Below, one piece after another: positions 1 to 64,000 of a stretch of DNA of 64,000 nucleotides. This DNA is from Bifidobacterium breve (GTDB taxonomy: Bacteria > Actinomycetota > Thermoleophilia > Solirubrobacterales > Solirubrobacteraceae): assembly GCA_945878865.1 (NCBI GenBank), contig CAMCUD010000001.1, positions 1 to 64,000 of the forward strand. The letters run 5' to 3'. Every line of letters begins with the position of its first letter. Within the stretch, counting starts at the first letter, position 1. The translations under genes and the position numbers were made by a program. A model generated the notes under the pieces. The model saw only the letters and a list, made by a program, of their open reading frames with translations. It was not told where the DNA came from and did not search any database.

Positions 1-797
1 GCCTCGACGACCCGCTCGCCCGCTGGGCGCCGACGATCCCCGGGGCGGACACCGTCACCGTACGGATGCTGCTCAACCACACCTCCGGGTACCCGGACGT
101 CGAGAACAGCGCGGCGCTCACCCCGTTCTTCGACCTCACCGACCAGTTCGACCCGAACCGCCCATGGACGCGCGCGGAGGTGCTCAGCCACCAGGCGGGC
201 CCGCAGTGGACACCCGGCTCGAAGTACCAGTACTCGAACTCGAACTACCTCCTGCTCGGCGAGGTCCTCGAGCGCGCCGGCGGGCTCTCGCCCGACGCCG
301 CGCTGCAGCGCCAGCTCGCCACGCCACTGGGTCTGCGCGAGACGACATACGCCACCCGCCCCGGTCTCCCGCGGAAGATGGCCCGCGGCTACGAGTGGTT
401 CAGCGAGCGCTACAACGACCACTGGGCCGGCGCGACCGGGGTGCCGACCGACATCATCGGCCCGGTCTGGACCGACGGCGGCGTCGTGACCACCGCACGC
501 GAGGTCGCACGGTTCTTCGACGCGCTGAACCGCGGGAAGCTCCTCGCCCCCGCGACGTTCATGGCGATGCTCACGCCGTCACCGCAGAGCGGCAGCGACC
601 TCTACGGCCTGGGGACGTACCGGTACACCGAGGCGGGCCGCACGTGGCAGGGCCACGACGGCAACTACGGCGGCTACCAGAGCCAGGTCTTCACCGATCG
701 CCGCGCGAAGCTCACGGTCGCCGTGCTGACGAACACCGACGGTGAGGCGGCCGAGACGGCGTTCAGCGCGCTCGCCGACGTGCTCGATCCGCGCTAG
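1..797 (+). CDS. Serine hydrolase, beta-lactamase/DD-peptidase fold (5' truncated by window)
   Basis: The reading frame is open from base 3, so the gene begins upstream of the window. The visible part opens with LDDPLARWAP and LLNHTSGYPD, the segment that follows the SxxK nucleophile motif in class C beta-lactamase-like serine hydrolases; SxxK itself lies outside. The second catalytic motif is the Y-S-N at bases 231-239 and the third is the H-D-G at 654-662. Family members act on beta-lactams, D-amino peptides or esters, usually after export; the substrate cannot be told. Family assignment is firm, function is not. Confidence 0.88.
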   Translation, partial: LDDPLARWAPTIPGADTVTVRMLLNHTSGYPDVENSAALTPFFDLTDQFDPNRPWTRAEVLSHQAGPQWTPGSKYQYSNSNYLLLGEVLERAGGLSPDAALQRQLATPLGLRETTYATRPGLPRKMARGYEWFSERYNDHWAGATGVPTDIIGPVWTDGGVVTTAREVARFFDALNRGKLLAPATFMAMLTPSPQSGSDLYGLGTYRYTEAGRTWQGHDGNYGGYQSQVFTDRRAKLTVAVLTNTDGEAAETAFSALADVLDPR

Positions 798-887
798 CCC
801 GGCGCGCTCGCATGTCCCCTGCGGGTTGAAGTCCGGGCAACCAGGGCATGATGCACCGGTCAGACGCCTTCCACCGAGGAGCAGACC

Positions 888-3800
888 GTGCTGCGTGTGC
901 CTGTCGCCGTTCCCTCCGGACTTGCCGCGTTCGCCGCGGCGATGCTGCTCGCCACCGGCACTGCGCATGCCGCGCCGCCTGCGCTCGACGTCTACACGGG
1001 TGAGGTCGCGCCACCGCAGCTGCAGCAGATCGTGGAGCTCGGTGTCGACCGGCAGGACCTCGACGTCACCCCGGTAAGGGGCCAGCGCGGCCCGAAGGGC
1101 AAGGTGCGCGTGGAAGCGATCCTCAGCGCGCGGCAGGCCGCGGGGCTGCGCCGTGACGGCGTCGAGCTCGAGCCCAAGACGATCGACGGCGAGACCGTCG
1201 CCCAGCGCGCCACGACGCTGGCCGCCGACGGCCCGCAGGTGTTCCGGCGCTACGCCGGACCGGGCGGGCTGAAGGCCGAGTTCGAGGCGGCGGCGCGGTC
1301 GCACCCGCGGATCGCCGAGCTGCAGACCTACGGCCGCACGGTGCGCGGGCAGGACATCGTCGCGCTGAAGGTCACGAAGAACGCGCGGCAGACCCGCGAC
1401 GGCCGGCGCCCCGCCGTGCTCTACCTCGGCGCCCAGCACGCCCGCGAGTGGATCACGCCCGAGATGGTGCGGCGGCTCATGCAGTACGTGCTCGCCCGCT
1501 ACGACCGCGGGGACCGCGAGATCCGCCGGCTCGTCGACGAGAACGAGCTGTGGTTCGTGCCGGTCGCCAACCCTGACGGCTACGACTACACGTTCGAGAC
1601 CGACCAGCGGCTGTGGCGCAAGAACCTGCGCGACAACAACGACGACGGGCAGATCACGCCCGGCGACGGCGTCGATCTCAACCGGAACTTCGCCACGCGC
1701 TGGGGCTACGACAACGAAGGGTCGTCGCCCGACCCGGCGAGCGAGACCTACCGGGGCCCGTCCGCGGGTTCCGAGCCGGAGACCAAGGCCCTCGACGCAT
1801 TCGCCAAGCGGGTCGGCTTCGAGTTCCTCGTCAACTACCACTCCGCGGCCGAACTGCTGCTGTACGGCACCGGCTGGCAGGTCGCCACGCCCACCCCGGA
1901 CGACCTCATCTCCGTCGCGATGGCCGGCGACGACGTGACGCCCGCGGTGCCGGGCTACGACCCGGATCTCTCCGCCGAGCTCTACACGACCAACGGCGAC
2001 ACCGACACGCACATGACCGAGCGCTACGGCACGCTGGGCTTCACGCCGGAGATGTCGACCTGCGAAGACGCATCGGCGTCCGTGCCCGACGATGCGTGGG
2101 ACCCGGCCGACTGCGGCAGCGGCTTCGAGTTCCCCGACGACGAGGGCCTCATCCAGGCCGAGTTCCTGAAGAACATCCCGTTCGCGCTGAGCGTCGCGAA
2201 GTCGGCGGCCGACCCGGACGATCCGGCCTCGGCGGTCGGGCGGCGCGCCCCGGACTTCGCGGTCGACTCGTTCGACGTCTCCTACGGCGACCCGCAGACC
2301 GTCGCCGTGACGGCCAAGCGCACGTTGCGCAACCTGCGTCTGGAATACCGGATCAACGGCGGCCGGCCGCGGACCGCGCCGGTGGCCCCGTGGCGCGGCG
2401 GTGAGCGCTACGGCGACGAGAACGACCGGTACTACGCGGAGTTCCGCGGCCTCGTGCGCGGCGCCCGGCCCGGCGATCGCGTCGAGGTGTGGTTCACCGG
2501 GGTCAGGCCGGGCCGGGGACCGGTGGCCAGCGAGCGGTTCACCTACCGGTTGGCGAAGGACACCGGCGCGGACGTCCTCGTGCTGGCCAACGAGGACTAC
2601 ACGGGCGTCAACCCGACCTACCCGCCGGGCACGAGCGCCCCGAAGTACGCGGCGCAGTACGCCAACGACATCCGAGCCGCGGGCTCCTCAGCCGACGTCT
2701 GGGACGTCGACGCGCAGGGCGTCCCCCACGACCTCGGCGTGCTCGGCCATTACAGGGCCGTGGTCTGGTACCTCGGCGACAACCGCATCACCCAGGACGC
2801 CGAGGATGAGCTCATCTCCACGCCGTTCGGCGAGCTGCCCGACATCGGGGTCGCCGAGCGCCAGCAGTACCTGACGATCGCGGTGCGCGACTACCTCAAC
2901 GAAGGCGGCAAGCTCATCCATACCGGTGAGACCGCGCAGACCTCGGGCCTGCCGGGCATCGGCGACGCCGTGGGCGGCCTGTACTACGGCCTCAACGGCG
3001 ACGAGCACGCCGAGTGCGTCGTCGGCTCGCAGGCGGGGTTCTTCGAGGACTGCCTGCTCCTCGCCGACGACTTCCGCCAGTACTGGCTCGGGGCGTTCGC
3101 CCGGACGGACACCGCGGGCCCCGAGTCGGTGAAGGGGACCGGCGCGCCGCTCACCGGTTACGACGCAGCGTTCGGCGGCCCGGTGACCGAGGGCGACAAC
3201 CCGCTCGACGAAGCCGGGAACTTCCAGGTCACCAGCGACGTGCTGCCGCCTGACCAGTTCCCGCAGTTCACCAGCCGCGGGGCGGCCGAGTACCCGCTGC
3301 AGCCCGGCAGCCCGCTCGCGCCGATCGAGGGCTCGCGCTACGCGGGCGCGATCCACGCGGACTCGTCGTACATGCGGCTGACGAAGACCGTCGACCTCAC
3401 CGGCAAGACGGGCGCCGAGCTGCGCTTCCAGCTCTCGCTGAACACCGAGCCGAACTACGACCACGTGATCGTGGAGGCCCGGACCGCCGGCGGCGACGAC
3501 TGGACCACGCTGCCCGACCTCAACGGCAACTCGACTACGGACCCGCCCGCCGAGTGCGAGGCCGGCGGCTTCCTGCTCGAGCTGCACCCGTTCCTGGAGC
3601 GCTACCTCGGCGGCCCGGACTGCACCGAGGGCGCGTGGAACGCGTTCACCGGCGCCTGGGACGACTGGCGGCCGGTGGCGTTCGACCTCTCCGCGTTCGC
3701 GGGCAAGCAGGTCGAGCTGTCGATCAGCTACGTGACCGACCCGGGCACCGGCGGCATCGGCGTGTTCGTCGACGACGCGCAGGTGCTGGCCGACGGCGCG

Positions 3801-4043
3801 GTCATCTCAGCCGACGGGTTCGAGGGCGACACGAGCACGTGGACGGTCGCCGGGCCGCCGGAGGGCAGCCCCGAGAACGCGGGCGACTGGGCGTTCGGCG
3901 AGCAGCTCGTCGACTTCAACGCGGCGACGGCGACCGACGACAGCCTCCTTCTCGGCTTCGGCGTCGAGCAGCTGGCCGACAGCTCGGCGCGGGTGGACCT
4001 GCTGCGCCGAGGTTTGCGCGGGCTGATGGCCCGATCCCGGTAG
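888..4043 (+). CDS. Secreted M14 zinc carboxypeptidase with long C-terminal extension
   Basis: GTG start preceded by GAGGAG about 8 nt upstream. Residues 1-28 form a signal peptide ending in AHA. The M14 catalytic domain covers roughly residues 115-440: zinc ligands HxxE in GAQHAREW (H184, E187), third ligand His318 in NYHSAAE, and catalytic Glu388 in GFTPEMST; NPDGYDY and DLNRNF are also typical. A Ca-loop-like stretch, NDDGQITPGDG, is inserted near residue 250. The remaining 600 residues hold a beta-rich linker, a glutamine-amidotransferase-like segment (VLVLANEDYTG to HTGETAQTSG) and a MAM/lectin-like domain seen in immune-inhibitor-A-type proteases. Expected role is extracellular peptide hydrolysis. 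At 1051 residues it is far longer than a plain carboxypeptidase. Confidence 0.9.
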   Translation: MLRVPVAVPSGLAAFAAAMLLATGTAHAAPPALDVYTGEVAPPQLQQIVELGVDRQDLDVTPVRGQRGPKGKVRVEAILSARQAAGLRRDGVELEPKTIDGETVAQRATTLAADGPQVFRRYAGPGGLKAEFEAAARSHPRIAELQTYGRTVRGQDIVALKVTKNARQTRDGRRPAVLYLGAQHAREWITPEMVRRLMQYVLARYDRGDREIRRLVDENELWFVPVANPDGYDYTFETDQRLWRKNLRDNNDDGQITPGDGVDLNRNFATRWGYDNEGSSPDPASETYRGPSAGSEPETKALDAFAKRVGFEFLVNYHSAAELLLYGTGWQVATPTPDDLISVAMAGDDVTPAVPGYDPDLSAELYTTNGDTDTHMTERYGTLGFTPEMSTCEDASASVPDDAWDPADCGSGFEFPDDEGLIQAEFLKNIPFALSVAKSAADPDDPASAVGRRAPDFAVDSFDVSYGDPQTVAVTAKRTLRNLRLEYRINGGRPRTAPVAPWRGGERYGDENDRYYAEFRGLVRGARPGDRVEVWFTGVRPGRGPVASERFTYRLAKDTGADVLVLANEDYTGVNPTYPPGTSAPKYAAQYANDIRAAGSSADVWDVDAQGVPHDLGVLGHYRAVVWYLGDNRITQDAEDELISTPFGELPDIGVAERQQYLTIAVRDYLNEGGKLIHTGETAQTSGLPGIGDAVGGLYYGLNGDEHAECVVGSQAGFFEDCLLLADDFRQYWLGAFARTDTAGPESVKGTGAPLTGYDAAFGGPVTEGDNPLDEAGNFQVTSDVLPPDQFPQFTSRGAAEYPLQPGSPLAPIEGSRYAGAIHADSSYMRLTKTVDLTGKTGAELRFQLSLNTEPNYDHVIVEARTAGGDDWTTLPDLNGNSTTDPPAECEAGGFLLELHPFLERYLGGPDCTEGAWNAFTGAWDDWRPVAFDLSAFAGKQVELSISYVTDPGTGGIGVFVDDAQVLADGAVISADGFEGDTSTWTVAGPPEGSPENAGDWAFGEQLVDFNAATATDDSLLLGFGVEQLADSSARVDLLRRGLRGLMARSR

Positions 4044-4103
4044 CGCGGGCCCATCCCGGTCACGCGCGTGAACCGCCGGCGAAACGACGCGTAGACCCTG
4101 GAG

Positions 4104-4152
4104 GGGGTGATGCCCAGATCGGTCCGAATCGGACCGTTTCGGGCATCACCCC
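4104..4152. terminator. Bidirectional hairpin terminator
   Basis: Perfect 12-bp arms GGGGTGATGCCC (4104-4115) and GGGCATCACCCC (4141-4152) enclose a second perfect 6-bp stem (GGTCCG/CGGACC, 4121-4135). It lies between the 3' ends of two convergent genes and stops one base short of the minus-strand stop codon. There is no T-tract on either side. Confidence 0.75.
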
Positions 4153-4153
4153 G

Positions 4154-5311
4154 TCACAGCATCGCCGCGCGCATCGCCAGCGGCGGTGGCACTGGCTCGG
4201 TGGTCATCGCCACGTCCGGCGCGCGGGCCTCCCCCGACAGCTGCGCGAGCACGTCCTCGACGCGCTCGCGGGTCACGCGATCGGGATGGTCCGTCCCCGC
4301 CGCCACAATGGCCGCCGCGAGCACCTCGACGGGGACCGGGCTCTTCAGCGGATCGGCCGGCGCCTTGGCCGCCGTCCCCTGCACGAGGAACCCGGTGATC
4401 GAGGTGTAGGCGTAGACCACGAGCAGCGCGCTGGCGACCACCGCGAGCGCCGGCACGACGGTGCGGTCGACCCCGAGATCGAGGTCGGCCAGCAGCCAGG
4501 TGATGGCCCAGACCTGGCCGCCGGCGGCCCACAGCCCGATCGTCGTGCCTGCCAGCAGCCCGCCGATCGACACCTCCGACGCGCCGGGCCGGCGCAGCGC
4601 GAGCACCACGACGCCGGCCGCGCCGACCAGCCCGACCGCGATGACGCCTGCGACGGTCGCCACGGCGATCGCGTTCTCCGCCTTCGTGCCCAGCACGCGC
4701 TTGAGCAGATCAGAGGACCCGAGGATCGCCACGACGAGTCCGCTCGCCGCCGTGACGTTGCTCAGCCAGCTGTCGCGAAACGACCAGGACGCGCCCAGGC
4801 CCCGCAGCGGCGTGGCCGGGGAGCGGCTTCCGGGAACGGCGCGCCCGCCCCACGCCCACATCGCGTAGACGAAGAGCACGACGGCGAGTGCGGCGCCGAG
4901 GGCGTAGAGGAAGGCGCGCAGCGGCGTCCAGTTGACCGCGGCCGGCTTCGGCGCGGCGACCCCGGTGACGCGGAGTTCCTGCTCACCCGCGACGACGAGG
5001 AACGGGAACGGCGCGGCCGTCCCGCACGCCGCCGGGATCGTCACCGCGAGGTCGGTGCGGGCAGCCGGCGCGAGCATGCCGTCGTGGTCGACCCGCAACG
5101 CGCAGCCGGGGCGGCTCGCCCGGGCGCGGACCGGGATGGGTGCGTCGGTGAGGTTCGTCAGCCGAACCGTTGCGATGCGCCCGCCCCCGGCATCGACCAT
5201 GCCGACCTGCGCGTCGTCGATGACCACCGCGGCCGGCGCCGCGAACCCGGCAGACGGTCCCGCGGCGGCGACGAGGAGCAGGGTGATGAGCGCGAGAGCG
5301 AGGCGACGCAC
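4154..5311 (-). CDS. Putative exported, multi-pass membrane protein of unknown function
   Basis: GTG start with a GGAGG ribosome site just upstream. Residues 1-25 are a signal peptide ending AGFAAPA. Residues 26-120 form a soluble Ig-like beta domain (VVIDDAQVGMVDAGGG, RIATVRLTNLTDAPIPV) with a possible disulfide between CAL and ACG. Five hydrophobic segments follow, the first at about 133-153 (FLYALGAALAVVLFVYAMWAW). This gives an extracellular domain tethered to a membrane core. I do not recognise the family. It is convergent with the carboxypeptidase and divergent from the next gene, so it is probably monocistronic. Confidence 0.7.
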   Translation of the reverse strand: MRRLALALITLLLVAAAGPSAGFAAPAAVVIDDAQVGMVDAGGGRIATVRLTNLTDAPIPVRARASRPGCALRVDHDGMLAPAARTDLAVTIPAACGTAAPFPFLVVAGEQELRVTGVAAPKPAAVNWTPLRAFLYALGAALAVVLFVYAMWAWGGRAVPGSRSPATPLRGLGASWSFRDSWLSNVTAASGLVVAILGSSDLLKRVLGTKAENAIAVATVAGVIAVGLVGAAGVVVLALRRPGASEVSIGGLLAGTTIGLWAAGGQVWAITWLLADLDLGVDRTVVPALAVVASALLVVYAYTSITGFLVQGTAAKAPADPLKSPVPVEVLAAAIVAAGTDHPDRVTRERVEDVLAQLSGEARAPDVAMTTEPVPPPLAMRAAML

Positions 5312-5382
5312 GAACGGGACCTCCGGAAGACCAGGTGCGCGTCCGTGCGGCGCCCACCCTACCCGCCGGGCTGCCCCTCACG

Positions 5383-5388
5383 TAGGGT
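5383..5388 (+). promoter_or_regulatory. -10 box TAGGGT, leaderless start
   Basis: TAGGGT ends 6 nt before the GTG at 5395, with no ribosome site between. It is one of a repeated pattern in this window. Confidence 0.55.
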
Positions 5389-5394
5389 CGGAAC

Positions 5395-5931
5395 GTGCGC
5401 CTGGGCATCGCCGACCACTTCGGCTGGGCGATCGCGGTGACCGCCACGGACGACCACGAGGTCGTCGACCGCCGCCGCATCGAGCTGATCGAACCTGGCG
5501 TCTCGCCCGCGCCCATGCACTACGAGAGCGCCCGGCTGGGCGAGGCCGCGACCGCGGCGCTCGTCGCCACGGCCCGGGCGTCGATCGCGAGGGCTTGCGC
5601 CGCGGCGTTCGACGCGCTCCCTGCGCCGATCTTCTCGATCTCCCTGCGCGACTGGCCGCCGGACTTCCCCACCGACATCGCCGTCCTGCGGCGGGCCCCG
5701 TACGAGGCGCGCGCGGACGGCGTCATGTACCGCCAGGTCCTCGCCGAGGTCGCCCGTGCTCGCGGATGGGACGTCGAGCTCTACGCGGCGAAGGACGTCG
5801 TCGAGGTCGCCCGCGGGATCCTCGGCCCGCGCGCTGCGGACGTGCTCGACGGTCCCCGCGCGCGGCTTGGGCCGCCGTGGAGCAAGGACCACCGGATGGC
5901 GCTGGCGGCGACGGTGCTGGCGGCCTCGTAG
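5395..5931 (+). CDS. Conserved hypothetical protein, possible RNase H/RuvC-like fold
   Basis: 178 residues from a GTG start that sits 6 nt after a -10 box, so probably a leaderless mRNA. The N-terminus MRLGIADHFGWAIAVTA resembles the first strand of RNase H-fold proteins, and the C-terminal PWSKDHRMALAATVLA resembles the helix carrying the last acidic or histidine position of RuvC-like enzymes. The middle (SISLRDWPPDFPTDI) is unlike anything I can name. No signal peptide or membrane segment, so cytoplasmic. The fold suggestion is weak; the gene itself is well supported by coding pattern and a clean gap to its neighbours. Confidence 0.7.
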   Translation: MRLGIADHFGWAIAVTATDDHEVVDRRRIELIEPGVSPAPMHYESARLGEAATAALVATARASIARACAAAFDALPAPIFSISLRDWPPDFPTDIAVLRRAPYEARADGVMYRQVLAEVARARGWDVELYAAKDVVEVARGILGPRAADVLDGPRARLGPPWSKDHRMALAATVLAAS

Positions 5932-5941
5932 AGCCTGCCGA

Positions 5942-6571
5942 TCAGCACGCCGTGACCGTGCGGCGTACGGACTCCACCGCCCGCTCGGCAAGCACGTCGA
6001 CGTCGATCGTCGTCGGGTCGCTGAGCAGCCCGTACCCGAGGCCGCGCACGAGCCCCAGGATGAGCACGGCGGTCGCCTCCACGTCGAGGTCCGCGCGGAC
6101 GTCTCCCGCCTCGATCCCTTCGGTGAGCCACCCGGCGAACAGCTCACGCAGGCGCTCGTGGTACTCGTTGAGCGCCGGCAGCAGCGCGCTGTTGCTCCCC
6201 AGCGACTCGCCGATGAGGACGTACATCGCGCGGGTCTGTGGCCACGGCGCCCGCAGGCTGCGCACGAACTGGTCCACGCACACGAGCACGGCGTCGAGAC
6301 CGCCGCGCTCGCGCAGCGGGCCGAGCAGCAGGTAGTCGGTGAGCTGCTCGGAGGCGTCGCGCACGAACGCTTCGAGCAGTCCCGCCTTGTTCCCGAACAG
6401 ATAGTGCGGGTGGCTGTGGCTGCAGCCGGCCAGCGCCGCGATCTCGGCCAGGCTCGCGTTCGTCGTCCCGCGCTCGGCGATGAGCTGCCCCGTGGCGTCG
6501 AGCAGCGCGCGCTCGGATGCGGCGCGGCGCTCGGCCTGGGTGCGCCGGTCACTCGAGTTCGTGGAGGCCAC
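5942..6571 (-). CDS. TetR-family transcriptional regulator
   Basis: 209 residues, GTG start 9 nt after a TAGATT box. The N-terminal helix-turn-helix covers about residues 15-60 (ALLDATGQLIAERGTTNASLAEIAALAG), followed by an all-helical ligand domain. The recognition-helix region reads CSHSHPHYLFGNKAGLL, with three histidines where most TetR proteins have a Gly-Thr/Ser-Leu-Tyr pattern; DNA specificity may therefore be unusual. It is divergent from the esterase at 6667, with a perfect palindrome at 6601-6618 between them, so it probably represses that gene and itself. Confidence 0.92.
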   Translation of the reverse strand: MASTNSSDRRTQAERRAASERALLDATGQLIAERGTTNASLAEIAALAGCSHSHPHYLFGNKAGLLEAFVRDASEQLTDYLLLGPLRERGGLDAVLVCVDQFVRSLRAPWPQTRAMYVLIGESLGSNSALLPALNEYHERLRELFAGWLTEGIEAGDVRADLDVEATAVLILGLVRGLGYGLLSDPTTIDVDVLAERAVESVRRTVTAC

Positions 6572-6600
6572 GGCGTCGCGAATCTAGCGCGAACCAACTT

Positions 6601-6618
6601 CCTAGATAGCCATCTAGG
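6601..6618. promoter_or_regulatory. Probable TetR operator palindrome
   Basis: CCTAGAT-AGCC-ATCTAGG, perfect 7-bp arms, in the divergent gap between the TetR gene and the esterase. A -10 box TACGGT for the esterase lies at 6625-6630, so the palindrome covers the position expected for its -35 box. The TetR -10 box TAGATT lies at 6581-6586. Confidence 0.65.
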
Positions 6619-6666
6619 ATCTGGTACGGTCGCCGCGCTGGGAACTTCAACGGAGGAGAGACCTCG

Positions 6667-7599
6667 ATGTCCCACCGCAGAACCGCGGCTCGCGCCGCGC
6701 TGATGGCCGCTGCCGTCATGGCCCTGGCACCCGCCGCGGCCCATGCCGGCACGGCCGTCGTCACCAAGGAGACGCGCGCCAGCACCCAGGTGCTCGACCT
6801 GTCGCTGAGATCACCCTCGACCGAGCAGAACCGCGACTACTCCGTCCGGGTCCTCGTGCCGAGCGGGTGGTCGAAGACGAGCGCGAACCGCTGGCCCGTC
6901 CTGTACCTGCTGCACGGCGGCACCGACGATTGGCGCTCATGGGGTGACAAGACGACCGTCAAGGCGCTCGCCGCGCAGTACCAGGTCATGGTCGTCATGC
7001 CCGACACGAGCTGGTGCAGCGCGTACTCGGACTGGTGGAACTACGGCGCGTACGGCCGCCCCGCGTGGGAGACCTACGTCGCGTCGGAGATCCCCGCGCT
7101 CCTGGAGTCGGCGTACCGCGCGAACACCAACCGCGCCGTGGCCGGCAACTCTATGGGCGGCCTGGGCGCGATGAAGTTCGCCGCCAACCAGGGCGCGAAG
7201 TACAAGGCCGCCGCCTCGTTCAGCGGCGACGTCGACCCGCTGCACCAGTACGCGGGCGGCACCGGCGTGTCGACCCCGGGACTCGCCTGCTTTGCCGACT
7301 GGAAGCGCGTCTGGGGTGACCCGGCGGGTGGCCAGCTCAATATCTGGCAGCGCAACGACCCGTGGAATCAGGCGGAGGGACTGCGCGGCAAGTACCTCTA
7401 CCTGTCGTCGGGCCAGGCCGACATGGTCGAGCAGCAGGTCGACCGCGAGACCCGCGGCCTGGAGGCCAGGCTCGGGCTGCTCGGCATCCCGTACGTCTCC
7501 AACCACGCCAACGGCGGCCACAACTGGACCGCGTGGAACGCGCGGCTGGTCGAGGTCTGGCCGGCGCTCATGCAGGCGATCGGCGCCGTGAAGAACTAG
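6667..7599 (+). CDS. Secreted esterase, antigen 85/esterase D-type alpha/beta hydrolase
   Basis: Strong ribosome site GGAGGAGAG before the ATG. Signal peptide residues 1-27 ending AAHA. The alpha/beta-hydrolase core shows LYLLHGG, an oxyanion region, nucleophile elbow GNSMGG (Ser162) and late His285 in NGGHNWTAWN; the acid is probably the Asp in SSGQADMVE. The layout matches the putative-esterase family that includes mycolyltransferases of the antigen 85 group and S-formylglutathione hydrolases. A secreted form in an actinobacterium suggests an envelope or extracellular ester substrate. Divergent from, and probably repressed by, the TetR at 5942. Confidence 0.88.
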   Translation: MSHRRTAARAALMAAAVMALAPAAAHAGTAVVTKETRASTQVLDLSLRSPSTEQNRDYSVRVLVPSGWSKTSANRWPVLYLLHGGTDDWRSWGDKTTVKALAAQYQVMVVMPDTSWCSAYSDWWNYGAYGRPAWETYVASEIPALLESAYRANTNRAVAGNSMGGLGAMKFAANQGAKYKAAASFSGDVDPLHQYAGGTGVSTPGLACFADWKRVWGDPAGGQLNIWQRNDPWNQAEGLRGKYLYLSSGQADMVEQQVDRETRGLEARLGLLGIPYVSNHANGGHNWTAWNARLVEVWPALMQAIGAVKN

Positions 7600-7617
7600 G
7601 CCGACGCGACGCGTTCC

Positions 7618-7650
7618 TCCTCGCGGCTGACCGTCCGGTCGCCGCGAGGA
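7618..7650. terminator. Bidirectional hairpin terminator
   Basis: TCCTCGCGGC (7618-7627) pairs perfectly with GCCGCGAGGA (7641-7650), and GACC/GGTC extends the stem inward after a 1-nt bulge. It lies 20 nt after the esterase stop and before the convergent gene ending at 7720. Confidence 0.7.
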
Positions 7651-7719
7651 CGGAGCGGGCTCCTCGCTCGACCGGCGGCTCTCCCGCCTGTCCGGCGGAG
7701 ACCGGGCCGCGAACCGTCC

Positions 7720-8328
7720 CTACGACGAGAACGGGATCACGTCGTAGCGCTGTGCCACCGGGTCGTAGTCCCAAGCGCCCCTGGTCTCCTTCGAGGAGAA
7801 CACGTCGTGCAGCTCGGGAAAACGGTCCACCAGCTCGTCGAGACCGGCCCAGTCGAAGTCTGAGCCGTCTTCACGTTCCGCCTCGTCCTCGTCACCGACG
7901 AAGGCGTACCAGCACTTTGCCGCGGAGTTCCAGATCAGACGACCTGGGCGCTGCCTCGACCGGAGAACACGGCGGTTCATGGCGACCCACGCCTCTCGGT
8001 CGTAGCCGACTTCATCAGCCGGCGCGTCCAACCCGATCACGTGCTCAGGGCCGAATTCGACGAGATCGCCGGCGTGGATGCCGTCGAGGTAGTGCGGCTC
8101 ATTGAGCAGGCGGCCGACGAACCTCGTCCCCGCCTGCAATTGCACGACTTCAACCCACATGCGCTCCGCTTCGCAGTCCGGGTGAGGCGAGTCAGGCATG
8201 AACAACAGCTTGACGTTCCAGCCAGGGCGCAGGCCAGCACGACACACCTTGGGCGGAATCGCGAAGTCGAGGCGAGCGTCGCGTTCGGCCTCGCCGTCGC
8301 CGAGGTGCCATCGGAGGACTTGAGCCAA
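7720..8328 (-). CDS. DUF2314-like cytoplasmic protein of unknown function
   Basis: 202 residues without signal peptide or membrane segment. Residues about 55-105 (AERMWVEVVQLQAG, GRLLNEPHYLDGIHAGDLVEF) match the DUF2314 pattern of FWV, then G-x-L-x-N-x-P and a Gly-Asp-x-Val-x-Phe turn. The C-terminal half is acidic and ends GAWDYDPVAQRYDVIPF. DUF2314 and its relatives often travel with polymorphic-toxin immunity proteins, though their activity is unknown. It lies 98 bp downstream of a leucine-rich-repeat gene on the same strand, in a stretch visibly less GC-rich than its surroundings. Toxin immunity or a related defence role is inference only. Confidence 0.65.
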   Translation of the reverse strand: MAQVLRWHLGDGEAERDARLDFAIPPKVCRAGLRPGWNVKLLFMPDSPHPDCEAERMWVEVVQLQAGTRFVGRLLNEPHYLDGIHAGDLVEFGPEHVIGLDAPADEVGYDREAWVAMNRRVLRSRQRPGRLIWNSAAKCWYAFVGDEDEAEREDGSDFDWAGLDELVDRFPELHDVFSSKETRGAWDYDPVAQRYDVIPFSS

Positions 8329-8426
8329 CGCTCAACCCTGACGGATGCCGGCTGATTCCACCAGCGGTGTCACGGCAGAGCATCACGATCAGCGCAGTCA
8401 CGCCGTCGCGCTATTCCGAAGCGGCG

Positions 8427-9293
8427 CTAGCCAGCATGTCGCGATGCCAAGTGGCGCTCGATGTCGTCGACAGGCGGTTGATACTCCCCGCGATGCTGGA
8501 ATGCGATCGTCTTGAGGTTCGGCAGCTCCAGCAGAACCCGGAGGTCGCCGTCAACGATCCGCGTGCTCCCCCAGGCGTACAGATCGGTGAGTTCTTGCAG
8601 GTCGAAGAGTGGCGCCAGCGAGCGGATCTCACTGCAGTTGGCGAGTTTCAGCTTCCTCAAGCGACGCAGGTCGCGCAGTTCGTCGATGTCCGTGAGCCGT
8701 TTGCACGTCTCGATGTCCAGTTCTCGCAGTCGCGAGAGCTGGCCGATTCCGTCGAGGCATTCCAGAGAACTCTGCTGCCACAGCCTGAGGATCTCGAGAC
8801 CCGTGACCCGCTCGATGCCGGCTGTGGTCCGGAGACGGCGCCCGCCACCAACGGTAAGGCTGGTGAGCCGTGACAGATCTGCGAACCGTCGAAGGTCGGA
8901 ATCCGGAGGGTTCCCTACGTTCAGACACCTGAGACCCTCGGCCTCGAAGACGGATGCGAAGCCAGGGTTCCACGAGATCCCCAGATCCGTCAGGTAGGGA
9001 AGCTTCGCCAAGTCGAGGTGAAGCGTCGGACGAGCCGGGAGGTTGAGTGAGAGCCGCCGTAGGCATCGGAGCTCGCTGATCGCGCTGAGATCCCTGATCT
9101 GGGGTCCGGCCGAGAGGACCAAGAGCTCGAGGTCCGGAACGCCCTGCAGGAAGTCGACATGTTGCTCGGCGGTCAGTCGCAACGATAAGCCGTTGACGCC
9201 AGACGCGCGTACCTCGTCGAGCAGTTCGGGACGCCAGCGCTCGAGGACCACCAGCGTGCGAATTCCGTTGAGTTCTCGGATCTGCACGCTCAT
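8427..9293 (-). CDS. Leucine-rich-repeat protein
   Basis: 288 residues with about nine leucine-rich repeats, for example LSRLRELDIETCKRLTDIDE, LRRLRKLKLANCSEIRSLAP and LQELTDLYAWGSTRIVDGDL, spaced 21-24 residues apart. There is no signal peptide, so it is probably a cytoplasmic protein-binding scaffold. The start lies only 24 nt from the 3' end of tRNA-Ser(GGA) on the same strand, so it may be expressed by read-through from the tRNA transcript. The lower GC and the position at a tRNA 3' end suggest acquired DNA. Confidence 0.8.
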   Translation of the reverse strand: MSVQIRELNGIRTLVVLERWRPELLDEVRASGVNGLSLRLTAEQHVDFLQGVPDLELLVLSAGPQIRDLSAISELRCLRRLSLNLPARPTLHLDLAKLPYLTDLGISWNPGFASVFEAEGLRCLNVGNPPDSDLRRFADLSRLTSLTVGGGRRLRTTAGIERVTGLEILRLWQQSSLECLDGIGQLSRLRELDIETCKRLTDIDELRDLRRLRKLKLANCSEIRSLAPLFDLQELTDLYAWGSTRIVDGDLRVLLELPNLKTIAFQHRGEYQPPVDDIERHLASRHAG

Positions 9294-9317
9294 GGCGGTC
9301 GCCGCGAGCGGGGAAGA

Positions 9318-9407
9318 CGGAGAGGGAGGGATTCGAACCCTCGAACGAGGTTAACCCCCGTTACGCGATTTCCAGTCGCGCCCGTTCAACCGCTCCGGCA
9401 CCTCTCC
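9318..9407 (-). tRNA. tRNA-Ser(GGA)
   Basis: 90 nt. Acceptor stem GGAGAGG/CCTCTCC, discriminator G, D-arm GCCGGAGCGGTTGAAC, anticodon loop CTGGAAA giving GGA, a long class II variable arm, and T-loop GGTTCGAATCC. CCA is not encoded. It lies between an aminopeptidase gene and the leucine-rich-repeat gene, all on the minus strand. Confidence 0.97.
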
Positions 9408-9439
9408 AAGCGCTTGCGGCGGCCATCGAGAGTAGTCGA

Positions 9440-10636
9440 TCAGACCTCCCAGGCGCCGCCGACCAGCACGGGAACCTCGTCCCCGTCGGCGGTCACCCCG
9501 AGCACATCGACCTCCGGCGAGCCGATCATGAAGTCGACGTGGATCGCCGACGTGTTGATCGCCGGCACGTCGGGCTCGTCCACGCACATCGCGTACGCGC
9601 TGCCGAGCGCGACGTGCGACGCCGCGTTCTCGTCGAGCAGCGTGTCGTAGAAGACGGTGCCCAGCGGGCCGATGCGACCTTCCCCGTCCACGAGGGCGAC
9701 CTCGCCCAGCCGGGCGGCGCCCTCATCGCGCTGGACCATGCCGCGCATGACGTCGGCGCCCTCGTCGGCGTCGATCTGCGTCGCCACGCCGCCCTCGAAG
9801 GTCACCTTCAGGCCGCGGATGATGTTGCCGGCGACGACCAGCGGCTTCGTCGAGGTGACGTGGCCGTCGACCCGCGTCGGGTCCGGTGTGGAGAAGATCT
9901 CCTCCGACGGGAGGTTGGGCATGTGCACGAGCCCGTCGATGGTCTCGAAGCGCGCGGCGATCCACTTCGAGGTCGGCAGCAGCCCGACCTTCAGGTCGGT
10001 GCCGGGGCCGACGAAGCGCACCGCGTCGAAGCGCCGTTCGGTCAGCCGGCCGGCGACCGCGACGAGCTTGTCGGCGCGCTCCTTCCAGGCGGCGACCGGA
10101 TCGGCCTCGTCGAGGCGGCAGACGTGGAGGATCTGCTCCCAGAGCTTCGCGTATGCCGCGTCCTCGTCGAGGTCGGGGAAGACGAGCTTCGCCCACGCCG
10201 GCGTCGGGCCGGGGGCCGCGCACCAGTTGGTGGTGCGCGCGTTGACGATCTCGATCGTCTCCTTGAGGAACGGCAGCTGGTCCTTGGCGACGCGGGCGGG
10301 GTCGAGGTCGTCGAGCAGGCCAGGCGCGACCGGGCCGGTCAGGCCGATGCGTGAACCGTGCATCTCGCCGATCTGGGTGAGGCGCTCGCCGAACCACGGC
10401 GGGACGTACTCGAGCGTGTCCTCGTCGGCGAACTCCACACGGGCACGCTTGACGTGCAGGTCGAAGTACGTGACGTCCACGAACTTCGCTCCGGCCCGGT
10501 AGGCCGCCGCCGCGATCGCGCGCGCGAGGTCCTCCTTGCCGGGCTCCGCACCGACACCGACCACCTGCCCGGGCTGGACGTTCGCCCCGAAGCGGACGAT
10601 GAGCTCCGCCAGCCGCTGCACCCCGTCGTTCGTCAT
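9440..10636 (-). CDS. M29-family (AmpS-type) metallo-aminopeptidase
   Basis: 398 residues from the ATG at 10636 (MTNDGVQRLAELIV); the frame stays open 9 codons further, but a TAGGGT box ends 7 nt before this ATG. Probable metal ligands of M29 peptidases are visible: Glu in LPSEEIFSTPD, Glu in RLGEVALVDG, His in ASHVALGSAY, and the HxD of IHVDFMIGSPEVDV. NVQPGQVVGVGAEP and AYRAGAKFVDVTYFD are also typical of the N-terminal domain. Cytoplasmic release of N-terminal amino acids from peptides is the family role. tRNA-Ser follows 32 nt downstream. Confidence 0.92.
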   Translation of the reverse strand: MTNDGVQRLAELIVRFGANVQPGQVVGVGAEPGKEDLARAIAAAAYRAGAKFVDVTYFDLHVKRARVEFADEDTLEYVPPWFGERLTQIGEMHGSRIGLTGPVAPGLLDDLDPARVAKDQLPFLKETIEIVNARTTNWCAAPGPTPAWAKLVFPDLDEDAAYAKLWEQILHVCRLDEADPVAAWKERADKLVAVAGRLTERRFDAVRFVGPGTDLKVGLLPTSKWIAARFETIDGLVHMPNLPSEEIFSTPDPTRVDGHVTSTKPLVVAGNIIRGLKVTFEGGVATQIDADEGADVMRGMVQRDEGAARLGEVALVDGEGRIGPLGTVFYDTLLDENAASHVALGSAYAMCVDEPDVPAINTSAIHVDFMIGSPEVDVLGVTADGDEVPVLVGGAWEV

Positions 10637-10643
10637 GCCCGGG

Positions 10644-10649
10644 ACCCTA
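10644..10649 (-). promoter_or_regulatory. -10 box TAGGGT, leaderless start
   Basis: Read on the minus strand, the hexamer ends 7 nt before the aminopeptidase ATG; this supports the ATG at 10636 over the longer frame. Confidence 0.55.
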
Positions 10650-10667
10650 CCCGGGGCGGCCACGGAC

Positions 10668-12440
10668 CTACTTCACGGAGAACGGCACGCTGGCGCGCTG
10701 GGCGCCGAGCTGCAGAACGGCGCGGTACGTGCCGGCCGCCAGCTTCGTCCGGCCGACCGTCGGCCCGATGACGAGGCTCGTCTTGCCGGCAAGCGCGACG
10801 ACATCCCGAGACGCGGCCGGCGCGTACCGGCACTGCGGCTTGCGGGTGACCTTCCGCGTGCCCTTGCGCTTGACCTTCGGCGCCGTGCACGCCTGCCGTT
10901 CGAGGACGAGCTTGAGCCTCGCCGGGGCGGTCACCGTGAAGGAGAGCGTGACCTGGAGCGGCTTGCACCGGCGCTCGCCGCGCCGGCACGCGCGGATCGT
11001 CGTGCCCGCCCGCGAGAGCCCCTTGAGCTGCGCGACCGCGGGCGCCTTGGGCGCGGGCGGCGGCGCCGCGACGGTCACCGTCGGGGGGTTCGGCGTGGGA
11101 TCGCAGGCGTCGCCGACCCCGTCGCCGTCGCCGTCGCCCTGCGCCGGATCTGGCGTGGCGGGGCAGAGGTCCTGGGCGTCGGCGACGCCGTCCTCGTCGG
11201 CATCGGGCGGCGGGGTGGGAGCCCGCAGCGCGCCGGCCGCGTTGACCCGGCCTCCGGTCACGGCGCGCCCCGCGAGCTGGGCCACGCGGTCAACGCCGGC
11301 AAGCAGCTTCGCCTTGGCCTGCGTGGCGGTGAGCGCGGGGTTCTGCGCGAAGATCAGCGCGAGCGTGCCGGCGACGTGCGGCGCCGCCATCGACGTGCCC
11401 TCCGCCGTCGCGTAGCTCGTCGTCGACTTCCACGTCGAGAGGATCTTGGTGCCGGGCGCGAACAGGTCCACGGTCTGCGCGCCGACGTTCGTCGCGCCCT
11501 TGGCGAACGTGGCGGGCGCGTCGTTCATGTCGCTGGCCCCGACGCACACGACGTTGGCGAGCGGAACCGCACACGGGTAGATCGGCTTGGCGTCGACGTT
11601 CACCCCGTCGTTGCCGGCCGCCGCCACGAACAGCGTGCGCGGATAGGCGGCGATGACGTCCTGCAGCGCCCGCGAGGTCGACGACGCGCCGAAGCTCGCG
11701 TTGACGACGCGGATCCCGAGACGGCCGGCGCGGTCGAACGCCTGGATGACGTCGGAGAGCCGGCCGCCGTCGCTGCTGGACATGACCCGCAGCGGCAGGA
11801 TCTGCGCCTCGGGCGCGACACCGGCGATGCCGAGCTTGTTGTTGGCGAGCGCCGCAATCGTCCCCGTGACGTGCGTGCCGTGGCCCTCGGAGTCCTGCGG
11901 GTTGGTGTCCCGGTCGACGTAGTCGTAGGCGTCGTCGCTGTCGATCTGGCCGAGCAGGTCCTGATGGGTGGCGGTCACCCCGGTGTCGACCACCGCGACG
12001 GTCTGCCCCGCTCCGCGCGTGACCGCCCACGCCGCCTGGATGTCGAGGTCCGCGCCGGCGGTGCCCTTGAACTGGCCGACGTTCTCCAGCGCCCACAGGT
12101 TCCCCCAGAGCGCGTCGGTCGTCCCGAGCGCGAAGATCGGTTGATCGACCTCGGCGTGCGCGACCGACGGGTCTTCCTGCAGCGCACGAAGCGCGGCTTC
12201 CGTGTCGCCCTCAGGCGCCTCGACGAGCTCGGTGTCGGGCAGCGGCAGCGATCGGACGAAGTCGACGTCGGCGTCCTCGCGCACCTCCTCGCGCTGGTCC
12301 GGCGAGAGGCCGGGGACCCGCTGCACGATGAGCGTCGAGGCCTCGCCGGTGCCGTCGTCGGCCCACGCCGCGCCGGGCGCAGCCAGGGCGACGAGGGAGA
12401 GGGGGAGGGCGAGGACCTTCGTGAGCGCGAGGGGGCGCAC
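10668..12440 (-). CDS. Secreted subtilisin-like serine protease (S8)
   Basis: 590 residues from the GTG at 12440, 6 nt after a GATACT box; the open frame continues upstream through an unrelated antisense region and is not coding there. Signal peptide 1-27 (AAPGAAWA), I9-like propeptide to about residue 100, then the S8 domain with Asp152 (AVVDTGV), His187 (GHGTH), Asn277 (AAGND) and Ser350 (GTSMAAPH). Residues about 405-440 are thrombospondin type 3-like calcium repeats (DADEDGVADAQDLCP, DGDGDGVGDACDP). A C-terminal beta domain ends in FSVK. Extracellular protein degradation or processing is expected. Divergent from the exopolysaccharide cluster. Confidence 0.93.
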   Translation of the reverse strand: MRPLALTKVLALPLSLVALAAPGAAWADDGTGEASTLIVQRVPGLSPDQREEVREDADVDFVRSLPLPDTELVEAPEGDTEAALRALQEDPSVAHAEVDQPIFALGTTDALWGNLWALENVGQFKGTAGADLDIQAAWAVTRGAGQTVAVVDTGVTATHQDLLGQIDSDDAYDYVDRDTNPQDSEGHGTHVTGTIAALANNKLGIAGVAPEAQILPLRVMSSSDGGRLSDVIQAFDRAGRLGIRVVNASFGASSTSRALQDVIAAYPRTLFVAAAGNDGVNVDAKPIYPCAVPLANVVCVGASDMNDAPATFAKGATNVGAQTVDLFAPGTKILSTWKSTTSYATAEGTSMAAPHVAGTLALIFAQNPALTATQAKAKLLAGVDRVAQLAGRAVTGGRVNAAGALRAPTPPPDADEDGVADAQDLCPATPDPAQGDGDGDGVGDACDPTPNPPTVTVAAPPPAPKAPAVAQLKGLSRAGTTIRACRRGERRCKPLQVTLSFTVTAPARLKLVLERQACTAPKVKRKGTRKVTRKPQCRYAPAASRDVVALAGKTSLVIGPTVGRTKLAAGTYRAVLQLGAQRASVPFSVK

Positions 12441-12511
12441 CGACTCAGTATCGGCAGATGCGCGCGGAACCAAACCCCCTGCTGCGCGCCAGTTCCCGGG
12501 GAGCCCGCCTC

Positions 12512-12517
12512 TATCCT
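12512..12517 (+). promoter_or_regulatory. -10 box TATCCT, leaderless start of exopolysaccharide operon
   Basis: TATCCT ends 7 nt before the ATG at 12525 that opens the three-gene plus-strand operon. The opposing subtilase box GATACT is at 12447-12452. Confidence 0.5.
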
Positions 12518-12524
12518 CGCCCGG

Positions 12525-13550
12525 ATGCCGCGCGCCGCGATCCTGTCGCCCGACCCGGATCGCCCGTCGGGTGGCGTCGAGCGCTTCGCCCAGCTGCTTT
12601 CCGGCGCCCTGCGCGACGGGGGCTGGGAGACCCAGATCGTTGGCTACGGCGCCGAGCCTTCGGTGACGATCGACCGCATCGGCCTGGGCAGCGCGGTGCG
12701 CTCGCGCGCGGCCTCCAAGGCCGCGGCGGCGCTCGGCCCCGACCTCGTCGTCGGCAACAACTGGCTCGGGTTCGGCGTGCCGCGGGCCCTCCCCCACGTC
12801 CAGGTCTTCCACGGCACCATCGCCGAGCAGACGAAGGCCGCGCCGGGCGGGCTGCCGCGTCGCGAGCAGCTGCGCCGCCGCACCTTCCAGGCCGCCACCG
12901 AAGCGTTTGCGGCCCGGGGGGCGACCGTCGTCGGCGTCTCCGGCAGCACCGCCGACGAGCTGCGCCGCCACTACCGGATCACGGCCGACGCGGTGATCCC
13001 CAACGGCGTCGACACCGACACGTACCGTCCGCGCGATCGGGAGGCGGCCCGCGCGCGGTTCGGGATCACCGGGCCCTCGGCGCTCTTCGTCGGCGTCGCC
13101 GAGTGGCGCAAGGGCAGCGACGTCCTGGCCGCCGGCGCGCGTGAGGGCGGCGTCGAGCTGCTGCACGCCGGCGACCGTGAGCTCGAGGGGTCCCGCGCAC
13201 TCGGCGTGCTCACGCCCGACGAGCTGGCAGAGGCGCTCAGCGCGGTCGACTGCATGCTGTTCCCCACGCGCTGGGAGGCATGCAGCTACGCGATCCTCGA
13301 AGCGCTCGCCTGCGGCACGCCCGTCCTGACGACGAAGGTCGGGTGGATGGACGACCTCCTCGCGCGCGTGCCGGACTACGCGCCACTGCTGCTCGAGCCC
13401 GACGTCCCGAGCATCGCCGCCGCGCTGCACCGCCTGCAGACGCAGGACCTCAGCGGGCCGGTCGCCGCCGCCCGGGACCTCGTGCGCGCCGAGCACGACC
13501 TGCGCACGTGGGCGGACCGCTGGCGGCGACTGTGCGAGGACGCGATCTGA
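12525..13550 (+). CDS. Glycosyltransferase family 4
   Basis: 341 residues. MPRAAILSPDPDRPSGGVERFAQLL is the GT4 N-terminal Rossmann start with the glycine-rich acceptor loop. The C-terminal domain carries IPNGVDTDTYRP and the E-x7-E motif region FPTRWEACSYAILEALACGTPVL that binds the nucleotide sugar. It should transfer a hexose from NDP- or GDP-sugar to a lipid-linked glycan at the inner membrane face. The stop overlaps the next gene start by one base, so the two glycosyltransferases are translated together. The sugar cannot be predicted. Confidence 0.92.
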   Translation: MPRAAILSPDPDRPSGGVERFAQLLSGALRDGGWETQIVGYGAEPSVTIDRIGLGSAVRSRAASKAAAALGPDLVVGNNWLGFGVPRALPHVQVFHGTIAEQTKAAPGGLPRREQLRRRTFQAATEAFAARGATVVGVSGSTADELRRHYRITADAVIPNGVDTDTYRPRDREAARARFGITGPSALFVGVAEWRKGSDVLAAGAREGGVELLHAGDRELEGSRALGVLTPDELAEALSAVDCMLFPTRWEACSYAILEALACGTPVLTTKVGWMDDLLARVPDYAPLLLEPDVPSIAAALHRLQTQDLSGPVAAARDLVRAEHDLRTWADRWRRLCEDAI

Positions 13551-14716
13551 TGCGCCTCGCGATGGTCGGGCGGTACTACAACCGCCAGGGCGGAGTCTCG
13601 CGTGTGCTCGCCGAGCTCAGCGACCGCGCGGTCGTCGACCACGACGTCGACGTCTACGCGCACGAAGTCCTCGACGCCGCGCCGGGCACGAAGGTGCGCT
13701 TCGTCGAGGTCCCGATGCGCGAGCGGCCGAGCATCCTGCAGCTGCCGACGTTCGCCCGGGGAGTGCAGCGACGGCTCGTCCCGGCCGACTACGACATCGT
13801 GCACTCCCATGACGGCCAGGCCCGCCGCGCCGACGTCCAGACCGCCCACTCGTGCTACGCGGCGTGGCTCGACGACGTGCGCCGCGGCGCCGGCGTGAAG
13901 GGCCTGCTGAGCCGCGTCTACCCGCGCCACGTCCTCACCGACCGGTGGGAGCGCGCGGCGCTGGGCGGCGACCAGGTCGTCGTGGCGATCTCCCGCGTCG
14001 TCGCGCACGAGCTCGAGACGTTCCTCGGGATCGACCCGGCGCGCATCCGGGTCATCCACAACGGCGTCGATATCGACACCTTCACCCCGCCGCCCTCGCG
14101 CGCAGCCGCGCGTGCGGCGCTCCCGCCCGACGAGCGACCCGCCGACGACGAGGCGATGCTCCTGTTCGCCGGCATGTATTTCCGCCGCAAGGGCCTCGAG
14201 CCGCTCCTGCGCGCGCTCGCCGGCCTGCGTGACGCCCCGTGGGGCCTGACGGTGGTCGGCGGTGACGACGCCGCGCCGTTCCGGGCGCTCGCCGACGAGC
14301 TCGGGATCGGCGCGAAGGTGCGCTTCACGGGCCACCGGCCGCGCATCGCGCCGTACTTCCAGGCGGCCGACGCCTTCGTGTTCCCCACCGCCTACGAGCC
14401 GTTCGGCCTGGTCATCACCGAGGCGCTCGCCTGCGGCACACCGGTCATCACCACCGCGACCGCCGGCGGCGCCGAGCTCATGCAGGAGGGGCGCGACGGC
14501 CTGCTGCTGCGCGACCCGCACGACCCCGCCGAGATCCGTGCGGCGGTCGAGCGGTTCCTCGCCCTCGACGACGACGCGCGCGCCCGGATGGGCGCCGCGG
14601 CACGCGAGGCGGTCGTCGCGACGAGCTGGGACGCCCAGTGGAAGAAGTACGAGACGCTGTTCGGCGAGGTCGCCGAGAACAAGCGGGCCGCGCGGCCCCT
14701 CTGGGCGACGGCATGA
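13550..14716 (+). CDS. Glycosyltransferase family 4 (second)
   Basis: 388 residues starting at the ATG that shares its A with the preceding TGA. Begins MRLAMVGRYYNRQGGVSRVLAEL (GT4 glycine-rich loop); residue 165 onward has IRVIHNGVDIDTF, then LLFAGMYFRRKGLEPLLRAL and the donor-binding FPTAYEPFGLVITEALACG. It is more canonical than the upstream paralogue, with which it shares this two-domain layout. Probably adds the next sugar of the same repeat unit. The 3' end overlaps the flippase start as ATGA. Confidence 0.93.
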   Translation: MRLAMVGRYYNRQGGVSRVLAELSDRAVVDHDVDVYAHEVLDAAPGTKVRFVEVPMRERPSILQLPTFARGVQRRLVPADYDIVHSHDGQARRADVQTAHSCYAAWLDDVRRGAGVKGLLSRVYPRHVLTDRWERAALGGDQVVVAISRVVAHELETFLGIDPARIRVIHNGVDIDTFTPPPSRAAARAALPPDERPADDEAMLLFAGMYFRRKGLEPLLRALAGLRDAPWGLTVVGGDDAAPFRALADELGIGAKVRFTGHRPRIAPYFQAADAFVFPTAYEPFGLVITEALACGTPVITTATAGGAELMQEGRDGLLLRDPHDPAEIRAAVERFLALDDDARARMGAAAREAVVATSWDAQWKKYETLFGEVAENKRAARPLWATA

Positions 14717-16158
14717 CCGTCACCCCGCGGCGCGCCGCGCGCGACGTCGTCATCCAGGTGCTCGCGCGCGGCGGGAACCTCGCGCTCGGCGTCGTCGTCA
14801 CGCTCATCCTCGCGCGCAACCTCGACACCACCGGGTTCGGCGAGTGGGCGACGCTGCTGACGATCGTGCAGCTCGCCGCGACGTTCACCGACCTCGGGCT
14901 CGAGCCCGCGGTCGTCGCACGGGCCGCCGGGGACGAGAAGCGCGAGAGCGACTGGATCGGCGCGCTGCTCGTCCTGCGCGCCGCGCTCGCCGTCCCGGCG
15001 ACGCTCGTGTCGATCGTCGCCTGCGCGCTGCTGGCCGACAACGGCCAGATGTTCCTCGCGGGCGCGCTCATCAGCGCGAGCCTGCTCACGAGCGTCCCGA
15101 GCTCTCTCCGCGCGCTCAACCAGCTGCGCGTGCGCAACGACATCACCATGCTCGTCCTGACGGTCAACAGCGTGCTCTGGGGCCTGGGCGTGATCCTCGT
15201 CGCCCTGAACGACGGCGGGCTCGTCGCCTACGCCGTCGCGTTCCTCATCTCCGGCACGATCAGCGCCGCGCTGCAGGGCGTCCTGTCCTACCGCCAGCGC
15301 CGCGGGCCGCTAACGCTCGGCCGCCCGCTGTGGCGCGAGATCGTCGTGACCGGCGTGAGCATCGGGGGCGCGGTCGTCCTCATCAGCGCGATGTCCCGGG
15401 CGCCACAGCTCTTCGTCTACGAGCTCGACGGCGACGAGCAGGCCGGCCTGTACGCCGTCGCCAGCCGCCTGCTCGACCAGTCGCACTTCGTCCCCGTCGC
15501 GCTCATGACGACCCTGCTGCCGCTGCTGGCCGGCGCGATCGACACCGACCCGGCCCATGCCCGGGCGATGCTCCAGCGCAGCCTCGACATCCTCCTCGTC
15601 GTCTCCCTCCCCGCGGTGGCGATCGGCTACGTCGCCGGGCCGGAGCTCATCCGCATCGTGTTCGGCGAGCAGTACGAGGAGGCGTCGAAGGCGCTGCCGG
15701 TGCTCATGGCGGCGTTCGTCCTCATCTCGATCAACTACCCGCTCGACAGCATGGTCATCGCGATGAAGCGCCAGGTGCAGCTGGCGAAGATCGCCGCTGT
15801 CGGGCTCGTCACGATGCTCATCCTCAACATCGCGCTCGTGACCCAGTTCGGGTTCCAGGGCGCCGCGTGGGCGGTCTTCGGCACGCAGGCGGTCGTGACC
15901 GGGCTGACGTACCGCGTCGTGGCCAAGCCGATCGGGATGCGCGCCGGGCAGGGACGGACGCTGCGCATCGGCGGCGCGATCGGCGGCCTGCTCGCCGTCA
16001 TGCTCCTGACCGAGGAACTTGGTGCGCCGCTCGCGGTGGTGCTGGCCGCCGCGGCGGTCACCTACTCCGCGTTGCTGTTCGCGCTGAAGGCGATCGAGGT
16101 CGACGACCTGCGGACGCTCACCCGTCGGGCGCCGCCGGCAGCCGAGACGGCGTCCTAG
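14713..16158 (+). CDS. Wzx-like polysaccharide flippase (MOP superfamily)
   Basis: 481 residues from the ATG at 14713, which overlaps the preceding stop as ATGA. About 12-14 hydrophobic helices; the N-terminus VIQVLARGGNLALGVVVTLILARNLDTTGFGEWATL is characteristic of Wzx/RfbX-type flippases (the G-x-G-E-W/Y turn after TM1). It should move undecaprenyl-linked repeat units across the membrane. It is the last gene of the plus-strand operon, and its last 41 nt overlap the convergent polymerase gene. Confidence 0.9.
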   Translation: MTVTPRRAARDVVIQVLARGGNLALGVVVTLILARNLDTTGFGEWATLLTIVQLAATFTDLGLEPAVVARAAGDEKRESDWIGALLVLRAALAVPATLVSIVACALLADNGQMFLAGALISASLLTSVPSSLRALNQLRVRNDITMLVLTVNSVLWGLGVILVALNDGGLVAYAVAFLISGTISAALQGVLSYRQRRGPLTLGRPLWREIVVTGVSIGGAVVLISAMSRAPQLFVYELDGDEQAGLYAVASRLLDQSHFVPVALMTTLLPLLAGAIDTDPAHARAMLQRSLDILLVVSLPAVAIGYVAGPELIRIVFGEQYEEASKALPVLMAAFVLISINYPLDSMVIAMKRQVQLAKIAAVGLVTMLILNIALVTQFGFQGAAWAVFGTQAVVTGLTYRVVAKPIGMRAGQGRTLRIGGAIGGLLAVMLLTEELGAPLAVVLAAAAVTYSALLFALKAIEVDDLRTLTRRAPPAAETAS

Positions 16159-17545
16159 GCAGCATCCCGCAGGCGATTCCGGTCGCCGCGCCGACGACCA
16201 GCGTGAAGCGCGGCTCGGCGCCGATCCATGTCACCGTGAGCTCGGCGACGACGAGCGCGACGATCGCCCCGGCGAAGCCGAGGCCCAGGGCGGCCTGCAG
16301 CGGGTCGGTCTGCCGCCGGAACACCGCCAGCCCGAGCCACAGCGACGAGCCCATGAGCGCGATGTAGGCGAGCAGCCCGAGCAGCGAGTACTTCATCCAG
16401 AACCACAGCGCCGCGAAGTGGACGTACCCGCGAAGGTCCTCGTACTCGATGCCGAGCGGATGGACGGCCTTCCACGTCACGCCCTGCCCCAGCCCCGTCA
16501 GCGGCTGCTGCTTGATCGCGTCCCACACGTTCGCGCGCTCGTCGAGGCGATAGCGGTCGGCCCGGTTGACCGCCAGCTTGCTCGGGCGCAGCGACTCCAC
16601 GCGCTGGGCGACCGGCCCCTGCAGCGAGTCGCCGAACCCCGCGCTGACGAGCACCCAGACGAGCGCTCCCACGGCGAGGATCGCCGGGATCGCCAGGCGG
16701 CGGCCGAGCCGCGACAGGCCGAGCGCCACGACGAGGACGAGCCCGGCCACCAGCCCGATCCACAGCGAACGCTTCAGGCCGGCGACGAACTCGAAGGCGA
16801 CGAGTGGCGCGAACGCCCACACCCACCACGGCACGGAGACGCGCCGCAGCCGGCAGGCGACGAGGCCGAGCAGGTACAGGACGAACAGCCAGTTGGCGGT
16901 CGGCTCGAAGTAGACGATGTTCGTGATTCCCAGCCCGCCGAACTGCGCCTGCTGGACGAGCCCGAGGAACGCCTTCAGCGCGATGAGCGCGGCCGCGCCG
17001 GTGAGCACCGGGCGCATCCGGTCGTTCTCGGGCATCACCGCGGCGACCATCGGGATCGAGACGAGCAGCGGCAGCACGTTGCGGATGCCGTCGAACTGGG
17101 TCTTCAGGCCGGCCCCGGCGCTGTAGCCCACGATCGTGCCGACGAGGATCGCGACCGCCATGAGGCCGAGCGCGACGCCGACCGGCGCCGGGACCGGCGG
17201 CAGGCGGCGACGCCGCACGCAGTCCAGGACGACGCACCCCACGGCGAACCAGACGACGATCTCGGAAACCGTGATGTTCGCGACCCCCACGCGATAGAAC
17301 TGCGAACCGGGAGCGAACCCGTCCCCGAGCGCCAGCTCGATGATCACCGCCGGCACGACCGCGAGACCCACGGCGAACGCCGGCCAGCGGATCCCCGCCA
17401 GCACCACCGCGAGGCCCACGGGCAACAGCAGCCCCACGGGGCCGATCACGACGAACGCCGCGAACATCAACAGCAGCGCGGCGGCTGCGGCACCGAGCAG
17501 GCTCAGCGCCTGCTGGTCGTCCGGCACGAGCCGGGTCGGGCTCAC
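16118..17545 (-). CDS. Wzy-like O-antigen ligase/polymerase
   Basis: 475 residues, about 11 transmembrane helices, with a large extracytoplasmic loop between late helices (RVESLRPSKLAVNRADRYRLDERANVWDAIKQQPLTGLGQGVTW). The ERANVWDAIKQQPLTGLGQG segment is the signature loop of the WaaL/Wzy family (R-x3-W-x2-A, then G-x-G-x-G). It should polymerise or ligate exported repeat units. GTG start overlaps the BY-kinase stop as GTGA, so the two are translationally coupled. It is convergent with the flippase. Confidence 0.88.
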   Translation of the reverse strand: MSPTRLVPDDQQALSLLGAAAAALLLMFAAFVVIGPVGLLLPVGLAVVLAGIRWPAFAVGLAVVPAVIIELALGDGFAPGSQFYRVGVANITVSEIVVWFAVGCVVLDCVRRRRLPPVPAPVGVALGLMAVAILVGTIVGYSAGAGLKTQFDGIRNVLPLLVSIPMVAAVMPENDRMRPVLTGAAALIALKAFLGLVQQAQFGGLGITNIVYFEPTANWLFVLYLLGLVACRLRRVSVPWWVWAFAPLVAFEFVAGLKRSLWIGLVAGLVLVVALGLSRLGRRLAIPAILAVGALVWVLVSAGFGDSLQGPVAQRVESLRPSKLAVNRADRYRLDERANVWDAIKQQPLTGLGQGVTWKAVHPLGIEYEDLRGYVHFAALWFWMKYSLLGLLAYIALMGSSLWLGLAVFRRQTDPLQAALGLGFAGAIVALVVAELTVTWIGAEPRFTLVVGAATGIACGMLPRTPSRLPAAPDG

Positions 17546-19074
17546 CGCGCGACGGCCCGGATCTCGGTCGTCCCGGCCGTCCTCGGCGCCGCGCCGTCGC
17601 GGCGGGCGTACTCGTAGCTCTCCCCCGGGTCGAGCCCCGTCACCACCAGGCCGAGCGGGCGGGTCTCGTGCTGCTCGAGGATCGAGCGGCAGCGACTGAC
17701 GTCCTCGCGCTGGGTCTGGTAGACGCGCCCCACGATGAGCGTGGTCGGGACGCGGGGAAGGTCGAGGAGCGCCTGCGTGTCGGCGACGGGCAGCAGCGGC
17801 GCGGCGTCGATGACGACGACCTCGGGGCCACTGAGCAGCTCGTCGAGCACCTCGGTCATCCGCGCGCTGGCGAGCAGCTGCGGCGCGTTGGGCGCCAGCG
17901 GGCCCGCGGGCAGGATGAGCGCGCCGCTGCCCCGCTCGCCGGGGATCTCGCGCAGGAGCTCGCGGGCGCGGTGACGGCCGGCCAGCGCCGTGGTCAGGCC
18001 GCCATCGCGGTCGTCGATGCCCAGGCGCGACGCGACCGTCGGCCGGCGCAGGTCGGCCTCCACGAGGACGGCCGGCTGGCCGGACTGCGCGAGCGCGCGG
18101 GTCAAGTTCAGGGCCACGGACGTCTTGCCCTCGCCCGACAGCGCGCTCGTCACAAGGATCACGCGGGTGTCGTGGCGCGCCTCGGCGAAGCTGATCGCGG
18201 TGCGCAGGATGCGATAGGGCTCGAACGCGGGCGTCGTCAGCGCGTCGGTGGGCACGACGAACGACGTGCGCGGCACCGACGTCAGCGCCCGCAGGCCGTA
18301 GAGCCGCTCGAAGTCCTGCGACGTCTTCACCCGCCGGTCGAGAAGGTCGAGCAGGAACGCGAGCGTGATGCCGAGCAGCGCGCCGACGATGAGCCCGAGC
18401 AGCGCGTCGCGCTTGGGCTTGGGCGACGACGGGGTCGACGGCGGTTCGGCGGCGCTGATGATCTCCGAGTCGGAGAGCCCGATGTCCTTGAGATCGGCCA
18501 GGCGGCTGAGTGACTGCTGCGTCTCGGTGTACTCGACCGAGCCGGGCTGCAGCGTCTGCAGGCGCGCGCGGTAGCTCTTCTGCGCCGCCGCGATGCGCTC
18601 GAGCGTGGACGCCTTCTCGAACGCGATGTACTCCTTCGCGAACGCATTGGCGATGGCCGCCGCTGTCTCGGCGTTGTCCGACGACGCCGTGAAGTTCAGG
18701 ACGTTCGCGTTGGGCTCAGCCTCGACCGCCACCGACGAGGCCAGGACCTCCGGGGCGACGTCCGTCTTGAGGTCCTTCTGCGCCCGCTCGGCCACCGAGC
18801 TGCTCGTCGCGACCAGCACGCGGGTGGCGGCGTCGCGCTCAGGCTCGGACGACTGCGAGTTCTGCTGCGTGACCGCCTGCTGCACGTCGAGGTTGCCGAA
18901 GACGACCTTCGCCGACGCCTCGTAGGACTTCGTGCGCGTGGAGGACAGCAGGAACGCCAGGACGCCGCACGCGACGGTGATCCCGAGGATGAGCACCCAC
19001 CGCTCGCGCAGGACGCGCAGCGCGTACCCGAGCGAGTGCTCCTCCGCGCCCACCTGACGCTCGCCGCGGCTCAT
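17542..19074 (-). CDS. Chain-length regulator fused to BY-kinase (Wzz/Wzc type)
   Basis: 510 residues from the ATG at 19074; the longer frame to 19149 lies inside the upstream gene. Wzz domain: TM1 near 30-50 (VLILGITVACGVLAFLLSS), an extracytoplasmic coiled-coil region, and TM2 near 245-265 (LLGLIVGALLGITLAFLLDLL). Cytoplasmic kinase domain: Walker A SALSGEGKTSVALNL, Walker A' VLVEADLRRPTV and Walker B VVVIDAAPLLPVADT. The tail (GESYEYARRDG) has two tyrosines rather than a long Tyr cluster. It controls polysaccharide chain length and export by autophosphorylation cycles. Coupled by overlaps to both neighbours. Confidence 0.92.
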   Translation of the reverse strand: MSRGERQVGAEEHSLGYALRVLRERWVLILGITVACGVLAFLLSSTRTKSYEASAKVVFGNLDVQQAVTQQNSQSSEPERDAATRVLVATSSSVAERAQKDLKTDVAPEVLASSVAVEAEPNANVLNFTASSDNAETAAAIANAFAKEYIAFEKASTLERIAAAQKSYRARLQTLQPGSVEYTETQQSLSRLADLKDIGLSDSEIISAAEPPSTPSSPKPKRDALLGLIVGALLGITLAFLLDLLDRRVKTSQDFERLYGLRALTSVPRTSFVVPTDALTTPAFEPYRILRTAISFAEARHDTRVILVTSALSGEGKTSVALNLTRALAQSGQPAVLVEADLRRPTVASRLGIDDRDGGLTTALAGRHRARELLREIPGERGSGALILPAGPLAPNAPQLLASARMTEVLDELLSGPEVVVIDAAPLLPVADTQALLDLPRVPTTLIVGRVYQTQREDVSRCRSILEQHETRPLGLVVTGLDPGESYEYARRDGAAPRTAGTTEIRAVAR

Positions 19075-19937
19075 GAGACGGATGCTACTTCGGCGGTCGG
19101 CGCGGACTCGCCGAACGCCGCCCGGTCCTCCGCGGCCGCCGCCGGCCACAGCTCGCTCGTGTACGGCATCCAGTATTCGGGCGCGGCGAGCAGCGGCGCC
19201 TCGACGGCCGCGACGACACGCGCGAGCAGCTCGGGCGGCGTGCCCTCCGCCGCGATCGGCGCCCCGAGCACCACCTCGGGCACCATGCCGTTCCAGCGGG
19301 CACGAACGGGCACGATCGGGACGTCCACAGCGAGCGCGAGGGAGGCCAGGCCGCTGCGCAGCGCGGCGGGCTTGCCGAGGAACTCCATCGGGGTGTGCCC
19401 CGCCACGTCGACGGCGAGCGCGGGATGGCGCCCCTCCGCGGCGGCCGAGGCGATCCGCTCGAACGCCCCCGCGGCCGGGATGACCTCGCCGCCGGCGCGC
19501 TCGACGACGTCGACCCGCAGGTCACGGCGGGCGTCCTCCCAGAACCAGTCGGCGACGACCGGCGAGAACGGCTGGCCGGTGCCGGCCATGCCGTGGAGGA
19601 TGAGCCAGAGCGCGGGTGAATGGGCGAAGGCGTACAGGCGCAGCGGCGGCAGGTCATCGATGCCCTGCACGCGGATCGCCTCGCGCGCGGCGGGGAGCGC
19701 CTCCAAGCGGGCGCAGCGTTCGGTCAGGGCGAAGTAGCGGCGGACGGTCTGGCGCGCGCGCCCCTCGTGCGGCGTCCCGGTCAGCGCGAGGGCGAAGCGC
19801 TGTTCGAGCTCGCGGCGCTCCGCGCGATACGCCGCCCAGCGGGCGGTCCCCACGGCGGCGCCGGCGCGCAGGCGCCAGCGCTCGCGCGACGGCATGGCGC
19901 GATCCGATGAGCGAGGAGGTGCCATCGTTTTGGACAT
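19071..19937 (-). CDS. Lysophospholipid/glycolipid acyltransferase-like protein
   Basis: 288 residues. The C-terminal half (AVDVAGHTPMEFLGKPAALRSGLASLALAVDVPIVPVRARW) matches the acceptor-site region of the LpxL/HtrB and PatA acyltransferase family, including F-x-G-K-P and a PIVPV strand. The catalytic HX4D/E motif expected near residues 105-125 is not apparent; the local histidines read AHSPALW and LHGMAGTG. There is no strong membrane helix. The stop overlaps the Wzz/BY-kinase start (TGATG), so it heads that operon and may acylate the cluster's glycolipid or act as a non-catalytic partner. Family call is moderate. Confidence 0.6.
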   Translation of the reverse strand: MSKTMAPPRSSDRAMPSRERWRLRAGAAVGTARWAAYRAERRELEQRFALALTGTPHEGRARQTVRRYFALTERCARLEALPAAREAIRVQGIDDLPPLRLYAFAHSPALWLILHGMAGTGQPFSPVVADWFWEDARRDLRVDVVERAGGEVIPAAGAFERIASAAAEGRHPALAVDVAGHTPMEFLGKPAALRSGLASLALAVDVPIVPVRARWNGMVPEVVLGAPIAAEGTPPELLARVVAAVEAPLLAAPEYWMPYTSELWPAAAAEDRAAFGESAPTAEVASVS

Positions 19938-19971
19938 CGGCCTCAGACCGGTTTCGCTTGAACCGCGGTGC

Positions 19972-20763
19972 TCACCTGCCGGCCTCGTCGGAAACGGGAT
20001 CGCGTCCCGCGAGCACGGCGCCGACGACGATCGCCGCGATCACCGCGCAGGCGTACGCGAACAGCCAGGACACGAGCGCGAAGGCCACCCCGATCAGCCC
20101 GTAGCGGTCGGCGTTGGTGGTCATCACCGTCGGCACGTAGACGAGACTCGCGATCCCGAGCGCGACCGTGGCGGCGGCGGTCAGGACGCCCGACGGCAGC
20201 AGCTCCCGGATCGGCACGCGCTGCGCGAGCAGCAGGTACGGCGTCCACGCCCACATGAGCGTCCCGAGTGCGAGGTTCACGATGGCGAGCTTGACGTCGA
20301 GACCCAGCTCGTCGAGCAGCTGCCGGATCGGCCCGGCGATCGCCAGGAAGCCGACGACGCTGAGGATCCAGCCGAGCCGCCGGATCACCGACCCGGGCGC
20401 GGACTCCATCGCCCACGCGTCGAGATACACGCGCTCGACGTTGCGCGCGAGGCTCACCGCCCCGAACAGCAGGAACGCGATCCCGAAGAAGCTGATGCTC
20501 GCGCGCACGACGTCCGGCGATTCGAACAGCGTCCGGGCCGCCTCGGCGCCGTTGCCCTCGAGGTCGAACCGCTCGACGAGCGTGTCGCCGAGGCTGCGGC
20601 GCTGCACGAACGCCCCGGTGAGGATCGAGAGCGGGATGAGGACGACGAACGCCTTCGATGAGATCGCCAGCGCGCGGTCGACGATGTTGATCTCGATGAT
20701 GCCCGTCACCATCCGGCCGGGCAGGCTGGCCCAGAAGCGCTGCGTGATCTCGTCGAACGTCAT
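19972..20763 (-). CDS. YihY/virulence-factor BrkB family membrane protein
   Basis: 263 residues with six hydrophobic helices. The pattern of an early amphipathic helix, then IDRALAISSKAFVVLIPLSIL, and late VYVPTVMTTNADRYGLIGVAFALVSWLFAYACAVIAAIVVGA is that of YihY/BrkB, where a conserved Y-G-x-x-G/A-x-x-L/F turn precedes the last two helices. Transport or envelope roles have been proposed for the family; the biochemical function is unsettled. A TACGAT box lies 9 nt before the ATG, so transcription is probably leaderless. Divergent from the DUF2252 gene by 35 bp. Confidence 0.85.
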   Translation of the reverse strand: MTFDEITQRFWASLPGRMVTGIIEINIVDRALAISSKAFVVLIPLSILTGAFVQRRSLGDTLVERFDLEGNGAEAARTLFESPDVVRASISFFGIAFLLFGAVSLARNVERVYLDAWAMESAPGSVIRRLGWILSVVGFLAIAGPIRQLLDELGLDVKLAIVNLALGTLMWAWTPYLLLAQRVPIRELLPSGVLTAAATVALGIASLVYVPTVMTTNADRYGLIGVAFALVSWLFAYACAVIAAIVVGAVLAGRDPVSDEAGR

Positions 20764-20772
20764 CCGGCGCGG

Positions 20773-20778
20773 ATCGTA
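20773..20778 (-). promoter_or_regulatory. -10 box TACGAT, leaderless start
   Basis: Minus-strand hexamer ending 9 nt before the BrkB-family ATG, in the 35-bp divergent gap with the DUF2252 gene. Confidence 0.45.
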
Positions 20779-20798
20779 CGTGGAAGACTTCCGCGCCG

Positions 20799-22139
20799 AT
20801 GCCCTCGCCGACTCCCGAGGAGCGCCGCGCCGCCGGCCGCGCGCGCCGCGCGACGTCCCCGCGCTCCGCCCACGCAGGCTGGACGGCGCCGGACGACCGC
20901 GAGGACCCGATCGCGATCCTCGAGCGCCAGGCGGAGACGCGCGTGCCCGAACTGCTGCCGATCCGCTACGCGCGGATGGCGGTCTCGCCGTTCGCGTTCC
21001 TGCGGGGCGCCGCGGCGGTCATGGCCGCCGACATGCGCCACGCGCCGAGCACCGGCCTGCGCGTCCAGTGCTGCGGCGACGCCCACCTGTCGAACTTCGG
21101 CCTGTTCGCCAGCCCGGAGCGCCGCCTGGTCTTCGACCTCAACGACTTCGACGAGACGTTGCCGGGCCCGTTCGAGTTCGACCTCAAGCGGCTGGTCGCC
21201 AGCGCGACGGTCGCGGCGCGCGCGAACGGCGAGGCGCCGCGGGACGCAGCCGAGGCGGCCCGCGCCGCGGCACGCAGCTATCGCCAGGCGATGCTCGGCT
21301 TCGCCGACATGCGTCACCTCGACGTCTGGTACGCCCACGCGGACGTCGACGCCGTCCTGGCCACGCAAGCGTCGATCTCCAAGCGCACGCTGCGCGACAT
21401 CGACAAGGCGCGCACGCGGACGAGCCTCCAGGCGTTCTCCAAGCTCTGCGAGACGGTCGACGGCGCGCTGCGCTTCCGTGACGACCCGCCGATCGTCGAG
21501 CACCTGCCCATCCTCGACGACCGCCGCGCGATCGAGCGGCTCCTGCACGACTACCGGGCCACGCTGCCGGATTCGCGCCGCCCGCTCATCGACCGCTACG
21601 AGCTCGCGGACGTGGCGCGCAAGGTCGTCGGCGTCGGCAGCGTCGGCACCCGCGCGTTCATCGTCCTGCTCCTCGGCCGCGACGCCGACGACCCGCTCAT
21701 CCTCCAGGTCAAGGAGGCCGTGCCCTCCGTCCTGGAGCCCTACGCGGGCCGGTCGCGATACCGCCAGCAGGGCAAGCGCGTCGTCGTCGGTCAGCACCTG
21801 CTGCAGGCCACGAGCGACATCTTCCTCGGCTGGGTGCGCGCCGACGGCGACCGTGACTTCTACGTCCGCCAGCTGCGCGACATGAAGGGCTCGGCGGAGA
21901 TCGAGCGCATGCAGCTCGCCGAGCTCACGCTGTACGGCGAGCTCTGCGGCTGGGTCCTCGCGCGCGCCCACGCGCGGACGGGCGACCCGTCCGCGATCGC
22001 GGGCTATCTCGGCGGCGGCGAGGCGTTCGACAAGGCGATGCGCGACTGGGCGGACGCCTACGCCGACCAGACCGAGCGCGACCACGAGGCGCTGCTGCGC
22101 GCCATCGACGCCGGGCGCGTGCCCACCGCCGGGCCGTAG
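20799..22139 (+). CDS. DUF2252 family protein
   Basis: 446 residues, no signal peptide. Diagnostic DUF2252 strings: RMAVSPFAFLRGAAAVMAADM, QCCGDAHLSNFGLF, DLNDFDETLPGPFEFDLKRL and LLGRDADDPLILQVKEAVPS. The GDAHLSNFG and DFDE motifs resemble the catalytic loop and metal-binding DFG of kinase-like phosphotransferases, which suggests a small-molecule or sugar kinase fold, but no activity is established for this family. It stands alone on the plus strand next to the exopolysaccharide cluster; no functional link is evident. Confidence 0.92.
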   Translation: MPSPTPEERRAAGRARRATSPRSAHAGWTAPDDREDPIAILERQAETRVPELLPIRYARMAVSPFAFLRGAAAVMAADMRHAPSTGLRVQCCGDAHLSNFGLFASPERRLVFDLNDFDETLPGPFEFDLKRLVASATVAARANGEAPRDAAEAARAAARSYRQAMLGFADMRHLDVWYAHADVDAVLATQASISKRTLRDIDKARTRTSLQAFSKLCETVDGALRFRDDPPIVEHLPILDDRRAIERLLHDYRATLPDSRRPLIDRYELADVARKVVGVGSVGTRAFIVLLLGRDADDPLILQVKEAVPSVLEPYAGRSRYRQQGKRVVVGQHLLQATSDIFLGWVRADGDRDFYVRQLRDMKGSAEIERMQLAELTLYGELCGWVLARAHARTGDPSAIAGYLGGGEAFDKAMRDWADAYADQTERDHEALLRAIDAGRVPTAGP

Positions 22140-22145
22140 CGGCGC

Positions 22146-22991
22146 TCAGCCGGTCGACTGCACCTGCGCGATGACGTAGCAGCCGGTGCCGTCGAAGATG
22201 TTGCTCACCTCGATGGTCGCGACGTGGTCGGTGCTCGCGGCGTCGGTGTAGCCGAGCTGCCAGGTCACCGTCTGATCGCCACCCGCGTTGGCGACGGTGT
22301 TCGAGTTGCCGCTGCCGAGCCAGACCGTGCTGACCACCGGCGCGACGCCGTTGCGCATCGAGGTCTTGTGCACGGTCACCGTGCTCCCGGAGTCGTTGGC
22401 GTACGTCGAGGTCGCGTCGCCGCTCGTGCACGTCGCGCTGAGCTTGCCGAAGCCGGGAATCGTCGCGACGGAGATCGTCTGCCCGTTGGTGAGCTGGCGA
22501 TGGAAGCTCGTGACCGCGCCGCGGCCCGAGATCACCGTGTTCGGCGCGATCTTGCCCAGCGTCACCGCGCCGTCGGCGATCGCGGCACCGCCCACCGCAC
22601 CGGCGGCGAGCTTGCCCGACGTCACCGCGCCCGCGCCGATCTTGGTCTCGGACACCGCGCCGGAGCCGAGCTTGGAGTCGGTGACCGCGCCGTTCTGGAG
22701 GTTCGAGGTCTGGATCGCGCCGTCGGCGATCTTGCCCGCCGTGACCGCGCCCGTCCGCAGCTTCGTCGGGGTCACCGCACCCGTGGCCAGCTTCTCGGTC
22801 ACCACCGCGTTGTTCGCGAGCTTGGAGGCGGAGACCGCGCGGTTCTTGATCTTCGCGCGTGTCACCGCGCCGGTCTTCAGCTGCTTGGTGCCGATGGTCG
22901 CCGCGGCGTACGTGACGCCGCCGAGCGAGACGAAGAGCGCGATGGTCGCGATGATCGTCGCGGGGTGAAGAAGCTGGCTGCGCTGCCACAT
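22146..22991 (-). CDS. Surface/secreted stalk protein with decapeptide repeats
   Basis: 281 residues from the ATG at 22991. The N-terminus PATIIATIALFVSLGGVTYAA is a signal-anchor with the LGG-x-x-YA motif common in secreted proteins of this lineage. Residues 42-151 are eleven tandem decapeptides (consensus AVTxxKIxxG; for example AVTAGKIADG, AVTDSKLGSG), a period that could build a solenoid or collagen-like stalk. The last 130 residues form a beta-rich head with a probable disulfide (ATCTSGD, GTGCYVIA). The DNA shows a matching 30-bp periodicity. Function is unknown; adhesion or structural display is inference. Confidence 0.78.
   Translation of the reverse strand: MWQRSQLLHPATIIATIALFVSLGGVTYAAATIGTKQLKTGAVTRAKIKNRAVSASKLANNAVVTEKLATGAVTPTKLRTGAVTAGKIADGAIQTSNLQNGAVTDSKLGSGAVSETKIGAGAVTSGKLAAGAVGGAAIADGAVTLGKIAPNTVISGRGAVTSFHRQLTNGQTISVATIPGFGKLSATCTSGDATSTYANDSGSTVTVHKTSMRNGVAPVVSTVWLGSGNSNTVANAGGDQTVTWQLGYTDAASTDHVATIEVSNIFDGTGCYVIAQVQSTG
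22539..22868 (-). repeat. Eleven in-frame 30-bp tandem repeats
   Basis: Coding repeat with the conserved core GCGGTGAC (seen as gtcaccgcg on the plus strand) recurring every 30 bp and degenerate third positions. It encodes the decapeptide stalk of the surface protein. Divergence at synonymous sites indicates an old, selected array rather than a recent slippage product. Confidence 0.85.
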
Positions 22992-23034
22992 GGTTCGGGG
23001 TCCTCCTGCGCGGTCGGAAAGCCCCGACAGCGTG

Positions 23035-23826
23035 TCACCCGATGAGGCGGATGCGCGAGCGCCAGACCGCGAGCACCCACATGAGCGCGGCGAACGCCAG
23101 CAGCGCGGCGACGTGCACGAGGTCCCCGGCATCCAACCCGCCGAGCACCAGCGCGCGCACGAGCTGGACGCAGTGGTACAGCGGGTTGACGTGCGCGATC
23201 GCCTCCATCCCGCGCGGCAGCCCGGAGATCGGGAAGAACGTGCCCGAGACGAGGAACAGCGGCGTGATGACCGCGCTCGTGACGTAGTTGAAGTTGTCGA
23301 TCGACTTCGCGACCGCGCTGATGAGCACCCCGAACGACGCGAAGCCGAACCCCGTGAGGAACCCGACGAAGGGCACGAAGACGGTCGTCCACCGCGGGTC
23401 GAGCCCGAACGCGATCGCCACGAGCAGCGGCGCCATGCAGTAGACGCCCGCGCGGCAGGAGATCCAGAGGATCTCGGCGGTGACGAGCTCCTCGGTGTCG
23501 ACGGGGGCGGCGAGCATCGCGTCGTACGTCCGCTGGAACTCGCGCCGCACGAACGTGTTGAACATCCCGGCGAAGACGGAGGAGAACAGCGCGGCGCTGG
23601 CGACGACACCCGTGCCGACGTACTCGATGTAGTCGATGCCGTTGACCTGGGTGACGAGCGCGCCGAAGCCGAAGCCGAAGGCCAGCAGGTAGATCGTCGG
23701 CTCGACGATGGAGGAGAACGTCGTGGCCTTCCAGTACCGCCGGAAGATCATGACGTCGCGGCTCATCACGCCCGCGATCGCGGCGGGCTCCAGGCGGCGG
23801 GGACGGCGCGAGGCGACGGCGCTCAT
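23035..23826 (-). CDS. ABC-2 type transporter permease
   Basis: 263 residues, six hydrophobic helices, of the NodJ/DrrB class: FRRYWKATTFSSIVEPTIYLLAFGFGFG at the first helix, EFQRTYDAMLAAPVDTEELVTAEI in the coupling region and PLFLVSGTFFPISGLPRGMEAIAHVNPLYH near the end are typical. It pairs with the ATPase at 24053 to make an exporter for a lipid, drug or polysaccharide. It is preceded by a 28-codon gene that ends 19 nt upstream and shares its transcript. Confidence 0.92.
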   Translation of the reverse strand: MSAVASRRPRRLEPAAIAGVMSRDVMIFRRYWKATTFSSIVEPTIYLLAFGFGFGALVTQVNGIDYIEYVGTGVVASAALFSSVFAGMFNTFVRREFQRTYDAMLAAPVDTEELVTAEILWISCRAGVYCMAPLLVAIAFGLDPRWTTVFVPFVGFLTGFGFASFGVLISAVAKSIDNFNYVTSAVITPLFLVSGTFFPISGLPRGMEAIAHVNPLYHCVQLVRALVLGGLDAGDLVHVAALLAFAALMWVLAVWRSRIRLIG

Positions 23827-23845
23827 CGCGACCGCCGCCCGCCGG

Positions 23846-23932
23846 TCAGGTCAGCGCGTGCGGCAGCAGGTACATCGCGAAGATCACCGCGATCACGAGG
23901 CTGGTCCCGGCGAGCTGAGAGGAGAGGGTCAT
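23846..23932 (-). CDS. 28-residue single-pass membrane peptide heading the permease transcript
   Basis: Small ORF starting ATG at 23932 with a GGAG ribosome site 6 nt upstream and TGA at 23846-23848. The peptide begins MTLSSQLAGT, has a hydrophobic core SLVIAVIFAMYLL and ends PHALT: one short transmembrane helix with no charged residue. A TAGGTT box at 23968-23973 would start a transcript about 30 nt before it. The position between exporter ATPase and permease suggests a small subunit or regulator of the exporter, as with other short membrane peptides bound to transporters. Coding status is inferred from ribosome site, composition and spacing. Confidence 0.6.
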   Translation of the reverse strand: MTLSSQLAGTSLVIAVIFAMYLLPHALT

Positions 23933-23967
23933 GGTGAGCTCCGTGGGGGGCAGAGAGGTCGATGCGC

Positions 23968-23973
23968 AACCTA
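23968..23973 (-). promoter_or_regulatory. -10 box TAGGTT for the small peptide and permease
   Basis: Minus-strand TAGGTT lies in the 120-bp gap after the ATPase stop; the leader to the peptide ATG would be about 30 nt and includes GGAG. No good -35 box is visible. Confidence 0.4.
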
Positions 23974-24052
23974 CGCCGACCGCTCTGCGTCGTCCTCCGG
24001 CTCCGACCGCACATCGACTGCGGGTTCTCCCGGTCCTGCGCTGCGCAGTTCC

Positions 24053-24952
24053 TCACTCGATCTCCTCCCCCGTGAGCATCACGAACGCGTCCTCGAGCGT
24101 CGCGGCGCGGCGGACGCCCTCGGGCAGCTCGCCGTTGAGCGCCTCCGCGCGCAGGATCGCGACGGCCGGGCCGCTGCGGCGCGTCTGCCAGCCGTTGGCG
24201 GCGGCGGTGGCGTCGATCTCGGCGAGGTGGGCGGGCGGTCCGTAGACCTCGACGACCTCCTGGCCCGCGTGCGCGCGGACGAGCTCGTCGGGCGTGCCGA
24301 GCGCGACGACCTTCCCGGCGGCCATCACCCCGACGATGTCGGCGAGGCGCTCGGCCTCCTCGATGTAGTGCGTGCTCATGAGGACGGTGACGCCCTCGCT
24401 GCGCAGGCCGTCGATGAGCGTCCACAGCTCCTGGCGCACCTGCGGATCGAGCCCGACGGTGGGCTCGTCGAGCAGGACGAGGTCGGGCTGGTGGACGAGC
24501 GCGCGGCCGATGAGCAGGCGGCGGCGCATGCCGCCCGACAGGTCGGTGACCTTCGCGTCGGCGCGGTCGGTCAGGCGCGCGATCCGCAGCGACCGGTCGA
24601 TCGCCTCGGCGCGCTCCCCGCGCGGGACGCGATACAGGCGGCAGAACACCTCGAGCGTCTGGCGGACGGTGAGCTCGACGTCGAGGTTGTCCTGCTGCGG
24701 ACAGACGCCCATCCGCAGGCGGGCGGCCTTCGAGTCGCCGGGCACCTCGTGGCCGAGGACGTGGATCTCACCCTCGTCGGCGAGCGCCTGCGCGGTGAGC
24801 ATGCGCATCGTCGTCGACTTGCCCGCGCCGTTGGGGCCGAGCAGGCCGAAGCAGATGCCGGCGGGAACCTCGAGGTCGAGCCCGTCGACGGCGGTGAGCG
24901 CGCCGAAGCGCTTGACCACGCCGCGGATCGAGATGGCTGGGACAGACGCCAT
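24053..24952 (-). CDS. ABC transporter ATP-binding protein (DrrA/NodI class)
   Basis: 299 residues. Walker A GLLGPNGAGKST, Q-loop VCPQQDNLDVELTV, signature DLSGGMRRRLLIGRAL, Walker B LVLLDEPTVGLDP and switch MSTHYIEEAERLADIV are all intact. The extra C-terminal 80 residues (VVEVYGPPAHLAEI onward) are typical of DrrA/NodI-type exporters. It energises the ABC-2 permease encoded downstream. TAGGCT at 24960-24965 ends 7 nt before the ATG, so the mRNA is probably leaderless. Confidence 0.95.
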   Translation of the reverse strand: MASVPAISIRGVVKRFGALTAVDGLDLEVPAGICFGLLGPNGAGKSTTMRMLTAQALADEGEIHVLGHEVPGDSKAARLRMGVCPQQDNLDVELTVRQTLEVFCRLYRVPRGERAEAIDRSLRIARLTDRADAKVTDLSGGMRRRLLIGRALVHQPDLVLLDEPTVGLDPQVRQELWTLIDGLRSEGVTVLMSTHYIEEAERLADIVGVMAAGKVVALGTPDELVRAHAGQEVVEVYGPPAHLAEIDATAAANGWQTRRSGPAVAILRAEALNGELPEGVRRAATLEDAFVMLTGEEIE

Positions 24953-24959
24953 GTCCGTC

Positions 24960-24965
24960 AGCCTA
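24960..24965 (-). promoter_or_regulatory. -10 box TAGGCT, leaderless start of ABC operon
   Basis: Minus-strand hexamer, 7 nt before the ATPase ATG; no Shine-Dalgarno in between. Confidence 0.55.
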
Positions 24966-24988
24966 GGCGCCTGCGCCCGGGTTCGAGC

Positions 24989-25651
24989 TCAGCGGTACGT
25001 GACGGCGACGCCGTCGGCGCCCTCGAGGTGCCCATGCTCGTTGAGCGACACGAGCGACGCCCCGCGGCGGCCGGTGATGACCTTCGTGATAGAGGCGTTG
25101 ATCATCGTGCGGTTGATCGCCGGCCAGTGCGCCGCGGGCACGCCCATGACGTGCGCGGCCACGAGCGCGATCGTCCCGCCGGAGCTGACGACGACGGTCA
25201 CGCCCGGCTCGGCGCGCAGCTCGGCGAGCGCGGAGGTCGCGCGCTCGTGGAACGCGGCGTGGACCTCCCCGCCCTCCACCGGCGCCCCGTCGACCCACGC
25301 GGCCAGCGCCTGGTCGAGGGTGGCCTGGAACAGACGGTTGCGCTGGCCGAGGTCCTCGGGCCAGGCCTCGACCTCGGGGGCGAGCGCGAGCAGGCCGAAC
25401 TGGTCGTACTCGTTCCAGCGCGGGTCCTCGGCGATCTCCAGGTCGGTCCGTCCGAGGCCGGCGAGCAGCCCCGCGGCCGTCTCGCGCTGCCGGCGCAAGG
25501 AGCCGGCGATCACGCGGTCCGGCTCGATCCCCCGCGCGGCGAGCACGGCGCCGGTGTGTCGCGCCTGGGCGTGGCCCTGCTCGGACAGCACGTCGTAGTC
25601 GTCGGTCCCGAACGAGGCCTGCCCGTGCCGGATGAGGAGGATCACGCCCAT
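24989..25651 (-). CDS. Histidine phosphatase family (phosphoglycerate mutase-like)
   Basis: 220 residues from the ATG at 25651; an ATG five codons upstream is an alternative, and the longer frame upstream belongs to antisense of the neighbour. The phospho-histidine motif is LIRHGQASFG near residue 7, followed by LSEQGHAQARHTGAVL, SLRRQRETAAGLL (Arg at the active site), Glu in RWNEYDQFG, and the second His in VVVSSGGTIALVAAHV replaced in register by a Gly-Gly-Thr loop. Most relatives have SHGG here, while SSGGT is common in a subfamily. Substrate is unknown. Confidence 0.88.
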   Translation of the reverse strand: MGVILLIRHGQASFGTDDYDVLSEQGHAQARHTGAVLAARGIEPDRVIAGSLRRQRETAAGLLAGLGRTDLEIAEDPRWNEYDQFGLLALAPEVEAWPEDLGQRNRLFQATLDQALAAWVDGAPVEGGEVHAAFHERATSALAELRAEPGVTVVVSSGGTIALVAAHVMGVPAAHWPAINRTMINASITKVITGRRGASLVSLNEHGHLEGADGVAVTYR

Positions 25652-25677
25652 CGCCGGGCGAAGCATGCCAGCCGGCG

Positions 25678-26898
25678 TCAGCGGGTGACCTTCAGGCGCT
25701 GGGTCTGCGTCCGTGCGTTGCCGGCGGCATCGGTCACGCGCAGCGCCACGGTCAGCGACGCCGAGGGCCTGCGCCGCAGCGCCGCCGAGAGCGCCGTCGC
25801 GCCCTTGGCGGTCAGCTTCACCTTGACATTCGCGGTCGCGCCGGCGGCCAGCTTCGCCGTGGCGGACGCGACGGTCGCCTTGCCGAACGTCACCGTCACG
25901 GCCGCCGAGCACGCCTCGCCGCACGCGACGGGCACCGTCACGCCGCGCCGCAGGGCGCGCGCGCTCGCGTTGGCCGGGAGCACGAGCACGCCCCCCGGCG
26001 CGACAAGGTCCTTCGCCTCGGCCGGCGGGCCGGGCACCGTGACCGTCACGGTGTTCGTCACCGTCTGCGGCGCAGGCGGCGTCGGCGGGGTGACGGGCGC
26101 GCCAACCGCGATCGCGTCAAGCGGCGCCGCGAGGCTCCCGAGCGACGTGGCCGCGCCGGTCGCGAGGTTCACGCTGCTCAGGCGCGAGCCGTCGACGAGG
26201 TAGCCGACCCCGTCGGTCGACACGTCGAAGCTGCCGCGCGAGGCGGCGTCGAACCCGAGCGCGCCGACGCCGGTGAAGACGCCGCCGTTGGCGCTGGGCA
26301 CGCTGTTGACCCCACCCAGCGTGCCGAGCTGGTCGGTGTCGGCGCGGACCGCGTAGGCCGTCGTCTGCGTCGCGGTCGCGACACTGCGGTCGTAGCCCAC
26401 CCCGAGGATCACCGGGCTGCCCGGGCTCAGCGCGGTGTCGACGCCGGCCAGCCCGCCTGTCGTCGGGTTCACGCGGAAGTTCAGGCCGTTGCTGTCGATG
26501 ACGCGGATGCGGTCCACCGTCGGGTTGAAGTCGATGTCGTAGGCGGCGGCGACAGCGTGGGTGACCGCGACCGTCGCGCCGCCGGGGCGGGCCACGGCGG
26601 CCGTCGCCGGATCGACCTGGACGACACGGAGATCCTCGTCGGTCGCGTTGGACTGCGTCGCCGTGACGCCGTACAGGCGCCCGTCGAAGGGACGCACGTC
26701 GAGGCCGATGACGCGCTCGTTCGCCGTGAGGCCGGTGATCCGCGTGAAGCTCACGACGTCCGGGCGCGCGGTGTCGAAGACCGCGAGCACGTGGCCGCCG
26801 GCGATCCCCGCAGCGGGGGTGGCCGCCGCGGGCGAGGCGGCCAGGGCGCCGCCGGCGAGGGCGAGCGCCGCGGTGAGCACGACACGATGGAGAGCCAT
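25678..26898 (-). CDS. Secreted DUF4394 domain protein
   Basis: 406 residues. Signal peptide ends at ASPAAATPA (about residue 27). Residues 30-260 match DUF4394, with VIGLDVRPFDGRLYGVTA, IDFNPTVDRIRVIDSNGLNFRVNPTTG and GFDAASRGSFDVSTDGVGYL, a predicted beta-propeller. After a Pro/Thr linker with TVTNTVTVTVPGPP comes a C-terminal Ig-like domain rich in Ala/Lys ending LKVTR, the same kind of tail as in the protein at 60662. Probably extracellular; function unknown. Confidence 0.85.
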   Translation of the reverse strand: MALHRVVLTAALALAGGALAASPAAATPAAGIAGGHVLAVFDTARPDVVSFTRITGLTANERVIGLDVRPFDGRLYGVTATQSNATDEDLRVVQVDPATAAVARPGGATVAVTHAVAAAYDIDFNPTVDRIRVIDSNGLNFRVNPTTGGLAGVDTALSPGSPVILGVGYDRSVATATQTTAYAVRADTDQLGTLGGVNSVPSANGGVFTGVGALGFDAASRGSFDVSTDGVGYLVDGSRLSSVNLATGAATSLGSLAAPLDAIAVGAPVTPPTPPAPQTVTNTVTVTVPGPPAEAKDLVAPGGVLVLPANASARALRRGVTVPVACGEACSAAVTVTFGKATVASATAKLAAGATANVKVKLTAKGATALSAALRRRPSASLTVALRVTDAAGNARTQTQRLKVTR

Positions 26899-27165
26899 GT
26901 CGGATGAACGCCGGGAGCGGGCGCGCGTTACGCCGGTGGACGATCTGCGACAGCCACCTCGGTTTTTCCGGACGCCCGGTACGCCGCGGGACGGACCGTC
27001 CAGTCCTCGCCGCAGATCCGGAAACGTCAGCGTTCCTGGGCGATCGGGCCCGATGCGACGCCCGGCTCCGACCCCGTGCCGGATGTCCTTCGGACGGCCA
27101 TGTGCGCGCGGACGCCCACGTGTCTACACTCCGCGGCCGTCGTTGGCTGAAGGTGGGGAGAGGGA

Positions 27166-28512
27166 ATGCGTTGCTCGGACGTCGGGGGGCCGGGAGGCCG
27201 CCTGCGCAAGCTGGTCGTGATGGTCGTCGCCGCGGTGCTGCTCGCGCCTGCGAGCGCGCACGCCGCGGCGTATCCGTACACGTCGCCGGCCAAGGACCCG
27301 TTCTACGCGTACACGGGTGAGAAGCCGCTCGCCGACATCGCGCCGGGCACCGTCCTGAAGACCCGGACGTCGAAGTACCACGTCGCGGGCGTCGCTTCGA
27401 AGGTCGAGGCCGTTCAGCTGCTCTACCGCTCGACCGACCAGCTCGGGCGGCCGGTCACCAACGTGACCTCGGTCCTGCGCCCCGCCGCGGCCAAGGCCGA
27501 CGCGAAGAAGCTTCTGGGTTACATGTCGTTCTACGACTCGCTGAACCCGGCCGACCAGCCGTCGTTCGCCATCGCGGGCGGCGTGACGTTCGGCGGGACG
27601 ATCAACGCGGTCGAGGCGCTGTTCGTCGCGCCGTTCCTCAATCGCGGGTACACCGTCACCGTCCCCGACACCGAGGGCCAGGACGCCGACTTCGCCGCCG
27701 GCCCGGAGTACGGGATGCTCTCGCTCGACGGCATCCGCGCGACGCTCGCGTCGTCGCAGGCCGGGGTCGCCGCCGATGCGAAGGTCGGCATGCTCGGATA
27801 CTCCGGCGGCGCGATCGCCGCGCAGTGGGCCGCCGAGCTCGCGCCGAAGTACGCGCCCGACGTCGACAAGCTCCTCGTCGGCACCGCGACGGGCGGCGTC
27901 ATGGTCAACCCCGCGCACAACCTGCACTACATCGACGGCAGCAAGGCGTGGGCCGGTGTTCTGGGGATGGCCGTCGTCGGCATCGCGCGCTCGTTCGACA
28001 TCGACCTGCAGCCGTACCTCAACGAGAACGGCCAGCGGCTCTACACCAAGCTGAAGTACGCGTCGATCGCCAACGTGCTCGGCCAGTACCCCGGCCTGAC
28101 GTGGGCGAAGATGACGAAGCCCGAGTTCAGCACGCCGGAGTCCGTCCCGATCTACGTCACGACGGTGAACAAGCTCATCATGGGCTCGTACGGCACGCCG
28201 AGCAGCCCGCTCTTCATCGGCCAGGGCGCCAACGGGCAGCTCGAGGGCACGAAGCCCGGCCCGGAAGGCATCGGCGGCGGCGACGGCGTGATGGTCGCCG
28301 GCGACGTCCGCGCGCTCGCGCGGCAGTACTGCGACAAGGGCGTGAAGGTCCAGTACGTGCAGTACGATAAGCTCAGCCACTTCTCGACGATGCTCGCCTG
28401 GTTCAACCCGGCCGTCACCTGGATGACCCGGCGCTTCGCCGGCCAGGAGGCGCCGCAGAACTGCGCGACGATCGCCCCCGGGAACTCGCTCGCGCCGATC
28501 CCCGAGGGCTGA
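27166..28512 (+). CDS. Secretory lipase (LIP family)
   Basis: 448 residues; ATG preceded by GGGGAGAGGG. Signal peptide to about residue 35 (ASAHAA). Pattern of the fungal/actinobacterial secretory lipase family: DPFYAYTGEKPLADIAPGTVLKTR, then TSVLRP, nucleophile GYSGGA (Ser213) and a late His in DKLSHFSTMLAW; the acid is probably in the GDGVMVAGDV region. It hydrolyses extracellular triglycerides or other esters and would feed the fatty-acid catabolic genes found later in the window. A TACACT box at 27124-27129 would give a leader of about 30 nt. Confidence 0.88.
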   Translation: MRCSDVGGPGGRLRKLVVMVVAAVLLAPASAHAAAYPYTSPAKDPFYAYTGEKPLADIAPGTVLKTRTSKYHVAGVASKVEAVQLLYRSTDQLGRPVTNVTSVLRPAAAKADAKKLLGYMSFYDSLNPADQPSFAIAGGVTFGGTINAVEALFVAPFLNRGYTVTVPDTEGQDADFAAGPEYGMLSLDGIRATLASSQAGVAADAKVGMLGYSGGAIAAQWAAELAPKYAPDVDKLLVGTATGGVMVNPAHNLHYIDGSKAWAGVLGMAVVGIARSFDIDLQPYLNENGQRLYTKLKYASIANVLGQYPGLTWAKMTKPEFSTPESVPIYVTTVNKLIMGSYGTPSSPLFIGQGANGQLEGTKPGPEGIGGGDGVMVAGDVRALARQYCDKGVKVQYVQYDKLSHFSTMLAWFNPAVTWMTRRFAGQEAPQNCATIAPGNSLAPIPEG

Positions 28513-28515
28513 TCC

Positions 28516-30333
28516 TCACGACGTCGTGAAGGTGCCCGCGAGCTCCTCGAGTTCGCGGGCGGTCCGCGCGAGCTCCTGCGCGGAGGCGGCGATCTCCTGG
28601 GCGGACGCGGACGTCTGCTCCGTCGACGCGCTGACCTCCTCGGTCGACGCGCTGGACTCCTCGGCCACCGCCGAGACTTCGAGCATGCGCGACCCCATGA
28701 CGCCCGCGGCGTCGGAGATCTCACGGACGGCGCCGCTGATCTGCGTCACCCGCTGCGTCATGTCGCCGACCGCCGTGCCGATCCGCTCGAAGGCCTCGCG
28801 CGCCTGCTCGACCGTCGCGGCGCCCTCCGCGGTCTGCTCGGCCCCGCGCTCGACGACCTCGACGGCCTTCCCCGTCTCGGCCTGGATCTCGGCGATGAGG
28901 CCGGCGATGGAGGCGGCGGCCTGCTGGGATTCCTCGGCGAGCTTGCGGACCTCGTCGGCGACGACGGCGAAGCCGCGGCCCTGCTCGCCGGCGCGCGCGG
29001 CCTCGATCGCGGCGTTGAGCGCCAGGAGATTCGTCTGGTCGGCGATCGCGGTGATCGTCTCCACGATCCCGCCGATCTGCTCGGACTTGGCGCCGAGCTC
29101 GCCGATCGCGTCGGCGGCCTGACGGCTGGCGGCGCGCACGGACGTCATCGCCTCGGTGGCGTGCTGCACCGCCGCGGCGCCTTCGTCGGCGATCACGCGG
29201 GCCTCCTCGGCGGCCTCGGCGGTCGCGGCGGCGTCCTGGGCCGAGCGCTGAGAGGTGTCGACCACGCCGCGGCCCAAGCGGCTGGCGTCCTCGACGCCTT
29301 CGACCTGCCGCTGCGCGCCCGTGGCGACCTCGCCGATCGCCGTGGCGATCTCGCCAACGGCGCGGCCCGCCTCCTCGGAGGTCGTCGCCATCTGCTCCGA
29401 TGCGGCCGAGATCTGCGTCGATGCGGCGGCAAGCCGGCCGATGGTCGCGGCGAGCGCCTCGCGGGACGTGTTGTAGGCGGCCATCGACTGCGCGGTGTCC
29501 TCGCGCACCGCGTTGACGGCCTGTGCGATGTCGCCGAGCTCGTCGTTGGGCCAGCGCTCGATCGCGGGGGTCTGTGGCGCGAGCGTCACGGTCAGGTCGC
29601 CTGCGGCGAAGCGGTCGAGCCCGCCGCGGAGCGCCGCGGTGTCGTGCTCGACGAGAGAGCGCAGCCGCGCGAGGACGCCGGCCGTGACGCGGCGGATGCT
29701 GCGGGTGATGAGGAACGCGACCGCGGCGCCCACCAGGAGCGCGGCCGCGAGGAGGCCGAGCATGAGCGTCCTCGAGCGACCGTACGTGTCGCTGATCTGC
29801 TCGTTGAGCTGCTTGGCGACGCGATCGTTCGTCGTGATGAGCCCGCGCAGCGCCGCGTCGACGTCGGCGTACCGCTGCTCCGCAGCGGCGTAGTACGCGC
29901 GGGTGGCGGCGGCCTTGTCACCGCGTGCGGCGGCCGCGAGGACATCGCCGTACGCGCGACGGTATGCCGCCCACTCCGCGTCGAAGCGCCGCAGCCCGCG
30001 GACCTCGGCCGGGACGAGGTACGTGGCGCGGTAGCCGCGGATCAGCCGGTCCATCGCCGCCGCATCGCGATCGGAGGTCCGCGCGAACGGTGCCGCGGGG
30101 CCGTCACTCGTGATCGCCCGCTGGATCTGGCTGTCGATGTCGCCGAGCAGCGCACGACTCTCCGCCAGGTCGCGGATCGGCACGACGCGGTCGGCGTACA
30201 TGCTCTCCGCCTTGACGTCGACCCGGCCGAGCGCGCGGACGCCGACGGCGCCGATGATCGCCGTGAGCGCGAGCACCGCGGCGAAGCCGGCGCCGAGTTT
30301 CACGGCGAGCGAGAGGCGGGGGCGTGACGTCAT
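28516..30333 (-). CDS. Methyl-accepting chemotaxis protein
   Basis: 605 residues from the ATG at 30333. TM1 at about 10-30 ([20 protein letters not shown]), a four-helix-bundle ligand domain ([26 protein letters not shown]) to 185, TM2 at 190-212, HAMP domain, then a long coiled coil with the conserved hairpin tip [45 protein letters not shown]. No other chemotaxis gene is in the window, and there is no C-terminal CheR-binding pentapeptide. It may signal to a che cluster elsewhere or control type IV pili. Confidence 0.94.
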
Positions 30334-30460
30334 CGTGGTCCTTCTGACAGAGATCGGCGGGTCTTCGTGTCTTGGTATCGCCACTCCAATTCCTGGTCTT
30401 GAACACCTGGCGCAACCGCGCTGACCACCTGTCTACGTAGTCGCCCGCAGACACGTCGTC

Positions 30461-30466
30461 TAGGTT
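30461..30466 (+). promoter_or_regulatory. -10 box TAGGTT, leaderless start
   Basis: Ends 10 nt before the ATG at 30477 of the TetR gene. Confidence 0.4.
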
Positions 30467-30476
30467 GGGCATCGCC

Positions 30477-31118
30477 ATGCCCGCCGCCCGCCGCCGTGGA
30501 CGCCCGCCCGACCCGCAGCTTGCCGAGACACGGCGCCGGGCCCTCGTGGCCGCCGCCTCCGAGGCGTTCGCGCAGCAGGGGTACGCCGCGGCCGGGATCG
30601 CCGACATCGACGCGCGACTCGAATCAGGCCACGGCACGTTCTACCGCCACTTCGAGAGCAAGCGCGAGATCCTCGACCACGTCGTCGACGACGCGATCGC
30701 CCGGCTCGTCGCCTCGGTTCTCCCCGACCCCGCTGCGCTGCAGACCGGCAGCGCGGAGGAGTTCCTGGCACTCGTCGACGAGCTCATCGGCCGGGTGTTC
30801 GCCGTCGTTGACGCCGAGCCCGACGTCCTGTGCCTCCTCCTGCTCGAGACGACGTCGATCGATGAGGCGATGACCCTGCGCCTGCTCAACGCGGTCGAAG
30901 GCGTCACCGGCGCGGTGGCCGCGGCGCTCGAGGACGGCGTCCGCGACGGGTTTCTCCGAGCCGATCTCGATACGCACGCCGTCGCCGCGCAGGCGCTGTA
31001 CCTCCTTGTCCCGGGCCTGCTGCGCACCATCCGCGGTGGCTTGCAGGGCGAGGATCGCGACCGCTACCGGCGAGGAGTGGTCGAGCTCCTCGCGCGCGGC
31101 ATCGCGCCCGCGGCCTGA
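30477..31118 (+). CDS. TetR-family transcriptional regulator
   Basis: 213 residues from the ATG at 30477 (a TTG four codons upstream is possible, but it overlaps the -10 box). Helix-turn-helix at about 15-60: RRRALVAAASEAFAQQGYAAAGIADIDARLESGHGTFYRHFESKREIL. The C-terminal domain closely resembles that of the TetR at 32680 (ETTSIDEAMTLRLLN versus EATSVDDELTHRLMG; ESKREILDHVVD versus DGKRDILDEVVD), so the two are paralogues. The target is unclear; it is flanked by a chemoreceptor and a secreted protein. Confidence 0.92.
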   Translation: MPAARRRGRPPDPQLAETRRRALVAAASEAFAQQGYAAAGIADIDARLESGHGTFYRHFESKREILDHVVDDAIARLVASVLPDPAALQTGSAEEFLALVDELIGRVFAVVDAEPDVLCLLLLETTSIDEAMTLRLLNAVEGVTGAVAAALEDGVRDGFLRADLDTHAVAAQALYLLVPGLLRTIRGGLQGEDRDRYRRGVVELLARGIAPAA

Positions 31119-31140
31119 ACGACCGCGGGCGCGGCCGTGC

Positions 31141-32577
31141 TCACGCGGTGGGCAGTGGCGCCCCGGTGAGCGACGCCGTGACGCCCGCGGGGGAGGGCGG
31201 TGTCGTGGCGACATCGTCGAGCGCCGCGCCGATCACGGACTCGATCAGTGGCGCGTAGCTCTTCGGCACGGAGCCGAGCGACAGGCTCGTCAGCGCGAAG
31301 TTCAGCCGCTTGAGCGCGAAGCTCGTCGTGTCGATCGCGAACCCGACCTTCACGCCGGCTCCGACCGTGATCGTGCGCGGGAGGAACCCGAGCTTCACCG
31401 CCACGATGCCCTTGCCCGACAGGTCCAGGGCGAGCTGGTTGCCGGGACCGCCGTTCGCGGCGCCGTTGCTGATGTGGGCCATCGCGTTCTCGACGCTCAC
31501 GCCTATCGCGTCGTTGCGCGTGAGCGGCAGCCATCCGAGGTTGATGGTCTGCACCGCGACGTCGGCGTCGAGCAGCAGCGCCCCGTCCTGCACGGCGATC
31601 GTGCCGGCGAGCGCGTCGCCGCGCAGGCGAATGAAGTTGCCGAACCCACACGCCGCCGGCGATGTGACGCCCTTGACGTTCAGCGAGAAGTTCCGGAGAT
31701 CTTGGATCCGGCCGACCGCGGTGGCATCGACGAAGCCGCGCTCGCACGCGAGCCGGATCGTGCCCTCGATCGTGATCGAGGAGTTGTCGAGCCCGAGCTT
31801 GACGGACAGCAGATTCAGCCCCGGCAGGATCTGGAGGTTCGTCCCGAGCGAGGCGGCGATCGCGACCTGCGGGGTCCCGCTCGTGCTCGTGCGCTTCAGG
31901 CTGACGTGCGCGCCGATCTTCGCGCCCCCGAGCTGGAGGCCCTCGAGGTCGAGGCCCAGCGCGTACGTGCCGTTCGAGGCAATCGCGCCCTGCACCGACA
32001 GGCCGGGGATCCCGCCGGTCACGTCGATGTCGTACGCGCCGCCGCCGATGCCGATGTGCGCGTCGGCGTCGATCTGCGAGATGCCGGGGATGATCGTCGT
32101 CTTCAGCGACGCCTTGGCGTCGAGAACGATGTAGAGGACCCCGTTCTGCGCGCGCAGCGTCGCCTGGACGTCCGCGTTCGGGCCGATGACGAACTCCCGC
32201 GCGAGCTGGCAGCCCCGCGCCCCGGTGCTCGCCTTCAGCGTGACCGCCCAGTTGCGGCTGCTGAGGAAGTTGATGTCACCCGCGCCGCCGACCGTGATGT
32301 CGCCACCCGCGGCGCAGCCGAGCTTGAGGTTCGCCGCGGCGCGGATACGGCTGCCGTTGAGATTCAGGCGGACGCCGGTGATCGTGACGCCGCGGACGAG
32401 CTGGATGTTGCCGAGGCTCAGGCCCCCCGAGCCCACCGATGCCGGGGTGATGTTCGCGAGGCGGTCGTAGGACGACGGTGCTGCGGATGCCGAGGCCGGA
32501 ACAGCGGCGAGCGCCGTCATCGCGACCAGGGCAGGGGCGATCCACCGGCGCAGGCGCCGGCGAGGGTGCGAACCCAT
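31141..32577 (-). CDS. Secreted beta-rich protein of unknown function
   Basis: 478 residues with a GGGAGGAGAG ribosome site. Signal peptide ends ASASAAP (about residue 33). The rest is a long run of short beta strands without a recognised domain: LSLGNIQLVRGVTITGVRLN, IDADAHIGIGGGAYDIDVTGG, ITIEGTIRLACERGFVDATA. It has four or five cysteines (KLGCAAGG, ARGCQL, LACERG, PAACGFG), suggesting disulfides outside the cell. A parallel beta-solenoid or lipid-binding barrel is plausible. A consensus-like promoter and a 5' hairpin precede it. It is the only secreted product between two paralogous TetR genes. Confidence 0.72.
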   Translation of the reverse strand: MGSHPRRRLRRWIAPALVAMTALAAVPASASAAPSSYDRLANITPASVGSGGLSLGNIQLVRGVTITGVRLNLNGSRIRAAANLKLGCAAGGDITVGGAGDINFLSSRNWAVTLKASTGARGCQLAREFVIGPNADVQATLRAQNGVLYIVLDAKASLKTTIIPGISQIDADAHIGIGGGAYDIDVTGGIPGLSVQGAIASNGTYALGLDLEGLQLGGAKIGAHVSLKRTSTSGTPQVAIAASLGTNLQILPGLNLLSVKLGLDNSSITIEGTIRLACERGFVDATAVGRIQDLRNFSLNVKGVTSPAACGFGNFIRLRGDALAGTIAVQDGALLLDADVAVQTINLGWLPLTRNDAIGVSVENAMAHISNGAANGGPGNQLALDLSGKGIVAVKLGFLPRTITVGAGVKVGFAIDTTSFALKRLNFALTSLSLGSVPKSYAPLIESVIGAALDDVATTPPSPAGVTASLTGAPLPTA

Positions 32578-32601
32578 GGGTCTCTCCTCCCTGTGGGGGT
32601 A

Positions 32602-32659
32602 CGGGCGGCCGGGACCGGCCGCCCGCGGGCACCGTAGTCAGCTCCTACGAATTAAGCAA
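32602..32659 (-). promoter_or_regulatory. Promoter and 5'-end stem-loop for the secreted protein
   Basis: On the minus strand TTGCTT (32654-32659), a 17-bp spacer and TACGGT (32631-32636) form a good promoter inside an unusually AT-rich patch. The predicted start point, about 7 nt downstream, falls at the 5' edge of a hairpin with 10-11-bp arms CGGGCGGCCGG/CCGGCCGCCCG (32602-32625). The transcript would thus begin with a strong stem-loop, followed by the ribosome site. Confidence 0.55.
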
Positions 32660-32679
32660 ATGAGATGTCACTTCTGTTT

Positions 32680-33297
32680 TTATGACCGTAGGATCCCTCG
32701 TGAGATCACGTCCGCGAGGGCATCGATCTGGGCGTCCCGGGCGGCTCGGTCGAGCTCGCCGCGGAAGGCGAGCACGAGGCTCGGCAGGAGCATGCCGACG
32801 AGGGCGTCGGCGAGGACGTCGGTCGGCACGCCCTCGCGCAGCACGCCCGCACCGACGGCCTGGTCGAGGTACGACGCCCCCAGCCCGGCGAACAGGTCAA
32901 GAAGCCCCATGAGCCGGTGCGTGAGCTCGTCGTCCACCGACGTCGCCTCGAGCATGATGAGCCGCGCCAGGCCCGGCTCGGCCTCGGCGAGATCGAGCAC
33001 GCTGCCGGCGAGCTCCCGCACGCGGTCGAGCAGCTCCTGTGTGGAGGTCAGCGGCGCCGGCACCTCATCGAGCTCGACGAGCAGCATGAACCGCTCGACG
33101 CCCACGTCGACGACCTCGTCGAGGATGTCGCGCTTGCCGTCGAAGTAGCGGTAGAACGTGCCCTGGCTGACGCCGAGCCGCCCCGTGATGTCGGCCACCG
33201 TCGTCGCCGCGTAGCCCTGCTCGGCGAACACGGTGAAGGCCGTGTCGACAAGCTCCTGCCGCCGCCGGGCCGACTTCTCCGTGGGGGCCACGGTCAC
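32680..33297 (-). CDS. TetR-family transcriptional regulator
   Basis: 205 residues from the GTG at 33297, which overlaps the upstream stop as GTGA. Helix-turn-helix: RRQELVDTAFTVFAEQGYAATTVADITGRLGVSQGTFYRYFDGKRDIL. It is translationally coupled to the kinase-like gene at 33294, so it probably regulates that operon. Paralogue of the TetR at 30477. Confidence 0.92.
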   Translation of the reverse strand: MTVAPTEKSARRRQELVDTAFTVFAEQGYAATTVADITGRLGVSQGTFYRYFDGKRDILDEVVDVGVERFMLLVELDEVPAPLTSTQELLDRVRELAGSVLDLAEAEPGLARLIMLEATSVDDELTHRLMGLLDLFAGLGASYLDQAVGAGVLREGVPTDVLADALVGMLLPSLVLAFRGELDRAARDAQIDALADVISRGILRS

Positions 33298-34367
33298 CCG
33301 CCCCGCGTCCGGATGATCCTCCGGCACCGCCGGTCGAGGTAGTGCACCGCCACCCAGAAGTTGCGGAACGCCGGGTTGCGGGTCTCTTTGAGGTGGTAGC
33401 GGCGATAGATCTGCTGGACGATCACGGCGAGCCGGAAGAGGCCGAAGACCTCGTAGAACACCCAGTCGCCGACGTCGCGACCCGTCCGCTCGGCGTAGTG
33501 GGCGACGACCTCGGCACGGGTCAGCATCCCCGGCGCGTCGGTCGGCTGGCGCTTGAGCAGGCGCATCCCCCGGCCGTCGGCCGCTTCGACCCAGTACGCC
33601 AGCGCGCCGCCCAGATCCATGAGCGGGTCGCCGAGCGTCGCCATCTCCCAGTCCAGGACGCCCGCCACCCGCAATGGGTCGTCCACCGCCAGCACGACGT
33701 TGTCGAGGCGGAAGTCGTTGTGGATGACGCAGGTGGCGACGTCCCCGGGCCGATGCGTCTCCAGCCACTCCATGACCCGTTCGAAGCTCGGGACGTTCCA
33801 CGTGCGCGCCTGGCGGTAGCGCGCCGACCACCCGGTGACCTGCCGCTCGACGTAGCCCTCGCCCTTGCCGAGGTCGGCCAGGCCCGCAGCGACGGGGTCG
33901 ATCGCGTGCAGGTCGCAGAGCCGGTCGACCACCGCGACACACATCGCGCGCGTGGCCCGAGGATCTCCCGCCACGCCGTCGGGCAGGCGCCGGCGCGGGA
34001 TCTCCCCCGCGACCCGCGCCATCACGTAGAAGTCGCTGCCGAGCACCGCCGGGTCCTCGCACAGCGCCACCATGTCGGGCACGTACGGGTAGACCGGCCG
34101 CAGCCGCTCCTGCACGCGGTACTCGCGCGCCATGTCGTGCGCGCCCTTCGCCTTCGTCCCGGGCGGCGGGCGTCGCAGGATGAGGTCGCGATCGGCGTAG
34201 CGCAATAGGTACGTGAGGTTCGACGCGCCACCGGAGAACTGGCGGACCTCGGGCGCGGCGGCCGGAACGTCGGCGCGTTCGCGCAGCCACGCGTGGACGG
34301 CGCCGACGTCGAAGGCGTCCTCGGCGCGCACGTCCCCCGCTTCGGGCGATGCCGACGCCACGGTCAT
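33294..34367 (-). CDS. Aminoglycoside-phosphotransferase-fold kinase, ACAD10-like
   Basis: 357 residues. VRQFSGGASNLTYLLRYADRDLILRRPPPG is the nucleotide loop and Lys region of the APH-like family associated with acyl-CoA metabolism (N-terminal half of ACAD10/11 and the Rv3168 group). The catalytic loop is CVIHNDFRLDN near residue 215, the metal motif DWEMATLGDPLMDLG. In ACAD10/11 this kinase phosphorylates 4-hydroxyacyl-CoA before it enters beta-oxidation; a comparable role here is inference, supported by nearby acyl-CoA dehydrogenase and ligase genes. Confidence 0.85.
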   Translation of the reverse strand: MTVASASPEAGDVRAEDAFDVGAVHAWLRERADVPAAAPEVRQFSGGASNLTYLLRYADRDLILRRPPPGTKAKGAHDMAREYRVQERLRPVYPYVPDMVALCEDPAVLGSDFYVMARVAGEIPRRRLPDGVAGDPRATRAMCVAVVDRLCDLHAIDPVAAGLADLGKGEGYVERQVTGWSARYRQARTWNVPSFERVMEWLETHRPGDVATCVIHNDFRLDNVVLAVDDPLRVAGVLDWEMATLGDPLMDLGGALAYWVEAADGRGMRLLKRQPTDAPGMLTRAEVVAHYAERTGRDVGDWVFYEVFGLFRLAVIVQQIYRRYHLKETRNPAFRNFWVAVHYLDRRCRRIIRTRGG

Positions 34368-34417
34368 CGGCGTACGCTCCGGGAGAGGTCCCGTCCCCAG
34401 ATCCAGGAGCCCCGCCG

Positions 34418-35581
34418 ATGCCGACCGTCACCACGCCGACCCCCGAGCTGCTGAAGGACCTCGCGACCGCGGAGCCCGGCGGCGGCGTGCTGAGCGCGCA
34501 TCTGCGCACGGACCCGCGCGACCCGGCCAACACGAACCATCAGCCCGCGTGGCACATCGCGCTGCGCAACGGCCTGCGCGACATCGAAGCCCAGCTCGAA
34601 GGCGGCGACGACCGCGACGCGAAGCTCGCGTTCCGCGGGCTCGCCGAGAAGGTCGACCTCGAACTCCCGGACCTCGAGCCGAGCGAGCGCGGCCGCAGCC
34701 TCTCGGTCTTCGTCACCCCCGACGGTGCGCTGGACGTCCGCGTGACGCTGCAGCTGCCCCTCAGCGGCGACGTCGTGCGCTGGGACCGCCGCCCGTTCAT
34801 CAGCCCGCTCGTCGACGTCATCGACCACGGCCGCGCGACCGGGCTCGTCCTCGTCGACGGCGACGAGGTCGAGCTGCACCACTGGGAGGCCGGGCGGATC
34901 ACCGAGCCGGAGCGCTCGCACTATGCGCTGGAGCTCGGCGACTGGGTCACCCGCGACAGCCACGGGCACGACAACCGCTCGGCGCCGGGCCGCGCGTCGC
35001 ACGGCGATCAGTTCGAGGCGCGCGTCGAGGAGCATCAGCGCAAGTTCATCACCGACGCCGCCACGAAGGTCGCCGCGCGCCTCGACGAGCTCGGCTGGCA
35101 CCGGCTGCTCGTCGCCGTGGCGCCGGGCGTCGCCGAGGGGTTCGTCGACGCGCTGCCGCAGGGCACGCGCGAGCGTGTGGTGGTGGTGCTCGACACGCAC
35201 ATCACCGGCCACGAGACGGCGGCGCTCGCCGACCACGTCGACGGCCCGCTCGAAGACGCCTGGCGCGCCGAGGTCGAAGGCGTGATCGAGGCGGCGCGTG
35301 GCGCGTCGGCGTCGGGCGGCGCGGGTGCGACGGGCGCGGCGGAAGTGCTCGACGCCCTCGCCCAGGGGCGCGTGGCGCACCTCGTCTACGACCCGGCGCT
35401 GGCGATCCCCGCCAGCTCGGTCAGTCCCACAGTCGCCGCGGTGTTCGGCGAGGTGCCCGAGGCGCTGCTCGTCGAGCGCGCCGTCGAGCACGCGATCGAG
35501 ACGGACGCAGGCGTGTCGGCGATTGCCGAGCACGCCGGCCTGACGGAGGCCGGCGGCATCGTCGCGACGCTGCGCTACTAG
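34418..35581 (+). CDS. eRF1/Pelota-like protein (baeRF/VLRF1 group; Balon/Rv2629-like candidate)
   Basis: 387 residues from the ATG at 34418 with CAGGAG upstream. Order of parts: N-terminal beta domain with GGGVLSAHLRTDPRDPANTNH and LSVFVTPDGALDVRVTL; central RNase H-like domain RATGLVLVDGDEVELHHWEAG; basic linker with HGHDNRSAPGRASHGDQFEARVEEHQRKFITDAATKVAARLDELGWHRLLVAVAP; C-terminal L7Ae-like domain AEVLDALAQGRVAHLVYDPAL. This is the architecture of bacterial eRF1-like proteins, which include ribosome hibernation factors of the Balon/Rv2629 type. There is no GGQ motif, so peptide release is unlikely. Ribosome binding is inferred. Its stop overlaps the convergent dehydrogenase stop at CTAG. 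Confidence 0.65.
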   Translation: MPTVTTPTPELLKDLATAEPGGGVLSAHLRTDPRDPANTNHQPAWHIALRNGLRDIEAQLEGGDDRDAKLAFRGLAEKVDLELPDLEPSERGRSLSVFVTPDGALDVRVTLQLPLSGDVVRWDRRPFISPLVDVIDHGRATGLVLVDGDEVELHHWEAGRITEPERSHYALELGDWVTRDSHGHDNRSAPGRASHGDQFEARVEEHQRKFITDAATKVAARLDELGWHRLLVAVAPGVAEGFVDALPQGTRERVVVVLDTHITGHETAALADHVDGPLEDAWRAEVEGVIEAARGASASGGAGATGAAEVLDALAQGRVAHLVYDPALAIPASSVSPTVAAVFGEVPEALLVERAVEHAIETDAGVSAIAEHAGLTEAGGIVATLRY

Positions 35582-36807
35582 CCCTTTGCGGCGGACCATT
35601 TCCCCGCGCCGTACTTCGCCAGCTCCAAGCGGGCGATCACGCCGCGGTGGACCTCGTCCGGGCCGTCCGCGATCCGCAGCGATCGCGCGACGGCCCACGC
35701 GCCGGCGAGCGGGAAGTCATTGCTGACCCCGCCGCCGCCGTGCAGCTGCATCGCCATGTCGATGACGTCCTGGGCCATGTTCGGCACGGCGACCTTGATC
35801 TGGCTGACCGCGTTGAGCATCTCGGGGTGGCCGGTGTCGATCATCCACGCGGCCTGCAGGACGAGCAGGCGCGCCTGGTTGATCGCCATCCGCGCGTCGG
35901 CGATCCGCTCGCGGTTGCCGCCGAGGTTGATGATCGGCTTGCCGAACGCCACCCGGTCAAGGCCGCGCCGGCACGCGAGCTCGAGCGCCATCTCGGCCAG
36001 CCCGATGAGCCGCATGCAGTGGTGCACGCGCCCCGGCCCGAGCCGCGCCTGGGCGATCGTGAACGCCATCCCCGGCCCGCCGATGACGTGGTCGAGTGGC
36101 AGGCGCACGTCGGTGAACGACACTTCGCCGTGGCCGCCCGGCGCGTCGAGGAAGTTCATCGCGGGCAGCATGCGCTCGACCTTCACCCCGGGCGTGTCGC
36201 GCGGGACGAGCACCATCGAGTGGCGGTGGTACTTGTCGGCGTCCGGATCGGTGAGCGCCATGTAGATGAGCACCTCGCAGTTCGGATGCCCGATCCCGGT
36301 GCTCCACCACTTGCGGCCGTTGAGGACGATCTCGTCGCCCTCCACCGTGGCGCGCGCCTCCATGTTCGTGGCGTCCGAGCTGGCGACGTCCGGCTCGGTC
36401 ATGCAGAACGCGCTGCGGATGTCGCCGGCGAGCAGCGGGCGCAGCCAGCGCTCCTTCTGCTCGTCGGAGCCGAAGTGCAGGAGCACCTCCATGTTCCCGG
36501 TGTCCGGCGCGTTGCAGTTGGAGATCTCGCTGGCGATGATCGAGCGGCCCATCTGCTCGGCGAGCGGGGCGTACTCGATGTTCTTCAGCCCCGCGCCGTA
36601 CTCGGCGTTCGGCAGGAACAGGTTCCAGAGGCCGAGCGCCTTGGCCTCGGCCTTGAGCTCCTCGATGACCGGCAGGACGACCCACGGGTCGTCGCGATCC
36701 ATGAGCTCGCGGAGGTAGGGCTCCTCCGCCGGCGCGACGCGCTCGGCGTGGAAGGTCTGGAGGCGCTGCAGCAGCTCCTGCGCGCGCTCGGAGTGCGTGA
36801 AGTCCAT
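35578..36807 (-). CDS. Acyl-CoA dehydrogenase
   Basis: 409 residues with the complete ACAD fold: FCMTEPDVASSDATNMEARA (FAD/substrate segment), GRKWWSTGIGHPNCEVLIYMAL, MLPAMNFLDAPGGHGEVSFTDVRLPLDHVIG, then QARLGPGRVHHCMRLIGLAEMAL and AMQLHGGGGVSNDFPLAGAWAVARSLRIADGPDEVHR. It lacks the medium-chain catalytic Glu at the usual C-terminal site; Asp in IADGPDEVH is nearest, as in the ACAD10/11 subfamily. It oxidises an acyl-CoA to the enoyl-CoA. Divergent from a TetR gene with a TTGAGC palindrome in between. Confidence 0.95.
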   Translation of the reverse strand: MDFTHSERAQELLQRLQTFHAERVAPAEEPYLRELMDRDDPWVVLPVIEELKAEAKALGLWNLFLPNAEYGAGLKNIEYAPLAEQMGRSIIASEISNCNAPDTGNMEVLLHFGSDEQKERWLRPLLAGDIRSAFCMTEPDVASSDATNMEARATVEGDEIVLNGRKWWSTGIGHPNCEVLIYMALTDPDADKYHRHSMVLVPRDTPGVKVERMLPAMNFLDAPGGHGEVSFTDVRLPLDHVIGGPGMAFTIAQARLGPGRVHHCMRLIGLAEMALELACRRGLDRVAFGKPIINLGGNRERIADARMAINQARLLVLQAAWMIDTGHPEMLNAVSQIKVAVPNMAQDVIDMAMQLHGGGGVSNDFPLAGAWAVARSLRIADGPDEVHRGVIARLELAKYGAGKWSAAKG

Positions 36808-36817
36808 GACGACATCG

Positions 36818-36823
36818 ACCCTA
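36818..36823 (-). promoter_or_regulatory. -10 box TAGGGT for the acyl-CoA dehydrogenase
   Basis: Ends 10 nt before the ATG on the minus strand, and lies 5 bp from the palindrome at 36829-36849. Confidence 0.45.
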
Positions 36824-36828
36824 GCGCG

Positions 36829-36849
36829 TTATTGAGCGTTGCTCAACAA
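36829..36849. promoter_or_regulatory. Operator palindrome between dehydrogenase and TetR
   Basis: TTATTGAGC-GTT-GCTCAACAA: 9-bp arms with one mismatch, perfect over TTGAGC/GCTCAA. It sits between the minus-strand -10 box at 36818 and the plus-strand TATGGT box at 36855-36860, so one bound dimer could block both promoters. Form and size fit a TetR-family fatty-acid regulator. Confidence 0.65.
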
Positions 36850-36867
36850 GCGACTATGGTGCGGTGC

Positions 36868-37446
36868 GTGGCCGCGCCCTCACCCCGCCGACTGCCGCCC
36901 GATGAGCGCCGCCGCCAGCTCGTCGGCATCGGCCTGCGCATGCTCACCGAGCGCCCGATCACGGAGATCACGATCGACGACGTGGCGCGCGAGGCGGGCA
37001 TCTCGCGCTCGCTGCTCTTCAACTACTTCCCCTCCAAGCGCGAGTACCACCTGGCGATCATCAGGGCCGCCGCCCGCCGCGTGCGGCGGCAGACGCTCGA
37101 GGACCTTCCGTCCGAGAACCGCGCGGCCGTGATGCTCGATCGGTTCCTCGCGTTCCTCGAGCGCCGGCGCGACCTCTACCTCTCCGTGCTGCGCGACGTC
37201 GGCGGCGCCGACCCGGACGTCGCCGCGATCACCGCGCAGCTGCGCGGCGAGATCGTCGACGGCGCGCTCGCAGCGCTCGGCCGCGACGACGCCTCGCCGG
37301 CACTGCGGCTGGCGATCAGCGGGTGGCTGGCGATGGTCGAGGACATGGGCCTCGCGTGGGCGGCGGCCCCGTCGTCGATGGAGCGCGATGCGCTGGTCGC
37401 GCTGCTGCTCGGCGTGCTCGACGACGTCCTCGGGCGGGTCGAGTGA
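36868..37446 (+). CDS. TetR-family regulator, probable repressor of the acyl-CoA dehydrogenase
   Basis: 192 residues from the GTG at 36868, chosen because TATGGT (36855-36860) ends 7 nt upstream and would itself overlap an alternative ATG at 36856. Helix-turn-helix: RRRQLVGIGLRMLTERPITEITIDDVAREAGISRSLLFNYFPSKREY. The SRSLLFNYFPSK recognition helix is of the type found in lipid-responsive actinobacterial TetRs. Divergent from the dehydrogenase across a palindromic operator. Its TGA overlaps the next start (GTGA). Confidence 0.9.
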   Translation: MAAPSPRRLPPDERRRQLVGIGLRMLTERPITEITIDDVAREAGISRSLLFNYFPSKREYHLAIIRAAARRVRRQTLEDLPSENRAAVMLDRFLAFLERRRDLYLSVLRDVGGADPDVAAITAQLRGEIVDGALAALGRDDASPALRLAISGWLAMVEDMGLAWAAAPSSMERDALVALLLGVLDDVLGRVE

Positions 37447-37682
37447 GCGTGTTCCGACGCGTCTTCGGGCGACCTCCGCGGCGGTACCCCTGCCCGTGCT
37501 GCGGCCAGCTCACGCTGGAGGAGCCGCCTCCCGGCACCTACGAGATCTGCGCGGAGTGCTGGTGGGAGGACGACCCGGTGCAGTTCGACGACCCGACGTA
37601 CCGCGGGGGCGCGAACGAGGAGAGCCTCGGGGAGGCCCGCGCGGCCTATCGCGCACGCGGAGACGAACGAAGTTCCCGCTGA
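37443..37682 (+). CDS. CPCC-family cysteine-rich protein
   Basis: 79 residues starting at a GTG that overlaps the TetR stop. RYPCPCCGQLTLEEPPPGTYEICAECWWEDDPVQ contains the CxCC and CxxC pairs of the CPCC (Cys_rich_CPCC) family, a likely zinc-binding module; the GGANEESLGEARAAY tail is also conserved in that family. Coupling to a TetR is odd for this family and may be incidental. The stop codon lies in the loop of the hairpin at 37667-37695. Confidence 0.82.
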   Translation: MSVFRRVFGRPPRRYPCPCCGQLTLEEPPPGTYEICAECWWEDDPVQFDDPTYRGGANEESLGEARAAYRARGDERSSR

Positions 37683-37695
37683 ACGGGAAGTTCGT
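37667..37695 (+). terminator. Hairpin spanning the CPCC stop codon
   Basis: ACGAA-g-TTCCCG-CTGAA-CGGGAA-g-TTCGT: 11 paired bases with one G-G mismatch; the TGA is at 37680-37682 in the loop region. Its core TTCCCGCTG recurs in the hairpin at 43088-43116. Confidence 0.55.
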
Positions 37696-37829
37696 CACCT
37701 TCGATCTTGCACGGTCGGCCGCGTGCCAGGCTGCCGCCCAGCGCGCGCGACGACGTCCTCGCGCGATCGGGCTGAAGAAAGGCCCGCCAGGCGACCATTT
37801 CTTCCGGAGCGTTCGCCCGTCATTCCGTC

Positions 37830-37842
37830 CGACACCCTGTCG
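37830..37842. promoter_or_regulatory. CGACA-N3-TGTCG operator, site 1
   Basis: CGACACCCTGTCG, perfect 5-bp arms, 8 bp upstream of the -10 box TAGGGT (37850-37855) that serves the LLM-oxidoreductase/acyl-CoA-ligase operon. The same motif occurs in the promoter region at 41.5 kb. Confidence 0.55.
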
Positions 37843-37849
37843 AGCGGTG

Positions 37850-37855
37850 TAGGGT
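37850..37855 (+). promoter_or_regulatory. -10 box TAGGGT, leaderless start
   Basis: Ends 7 nt before the ATG at 37863. Confidence 0.55.
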
Positions 37856-37862
37856 CCGGCCC

Positions 37863-38897
37863 ATGAGAGTGGGCATCGGAGTCGGGTACTGGGGTCTCGG
37901 GGTCGGCAAGGACGAGCAGTTCGCGATCGCCTATGCGGCGGAGCGGCTCGGCTTTGACTCGATCTGGGTCGCAGAGGCGTACGGGTCGGACGCGCCGACG
38001 GTGCTCGCCGCGCTCGCGGCCACCACGGAACGCGTGCGGCTGGGCAGCGCGATCATGCAGATCCCGGCCCGCAGCGCAGCGATGACCGCGATGACCGCCG
38101 CGACCCTCGACCAGCTCTCCGACGGGCGCTTCACCCTCGGCCTCGGCGCCAGCGGGCCGCAGGTCTCCGAGGGCTGGCACGGCGTGCGCTTCGCCAAGCA
38201 GCTGGCACGCACACGCGACTACGTCAGCGTCGTGCGCAAGGCGCTGGCCCGCGAGCGGGTGGAGTACGAGGGCGAGACCCTCACGCTGCCGCTGCCCGAC
38301 GGCCCCGGCAAGGCGCTCAAGCTCACGATCGGCCCGGTGCAGGAGCGCCTGCCGATCGTGCTCGCCGCGATGGGGCCGAAGAACGTCGCGCTCGCCGGGG
38401 AGATCGCCGACGGCTGGCTGCCCACGTTCTTCAGTCCCGAGCACGTCAAGGAACTGCTCGCCCCGCTCCACGAGGGCGCGCGCACCGCCGGCCGCGACCC
38501 CGCCGAGGTCATGGTCATGCCCCAGGCGGGCATCTGCGTGGACGACGACATCGACGCCGCGCGCGACACCATGCGCTGGATCCTCGCGCTGTACATCGGC
38601 GGGATGGGCTCGAAGAAGAAGAACTTCTACGTCGACCTCGTCGACCGGTACGGCTTCGGCGAAGAGGCGCACGAGGTCCAGGAGCTCTACCTCGCGGGGA
38701 AGAAGACGCAGGCCGCGCAGCATCTCTCGGCCGACCTCATCGACGCCACGTGCATCTGCGGCCCGGCCGACCACGTCGCGCAGCGGCTGAAGGACTACGA
38801 GCAGGCGGGTGTCGCCGAGCTCATCCTGCTGCCCACCCCCACGCCCGGCGGCTCGCAGCTCGAGCAGCTCGAGCGGATCGCCGCGCTGCGCGGCTGA
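37863..38897 (+). CDS. LLM-class flavin-dependent oxidoreductase (probably F420-dependent)
   Basis: 344 residues. RVGIGVGYWGLGVGKDEQFAIAYAAERLGFDSIWVAEAYGSDAPTVLAALA is the TIM-barrel N-terminus of luciferase-like monooxygenases; LGLGASGPQVSEGWHG and PIVLAAMGPKNVALAGEIADGWLPTFF are subfamily signatures of F420-dependent dehydrogenases such as the mycobacterial Rv3520c group. The substrate is unknown, but pairing with an acyl-CoA ligase 16 bp downstream suggests oxidation of a fatty or steroid-like acid or its CoA ester. Confidence 0.92.
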   Translation: MRVGIGVGYWGLGVGKDEQFAIAYAAERLGFDSIWVAEAYGSDAPTVLAALAATTERVRLGSAIMQIPARSAAMTAMTAATLDQLSDGRFTLGLGASGPQVSEGWHGVRFAKQLARTRDYVSVVRKALARERVEYEGETLTLPLPDGPGKALKLTIGPVQERLPIVLAAMGPKNVALAGEIADGWLPTFFSPEHVKELLAPLHEGARTAGRDPAEVMVMPQAGICVDDDIDAARDTMRWILALYIGGMGSKKKNFYVDLVDRYGFGEEAHEVQELYLAGKKTQAAQHLSADLIDATCICGPADHVAQRLKDYEQAGVAELILLPTPTPGGSQLEQLERIAALRG

Positions 38898-38913
38898 CCG
38901 CGAAGGAGTTCCC

Positions 38914-40446
38914 ATGCACCCCGGCCTCGTCGCCGAGCGCGCCCCGGACCGGCCCGCCGTCATCCTCGACACGGGCGAGCGGCGCACGTACGCCGAGCTC
39001 GACGCGGGCGCCAACCGCGCCACCAACCTCTTCCGCACCCTGGGCTTGCAGCCCGGTGACCACGTCGCGTTCTGCGTCGACAACGAGCTCGAGGTGCTTG
39101 ACCTCTTCTGGGGTGCGCATCTCGCGGGCCTCCTCTACACCGTCTGCTCGACCCGCCTGACCGCCGACGAGCTCGCCTACATCGTCGATGACTGCGACGC
39201 GCAGGCGTTCGTCGTGTCGGCCCGGCTCGGCGACCTGGCTCAGGCGATCGTCGACGGCACACCGAACGTGCGCGCCCGGTACACGCTGGGTGGCGCCGTC
39301 CCGGGCCACGAGCCGATCGAACCGGCGCTCACCGCGCAGCCCGCGACGCCGCCATTGGACCGCGTGGCCGGCAACGACATGCTCTATTCGTCGGGGACCA
39401 CCGGCCGCCCGAAGGGCATCGAGCCCCGCGGCGGGACGAAGGCGATCGACGAGCTCATGCTCTTCACCGGGGTCATGGCGCAGGTGCTCGGCGTGGGCGA
39501 CGGCGACGTCTTCCTCTCCCCTGCCCCGATCTACCACGCCGCGCCGCTGCGGGCGTGCATGGGCGTCCATCAGCTCGGCGGCACCGTGGTGCTCATGCGC
39601 AAGTTCGACGCCCAGCGCGCGCTGCAGCTCATCGACGAGCATGCGATCACCCACGGGCAGCTCGTGCCGACGATGTTCGTGCGGCTGCTGAAGCTGCCCG
39701 ACGACGTGCGGGCGAGCTACGACGTGTCGTCGCTGCGCGGCGTGTTCCACGCGGGCGCGCCGTGCCCGGTCGAGATCAAGCAGCGCATGCTCGACTGGTG
39801 GGGCCCGATCATCCACGAGTACTACGCGTCGACGGAGGGCTGCGGCCTGACGTGGGCCACGCCGCAGGACTGGCTCGCCCACCCGGGAACCGTGGGCCGG
39901 GCCGTGGTCGGCGTTCCCCACATCGTGGGGGTCGACGGCGAGGAGCTCCCCGCGGGCGAGGGGGGCTCGATCTGGTTCTCCGACGGGCCGGAGTTCGCCT
40001 ACCACAAGGACCCGAAGAAGACGGCGGAGGCCTACGACGAACGCGGCTGGGCGCACTTCGGCGACATCGGCCGGCTCGACGACGAGGGGTTCCTCTACCT
40101 CACCGACCGCAAGAGCCACATGATCATCACCGGCGGGGTCAACGTGTACCCGCAGGAGGCCGAGAACGCGCTCATCGAGCACCCGGCCGTCAGCGACGCA
40201 GCGGTGTTCGGCATCCCCCACGAGGAGTGGGGTGAGGAGGTCAAGGCCGTCGTGCAGCCGATGGAGATGCCCGCCGACGACGCTGCCGCGGCCGCGCTCG
40301 AGGCCGAGCTCATCGCCCACTGCCGCAGCCGGCTCGCCGACCTCAAGTGCCCGCGCAGCATCGACTTCCGCGCGGAGCTTCCGCGGCACGAGACCGGGAA
40401 GCTCTACAAGCGCAAACTGGTGGACGAGTACCGCGCGCGGGTGTAG
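38914..40446 (+). CDS. AMP-dependent fatty-acid/aryl-CoA ligase (FadD type)
   Basis: 510 residues from the ATG at 38914 with AAGGAG upstream. Motifs: P-loop YSSGTTGRPKG at about 158-168, YYASTEGCGLTW (A5), WAHFGDIGRLDDEGFLYLTDRKSHMIITGGVNVYPQEAENAL (A7-A8) and a C-terminal GKLYKRKLVDEYR with the catalytic lysine of A10. It activates a carboxylic acid to acyl-AMP and then acyl-CoA. Same transcript as the LLM oxidoreductase. Confidence 0.95.
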   Translation: MHPGLVAERAPDRPAVILDTGERRTYAELDAGANRATNLFRTLGLQPGDHVAFCVDNELEVLDLFWGAHLAGLLYTVCSTRLTADELAYIVDDCDAQAFVVSARLGDLAQAIVDGTPNVRARYTLGGAVPGHEPIEPALTAQPATPPLDRVAGNDMLYSSGTTGRPKGIEPRGGTKAIDELMLFTGVMAQVLGVGDGDVFLSPAPIYHAAPLRACMGVHQLGGTVVLMRKFDAQRALQLIDEHAITHGQLVPTMFVRLLKLPDDVRASYDVSSLRGVFHAGAPCPVEIKQRMLDWWGPIIHEYYASTEGCGLTWATPQDWLAHPGTVGRAVVGVPHIVGVDGEELPAGEGGSIWFSDGPEFAYHKDPKKTAEAYDERGWAHFGDIGRLDDEGFLYLTDRKSHMIITGGVNVYPQEAENALIEHPAVSDAAVFGIPHEEWGEEVKAVVQPMEMPADDAAAAALEAELIAHCRSRLADLKCPRSIDFRAELPRHETGKLYKRKLVDEYRARV

Positions 40447-40492
40447 GTGCGGCGCGGCCCTGGGCCGCGCCGCGTCACGCCGGGACCTTCGG

Positions 40493-41488
<996 letters not shown>

Positions 41489-41498
41489 TACGACCTCG

Positions 41499-41567
41499 CG
41501 ACATGGTGTTCGACACTGTGTCGGAGTTCTTTGGATGGCACCACGGAGGGACGACCGACACCATGTC
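41499..41567. promoter_or_regulatory. Cluster of CGACA-N3-TGTCG operators
   Basis: Three copies in the divergent gap: CGACATGGTGTTCG (41499-41512, one-base imperfect), CGACACTGTGTCG (41511-41523, perfect) and CGACACCATGTCT (41556-41568, last base off). The last overlaps the hotdog ATG. The repeated 13-mer spacing suggests cooperative binding. It is the same motif as at 37830. Confidence 0.6.
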
Positions 41568-42483
41568 TGAGCAGCCGATGCGCGCGCATCACGACGCCTG
41601 TTTCGGGTGCGGCCCGGGCCAGCCCGACGGCGTGCACCTGCAGCTCGCCAGCCGCGGCGACCATGCGCTCGCACGGGTCGTGCTCGACGAGCACCTGTCA
41701 GGCCCGCCGCGCGCCGCGCACGGCGGCATCCCGGCGCTCATCCTCGACGAGGTGCTCGGCACGACGGTCAACGTCCTGCACCAGCGTCCGTCGGTGACCG
41801 GCACGCTGACGGTGGAGTACCTCGCCCCCACGCCGATCGGCACGCCCATCGACGCCGAGGCCTGGCTGCGCGAGACCGACAGTCGCAAGGCGTTCGTCGA
41901 AGGCGTCGTGCGCCACGAGGGCGAAGTCACCGCGCGCGGCGAGGCCGTCTTCATCCAGGTGCCGATCGAGCACTTCCGCGGGAACCGCGACGCGGCGCGC
42001 GCCGCCGTGATCCCGGACGAGCAGCCCGTTCCCGCCGGCGCGCCGATCGTCGACCCCCACCGCTCGGCCTGCTTCGGCTGCGGTTCTGCGAATCCCCGCG
42101 GGCTGCAGATGCGCCACGCGCGTGACGGCGACGAGATCGTCAGCGCGTTCCTGGCGACGCCGGCGTTCACCGGCGCGCCCGGCACGCTGCACGGCGGCGC
42201 GCTGGCCGCGGCGCTCGACGACAGCATGGGCACGGCGCCGCTCGTGCTCGCCGAGGAACTCGCGCTCACCCGCGCGCTGACGATCCGATTCGAGCGGCCG
42301 GTGCTGCTCGGGCAGGCGCTGGAGATCCGCAGCCGGATCGCGTCGCGTGAGGGGCGGCGGATCACGGTGACGGCGGAGACGTTCGCGGGCGGGCACCGGC
42401 TGGCGAGCGCCACCGGAACATTCGTGGTGGTCGAGCTCAGCGACGAGCACAAGGCAAAGCTGTTCGCCGGACACCCGGCGTAG
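41563..42483 (+). CDS. Tandem hotdog-fold acyl-CoA thioesterase
   Basis: 306 residues from the ATG at 41563 with GGAGGG 12 nt upstream. Two PaaI-like hotdog domains in one chain: the first opens CFGCGPGQPDGVHLQL with AHGGIPALILDEVLG, the second CFGCGSANPRGLQMR with LHGGALAAALDDSMGT. Each has its own HGG catalytic turn and a Cys-x2-Cys front loop. Hotdog proteins usually dimerise, so this fusion makes a pseudo-dimer. Expected reaction is hydrolysis of acyl- or aryl-CoA. Confidence 0.88.
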   Translation: MSEQPMRAHHDACFGCGPGQPDGVHLQLASRGDHALARVVLDEHLSGPPRAAHGGIPALILDEVLGTTVNVLHQRPSVTGTLTVEYLAPTPIGTPIDAEAWLRETDSRKAFVEGVVRHEGEVTARGEAVFIQVPIEHFRGNRDAARAAVIPDEQPVPAGAPIVDPHRSACFGCGSANPRGLQMRHARDGDEIVSAFLATPAFTGAPGTLHGGALAAALDDSMGTAPLVLAEELALTRALTIRFERPVLLGQALEIRSRIASREGRRITVTAETFAGGHRLASATGTFVVVELSDEHKAKLFAGHPA

Positions 42484-42584
42484 GCCGACCGCAGAAACCC
42501 CGTCGACCGAACCCGTACGCCGTACCGATGGCCGCCCGCCTCCGCGGGCATAGGCTCGGCGCAAGCGGACAAGGAGACGGAGCC

Positions 42585-43061
42585 ATGCAGAAGATCAAGG
42601 CCGCCGCAGAGGAGTTCCTGACCCACAAGCGCGTCGCCGTCACCGGCGTCTCCCGCAGTCCCAAGGACCACGGCGCGAACTTCGTCTACAAGCGGTTCCG
42701 CGATCGCGGTTACGAGGTGTTCGCCGTCAACCCGAACGCCGACGAGGTCGAGGGCGACCGGTCCTACCACGACCTGCGAGACATCCCCGGCGGCGTCGAA
42801 GCGGTCGTCATCGGGACGAAGCCCGAGACCGCCGACGCCACGATGCAGGAATGCGCGGAGCTCGGCATCAAGAACGTGTGGATGCACCGCGGCCCCGGCG
42901 AGGGCAGCGTTTCGGAGACCGCCGCGGCGTACGGACGCGAGCACGGCATCGACGTCATCGACGGCGGCTGCCCGTGCATGTTCGGCCCGACCGCGGACCC
43001 GGGGCACAAGATGATGTGCGGGATGCTGAAGATGACGGGCAACGTGCCGCGGAAGGTCTGA
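42585..43061 (+). CDS. CoA-binding domain protein (YccU type)
   Basis: 158 residues from the ATG at 42585; AAGGAG lies upstream. KRVAVTGVSRSPKDHGANFVYKRFRDRGYEVFAVNPNADEVEG is the Rossmann CoA-binding fold of the YccU/succinyl-CoA synthetase alpha N-terminal family; PETADATMQECAELGIKNVWMHRGPG and DVIDGGCPCMFGP complete it. Single-domain members bind CoA; no enzymatic role is established. Its neighbours in CoA-ester metabolism fit. A TAGGCT box precedes the leader at 42551-42556. Confidence 0.9.
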   Translation: MQKIKAAAEEFLTHKRVAVTGVSRSPKDHGANFVYKRFRDRGYEVFAVNPNADEVEGDRSYHDLRDIPGGVEAVVIGTKPETADATMQECAELGIKNVWMHRGPGEGSVSETAAAYGREHGIDVIDGGCPCMFGPTADPGHKMMCGMLKMTGNVPRKV

Positions 43062-43077
43062 CCCGCGGTTCCCGTTG

Positions 43078-43126
43078 ACGGACACGAACGTTGTTCCCGC
43101 TGTGCGGGAACAACGTCACCGTCCGT
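43078..43126. terminator. Long hairpin terminator
   Basis: Perfect 13-bp arms ACGTTGTTCCCGC (43088-43100) and GCGGGAACAACGT (43104-43116) with loop TGT; an outer ACGGAC/GTCCGT pair (43078-43083/43121-43126) extends it. It lies between two convergent genes. Confidence 0.75.
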
Positions 43127-43135
43127 GCCGGCGAG

Positions 43136-43747
43136 TCAGTCGTCGATGTCCAGGTCGTCGTCCGGCTGGACCACGCGCGCGGCGAGCGCGTCGTCGGCGC
43201 ACAGGACCGCGACGAGCTCGTGCGAGCCGCCGACCGCGATCTCGTTGGTGTAGATCGGCGTGCCGAGGAACCACGAGCGGTCCTCCGGCCAGACCACCGA
43301 GGGTGGGTCCTCGGCGACGCGGGCGAACGCCAGCACGTCATTGAGTGGGCCCGTCCAGAGGTAGTAGCCCCGCCCTGGGAGTTGGAGCGGCGCAACGTCC
43401 GGACGCTCTGGCCACTGCGCCCGCGCCCAGGCGCGCGCTCGGGCGATCGCGGCGTCGATCTCGTCCTGTGTCGGCGTGTCGCCCTCCTCCCAGTACAGGC
43501 CGATCTCCGACCGGCCCGAATCGAGCCACCACCCAAACCCCTCCCACATCCCGCAGTGCACCAGCTGCTCCCCGGTGCACGGGCCCAGCACCCCGATCAG
43601 GTCGCCGAACCGCTCGACGGGCACCACGGCGTACGCCTCGTACCCCAGCGGCACCGCATGGCCCACCGTCGGCCCGAACGGCGCCAGCCGCTCGGCGATC
43701 CACGCCCCCGCCTCGGGGGTCTCGTCCCAGGTGACGGCGAGGCGCAC
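43136..43747 (-). CDS. Conserved hypothetical protein
   Basis: 203 residues from the GTG at 43747, 5 bp after the upstream TetR stop. Soluble, acidic, with many tryptophans (GMWEGFGWWLDSGRSEIGLYWEE, GYYLWTGPLNDVLAF, WPEDRSWFLGTPIYTNEIAVGGSHELVA). The PTVGHAVPLGYEAYAVVPV opening and the CTGEQL motif recur in uncharacterised actinobacterial proteins that may bind a small ligand, but I cannot name a family. Downstream of, and probably co-transcribed with, the TetR. Confidence 0.75.
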   Translation of the reverse strand: MRLAVTWDETPEAGAWIAERLAPFGPTVGHAVPLGYEAYAVVPVERFGDLIGVLGPCTGEQLVHCGMWEGFGWWLDSGRSEIGLYWEEGDTPTQDEIDAAIARARAWARAQWPERPDVAPLQLPGRGYYLWTGPLNDVLAFARVAEDPPSVVWPEDRSWFLGTPIYTNEIAVGGSHELVAVLCADDALAARVVQPDDDLDIDD

Positions 43748-43752
43748 GGCCC

Positions 43753-44373
43753 TCAGGCCCGCCCCATCGCCGCCCACATCGCCGCCGCCACGCCCTTGAC
43801 GAACCGCTCGTCCTCGGCCTCGGGCTTCGTCTCCAGGTGGACCGCAAACGTCCGCTCCAGCCCCCACGCGACGAACGTCGCCGTCGTGGCGGCGTCGAGC
43901 TCCGCCGAGATCCGGCCGGCCGCCTGGTCGCGCTCCAGGCGCTGGCACAGCAGGGACTCGAAGACCTCCATCGTCTCCCGCCAGAACGCCGCCACCTCAG
44001 GCTCGTAGCCGGCGACCTCGTTGAGCGCGCGCAGCAGCGGGCCGTGCTCGCGATAGCCGCGAATCACCTCGAGGAGCATCTCCTCGAGCTGCGGCAGCGT
44101 CGAGTCGTCGTCGCGCACCCAGGCGCGCGAGCCCGCGAAGAGCTCCCGCGTGGTCGTCGCCGTGACGCGCATGAGCAGCGTCGGCTTATCGCGGAAGTGG
44201 CCGTAGAAGGTCGTCCGGGCCATGCCGGCTTCTTCGGCGATCCGCTGGATCGGCAGCGAAGTGAACGACTCGCCCTCGACGAGCAGGCGCTCCACGGCTT
44301 CGAGCACCTGCTGCTCGACGGCGGCGCGGCGCTCGTCGCGCGGACCGCGAGATTGGCGGGTGACCGACGGCAT
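43753..44373 (-). CDS. TetR-family transcriptional regulator
   Basis: 206 residues from the ATG at 44373; a TATCGT box ends 9 nt upstream. Helix-turn-helix: AVEQQVLEAVERLLVEGESFTSLPIQRIAEEAGMARTTFYGHFRDKPTLL. The domain after it (TTRELFAGSRAWVRDDD) is typical of regulators of hydrolase genes in actinobacteria. Divergent from the alpha/beta hydrolase at 44450, its likely target. Confidence 0.92.
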   Translation of the reverse strand: MPSVTRQSRGPRDERRAAVEQQVLEAVERLLVEGESFTSLPIQRIAEEAGMARTTFYGHFRDKPTLLMRVTATTTRELFAGSRAWVRDDDSTLPQLEEMLLEVIRGYREHGPLLRALNEVAGYEPEVAAFWRETMEVFESLLCQRLERDQAAGRISAELDAATTATFVAWGLERTFAVHLETKPEAEDERFVKGVAAAMWAAMGRA

Positions 44374-44382
44374 GGACGCGCA

Positions 44383-44388
44383 ACGATA
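44383..44388 (-). promoter_or_regulatory. -10 box TATCGT, leaderless start
   Basis: Minus strand, ends 9 nt before the TetR ATG at 44373. Confidence 0.4.
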
Positions 44389-44449
44389 CGGCGTCGCGAG
44401 GTTGTCGAACCCACTTGGGAAATCGCGTCGCCGAGCCGAGGATGGGGAT

Positions 44450-45679
44450 ATGCCACACATCCTCCCCGGTCACGGCGCGCGCCCCCGCCTGCGGCACTTC
44501 AGCAGCGACGACTTCCAGTTCGGCCTGGAGATCGCGCTCGGCAGCAACCTCGATCCCGGCGAAGTGCTCGCCGTCGCCGCGCGGGTCCCCGACGGTGACG
44601 CCGACGCCTGGGTCCGGGCGTGGACGGACCTCGCCGAGGACGCGGCGCACGACGCGTCCGAGGCTCAGGACGCCGGCCATCGGCGCAGCGCGCGGCTGCA
44701 CCACCACCGCGCGGCGACGGCGTATTCCACCGCGCTCTACCTCATCGCGCACTCCGAGCTGGCGGACCGCGCGCTCGAACTCTGGCAGGAGCAGAAGACC
44801 GCCTGGGAGCAGATGGTCGATCTCAGCGATCCCGTCGGCGAGCGCGTCGCGATCCCGTGCGAGGACACGACGCTGTCGGCCTGGTTCTTCCGCGCGCCCG
44901 ACGCGGCGCCCGGCGAGAAGCGACCGCTGCTGGTGATGAACAACGGCAGCGACGGGGCGACGTCCGGGATGGGCGGCATGGGCGGTGACGCAGCCGCAGC
45001 GCGCGGGTGGCACTGGATGACGTTCGACGGGCCGGGGCAGCAGAGCGCGCTGTTCGAGCAGGGTCTGCACTTCCGCCACGACTGGGAGGCCGTGCTGACG
45101 CCCGTCGTCGACGCGATGGTCGCGCGGCCTGATGTCGATGCCGACAAGCTCGCTGTCATCGGGATCTCCCAAGCGGGGTACTGGGTGCCCCGCGCGCTGG
45201 CGTTCGAGCACCGGTTTGCCGCGGCGGTCGTCGATCCGGGCGTCACCGACGTGAGCGCCTCCTGGCGACACGACCTGCCCTCGCGGATGGAGAAGATGCT
45301 CGCGACCGGCGAGCGGGAGAAGTTCGACAAGCAGATGGGCTACGGCATGCGGTTCAGCCACGACCTCGCGGGCACGCTGCGTTTCCGCGCCGAGCCGTAC
45401 GGGATCGACCCGGCCAACGCGTTCGATCTCTACACCGAGGTGGCGAAGTACCAGCTCGGCGACGAGGTCGCCCAGATCGACACGCCGATGCTCATCACCG
45501 ACCCGGAGCACGAGCAGTTCTGGCCCGGCCAGCCCCAGCAGCTCTACGACCGGCTGACCGGCGAGCGCGAGCTGCTGTCGTTCTCCGCGAAGGAGGGCGC
45601 CGATCGCCACTGCGAGCCGCTCGCGCCGGCCCTGCGCGAGGCGCGGATCTTCGACTGGCTGGAGGACAGGCTCGCCTGA
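44450..45679 (+). CDS. Alpha/beta hydrolase, FrsA/DUF1100-like with helical N-terminal domain
   Basis: 409 residues from the ATG at 44450; the frame stays open upstream only as antisense to the TetR gene. The N-terminal 130 residues are helical (DDFQFGLEIALGSNLDPGEVLAVA, a four-helix cap), followed by a hydrolase core with VMNNGSDGATSGM (oxyanion loop), nucleophile GISQAG (Ser240), Asp in ITDPEHEQFWPG and His in ADRHCEPLAP. The order matches 2,6-dihydroxypseudooxynicotine hydrolase and FrsA-like C-C or ester hydrolases. Substrate unknown. Confidence 0.85.
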   Translation: MPHILPGHGARPRLRHFSSDDFQFGLEIALGSNLDPGEVLAVAARVPDGDADAWVRAWTDLAEDAAHDASEAQDAGHRRSARLHHHRAATAYSTALYLIAHSELADRALELWQEQKTAWEQMVDLSDPVGERVAIPCEDTTLSAWFFRAPDAAPGEKRPLLVMNNGSDGATSGMGGMGGDAAAARGWHWMTFDGPGQQSALFEQGLHFRHDWEAVLTPVVDAMVARPDVDADKLAVIGISQAGYWVPRALAFEHRFAAAVVDPGVTDVSASWRHDLPSRMEKMLATGEREKFDKQMGYGMRFSHDLAGTLRFRAEPYGIDPANAFDLYTEVAKYQLGDEVAQIDTPMLITDPEHEQFWPGQPQQLYDRLTGERELLSFSAKEGADRHCEPLAPALREARIFDWLEDRLA

Positions 45680-45691
45680 GAGGATCCGCGG

Positions 45692-46240
45692 GTGCAGCTG
45701 CCCCCGCATCCCTTCACCACCTGGCCGCGCCGCCACCGGGCGGCGTGGCTCATCGCGCTGAGCGTCCCCTCCGCGCTCTTCATCCTCTACGCGATGCTGT
45801 TCCAGCCGCTCGGCGACGAGGACATCGTCGCGTTCGAGCTGGCGGGCTCGGTCGGCCGCGTGAACGAGATCCTCGCGACGTGGCGGGCCGACGACGTGAT
45901 CGGCGTCGCGAAGGCGATCCAGCTCGCCGACATCGTCTACCCGTTCGTCTACGGCTTCGCGATCGCGGGCGGGTGCGTCGGCGCGAGCGCCGCGTGGCGG
46001 CGCGCGGGCAATGCGCGCATGGCGCAGGCGACGAACACGCTGGCGTGGATCGCGACCTCGGCGATCGTCTTCGACTACGTCGAGAACCTCGGCCTCGCCG
46101 TGAGCCTGTGGGGTGACCCGGCAGCGCCGTGGCCGCAGGTGTCCCTCGTCGCGGGGTCCCTGAAGTTCGTGGCGATCCTCGCCGGGCTCGCAGGCGTGCT
46201 GACGTGGCCGGTGGCGAGGCGGATACGGGCTCCCGCTTGA
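45692..46240 (+). CDS. Four-helix integral membrane protein, unknown function
   Basis: 182 residues, GTG start 12 nt after the hydrolase stop, with GAGAGGATC as a weak ribosome site. TM segments at about 17-37 (AAWLIALSVPSALFILYAMLF), 80-100, 112-130 and 145-170. The second (QLADIVYPFVYGFAIAGG) and third (FDYVENLGLAVSLW) contain acidic residues inside or near the membrane. I do not recognise the family. Confidence 0.75.
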   Translation: MQLPPHPFTTWPRRHRAAWLIALSVPSALFILYAMLFQPLGDEDIVAFELAGSVGRVNEILATWRADDVIGVAKAIQLADIVYPFVYGFAIAGGCVGASAAWRRAGNARMAQATNTLAWIATSAIVFDYVENLGLAVSLWGDPAAPWPQVSLVAGSLKFVAILAGLAGVLTWPVARRIRAPA

Positions 46241-46266
46241 CATTGTGAATCCGGATTCACCATGAT
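46237..46266 (+). promoter_or_regulatory. Promoter of the acyl-CoA dehydrogenase/crotonase/TetR operon
   Basis: TTGACA (46237-46242), 18-bp spacer, CATGAT (46261-46266). The -35 is a perfect consensus, rare in this window. Both operator palindromes at 46245-46282 overlap it. Confidence 0.65.
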
Positions 46267-46282
46267 GTGAATCCGGATTCAC
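46245..46282. promoter_or_regulatory. Twin operator GTGAATCCGGATTCAC
   Basis: Two identical, fully palindromic 16-mers at 46245-46260 and 46267-46282, 22 bp apart start to start (about two helical turns, same DNA face). One fills the -35/-10 spacer, the other covers the start point. The candidate repressor is the TetR encoded third in this operon (48812). Confidence 0.8.
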
Positions 46283-46302
46283 AGCCCGCCGGAGGAGACC
46301 CG

Positions 46303-47910
46303 ATGGCCACCGTCCCCGACACCACCGCCCACCCCGAGATCCGCGAGGTCGCCAACCAGGCGCCGCCGCTCTCGCCGTACAACGTCTACGACGCGGATCT
46401 CGCGCTGCAGGAGGCGATCGCTCGCCACGGCGGCGCGTGGGGCGAGGACCGGCTGCGCGACGCGGGCGCGTACACGGGAAGCCTGGAGGCCATCGAGCAC
46501 AGCCGCCGCGCCGAGAGCAACGACCCGAAGCTCGTCCCGTACGACCGGTACGGCAACCGGATCGACACGGTCGAGCTCGACCCGTCGTGGCACGTCCTCA
46601 TGCGCGCGAACGTCGAGCGCGGCACCCACGCGCTGCCGTGGCGTGAGCCGCGCGAGGGCGCGCAGGTCGTCCGCGCCGGGATGTTCGGGATGTTCAACCA
46701 GGTCAACGGCGGGGTGCAGTGCCCGATCTCGATGACCCACGCGGTCATCCCCGCCCTGCGCGCCGCCGCGCCCGAGCTGGCCGCCGAATGGGAGCCCCAG
46801 CTCACCCGACTGGACTACGACGAGGTGAAGATCGCCGGGATGGCGATGACCGAGCGCCAAGGCGGCTCGGACGTGCGCGCGAACATCACGCGCGCCGAGC
46901 CCAACGGCGACGGGACGTACGCGATCTGGGGCCACAAGTGGTTCTGTTCGTACCCGCCGTGCGACTTCTTCCTCGTGCTCGCCCAGGCGCCGGAAGGGCT
47001 GTCGTGCTTCCTCGTCGAGCGCGGCCCGGGCATGGAGTTCCAGCGGCTGAAGGACAAGCTCGGCACGAAGTCGCTGCCCTCCAGCGAGGTGGAATTCCAC
47101 GGCATCTCCGGCCGGCTCGTCGGCGAGGAGGGCCGCGGCGTCAACGCGATCATCACGATGGTCAACCACACGCGGCTGGACTGCCTCATCGGCAGCGCGT
47201 CGTCGATGCGCTTCGGCGTCGCCCAGGCCGTCCACCACGCGCGGCACCGCAGCGCGTTCGGCGCACTGCTGAGCGACCAGCCGCTCATGCGCAACGTGCT
47301 CGCGGACCTGGCGATCGAGAGCGAGGCCGCCACGGCCTCGGCAATCCGGGTCGCCGCCGCCTACGACGCCGACGAGCCCGCGTTCCGCCGGTTCGCGACC
47401 GCCGTCATGAAGTACTGGGTGTGCAAGCGCGCCGCCGCGCACGCGGCCGAGTCGCTCGAGTGCCTGGGCGGCAACGGCTACGCCGAGGACTCCCTCATGC
47501 CTCAGCTCTATCGCGACAGCCCGCTGGCTGGGATCTGGGAGGGCTCGGGCAACGTCGCCGCGCTCGACGTGCTGCGCGCGATGGGCAAGGAGCCGGAGGG
47601 CCTACCCGCGTTCCTCGCCGAGGTCGAGCTGGCCGCCGGCGCGAACGACCGCCTGGACGCGCACGTCGCGGACACGAAGGCGCGGCTGGCGTCGCTCGCC
47701 GACGTCGAGACCGCGCAGCTCGAGGCGCGGCGCATCGTCGAGGACCTCGCGGTCGCGCTGCAGGCGAGCCTGCTCGTCCGCCACGCCCCGGCTGCCGTCG
47801 CCGACGCGTTCTGCGCCGGCCGGCTCGGCGAGGGCCGCGGCCGCGTCTACGGCACGCTGCCCGCCGGCCTGGACACGAAGGCGATCGTCGACCGGGCGCT
47901 GGCGGCGTAG
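46303..47910 (+). CDS. AidB-like acyl-CoA dehydrogenase
   Basis: 535 residues from the ATG at 46303 behind GGAGGAG. Long AidB-type N-terminal region (NQAPPLSPYNVYDADLALQEAIARHGG), MFNQVNGGVQCPISMTHAVIPAL, the flavin motif MAMTERQGGSDVRANITRAEP, WGHKWFCSYPPCDFFLVLA and the late active-site segment SLECLGGNGYAEDSLMPQLYRDSPLAGIWEGSGNVAALDVLRAM. AidB homologues bind FAD and DNA in E. coli, but operon partners here (a crotonase, TetR, a second crotonase) argue for acyl-CoA oxidation. Confidence 0.92.
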   Translation: MATVPDTTAHPEIREVANQAPPLSPYNVYDADLALQEAIARHGGAWGEDRLRDAGAYTGSLEAIEHSRRAESNDPKLVPYDRYGNRIDTVELDPSWHVLMRANVERGTHALPWREPREGAQVVRAGMFGMFNQVNGGVQCPISMTHAVIPALRAAAPELAAEWEPQLTRLDYDEVKIAGMAMTERQGGSDVRANITRAEPNGDGTYAIWGHKWFCSYPPCDFFLVLAQAPEGLSCFLVERGPGMEFQRLKDKLGTKSLPSSEVEFHGISGRLVGEEGRGVNAIITMVNHTRLDCLIGSASSMRFGVAQAVHHARHRSAFGALLSDQPLMRNVLADLAIESEAATASAIRVAAAYDADEPAFRRFATAVMKYWVCKRAAAHAAESLECLGGNGYAEDSLMPQLYRDSPLAGIWEGSGNVAALDVLRAMGKEPEGLPAFLAEVELAAGANDRLDAHVADTKARLASLADVETAQLEARRIVEDLAVALQASLLVRHAPAAVADAFCAGRLGEGRGRVYGTLPAGLDTKAIVDRALAA

Positions 47911-48812
47911 TGGCCGTCGTCGAGACGGAGGTCGACGGGCGGATCGGGCGCATCACGCTGAACCGCCCGTCGCGCGGCAACGGCCTGACGCCCCAGCTCA
48001 TCGGCGAGCTCGCCGCCGCGGTCGAGCGGTTCGACCTCGACCCGGCCGTCCACGTCATGGTGCTCGCCGGCGCGGGCACGGGGTTCTGCGGCGGGTACGA
48101 CCTCGTGGAGTCCGCCGAGGGCATGGGGGCCGACGGCGAGTCAACCGCGCCGGCGGGCTCCCCGCTCGACCCCGCGGTCATCGGGGAGAACCACGACCCG
48201 CGCGGGACCTGGGACCCGATGGTCGATCACGCGATGATGCGCCGCAACGTCCGCGCCTTCATGACGCTGTTCGAGTCGCAGACGCCGGTGGTCTGCAAGG
48301 TCCACGGGTTCTGCGTGGCGGGCGGCACCGACATGGCGCTGTGCAGCGACCTGCTCGTCATCGCCGACGATGCGAAGATCGGCTACCCGCCCGCCCGCGT
48401 GTGGGGGTCGCCCACGACGATGCTCTGGGCGCACCGGCTCGGCCCGCAGCGCGCCAAGCGACTCCTGTTCACCGGCGACTGCCTCAGCGGAGCCGAAGCG
48501 CTGGAGTGGGGTCTGGCGATCGAGGCCCCGCCGGCCGACGAGCTCGACGAGCGGACGGAGATCCTCGCCGGGCGCATCGCGCAGATGCCGAAGAACCAGC
48601 TGGCCATGATGAAGCTGCTCGTCAACCAGACGCTGCACGCGCAGGGCCTGCACGCCACGCAGCTGCTCGGCACGGTGTTCGACGGAATCACGCGGCACAC
48701 GGCCGAGGGCTACGCGTTCCAGCAGCGGGCGGCGACCGCGGGGTTCCGCGCGGCGGTGCGCGAGCGCGACGAGCCGTTCGGCGACGCAGGGTTGTCGACG
48801 TTCAAAGGCTGA
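47910..48812 (+). CDS. Enoyl-CoA hydratase/isomerase (crotonase family)
   Basis: 300 residues from the GTG that shares its G with the preceding TAG. RIGRITLNRPSRGNGLTPQLIGEL, oxyanion hole GFCGGYDL and VHGFCVAGGTDMALCSDLLVIADD, then GSPTTMLWAHRLGPQRAKRLLFTGDCLSG. An insert of about 35 residues (ESAEGMGADGESTAPAGSPL to WDPMVDHAMM) between the first and second substrate motifs is longer than in standard hydratases. Coupled to the TetR gene by TGATG. Confidence 0.92.
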   Translation: MAVVETEVDGRIGRITLNRPSRGNGLTPQLIGELAAAVERFDLDPAVHVMVLAGAGTGFCGGYDLVESAEGMGADGESTAPAGSPLDPAVIGENHDPRGTWDPMVDHAMMRRNVRAFMTLFESQTPVVCKVHGFCVAGGTDMALCSDLLVIADDAKIGYPPARVWGSPTTMLWAHRLGPQRAKRLLFTGDCLSGAEALEWGLAIEAPPADELDERTEILAGRIAQMPKNQLAMMKLLVNQTLHAQGLHATQLLGTVFDGITRHTAEGYAFQQRAATAGFRAAVRERDEPFGDAGLSTFKG

Positions 48813-49423
48813 TGCTCGAGACCCCCACGTCAACGCGGGAGCGCCTGCTCGCCGCCGCCCTGGAGATCACGCGCGAGGGCGGCTACGGCGCGGCGTCGGT
48901 CGCGGCGATCGCCGAGCGCACCGGTGTCGCCGCAGGCACGCTGTACCGCCACTTCCCCAGCAAGGGCGAGCTGTTCGCCGAGCTCTTCCGCATCGTCTGC
49001 TCCGGTGAGGTCGACGCGATGCGCGCCGCCGACCCCGGCCCGGGCGTGCCGGCGGTGGACCGGGCCGAGGAGGTCATCGCGACGTTCGCCGGCCGCGCGT
49101 TGGCGGCGCGGCGGCTGGCGTGGGCGCTGCTGGCCGAACCCGTCGACCCGCTCGTCGACGCCGAGCGCCTGGCCTACCGCCGGGCGTACCGCGAGCTGCT
49201 GGCCGAGCTCGTGCGCGCGGCCATCGAGGCGGGCGAGATCCCGGAGCAGGACGCCGACCTGTCGGCGGCGGCGATCGTCGGCGGCGTCGGCGAGGCGCTG
49301 GTCGGGCCCACATCGCCCGTCGGCGACCAGGACACGGACGCGCAGGAGATCCTGCGCGCCTTGCGAATCTTCGTACGTCGCGCACTCGGCGCGACGCGTT
49401 CGGATCAGGAGGAGACCGGATGA
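48812..49423 (+). CDS. TetR-family regulator of the acyl-CoA operon
   Basis: 203 residues. Helix-turn-helix: RERLLAAALEITREGGYGAASVAAIAERTGVAAGTLYRHFPSKGELF. Embedded between two crotonase genes with one- to four-base overlaps on both sides, so it is co-translated with the operon it probably controls. The twin palindrome at 46245-46282 is its most likely operator, which would make the operon self-repressing. Confidence 0.92.
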   Translation: MLETPTSTRERLLAAALEITREGGYGAASVAAIAERTGVAAGTLYRHFPSKGELFAELFRIVCSGEVDAMRAADPGPGVPAVDRAEEVIATFAGRALAARRLAWALLAEPVDPLVDAERLAYRRAYRELLAELVRAAIEAGEIPEQDADLSAAAIVGGVGEALVGPTSPVGDQDTDAQEILRALRIFVRRALGATRSDQEETG

Positions 49424-50184
49424 GCGACGAGGTGCGCTACGAGCGCGTCGGCGCGGCGGCGGTGCTGACCATCGACCGGCCGGCGCGGCGCAACGCCGTG
49501 GACGGCGCGACATCGCGGGCGCTGCGCGAGGGCTTCGACGCGTTCGTCGCCGACGACGACGCGCGGGTGCTCGTGCTCACCGGCGGCGGCGGGACGTTCT
49601 GCGCCGGTGCCGACCTGAAGGACCTGCAGTCGCTGGGGCTGACCTCGCCGTCGGAGGGCGGGCCGCTCGGCTTCACGCGGCTGGCGTCGCCGAAGCCGAC
49701 GATCGCCGCAGTCGAAGGCTGGGCGGTCGCCGGCGGGCTCGAGCTCGCGCTGTGGTGCGACCTGCGCGTCGCCGCCGACAGCGCGAAGTTCGGGTGCACC
49801 GAGCGGCGCTGGGGCGTCCCGCTCATCGACGGGGGGACGCAGCGGCTCCCGCGGATCGTCGGGATGGGCCGCGCGCTCGACCTCATCCTCACGGGCCGGA
49901 TCGTCGAGGCGGAGGAGGCGCGGGTCATGGGGCTCGTCACCGAGGTCGTCCCCACGGGCACCGCGCTCGAGCGCGCGCTGGAGATGGCCGAAGGGCTCGC
50001 CGCGTTCCCGCAGGAGACGATGCTCGCGGACCGCGCCGCCGCGCTGGAGGGCTTCGGCCTGCCGCTCGACGCGGCGCTGGCGGTGGAGTGGCGCCACGGC
50101 GCCGCGGTCGCGTCCGTCGGGCTGCTCGGCGCGCAGCGCTTCGCCGGCGGCGAGGGCCGCGGCGGCGCGGGCGCCGGCGTCTGA
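49420..50184 (+). CDS. Enoyl-CoA hydratase (crotonase family)
   Basis: 254 residues, ATG overlapping the TetR stop as ATGA, with CAGGAGGAGA upstream. AAVLTIDRPARRNAVDGATSRALREGF, oxyanion hole residues in GTFCAGADLKDL and EGWAVAGGLELALWCDLRVAADS, and GCTERRWGVPLIDGGTQRLPRIVGMGRALDLILTGR with a Glu at the usual catalytic position. It hydrates 2-enoyl-CoA made by the dehydrogenase at 46303. Confidence 0.94.
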   Translation: MSDEVRYERVGAAAVLTIDRPARRNAVDGATSRALREGFDAFVADDDARVLVLTGGGGTFCAGADLKDLQSLGLTSPSEGGPLGFTRLASPKPTIAAVEGWAVAGGLELALWCDLRVAADSAKFGCTERRWGVPLIDGGTQRLPRIVGMGRALDLILTGRIVEAEEARVMGLVTEVVPTGTALERALEMAEGLAAFPQETMLADRAAALEGFGLPLDAALAVEWRHGAAVASVGLLGAQRFAGGEGRGGAGAGV

Positions 50185-50194
50185 CCCCCAACCC

Positions 50195-50246
50195 CGCCGA
50201 ACGTCGAGGAGATGTCGCCAGAGCGACAGCATTTCGACGTTCGGCG
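50195..50246. terminator. Bidirectional hairpin terminator
   Basis: Perfect 13-bp arms CGCCGAACGTCGA (50195-50207) and TCGACGTTCGGCG (50234-50246) enclose a shorter bulged stem (ATG-TCGC/GCGA-cag-CAT). It separates the convergent crotonase and GH65 genes. Confidence 0.75.
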
Positions 50247-50260
50247 TCGTCGGGGTGCGG

Positions 50261-52732
50261 TCAGCCGCCGCTGAGATCGAGTTCGAGCATCTCGCCCGCC
50301 GCGACCTCGTAGAGGTCCCCGTTGTGCCCGAGGGTGATCGGCGGGTTGTGCGACGGCGGCACCATGACCGTGCAGCGCCCCTCGGCGACCTCGATGCGGA
50401 TGCCCCAGTGCAGCCGGTACTGGATGGTCGTGCGGAGCGCGTCGAGCTCGTCCGGCAGCCGTGGGTTGAGGTAGAGCACGTCACCGCGCGCGTCGAGGCC
50501 GAGGTACCCGCGCTGGACGAGGTCGACGGTGCCGGCCATCGCGCCGAGGTGGATACCCTCGGGCGTCGTGCCGTGCTGCACGTCGTTGATGTCGCTCTCG
50601 AGCGCCTCCTCGAAGAACTCCCATGAGCCCGGCCGGTCCGCGCGCGCGAGCACCCAGCTCTGGGCGATGCGGCTCAGCGTCGAGCCGTGCGACGTGCGTG
50701 CGGCGTAGTAGTCGATCGTGCGGTAGATCGCGTCCCGGTCGAACCCGAGGTAGCCGAGCCGCTGCATGAGCTCGATGAGCTCGTCGCCCGACAGCAGGAA
50801 GAACAGCATGAGCACGTCGGCCTGCTTGGAGACCTTGTACCGGTTGGGCGAGTCGCCCTCCGCGTCGAGGATCCGGTCGAGCCGGTGGATGTCGCCGTAC
50901 TTCTCGCGGTAGCCGTCCCAGTCGAACTCGAGGAGGTCGTCGTAGCCCTCGAACTGGCTGATGACGCCGTCGGCGTGGAACGGGACGATGAGGCGGCGGC
51001 TGAGCGTGTCCCAGTGGGCAAGCTCCTCCGGGCCGACCTCCAGCCGCTCCAGCAACGTGCGCCGCCGCGGCTCGGGGACGCGCTCGATCGCCTCGAGTGC
51101 CCGGCAGAACACCCACGCCGCCATGACGTTCGTGTAGGCGTTGTTGTCGAGCCCGCCCTCGTCGCGGTCGGGGTAGCCGTCGTGGTACTCGTCGGGCCCC
51201 ATCACCCCGCGGATCGCGTAGCGGTCGGACTCGGCGTCGTGCTCGGCCATCGACGCCCAGAACTGCGCGATGTTCAGCAGCAGCTCGGCGCCCTCCAGCG
51301 CGAGGTACTCGTCGTCCTCGGTGGCCTGGAAGTACTGCCACACGTTGTAGGCGACCGCGATGCCGATATGCCGCTGGCGGTGCGAGCGGTCGGGCTTCCA
51401 CCGGCCGTTGGCCGGGTTGAGGTGCAGCACCTGGCTCTCCTCGCGCCCGTCGGAGCCGGACTGCCACGGGAACATCGCGCCCGCGCGGCCTTCTTCCAGC
51501 GCCGCCTGCCGCGCCTCGGGCAGCCGCCGGTAGCGGTAGTGCAGCAGCGCGCGCGTGAGCTCCGGGACCTTGAAGGTCAGCGACGGGAAGACGAAGAGCT
51601 CGTCCCAGAAGATGTGTCCGCGGTAGGCCTCGCCGTGCAGGCCGCGCGCGGGCACGCCGACGTCCAGCCCGGCGGTGTGCTCGCTGACGCACTGCACGAG
51701 GTGGAAGAGGTGCAGCTTGAGGATGAGCGAGGCGCGCTCGCGGCCCGGGCCGAGGCTGAGGTGCAGGCGCTCCCACAGGTGCTCCCACCGCAGCGCGTGC
51801 GAGGCGAGCAGCTTCGTGAACCCGCGCATCCGGTTCAGCGTGCGCTCGGCCGCGGTGATCGGCTCGCTGATCGCCGGGTCGCGCGAGGTGTGGATCGCGA
51901 CGATCTTCTCGACGGTCACCGCGAGCCCCTGGCGCAGCTCGCCGCGGAAGTGGTGGCCGATCAGCCGGTCCGATCGCGCGAGCTCGCGCTCCCACGGCAG
52001 TTCGTCCCCCTCGTGCCCCAGCACCCGCGTGCGCATCGCGGTGGCGACGAGCACCCTCGACTGCGTCGTCGAGCACGCCAGGGTGACGGTGTCCTCGTCG
52101 ACGACGTGGGTCTCGAAGCGCTCGAGGTGCTGTGAGGCCAGCGCGCGGTAGCGCTTGACCCCGTGGTTGGCGACGTTGCCGTCGATCGCGCTGCGGACCT
52201 CCAGCGTGCCCGACCAGTTCTCCGCGGTGAACGTCGACTCCAGCGCGGCGACGTACGGCTTCGCCATGCTGACGAACCGCCGCTGCACCACCTGGGTGCG
52301 GCGCCCCGCCTCGTCGGCGAAGCGCAGGATCCGCACGAGCACGCCGTGACGCAGGTCGAGCTCCAGGCGGTGCTGCAGGACCTCCGCGCGGTCGAGGTCG
52401 AACCAGGCGTCGCCGTTGATCTTGAAGGTCAGCGACAGCCAGTTCGGGCAGTTGACCATGCTCTCGTGCTCGAGCGTGCGCCCCGACATCTCGGTACCGA
52501 GCCGGTTGAACAGCCCCGCGATGTAGGTGCCCGGGTAGTGGACGTCGTCGGCGATCGCCTCGGGCATCGCGCCGCGCGTGGCCATGTAGCCGTTGCCGAG
52601 CGTGCACAGCGCTTCGCGCAGGCCCTCGTTCTCCGGGTCGAACCCCTCGTAGATCAGGGTCCAGCCGTCGGGGCCCGATCCGGCATCGTGGGCGCCGGGG
52701 GGCGCCGCGCCGGACATCTCGGAGACGCTCAT
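50261..52732 (-). CDS. Glycoside hydrolase family 65 disaccharide phosphorylase
   Basis: 823 residues. Begins with the GH65 N-terminal beta-sandwich (TLIYEGFDPENEGLREALCTLGNGYMATRGAMPEA), then an (alpha/alpha)6 barrel with GEAYRGHIFWDELFVFPSL, MFPWQSGSDGREESQVLHLNP and the general acid in VMGPDEYHDGYPDRDEGGLDNNAYTN (Glu near residue 513). The family phosphorolyses maltose, trehalose, kojibiose or nigerose to beta-glucose-1-phosphate plus glucose. Its start overlaps the stop of a beta-phosphoglucomutase gene (ATGA), which consumes that product. Trehalose is the commonest actinobacterial substrate; the actual disaccharide is not proven. Confidence 0.94.
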   Translation of the reverse strand: MSVSEMSGAAPPGAHDAGSGPDGWTLIYEGFDPENEGLREALCTLGNGYMATRGAMPEAIADDVHYPGTYIAGLFNRLGTEMSGRTLEHESMVNCPNWLSLTFKINGDAWFDLDRAEVLQHRLELDLRHGVLVRILRFADEAGRRTQVVQRRFVSMAKPYVAALESTFTAENWSGTLEVRSAIDGNVANHGVKRYRALASQHLERFETHVVDEDTVTLACSTTQSRVLVATAMRTRVLGHEGDELPWERELARSDRLIGHHFRGELRQGLAVTVEKIVAIHTSRDPAISEPITAAERTLNRMRGFTKLLASHALRWEHLWERLHLSLGPGRERASLILKLHLFHLVQCVSEHTAGLDVGVPARGLHGEAYRGHIFWDELFVFPSLTFKVPELTRALLHYRYRRLPEARQAALEEGRAGAMFPWQSGSDGREESQVLHLNPANGRWKPDRSHRQRHIGIAVAYNVWQYFQATEDDEYLALEGAELLLNIAQFWASMAEHDAESDRYAIRGVMGPDEYHDGYPDRDEGGLDNNAYTNVMAAWVFCRALEAIERVPEPRRRTLLERLEVGPEELAHWDTLSRRLIVPFHADGVISQFEGYDDLLEFDWDGYREKYGDIHRLDRILDAEGDSPNRYKVSKQADVLMLFFLLSGDELIELMQRLGYLGFDRDAIYRTIDYYAARTSHGSTLSRIAQSWVLARADRPGSWEFFEEALESDINDVQHGTTPEGIHLGAMAGTVDLVQRGYLGLDARGDVLYLNPRLPDELDALRTTIQYRLHWGIRIEVAEGRCTVMVPPSHNPPITLGHNGDLYEVAAGEMLELDLSGG

Positions 52733-53523
52733 GGGTGGTCCTCCAGCGTGACGTCAGCAAGGTCGGAGACAACGATGTCCGCACCCTCGACGGCGAGCGC
52801 GCCCGGGTCGGCATCGCCGCGCGCGATGCCGATGACAAGGCCGAAGCCGCCGTCGCGGCCCGCGCGCACGCCGGCCAGCGCATCCTCGACGACCGCCGTG
52901 TTCGCGGGCTCGGCGTCGATGCGCCGCGCCGCCTCGAGCAGGATGGCCGGGTCGGGCTTGCCGGGCAGGCCGAGCTCCTCGGCCACGAGCCCGTCGACGA
53001 TCGCGTCGAAGAGGTCCTCAGCGTCGGCGGCGCGCAGCACGGGCCGCGCGTTGCGGCTGGCGGAGAACAGCGCGCGCGGCGTGCCGCGATCGCGCAGGGC
53101 GCGCAGCAGGGCGATCGTCGAGGGGAACGCCTCGACCCCGTGCTCGTCGAGGTGCGCGACGAACGCGGCGTTCTTGCGATTGCCGACCCCGCACACGGTC
53201 TCGGCCTCGGGCGGATCGTCCGGCGTCCCCCGCGGGATGTCGACCCCGCGAGACGCCAGGAACGTCGCGACGCCGTCGTACCGGTCGCGGCCGTCGACGT
53301 ACCGGCGGTAGTCCCCGTCGGCGTCGAAGGGGACGACGGGCCCGCCCTCGCGCTCCGCACGCTCGGCGAGGAACGCGTCGAACACCGTCTTCCACGCGGC
53401 GGCGTGGACCGCCGCCGTGTTGGTGACGACGCCGTCGAGATCGAAGATCACGGCCGTGCAGGCGGTGAGAGGCGGGTGAGTCCGCTCCCGGATGTCGGCC
53501 GCTTGGGAAGCACCACGCGGCAT
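52729..53523 (-). CDS. Beta-phosphoglucomutase family HAD phosphatase/mutase
   Basis: 264 residues. HAD motif I FDLDGVVTNTAAVHAAAW, cap-domain YRRYVDGRDRYDGVATFLASRGV, motif II FSASRN, motif III Lys in GLPGKPDPAILLEAARR and motif IV VEDALAGVRAGRDGGFG. These fit beta-phosphoglucomutase, which converts beta-glucose-1-phosphate to glucose-6-phosphate. It is translationally coupled to the GH65 phosphorylase, an arrangement that can also occur as a single fused protein elsewhere. TATCGT at 53530-53535 ends 6 nt before the ATG. Confidence 0.92.
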   Translation of the reverse strand: MPRGASQAADIRERTHPPLTACTAVIFDLDGVVTNTAAVHAAAWKTVFDAFLAERAEREGGPVVPFDADGDYRRYVDGRDRYDGVATFLASRGVDIPRGTPDDPPEAETVCGVGNRKNAAFVAHLDEHGVEAFPSTIALLRALRDRGTPRALFSASRNARPVLRAADAEDLFDAIVDGLVAEELGLPGKPDPAILLEAARRIDAEPANTAVVEDALAGVRAGRDGGFGLVIGIARGDADPGALAVEGADIVVSDLADVTLEDHP

Positions 53524-53529
53524 GCCTCA

Positions 53530-53535
53530 ACGATA
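53530..53535 (-). promoter_or_regulatory. -10 box TATCGT, leaderless start of phosphorylase operon
   Basis: Minus strand, 6 nt before the beta-phosphoglucomutase ATG. Confidence 0.5.
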
Positions 53536-53663
53536 CGCCGGGCGGGGCCGCCAGAGGTGAACATCGAGGGAATTCCCTACCGCCGGTCGAGTCGCCTCTC
53601 GCCATGTGGTCGGAGCTACGGCACAGGTCGGCGGAACAGCCACGATCCCGGTGCCGTACCCAG

Positions 53664-53669
53664 TACGGT
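53664..53669 (+). promoter_or_regulatory. -10 box TACGGT, leaderless start
   Basis: Ends 8 nt before the ATG at 53678. Confidence 0.45.
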
Positions 53670-53677
53670 TGCGCGCC

Positions 53678-55789
53678 ATGTCGGATCGGAGTCGTCGCCG
53701 GGTCGCTCGCGCGCTGATCGCGGTCGGCGCCCTCTGCCTGCTGCTCACGCTGCCGCTCGCCTACCTCGATCGGAACGTCTTCTCCCCCGAGGGTTTCGCC
53801 GACAACGCCGCGGACGCGGTGCAGAACGACGCGGTCCGCGCCGCGCTCGCCGAGCAGGCCACGCGGGAGATCGTCCTGCTCGACCCCCGTGCGGTGTCCG
53901 CCTCCCCGGTGCTGACCTCGGGGCTCGAGGCGTTCCTGGCGTCAAGCGCGGGGCGGAACATCATCCGAACCGCGGCGATCCAGACGCACAACGCGTTCTT
54001 CAGCCGCGACCGCGGGTCGATCGTCGTCGACGTCGCGAACCTCAGCATCATCGCCGGGGAGCTCCTCCGCACCCGTAATCCGCGGCTCGCCAACACCATC
54101 GAGCGCAACCAGCACATCATCGTGCCGATCGCCGACCGGTCGGCCGCGACGAAGCTGGCGTCCGCCGCGGAGCGCGTCCGCGAGCTCGCGATCGTGCTGC
54201 CGATCATCGCGCTGCTCTGCTTCGCCGGCGCCCAGTGGCTGACGCCCGGGCGCCGCCGCGCCGCGGGCGAGATCGGCATCGCCGTGTTCCTCGTCGGCGT
54301 CACGGGGCTCCTGCTCGGCATCGTCGGGCGGGGGCTGATCCTCACGAGCTTCGACGGCGACGCGCGGGACATCGCCGCCGGCGTGCTCGGCGCGTTCACG
54401 GGGTCGTTCACCTGGTGGTGCCTGGCCGTAGCGCTGACGGGCGCGATCGTCGCAGCCTCCGCGGCGAGCCTCAACGAGGGCCTTGACCCGGCGGACGTCC
54501 CGCGGATGGTGTGGCAGCGGATCCGGACCCCGCGCCGGACGACGCTCGGCGAGATCGCAGGCGCCGTCGCCCTCATCGCGCTGGGCGCGCTGGTCATCGC
54601 CGACCCCGTTGGTGCGGTGCGCCTGGCCGCGACGACGGTCGGCGCGTACTTCGTGTTCGCCGGCGTGGTCGCGCTGCTGCGGCTCGTCATCGGGGCGCCC
54701 ACCGCCGAGGAGGAGCAGGAGCTCGACCGCCGCGCGGCATGGCGGATCGCCGCGCCGTGGGCGGTCGGCGCGGGTGTGGTCGTCCTCGGCACCGTCGCGC
54801 TCTTCGCCATCGCGCTCACCGGCCGGGAGGACACGACGCCGCAGCCCGTCGCGTCCCGTGGCTGCAACGGGGCCAAAGCGCTGTGCGATCGCACCTTTGA
54901 CCGCGTGACGTTCCCCACGTCGCACAACGCGATGAGCACCGCACAGGACGGCTTCATCAACGCCAACCACGGCTTGGGCTTCACCCGGCAGCTCGATCGC
55001 GGGATCCGCGGGCTCCTGGTCGACGCCTACCTCGGCCAGCGCAACCGCAACGGCGTCGTGCGCACGGACCTCGCGCCCAAGGCGGTCGTGGCGGCCGAGG
55101 CGAAGCTCGGCGCCGACGGGCTCGCAGCCGTCCAGCGACTGGCGGGCAGCGTCGCGTTCGGCCCCATCGAAGGGCGCAAGCAGCTCTACTTCTGCCACAT
55201 CGTCTGCGAGCTCGGCGCCGTCGAGGGGCAGAAGTTCCTGACGGAGCTCCGCGACTGGCTGGATCGCAATCCCAACGAGGTCCTGTCGATCATGGTCGAG
55301 GACGCCGCGCCGGCCGCCGACATCATGCGCGGGTTCGAGGACGCCGGCCTCGCGGCGTACGCGAGCGACTTCCAGTGGTCGCCGGGGAAGACGTTCCCGA
55401 CCCTCGGCGAGATGGTGCGCTCGGGCAAGCGCCTCTGGGTCGCCGGTGAGGAGCGTGGGATCCCGGGGACGTGGTATCACCGCGGCTACGACGTCACGCA
55501 GGAGACGCCGTTCTCGTTCACGTCGCCCAAGCAGCTGGAGACCGCGGCGAGCTGCCGCGACAACCGCGGCGAGCCCGACGCGCCGCTGTTCCTCATCAAC
55601 AGCTGGGTGGAGACCTACCCGCCCAACCCGAAGAACGCGGACATCGTCAACCGCAAGGCGTTCCTCGTCGATCGGGCCCGCAGATGTCAGAAGATCCGGG
55701 GGTTGTGGCCTCAGTTGCTCGCCGTCGATTTCGTCGAGCGCGGGGACGTCGTGGGCGCTGCTGCACAACTCAACGGGCAGACCCCCTAG
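53678..55789 (+). CDS. Polytopic membrane protein fused to a PI-PLC X-like domain
   Basis: 703 residues from the ATG at 53678. TM1 at about 12-30, an extracytoplasmic domain to 165 ([27 protein letters not shown], the start of an unknown actinobacterial family), then six more helices to about 400. The C-terminal 300 residues form a PLC-like TIM barrel: [11 protein letters not shown] with His416, [16 protein letters not shown], and [40 protein letters not shown]. The barrel would face outside and cleave phosphodiesters of inositol lipids or related headgroups. The second catalytic His corresponds to FCHIVC. Substrate is not predictable. Confidence 0.85.
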
Positions 55790-55804
55790 GCTCTATGGGG
55801 TACG

Positions 55805-55824
55805 GATCCGCAAGATCGCGGATC
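55805..55824 (+). terminator. Short hairpin after the PLC-like gene
   Basis: GATCCGC-AAGATC-GCGGATC, 7-bp perfect arms, 15 nt after the stop. It could end the PLC-like transcript or form part of the cold-shock gene leader. Confidence 0.4.
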
Positions 55825-55908
55825 ACCAGCAGTGCCAGCGTTCCGCAGTCGTTGCATTCAGCACCCTCCGCGTCACGTTCTGCACAACACTCCCGGAGGG
55901 AGCACATC

Positions 55909-56112
55909 ATGGCCACAGGAACCGTCAAGTGGTTCAGCGACGAAAAGGGCTTCGGCTTCATCACGCCGGACGACCAGAGCAAGGACCTCTTCGTCCACCA
56001 CACCGGCATCGCCGGCAGCGGGTTCAAGACCCTCGCTGAGGGCGCGCGCGTCTCCTACGACGCGGGCAACGGCCCGAAGGGCCCGAACGCGGAGAACGTG
56101 CAGGTCATCTAG
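55909..56112 (+). CDS. Cold-shock protein (CspA family)
   Basis: 67 residues, the full length of the family. [20 protein letters not shown] carries RNP1 (KGFGFI) and DLFVHHTGI carries RNP2 (a VHH variant of VHF/VHY). GGAGGG lies 9 nt before the ATG, and the 119-nt gap upstream gives room for a structured leader typical of Csp mRNAs. It acts as a single-stranded nucleic-acid chaperone. The stop overlaps the convergent hydrolase stop at CTAG. Confidence 0.97.
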
Positions 56113-57278
56113 ACCGGCGCGAGCCCGCGCTCGCCCAACCACGCCGTGCAAGCCGCTGCTGCCTCCTGCAGCAGCGGCTTCTGGTCCGGGCCGATGTAGT
56201 AGTGGTTGGCCCCGCGGATCGTGATCCGCGACTTGTCCTCGGATCCCAGCGCGTCGAACAGCGCGTTGGCGTAGCCGGGGGTGCAGATGTTGTCGGCGCT
56301 GTTGGCGACGACGAATGCCGGGACCTTCACGTCGGCGGCCGCCCGCGGCCCGTCGGCGTTCGCGTCGTCGATGCTCCACTGCGACAGCCAGCTGCGCAGG
56401 GTGGAGAACCGCGCCAGCCCGATCGGACTCATGTTCACGACCTGCGGGTCGCCGAGGAACGACGTGCCGAGCGCGCGGTCGTTCGGGTCCACGCCGCCGT
56501 CGAAGACGCGCGGGTCGGCCATCGTGCCGTGGACGACGAAGGCGAACTCGTCGTGCGGTCGCCCGGCGGCGCGCAGATCCTCCAGGCGCTGCTTGACGTC
56601 GGCGGTGATCCGCCGATTGCGCTCGGCCTGCGCCGCGCGGAACCGCCGCAGAAACTCGTCGCTGTAGGGCGGCGCGTTGACCGGGTGGTAGAGGTCGAGC
56701 TCGGCGTCGCGGCGCGACGGGTCGGCCTCGTCGAGGACGGATGGATCGAGGCAGTCGGTGAGCACCTGGTGGCGGCTCGGATGCGCCGCGAGCAGGAGCA
56801 TCGCGTCGGCGGGAGGCAGGTCCTCGCTCGTGAGATCGGGCATGCCGCCGGCGGGCGGTGACGTGACGCTCGGCGCGCAGGCCTGCTGCTGGTAGAAGAG
56901 CGAGAGCGAGCCGCCGCCGCTCCACCCCGCGAGGACGACCTTCTCGTAGCCGAGCTTCTCGCGGGCGTGCCTGACCGCCGCGGCCATGTCGAGCACGACC
57001 TTCTCCATGATCAGCGCGGCGTCACCCCCGCGGTAGCGCGAGTTCGCGTAGATGACGTGGTTGCCCTCGCGCGCGAGCTGCGTGACCATCGGCAGGTACG
57101 CGCCGCCGCCCACCGGGTGCATGAAGAGCAGCACCGTGTCGGACGGGACGTCCTCCGGCACGATCCGGTAGGCCTCGAGGAAGACGAACCCCTCGACGCC
57201 GCCGTACGTGTCCTTGAACTCGGCCTGCTCGGCGTAGCCGATCCCGTAGGCCTCGCGGCGGACGCGATGACCGGTCAC
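56109..57278 (-). CDS. Alpha/beta hydrolase
   Basis: 389 residues from the GTG at 57278, overlapping the dioxygenase stop (GTGA). [38 protein letters not shown] is the oxyanion region, [21 protein letters not shown] the nucleophile elbow (GWSGGG), [22 protein letters not shown] the acid and [16 protein letters not shown] the His. Large helical cap between nucleophile and acid. Coupling to a two-domain dioxygenase recalls the paired dioxygenase/hydrolase genes for quinone or catechol degradation (MhqO/MhqD in Bacillus), so ring-fission product hydrolysis is a reasonable inference. Confidence 0.85.
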
Positions 57279-58225
57279 GCGCCGGCGTGCACTCTCGTCC
57301 GGGCGCGCAGCTCGGACGTCGTCGGCACCGGCGTCAGCGAGTACTCGTAGAGCTTGCGCCGCTCCTCCAGCCACGGCGGCAGCTGGAGGTCGTCGCCCAT
57401 CTGCGCCCACGACGGCTCGTCGACGATGAACCCGGGGCCGCCCATCTCGGCGATCTCGAACAGCACGCCACCAGGCTCGGTGAAGTACGTCGAGCGGAAG
57501 AAGTGGCGGTCGACGGTACCCGTCGCGTCGGGGCAGAGCGGCCCGACGCGGTCGCTCCATGCGTCGATGTCCTCCGGCTTGCACGACCACGCGACGTGCT
57601 GGACGACGCCGGCGCCGAACGAGCGCTTCTCCGGCGGCGCGGGATCGAGCGCGTACCAGGCGCCGCGCACGTCGCCGCGCACGTCGAACCGTCCCGCGCC
57701 AGTCGGCGCGAACCCGAGGGTCTCGGTGACGAACCGCTCGGTGGCCTCGTCGTCGCGCGAGTACGCCCGCACCCCGTCGAAGCCCTGCAGCGCGAACTCG
57801 GCGGGCACGTCAGGCGCCTCGCCGATCAGCGGTGTGTCAGGGACGTCGACGACGGCGAGCTGGTGCTCGAGCCCCTCGTGATCGGCGAAGTCCAGGCGAC
57901 CGTCCTCGCGCGACGTCGTCACGTTCTCGTCGGCGAGGCGGCGCTCCCAGAAGTCCAGGGCGGCCTCGGAGCCCACGCGCCAGACGATGGTGTGGACGTT
58001 GCCCGCCCCGGCCCGGCCGTTCGGCCGCCCGCGGTACTCGAAGAACGAGATGTTGTTGCCGTAGGACGCCTTCTCGTCGCCGTAGAAGAGGTGGTACGTG
58101 GTCTGGTCGGTCTGGTTGATCGTCTTCTTGACGATCCTCAGACCGAGCACGCGCACGTAGAAGTCGGCGTTGCTGGGCGCGTCGGCGGTGACGCACGTCA
58201 CGTGATGGATGCCCTCGAGCTGCAT
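57275..58225 (-). CDS. Ring-cleaving dioxygenase (two VOC domains, MhqO/PcpA type)
   Basis: 316 residues from the ATG at 58225 behind GGGGAGGATC. Two glyoxalase-fold modules: LEGIHHVTCVTADAPSNADFYVRVLGLRIVKKTINQTDQTTYHLFYGD and GFDGVRAYSRDDEATERFVTETLGF, with metal ligands expected from HHVT, GVVQHVAW and the Glu in PGGVLFEIAEMGGPGF. The C-terminal LPPWLEERR tail is a signature of this subfamily. It opens hydroquinone or catechol-like rings using Fe(II) or Mn(II). A perfect palindrome overlaps its promoter. Confidence 0.92.
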   Translation of the reverse strand: MQLEGIHHVTCVTADAPSNADFYVRVLGLRIVKKTINQTDQTTYHLFYGDEKASYGNNISFFEYRGRPNGRAGAGNVHTIVWRVGSEAALDFWERRLADENVTTSREDGRLDFADHEGLEHQLAVVDVPDTPLIGEAPDVPAEFALQGFDGVRAYSRDDEATERFVTETLGFAPTGAGRFDVRGDVRGAWYALDPAPPEKRSFGAGVVQHVAWSCKPEDIDAWSDRVGPLCPDATGTVDRHFFRSTYFTEPGGVLFEIAEMGGPGFIVDEPSWAQMGDDLQLPPWLEERRKLYEYSLTPVPTTSELRARTRVHAGA

Positions 58226-58257
58226 CGGATCCTCCCCAGGACCGTGGACGGGATCGA

Positions 58258-58275
58258 CCATACCTTGCGGTATGG
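58258..58275. promoter_or_regulatory. Operator palindrome upstream of the dioxygenase
   Basis: CCATACC-TTGC-GGTATGG, perfect 7-bp arms. On the minus strand the right arm supplies TATGGT (58257-58262), a plausible -10 box about 30 nt before the ATG, so a bound repressor would cover the promoter. No regulator gene is adjacent. Confidence 0.6.
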
Positions 58276-58295
58276 CAGGGTGCCAGTGCGAACCG

Positions 58296-58757
58296 TCAGG
58301 CCGGCTTGGCCGACATCGCCCAGATGGCGACGACGTACACGACCACCAGCAGCGCGGCCATGATCCCGACGGCCTTCGCGCCGCCCCGGCCGCCCCCGTC
58401 CGGGATGCGCCGCAGGCCGACGACGGACACGATCACCGAGGCGAGCACGAGCAGCGCGCCGAGGTCGGCGGCCATGTAGCCGATGCCCAGCCACGTGGAG
58501 TCCTCGACCTCCTTGGGGAGGTTCTCCTGGGCCTCCACCCACTGCGCGCCGCCGCGCATGACGATGTACGCCGGCAGCACGCCGAGGATCGTCGCCTTGA
58601 ACGTCAGGCGGTCGATCATCCCGGTGCCCCCGGTGGCGCGGGCGGCGAGCACCCGCGTGTAGGCGACCGCAAGCAGCGACCCGACGAGCAGCATCGCGCC
58701 GAGGATGTGGACGAACAGGGCGATGTTCACGTCGCCTGCGCGGATCGCGGCGAGCAT
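58296..58757 (-). CDS. Four-TM membrane protein, DUF2269/CopD-like (second of tandem pair)
   Basis: 153 residues; its ATG shares its A with the preceding stop. ALFVHILGAMLLVGSLLAVAYTRVLAA is a first helix with a His in the membrane; further helices at about 55-75, 85-105 and 120-145. The His-x2-Gly/Ala arrangement recurs in the partner (LLFFHVLSAFLVAGALTAL). Function unknown; histidine-lined helices of this type can bind heme or copper. Confidence 0.78.
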   Translation of the reverse strand: MLAAIRAGDVNIALFVHILGAMLLVGSLLAVAYTRVLAARATGGTGMIDRLTFKATILGVLPAYIVMRGGAQWVEAQENLPKEVEDSTWLGIGYMAADLGALLVLASVIVSVVGLRRIPDGGGRGGAKAVGIMAALLVVVYVVAIWAMSAKPA

Positions 58758-59167
58758 CAGGCGCCCGGCTTCCAGACCATGAGGACGAGGATCACGAGCA
58801 CGAGCATCGTGTTGACGAGCTGGAACGTGATGGCCTGGCTGCGCTCGCCCTTGGCGAACAGGCGCCCCGAGCGATCGCCGCTCCAGCCGGCGACCGCCCA
58901 CAGCACCACCGCGGCGATGACCCAGCCGTCGAAGATGCCGTACGCGTCGTCCTCGAGCGCCAGCCAGACGCCGAAGACGATCGCGCCCGCCATGCCGGCG
59001 CCGACGACCGGGCCAAAGGTGTTGCCGAAGCGCTGCGCGTCGTCGTCGGCGAGCAGCGGACCGGCGGGACGGGTCGCGTAGACGAGCCACCACAGCGCGG
59101 TGAGGGCGCCGGCGACGAGAAACGCGCTGAGCACGTGGAAGAACAGCAGCCAGTCGTGCAGTTCCAC
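58757..59167 (-). CDS. Four-TM membrane protein, DUF2269/CopD-like (first of tandem pair)
   Basis: 136 residues from the GTG at 59167, 6 nt after a TAGGCT box. MELHDWLLFFHVLSAFLVAGALTALWWLVYATRP is helix 1 with His4 and His11; helices follow at about 50-70, 80-95 and 112-132. It resembles small CopD/DUF2269 membrane proteins that form four-helix bundles. The overlapping partner at 58296 has the same design, suggesting gene duplication and a heterodimer. Confidence 0.78.
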   Translation of the reverse strand: MELHDWLLFFHVLSAFLVAGALTALWWLVYATRPAGPLLADDDAQRFGNTFGPVVGAGMAGAIVFGVWLALEDDAYGIFDGWVIAAVVLWAVAGWSGDRSGRLFAKGERSQAITFQLVNTMLVLVILVLMVWKPGA

Positions 59168-59173
59168 CGGGCG

Positions 59174-59179
59174 AGCCTA
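59174..59179 (-). promoter_or_regulatory. -10 box TAGGCT, leaderless start
   Basis: Minus strand, 6 nt before the GTG of the first four-TM gene. Confidence 0.5.
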
Positions 59180-59207
59180 TCCGTCCCGGCAGGCGCCGTG
59201 GGACAGA

Positions 59208-59681
59208 TCAGGCCGGCGGCGGCATTTCGAACTTGTACTTCGCCGCGACGCCGATCATCGCCGCGACATCCGCCTCGCCGAGCGGCGGCCCCTGCACCCC
59301 GCGCTCGCCGGGCGTGCCGATCTCCGCGAACATGCCCTCCATTCCTGGCGGGGAGTAGATGAACAGCATCCGTGCCGGCGCCGCACCGGTGTTGCGGAAG
59401 TGGTGGCGCACGTTCTTCGGCACGAACACGGTGGTCCCCGCCGTCGCCTCGTAGACGTCGTCTCCGACGTGGAACTCCATCGTCCCGTCGAGCAGGAAGA
59501 ACGTCTCGTCGGCGTCGGTGTGCCAATGGGGCGGCGGGCCGGTGTCCGGCGGAACGAGCGCCTCGAGCAGCGTGAACGCGCCGCCGGTCTGCGCCCCCGT
59601 GAGGAGCGTCGTGTACGTGTCGCCGACGAGCCAGACGGTGTCCCCACCGCCGGCCGGGACATGGACTGGTCCCACAGTCAT
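59208..59681 (-). CDS. Cupin-domain protein
   Basis: 157 residues from the ATG at 59681 with GAGGGGGA just upstream. Cupin motif 1 GPPPHWHTDADETFFLLDGTMEFHVGD (metal-binding HxH and E) and motif 2 FVPKNVRHHFRNTGAAPARMLFIY. One small double-stranded beta-helix domain; quercetinase-like or regulatory cupins look like this. Substrate unknown. It is 97 nt downstream of tRNA-Ser(CGA) on the same strand; a TAGGGT box at 59711-59716 may give its own promoter. Confidence 0.88.
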   Translation of the reverse strand: MTVGPVHVPAGGGDTVWLVGDTYTTLLTGAQTGGAFTLLEALVPPDTGPPPHWHTDADETFFLLDGTMEFHVGDDVYEATAGTTVFVPKNVRHHFRNTGAAPARMLFIYSPPGMEGMFAEIGTPGERGVQGPPLGEADVAAMIGVAAKYKFEMPPPA

Positions 59682-59778
59682 GGTTCCCCCTCGTGGTGGA
59701 CGAGGGCGGGACCCTACCGGTCGCTCCCGCAACGGCCCGGCGTTCGGCGTGGGCCGGAGGCGGGCTCTGCCCGTGAGA

Positions 59779-59868
59779 CGGAGGGGGAGGGATTCGAACC
59801 CTCGGTAGACCTGTAAGACCTACAACGGTTTTCGAGACCGCCCCGTTCAACCACTCCGGCACCCCTCC
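59779..59868 (-). tRNA. tRNA-Ser(CGA)
   Basis: 90 nt. Acceptor GGAGGGG/CCCCTCC, discriminator G, D-arm GCCGGAGTGGTTGAAC, anticodon loop CTCGAAA giving CGA, long variable arm, T-loop GGTTCGAATCC. CCA is not encoded. Same D-arm and T-loop as tRNA-Ser(GGA) at 9318. Confidence 0.97.
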
Positions 59869-59907
59869 ATTGAGCACCCAGGGCGAGCGCCGAGCAAGGG
59901 TAGCGGC

Positions 59908-60639
59908 TCACTCCTCGTCGGGGCCGAACCCGGCCTGCGCCCGGTGCGCAGCGGCCACGCGGACGGCGATCTCCCCCGGGTCGTCGAGGATCTCCACGAG
60001 CGCCACGTCGTCCTCGGTGAGCGCGCCGATCTCCACGAGCCGGGACCGCATCCACGCATCCAACCCCGCCCAGTGCTCGGCGCCGACGAGGATGATCGGG
60101 AAGTCGGGGATCTTGTCGACCGCGCGCAGCGTCAGCGCCTCGAAGAGCTCGTCGAGCGTGCCGAACCCGCCGGGCAGCACGACGAACGCGCACGCGTAGC
60201 GCACGAACATGAGCTTGCGCGCGAAGAAGTAGCGGAAGTGCAGCGCCCGGTCGACGTACGGGTTCATCACCTGCTCACGCGGCAGCTCGATCCCCAGCCC
60301 GACGGATTCGGCGCCCGCGTCGCGCGCCCCGCGGTTCGCCGCCTCCATGAGCCCCGGACCGCCACCGGTGATGATCCCGAACCCCTCGTCGCCGAGGATG
60401 CGCGCGACAGTACGGCCGTGCTCGTAGACCGGCGAGCCCTCGTGGATGCGCGCCGAGCCGAACACCGACACGGCCGGCCACACCCCCGCCAACCGCTGGA
60501 ATCCCGTCGCTACCTCGCCGCGAATGCGCTCGATGCGTGCCGCATCGTGGCCGTTGAGCAGCGGTGGCGAGGGCGGGGCCGCGAGAAGCTCCTCGTCGGC
60601 GGTCCGCGCGCCGTCAGGAGGGTCCGCGCCGATCGTCAT
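59908..60639 (-). CDS. TIGR00730/LOG-family Rossmann-fold protein
   Basis: 243 residues. VSVFGSARIHEGSPVYEHGRTVARIL, ITGGGPGLMEAANRGARDAG, the family-defining VVLPGGFGTLDELFEALTLRA, and KLMFVRYACAF. These are the nucleotide-binding and catalytic motifs (PGGxGTxxE) of cytokinin-riboside-monophosphate phosphoribohydrolases, once annotated as lysine decarboxylases. In bacteria they release a base from a nucleoside monophosphate. TAGGGT at 60649-60654 ends 9 nt before the ATG. tRNA-Ser(CGA) follows 39 nt downstream. Confidence 0.92.
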   Translation of the reverse strand: MTIGADPPDGARTADEELLAAPPSPPLLNGHDAARIERIRGEVATGFQRLAGVWPAVSVFGSARIHEGSPVYEHGRTVARILGDEGFGIITGGGPGLMEAANRGARDAGAESVGLGIELPREQVMNPYVDRALHFRYFFARKLMFVRYACAFVVLPGGFGTLDELFEALTLRAVDKIPDFPIILVGAEHWAGLDAWMRSRLVEIGALTEDDVALVEILDDPGEIAVRVAAAHRAQAGFGPDEE

Positions 60640-60648
60640 CGGCGCAGG

Positions 60649-60654
60649 ACCCTA
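60649..60654 (-). promoter_or_regulatory. -10 box TAGGGT, leaderless start
   Basis: Minus strand, 9 nt before the LOG-family ATG. Confidence 0.5.
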
Positions 60655-60661
60655 CGTCACC

Positions 60662-61717
60662 TCAGCGCTTCACCGTGAGGGTGAAGCGCTGCGTCGCGCC
60701 GCCGCCCTTGGAGAAGGTCACCTTCGCGGTGAACGTGACCTTCTTCCGGCGCTTGACGAGCGCACGGCCCTTCGCGTTGAGCTTGATCCTGACCTGCTTC
60801 TTCGCACCGGCCTTCAGCGTGAACTTCGCCGAGCCGTACGTCGTGGTCGCCGCCGCGCCGCCGCGCGACAGCAGCTGGATGAGCCCGGCGCAGTCGGCGC
60901 CCTGGCAGGTGATGGGCAGCGACACGCCGCCGTCGCGCAGGCGCGCGGTGGTGGCGGGGAGCAGGAGCTTCGGGGTGATCAGGGTGGTTGGTCCCGTGGC
61001 CTGGCCGCCGGTGCCGGGCGACGTCGGCGGGGTGGGCGTGACGTTCGGGTTGCCGCTCGGCTCGAAGTCCGCGCTCATCCCCACGCCGGCCCCTGCCGTG
61101 GTGAAGCTCGTCAGCGCGTTCGGGCTCGGCGCGGCCAGGCTCTGACCCGTCGGGCCGGGGAACACCGGGTACGTGAGCGCGCCGTCGACCTTGTACAGCG
61201 GCACGCCGATGTTCGAGCCGAGGATCTCCAGCGCGAGAAAGTCGATGACCTGCACCGTCTTGAGGTCCGACGGGTCCGGCGTGCCCGTCACCGTCATCGC
61301 CAGCGACGTCGGGACCGTCGTCACCGCGTTGGCCGCTGGCGTGAACTGCGGCCCGTACGCCTCCAGGAACGGCCCGGCGCTGCTCGGACGCGCGGGATCA
61401 CCGGTCTGCTGGAAGAGGAACCGGACGACGTTGATACGCATCGGCCCGGGGTTCGCGCCGGCCCGGACGCGCACGGCGGTGGCGGTGCCGGACCCCGGCG
61501 GTGAGAGCGTCGCAGGCGACGTCCCGAGGAACGTGACCATGCACGACGGGCCCGCAGGCGGCAGGACGGCCACGGCGGCGGCGATCTGCGGACAGGTCGG
61601 CGTCTGCACCGGCGGGCCGGAGAGGTCCGCGCCGAACGTCAGCGCCGACGCGCTCGCCGGCATCGCGATGATGGCGGCCGCGAGCAGCAGGGCCGCTCGG
61701 ATGACATTCCGTCCCAT
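60662..61717 (-). CDS. Secreted protein with Ig-like C-terminal domain, unknown function
   Basis: 351 residues from the second of two nearby ATGs, 6 nt after GGAG. Signal peptide ends ASASALT (about residue 27). The N-terminal beta domain (FGADLSGPPVQTPTC to NVVRFLFQQTGD) resembles uncharacterised secreted proteins of this lineage; a Pro/Thr linker (NPNVTPTPPTSPGTGG) leads to a C-terminal module with LLLPATTARLRDGGVSLPITCQGADCAGLIQLL and a Lys-rich tail ending LTVKR. That module is shared in style with the subtilase and DUF4394 proteins. Probably displayed on, or released from, the cell. Confidence 0.75.
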   Translation of the reverse strand: MGRNVIRAALLLAAAIIAMPASASALTFGADLSGPPVQTPTCPQIAAAVAVLPPAGPSCMVTFLGTSPATLSPPGSGTATAVRVRAGANPGPMRINVVRFLFQQTGDPARPSSAGPFLEAYGPQFTPAANAVTTVPTSLAMTVTGTPDPSDLKTVQVIDFLALEILGSNIGVPLYKVDGALTYPVFPGPTGQSLAAPSPNALTSFTTAGAGVGMSADFEPSGNPNVTPTPPTSPGTGGQATGPTTLITPKLLLPATTARLRDGGVSLPITCQGADCAGLIQLLSRGGAAATTTYGSAKFTLKAGAKKQVRIKLNAKGRALVKRRKKVTFTAKVTFSKGGGATQRFTLTVKR

Positions 61718-61936
61718 GACCATCTCCTTTCCGGACGATACCGCCGGATCTGGGACACAGCCACCCATTGCTTACGCACGATGACGTACCGGCGACTGGA
61801 CGCCGACATGACCCCGTCCGCCGTGTTCTGGACACATGACCGAGGGGAATCCACCCCGCAGAGGAGTACCTTCGAGTCCAGGCGAAACACGGCAGGCACG
61901 GACCGCCCGCCACGCGCCTCCCCCACGGAAGAACTC

Positions 61937-62821
61937 TTGACGCCGCCCGCCTTCATCCGCCTCGCCGTGCTCGTCGTCGCCGCCTTCGTCGCGGCCCTCA
62001 CGGCAGCTCCGGCGCAGGCCGCGCCCGCCGCGTGCGTGAGCGCGACGCCGCAGGCCGTCTCGCTCGTCGACCAGGCTGACGACGCCGAGGCCGGCGCTCC
62101 CGAGGTCACCAACGTCAACGCGCAGGTCAAGGCCGACTGCACGGTGAGCGTGCGGCTGGGCATCGCCAACCGCACCCGCCTGCTCGCCGACGACGCGGTG
62201 CTCGTCTACCTCAACACGGACGGGAACTCGTCCACGGGCGCGAAGAGCTTCGGCGGCGCCGACCAGGGCGTGGGCCTCGTCGCCGACGAGGACGGCCCCG
62301 GCTACATCGCGCTGCTCGGCCGCTGGGACGCCTCCGCCGAGGCGATCGACTTCGAGAACGCGACCGAGTTGGACATCAGCACCACGGGCGGCTTCGGCTT
62401 CACCGCCGGCATCGACGAGCTCGGCGTCGCGTCGGGCACGTCGCTCGGCCTGTCCGTCGCCGCGCTCTCGGAGCCCGACGGCGAGATCGCCCTGGACTTC
62501 GCGCCCGACGACGAAGGCGGTGTCCTGGCTCTGCCGATCGCCTTCTCGACGACCGCGACGCGCGACACCACGAGCACGACGCCGCCGACCCAGACGCCGA
62601 CGCGGGACGGGATCGTCCGCCGCACGTGCCGTGTGCCCAAGCTCAAGGGCCGCACGCTGGCCGGGGCACGCAAGGCGCTGAAGGCCGCCGGGTGCCGCAC
62701 CGGGCGGACCCGTGGGCGCTACGGCACGGACATGCGCAAGGGCCGCGTCGTCACGTCGCTGCCCGCCGCCGGGCTGCGGATCGCCGCGACCCGCCCGGTC
62801 ACCGTCGTCGTCGCGCGTTAG
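61937..62821 (+). CDS. Secreted protein with C-terminal PASTA-like domain
   Basis: 294 residues from the TTG at 61937 with GGAAG upstream, chosen because it begins the signal peptide directly (FIRLAVLVVAAFVAALTAAPAQAAP); the open frame upstream lacks coding character. The middle domain (DDAVLVYLNTDGNSSTGAKSFGGADQG) is a beta module with an Asp-rich, possibly Ca-binding, loop. The last 63 residues (CRVPKLKGRTLAGARKALKAAGC to VVVAR) form a PASTA-like domain, a fold that binds peptidoglycan fragments in kinases and PBPs. Cell-wall association is inferred. Confidence 0.78.
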   Translation: MTPPAFIRLAVLVVAAFVAALTAAPAQAAPAACVSATPQAVSLVDQADDAEAGAPEVTNVNAQVKADCTVSVRLGIANRTRLLADDAVLVYLNTDGNSSTGAKSFGGADQGVGLVADEDGPGYIALLGRWDASAEAIDFENATELDISTTGGFGFTAGIDELGVASGTSLGLSVAALSEPDGEIALDFAPDDEGGVLALPIAFSTTATRDTTSTTPPTQTPTRDGIVRRTCRVPKLKGRTLAGARKALKAAGCRTGRTRGRYGTDMRKGRVVTSLPAAGLRIAATRPVTVVVAR

Positions 62822-63261
62822 CGCCGCGAGGCGAAGAAGTCGCGCAGCAGCGCCGCGCACTCGTGCCGCAGCAGGCCACCGGCGACGTCCGGCCGGTGGT
62901 TGAGCCTGGGCTCCGCGAGGATGTCCAGCACGCTGCCCGCCATCCCGGCCTTCGGGTCGTCCGTTCCGAACACCACCCGTGGCACGCGCGCCAGCACGAT
63001 CGCCCCGGCGCACATCGCGCACGGCTCGAGCGTCACGTACAGGACGGCGTCGAGCACGCGCCAGGAGCCCACGGCGCGGGCCGCCTCGCGGAGCGCCAGG
63101 ACCTCGGCGTGGGCGGTCGGATCCTGCCGCAGCTCGCGTTCGTTGTGGCCCGCGCCGATGACCTCGCCGTCGTGGACGACGACCGCGCCGATCGGCACGT
63201 CGTCGTGCTCGAGCGCGCGCTCGGCCTCGCGGATCGCAAGCCGCATGAAGTGCTCATCCAT
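62818..63261 (-). CDS. tadA: tRNA adenosine(34) deaminase
   Basis: 147 residues from the ATG at 63261 (MDEHFMRLAIREAERA); the longer frame upstream has no homology pattern. Zinc/catalytic motifs HAEVLALREAA (His and Glu) and LEPCAMCAGAIVLARVPRVVFGTDDPKAG (PCxxC) are those of TadA, which converts A34 of tRNA-Arg(ACG) to inosine. Length and DDVPIGAVVVHDGEVIG are typical. A related nucleobase deaminase is the only alternative. The stop overlaps the PASTA-protein stop by 4 nt (TTAG). Confidence 0.92.
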   Translation of the reverse strand: MDEHFMRLAIREAERALEHDDVPIGAVVVHDGEVIGAGHNERELRQDPTAHAEVLALREAARAVGSWRVLDAVLYVTLEPCAMCAGAIVLARVPRVVFGTDDPKAGMAGSVLDILAEPRLNHRPDVAGGLLRHECAALLRDFFASRR

Positions 63262-63328
63262 GGCAAAGAAGCGGGAACCCGCCATGCGCAGGAACTTTGG
63301 CAGGTCTGTCCTGTTTCCTAGGTGGACC

Positions 63329-64000
63329 ATGTCGCGCCCCGTTCTCACGATCGTGCTCGCCGTGCTCGCCGCGGCGTGCGGCGCGGCACCCGCCCTCGCG
63401 GCCAATCCGGCCTACCGCGAGGGCGAGGTCGTGGTCGCGCCCACGCACGGCGCGGCCCAGCGCATCGAGGTGGGGCAGGCCCGCGTGGCCTCGACGATCA
63501 AGGCCCTGCGCGCCCGGCCGGACCTCGTGCGCAGCGCCGCGCCGAACCCGATCGCGCGGATCGCGGCGACGACGCCCCCCGCGCCCACCGAGCTCGTGCC
63601 CGACGACCCGGGCGCCGGCCAGGGGTGGCAGGCGCTGCAGTGGAACTTCACCGGGCCCTACAGCGTCAATGCGCCACGTGCCTGGGCGAACGCGGCGAAC
63701 GCCGGCGGACGCGGCGGCCGGGGCGTGATCGTCGCCGTGCTCGACACGGGCGTCGCCTACCGCACCGCCGGGCGATTCCGGCGGTCCCCCGACCTCAACG
63801 CGAAGGACTTCGTCCGCGGCTACGACTTCGTCGACGACGACGCGCACCCCGACGACCACAACGGCCACGGCACGCACGTCGCGTCGACGATCGCGGAGTC
63901 GACGAACAACGGGATCGGCCTGACCGGCCTGGCGTACGGCGCGCGGATCATGCCGGTGCGCGTCCTCGACACCATCGGCGAGGGTGACGCGCTGGCGATC
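63329..64000 (+). CDS. Secreted subtilisin-like serine protease (S8), 3' truncated by window
   Basis: 224 residues visible from the ATG at 63329; open to the window end. Signal peptide MSRPVLTIVLAVLAAACGAAPALAA, possibly lipoprotein-like as AAACG precedes the cleavage region. A short prodomain (YREGEVVVAPTHG, RARPDLVRSAAPNP) precedes the S8 domain: Asp in VIVAVLDTGVAYRT, His in HNGHGTHVASTIAESTNNGIGLTGLAYGARIMPVRVLD. The catalytic Ser lies beyond base 64000. Second extracellular subtilase of the window, not closely similar to the one at 10668. Confidence 0.92.
   Translation, partial: MSRPVLTIVLAVLAAACGAAPALAANPAYREGEVVVAPTHGAAQRIEVGQARVASTIKALRARPDLVRSAAPNPIARIAATTPPAPTELVPDDPGAGQGWQALQWNFTGPYSVNAPRAWANAANAGGRGGRGVIVAVLDTGVAYRTAGRFRRSPDLNAKDFVRGYDFVDDDAHPDDHNGHGTHVASTIAESTNNGIGLTGLAYGARIMPVRVLDTIGEGDALAI

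Follow-up and report, generated by a model that had tools for sequence, protein, structure and literature searches.

The 64,000-nt stretch analysed here (the window) carries, on its minus strand, an ABC transporter operon in which an ATPase gene is followed by a permease gene. The pair resembles NodIJ and DrrAB, with family scores for both genes under the NCBIfam cut-offs. Between the two genes lie two open reading frames (ORFs), which are read in different frames: a 77-codon ORF that touches both neighbors, referred to as the relay ORF in the following, and a 28-codon ORF that could encode a small hydrophobic peptide (Table 1).

Table 1. Features at the ATPase-permease junction, with their positions in the window
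Feature	Position	Strand	Properties
ABC ATPase gene (NodI/DrrA-like)	24053..24952	(-)	Pfam PF00005; NCBIfam scores below curated cut-offs; syntenic in congeners
ABC-2 permease gene (NodJ/DrrB-like)	23035..23826	(-)	Pfam PF01061; 84-86% identical in congeners
Gap between ATPase stop and permease start	23827..24052	(-)	From alignment to L062 and L063
GGAGGAG, strong Shine-Dalgarno site	24062..24068	(-)	Inside the 3' end of the ATPase gene, 5 nt before GTG 24056; from sequence and duplex energy
77-codon relay ORF	23823..24056	(-)	Starts with GTG within GTGA (24056-24053), across the ATPase stop; ends with TGA within ATGA (23826-23823), across the permease start
28-residue ORF	23846..23932	(-)	Single helix predicted, hydrophobic; side chains uncharged, one His
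GGAG, Shine-Dalgarno site of the 28-codon ORF	23939..23942	(-)	6 nt 5' of the ATG; -5.8 kcal/mol
TAGGTT, possible internal -10 box	23968..23973	(-)	TAGGNT is enriched between genes

The junction was compared with those of two congeners, Svornostia abyssi J379 (CP088295.1; L062) and a second one (L063), in which synteny holds on both sides and through both genes. In both, the permease ATG lies 2 nt past the ATPase stop. The strong Shine-Dalgarno site of the permease in these relatives (-13.6 kcal/mol) sits within the last ATPase codons and is retained in the window, where the ATPase also ends at the same position as in the relatives. In the window, the permease also possesses its own Shine-Dalgarno-like stretch (-8.5 kcal/mol). 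Taking the gap and the extended 5' end of the permease together, the window is 248 nt longer than S. abyssi. The alignments place about 230 nt of extra DNA in the window lineage exactly at the presumed ancestral overlap, and we infer that this DNA was gained here rather than lost elsewhere. The extra segment occurs as a single copy in its own genome; it is not flanked by direct repeats, and just two short inverted repeats were found. The region has no match in Rfam, and its RNA fold is no better than that of shuffled sequences (z 0.32).

The relay ORF begins and ends in overlaps with its neighbors, and the Shine-Dalgarno site in front of it (GGAGGAG) has a duplex energy of -12.6 kcal/mol. Its codon usage is not gene-like (-39.6 bits), and its 77-residue product yields scattered weak matches (E 2e-4 to 0.008), which we judged, without inspecting each of them, to be compositional (Arg-rich). 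Its stop overlaps the next start as in RTGA-coupled small ORFs; the 28-codon ORF has no such overlap, with 19 nt between its stop and the permease ATG.

To see how common such an arrangement is, we surveyed 147 non-redundant ATPase-permease junctions, mostly from the same order. In 137 of them the two genes are directly coupled, with a permease start at or near the ATPase stop, and 125 of these 137 have a spacing of -4 (97 junctions) or -1 (28 junctions). At all 147 junctions, ORFs were then traced through overlaps of -4 or -1. This led straight into the permease in 127 cases and via relay ORFs in 11, the window included; 8 junctions have no start at -4 or -1, and at 1 the trace breaks. Thus, 11 of the 12 non-direct junctions arrive at the permease, compared with a shuffle expectation of about 4.8 of 11 (product p ~3e-5, with the caveat that related junctions are not independent and that the test was made after the pattern had been noticed in the first loci, which are included among the 147). 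Chance alone often yields such a path, since stops are scarce in GC-rich DNA and the RTGA context of the permease start is retained. Nine of the relay junctions contain single ORFs, and two contain three 11-codon copies. In the latter (L028 and L192), tandem 32-nt repeats each form a complete 11-codon ORF that overlaps the next by 4 nt, and the last one ends on the permease start; here, tandem duplication makes the copies overlap for free. With these caveats of relatedness and tandem duplication, the relay pattern is supported as a set: the linkage recurs with unrelated sequences at 11 junctions, above chance when they are taken together. By eye, the extra junction DNA of two loci contains inverted repeats (GGTTCC..GGAACC in L168 and GGGAGAA..TTCTCCC in L007), which suggests small hairpin insertions.

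Given the anatomy of the junction and the recurrence of the pattern at ten further ones, we propose that the relay ORF serves translational coupling. The ATPase and the permease would originally have been coupled by a stop/start overlap of -4 or -1 nt, at which the window lineage would then have gained about 230 nt. Ribosomes finishing the ATPase would begin again at GTG 24056, where the permease used to start, with its strong Shine-Dalgarno sequence, traverse the segment in the 77-codon frame and restart once more at the permease ATGA, so that the coupling would probably have been kept. The 28-codon ORF, to judge from its coding-like statistics, would be an orphan sequence for a membrane peptide, young or captured and perhaps translated, that lies within the gained segment; it would not count among the conserved parts of the transporter. 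We give this account, extra DNA at a coupled junction that is bridged by a relay ORF and holds a possibly translated orphan sequence, an even chance of being correct. Reinitiation at native gene pairs in Haloferax and E. coli works well when the overlap is -4 or -1 and almost disappears at a spacing of about 20 nt (PMC10666635); the relay ORF is therefore placed for coupling, whereas the 28-codon ORF, at 19 nt, is not. Counting against the account, shuffles of the window junction alone yield a relay in 24% of cases, and the codon usage of the relay ORF is un-gene-like while the 28-codon frame looks coding. Moreover, the permease may start independently from its own Shine-Dalgarno-like stretch.

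Similar devices are known. In mycobacteria, small ORFs are coupled to the next gene by RTGA, and it is this linkage that is conserved, not the peptide sequence; these ORFs sit where leaderless transcripts begin and are backed by ribosome data (Shell et al. 2015, PMC4633059). The relay ORF likewise joins the next gene by RTGA, with the linkage kept and the sequence varying, but it lies between two genes and overlaps both of them. A second parallel are the mycobacterial interspersed repetitive units (MIRUs), which insert at start codons with a -4 spacing and contain an ORF that stays coupled (PMC12548453). The window segment, too, is extra DNA at a start codon with an ORF coupled by -4 nt at the insertion site; being single-copy, however, it is not an interspersed repeat, and it is MIRU-like in architecture only.

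The 28-codon ORF begins with an ATG and encodes MTLSSQLAGTSLVIAVIFAMYLLPHALT, followed by a stop. Its frame contains no further start codon 5' of 23932. The sequence-only reading had described it by its ATG, the GGAG at 6 nt, a hydrophobic core and the 19-nt spacing between its stop and the permease, and all of these are found in the sequence. Its statistics are those of coding DNA. The GC content by codon position is 0.57/0.43/0.96, similar to the 62/46/99% of the permease, and the codon likelihood ratio against the gap's own composition is 17.8 bits, which corresponds to the 53rd percentile among pieces of 28 codons taken from the genes called in the window (the codon-usage reference being a simple gene call of the window alone, in which some genes are missed). 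No ORF in 40,000 dinucleotide shuffles attains this value. The product reaches a 15-residue Kyte-Doolittle mean of 2.26, and when the 226-nt gap was dinucleotide-shuffled 60,000 times, an ORF with a mean of at least 2.2 arose in 6 cases (about 1e-4 per gap). Such a hydrophobic, coding-like ORF is still unlikely by chance over the some tens of intergenic gaps in the window, from which this striking case was hand-picked. Codon likelihood, positional GC and hydrophobicity relative to shuffles support the earlier description insofar as the ORF looks, statistically, like one that codes for a single-helix peptide.

Conservation is a different matter. No convincing homologue of the peptide was found in its own genome, in 232 genomes of the order or in a sample of 399 from the class (Thermoleophilia), nor in plasmids, phages, PDB sequences or PHROGs, and Pfam and NCBIfam gave no match at E values up to 1. 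Weak matches (E 0.1-1) include helices of larger membrane proteins; those of the weak hits that were translated fall mostly within the frames of larger proteins, with one in an 84-codon open frame. The ORF is absent from the syntenic orthologous operons of both congeners and from about 58 further orthologous junctions for which small ORFs were listed. In the genomes and collections covered, it is an orphan. The sequence-only reading had itself named missing conservation at orthologous loci as a refutation, and for a conserved subunit this is what the congeners and the other orthologous junctions show.

The orphan might nevertheless be a genuine, recently gained gene with a GGAG site of its own, from which a one-helix peptide is translated, perhaps with the internal TAGGTT as promoter, and inserted into the membrane, the relay being open by chance. 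We consider this possible, but less probable than the coupling account. It is favored by the 17.8 bits of the ORF versus -39.6 for the relay, with not one of the shuffles matching the former, by a coding signal that is restricted to the ORF, by the Shine-Dalgarno site and by the plausibility of TAGGNT boxes as promoters. On the other side, there is neither a homologue nor a second species showing selection, the peptide lacks a charged residue to set its topology, and the ORF would sit within a translated relay on a long transcript.

The TAGGTT box itself had been taken to place the ORF first on a transcript that excludes the ATPase. The hexamer is indeed there, and 11 of 16 TAGGNT sites in the window lie between genes, in 13% of the sequence, whereas a TANNNT of any kind occurs in 27% of shuffled gaps. 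A TAGGCT is found 13 nt before the ATPase in the window, and S. abyssi has a TAGGCT shortly before its ATPase start as well. TAGGNT hexamers also lie 12-16 nt 5' of several called starts (e.g. 24965, 36823, 37850, 59179 and 60654). These positions suggest that, in this organism, TAGGNT acts as a -10 box for transcripts with a short leader or none, and TAGGTT is a plausible promoter box. The transcript without the ATPase, by contrast, is possible but hangs on this one hexamer. Scans for sigma-70 consensus promoters and for terminators found nothing.

Alternatively, the segment could be a captured fragment of a membrane-protein gene, in which case the coding statistics would be inherited and the peptide functionless. 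This would explain coding-like codons without a conserved gene, and it would fit the weak resemblance (E 0.1-1) of the peptide to helices in larger membrane proteins. We regard it as rather improbable, since its source was found neither in the own genome nor in relatives and since the ATG, Shine-Dalgarno site and stop closely fit the coding stretch.

The interpretation originally put forward, a small subunit or regulator of the DrrAB-like exporter, encoded first on an ATPase-less transcript, draws on the position, hydrophobicity and coding statistics of the ORF. Like KdpF and AcrZ, the peptide is very short, has one hydrophobic helix and adjoins a transporter; unlike them, it has no family match, is not conserved with the transporter and carries no charged residues. 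As neither congener nor any other orthologous operon examined contains the ORF, and as the peptide belongs to no known family, the role is unsupported and appears very unlikely. Read-through of the ATPase TGA would add a membrane helix to the C-terminus, the 28-codon ORF sharing the ATPase frame within a 68-codon stop-to-stop frame that reaches back to the ATPase stop. This is barely credible, as the ATPase ends where its relatives end, a shared frame has a chance of 1/3 and the intervening codons appear non-coding.

Returning to the coupling account, we put forward a broader version of it only tentatively, as unlikely in its entirety: that one junction repeatedly gains DNA across an order, with the coupling kept by relay ORFs, and that the DNA gained here also became the source of an orphan membrane peptide, translated from a second frame. 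Provided that the relay ORFs are in use, selection would keep the translation of ATPase and permease linked even after extra DNA has come to lie between them, and certain unannotated small ORFs at gene junctions would serve ribosome delivery rather than peptide making. Gene-like codon statistics and a hydrophobic helix alone do not make a transporter subunit, and the relay architecture, a known kind of device seen repeatedly at one locus, is a more interesting point than the peptide. Downstream of the permease, at 21925-22989 on the minus strand, lies a protein gene in which many repeats of the GAVT..K(L/I) type can be recognized by eye.
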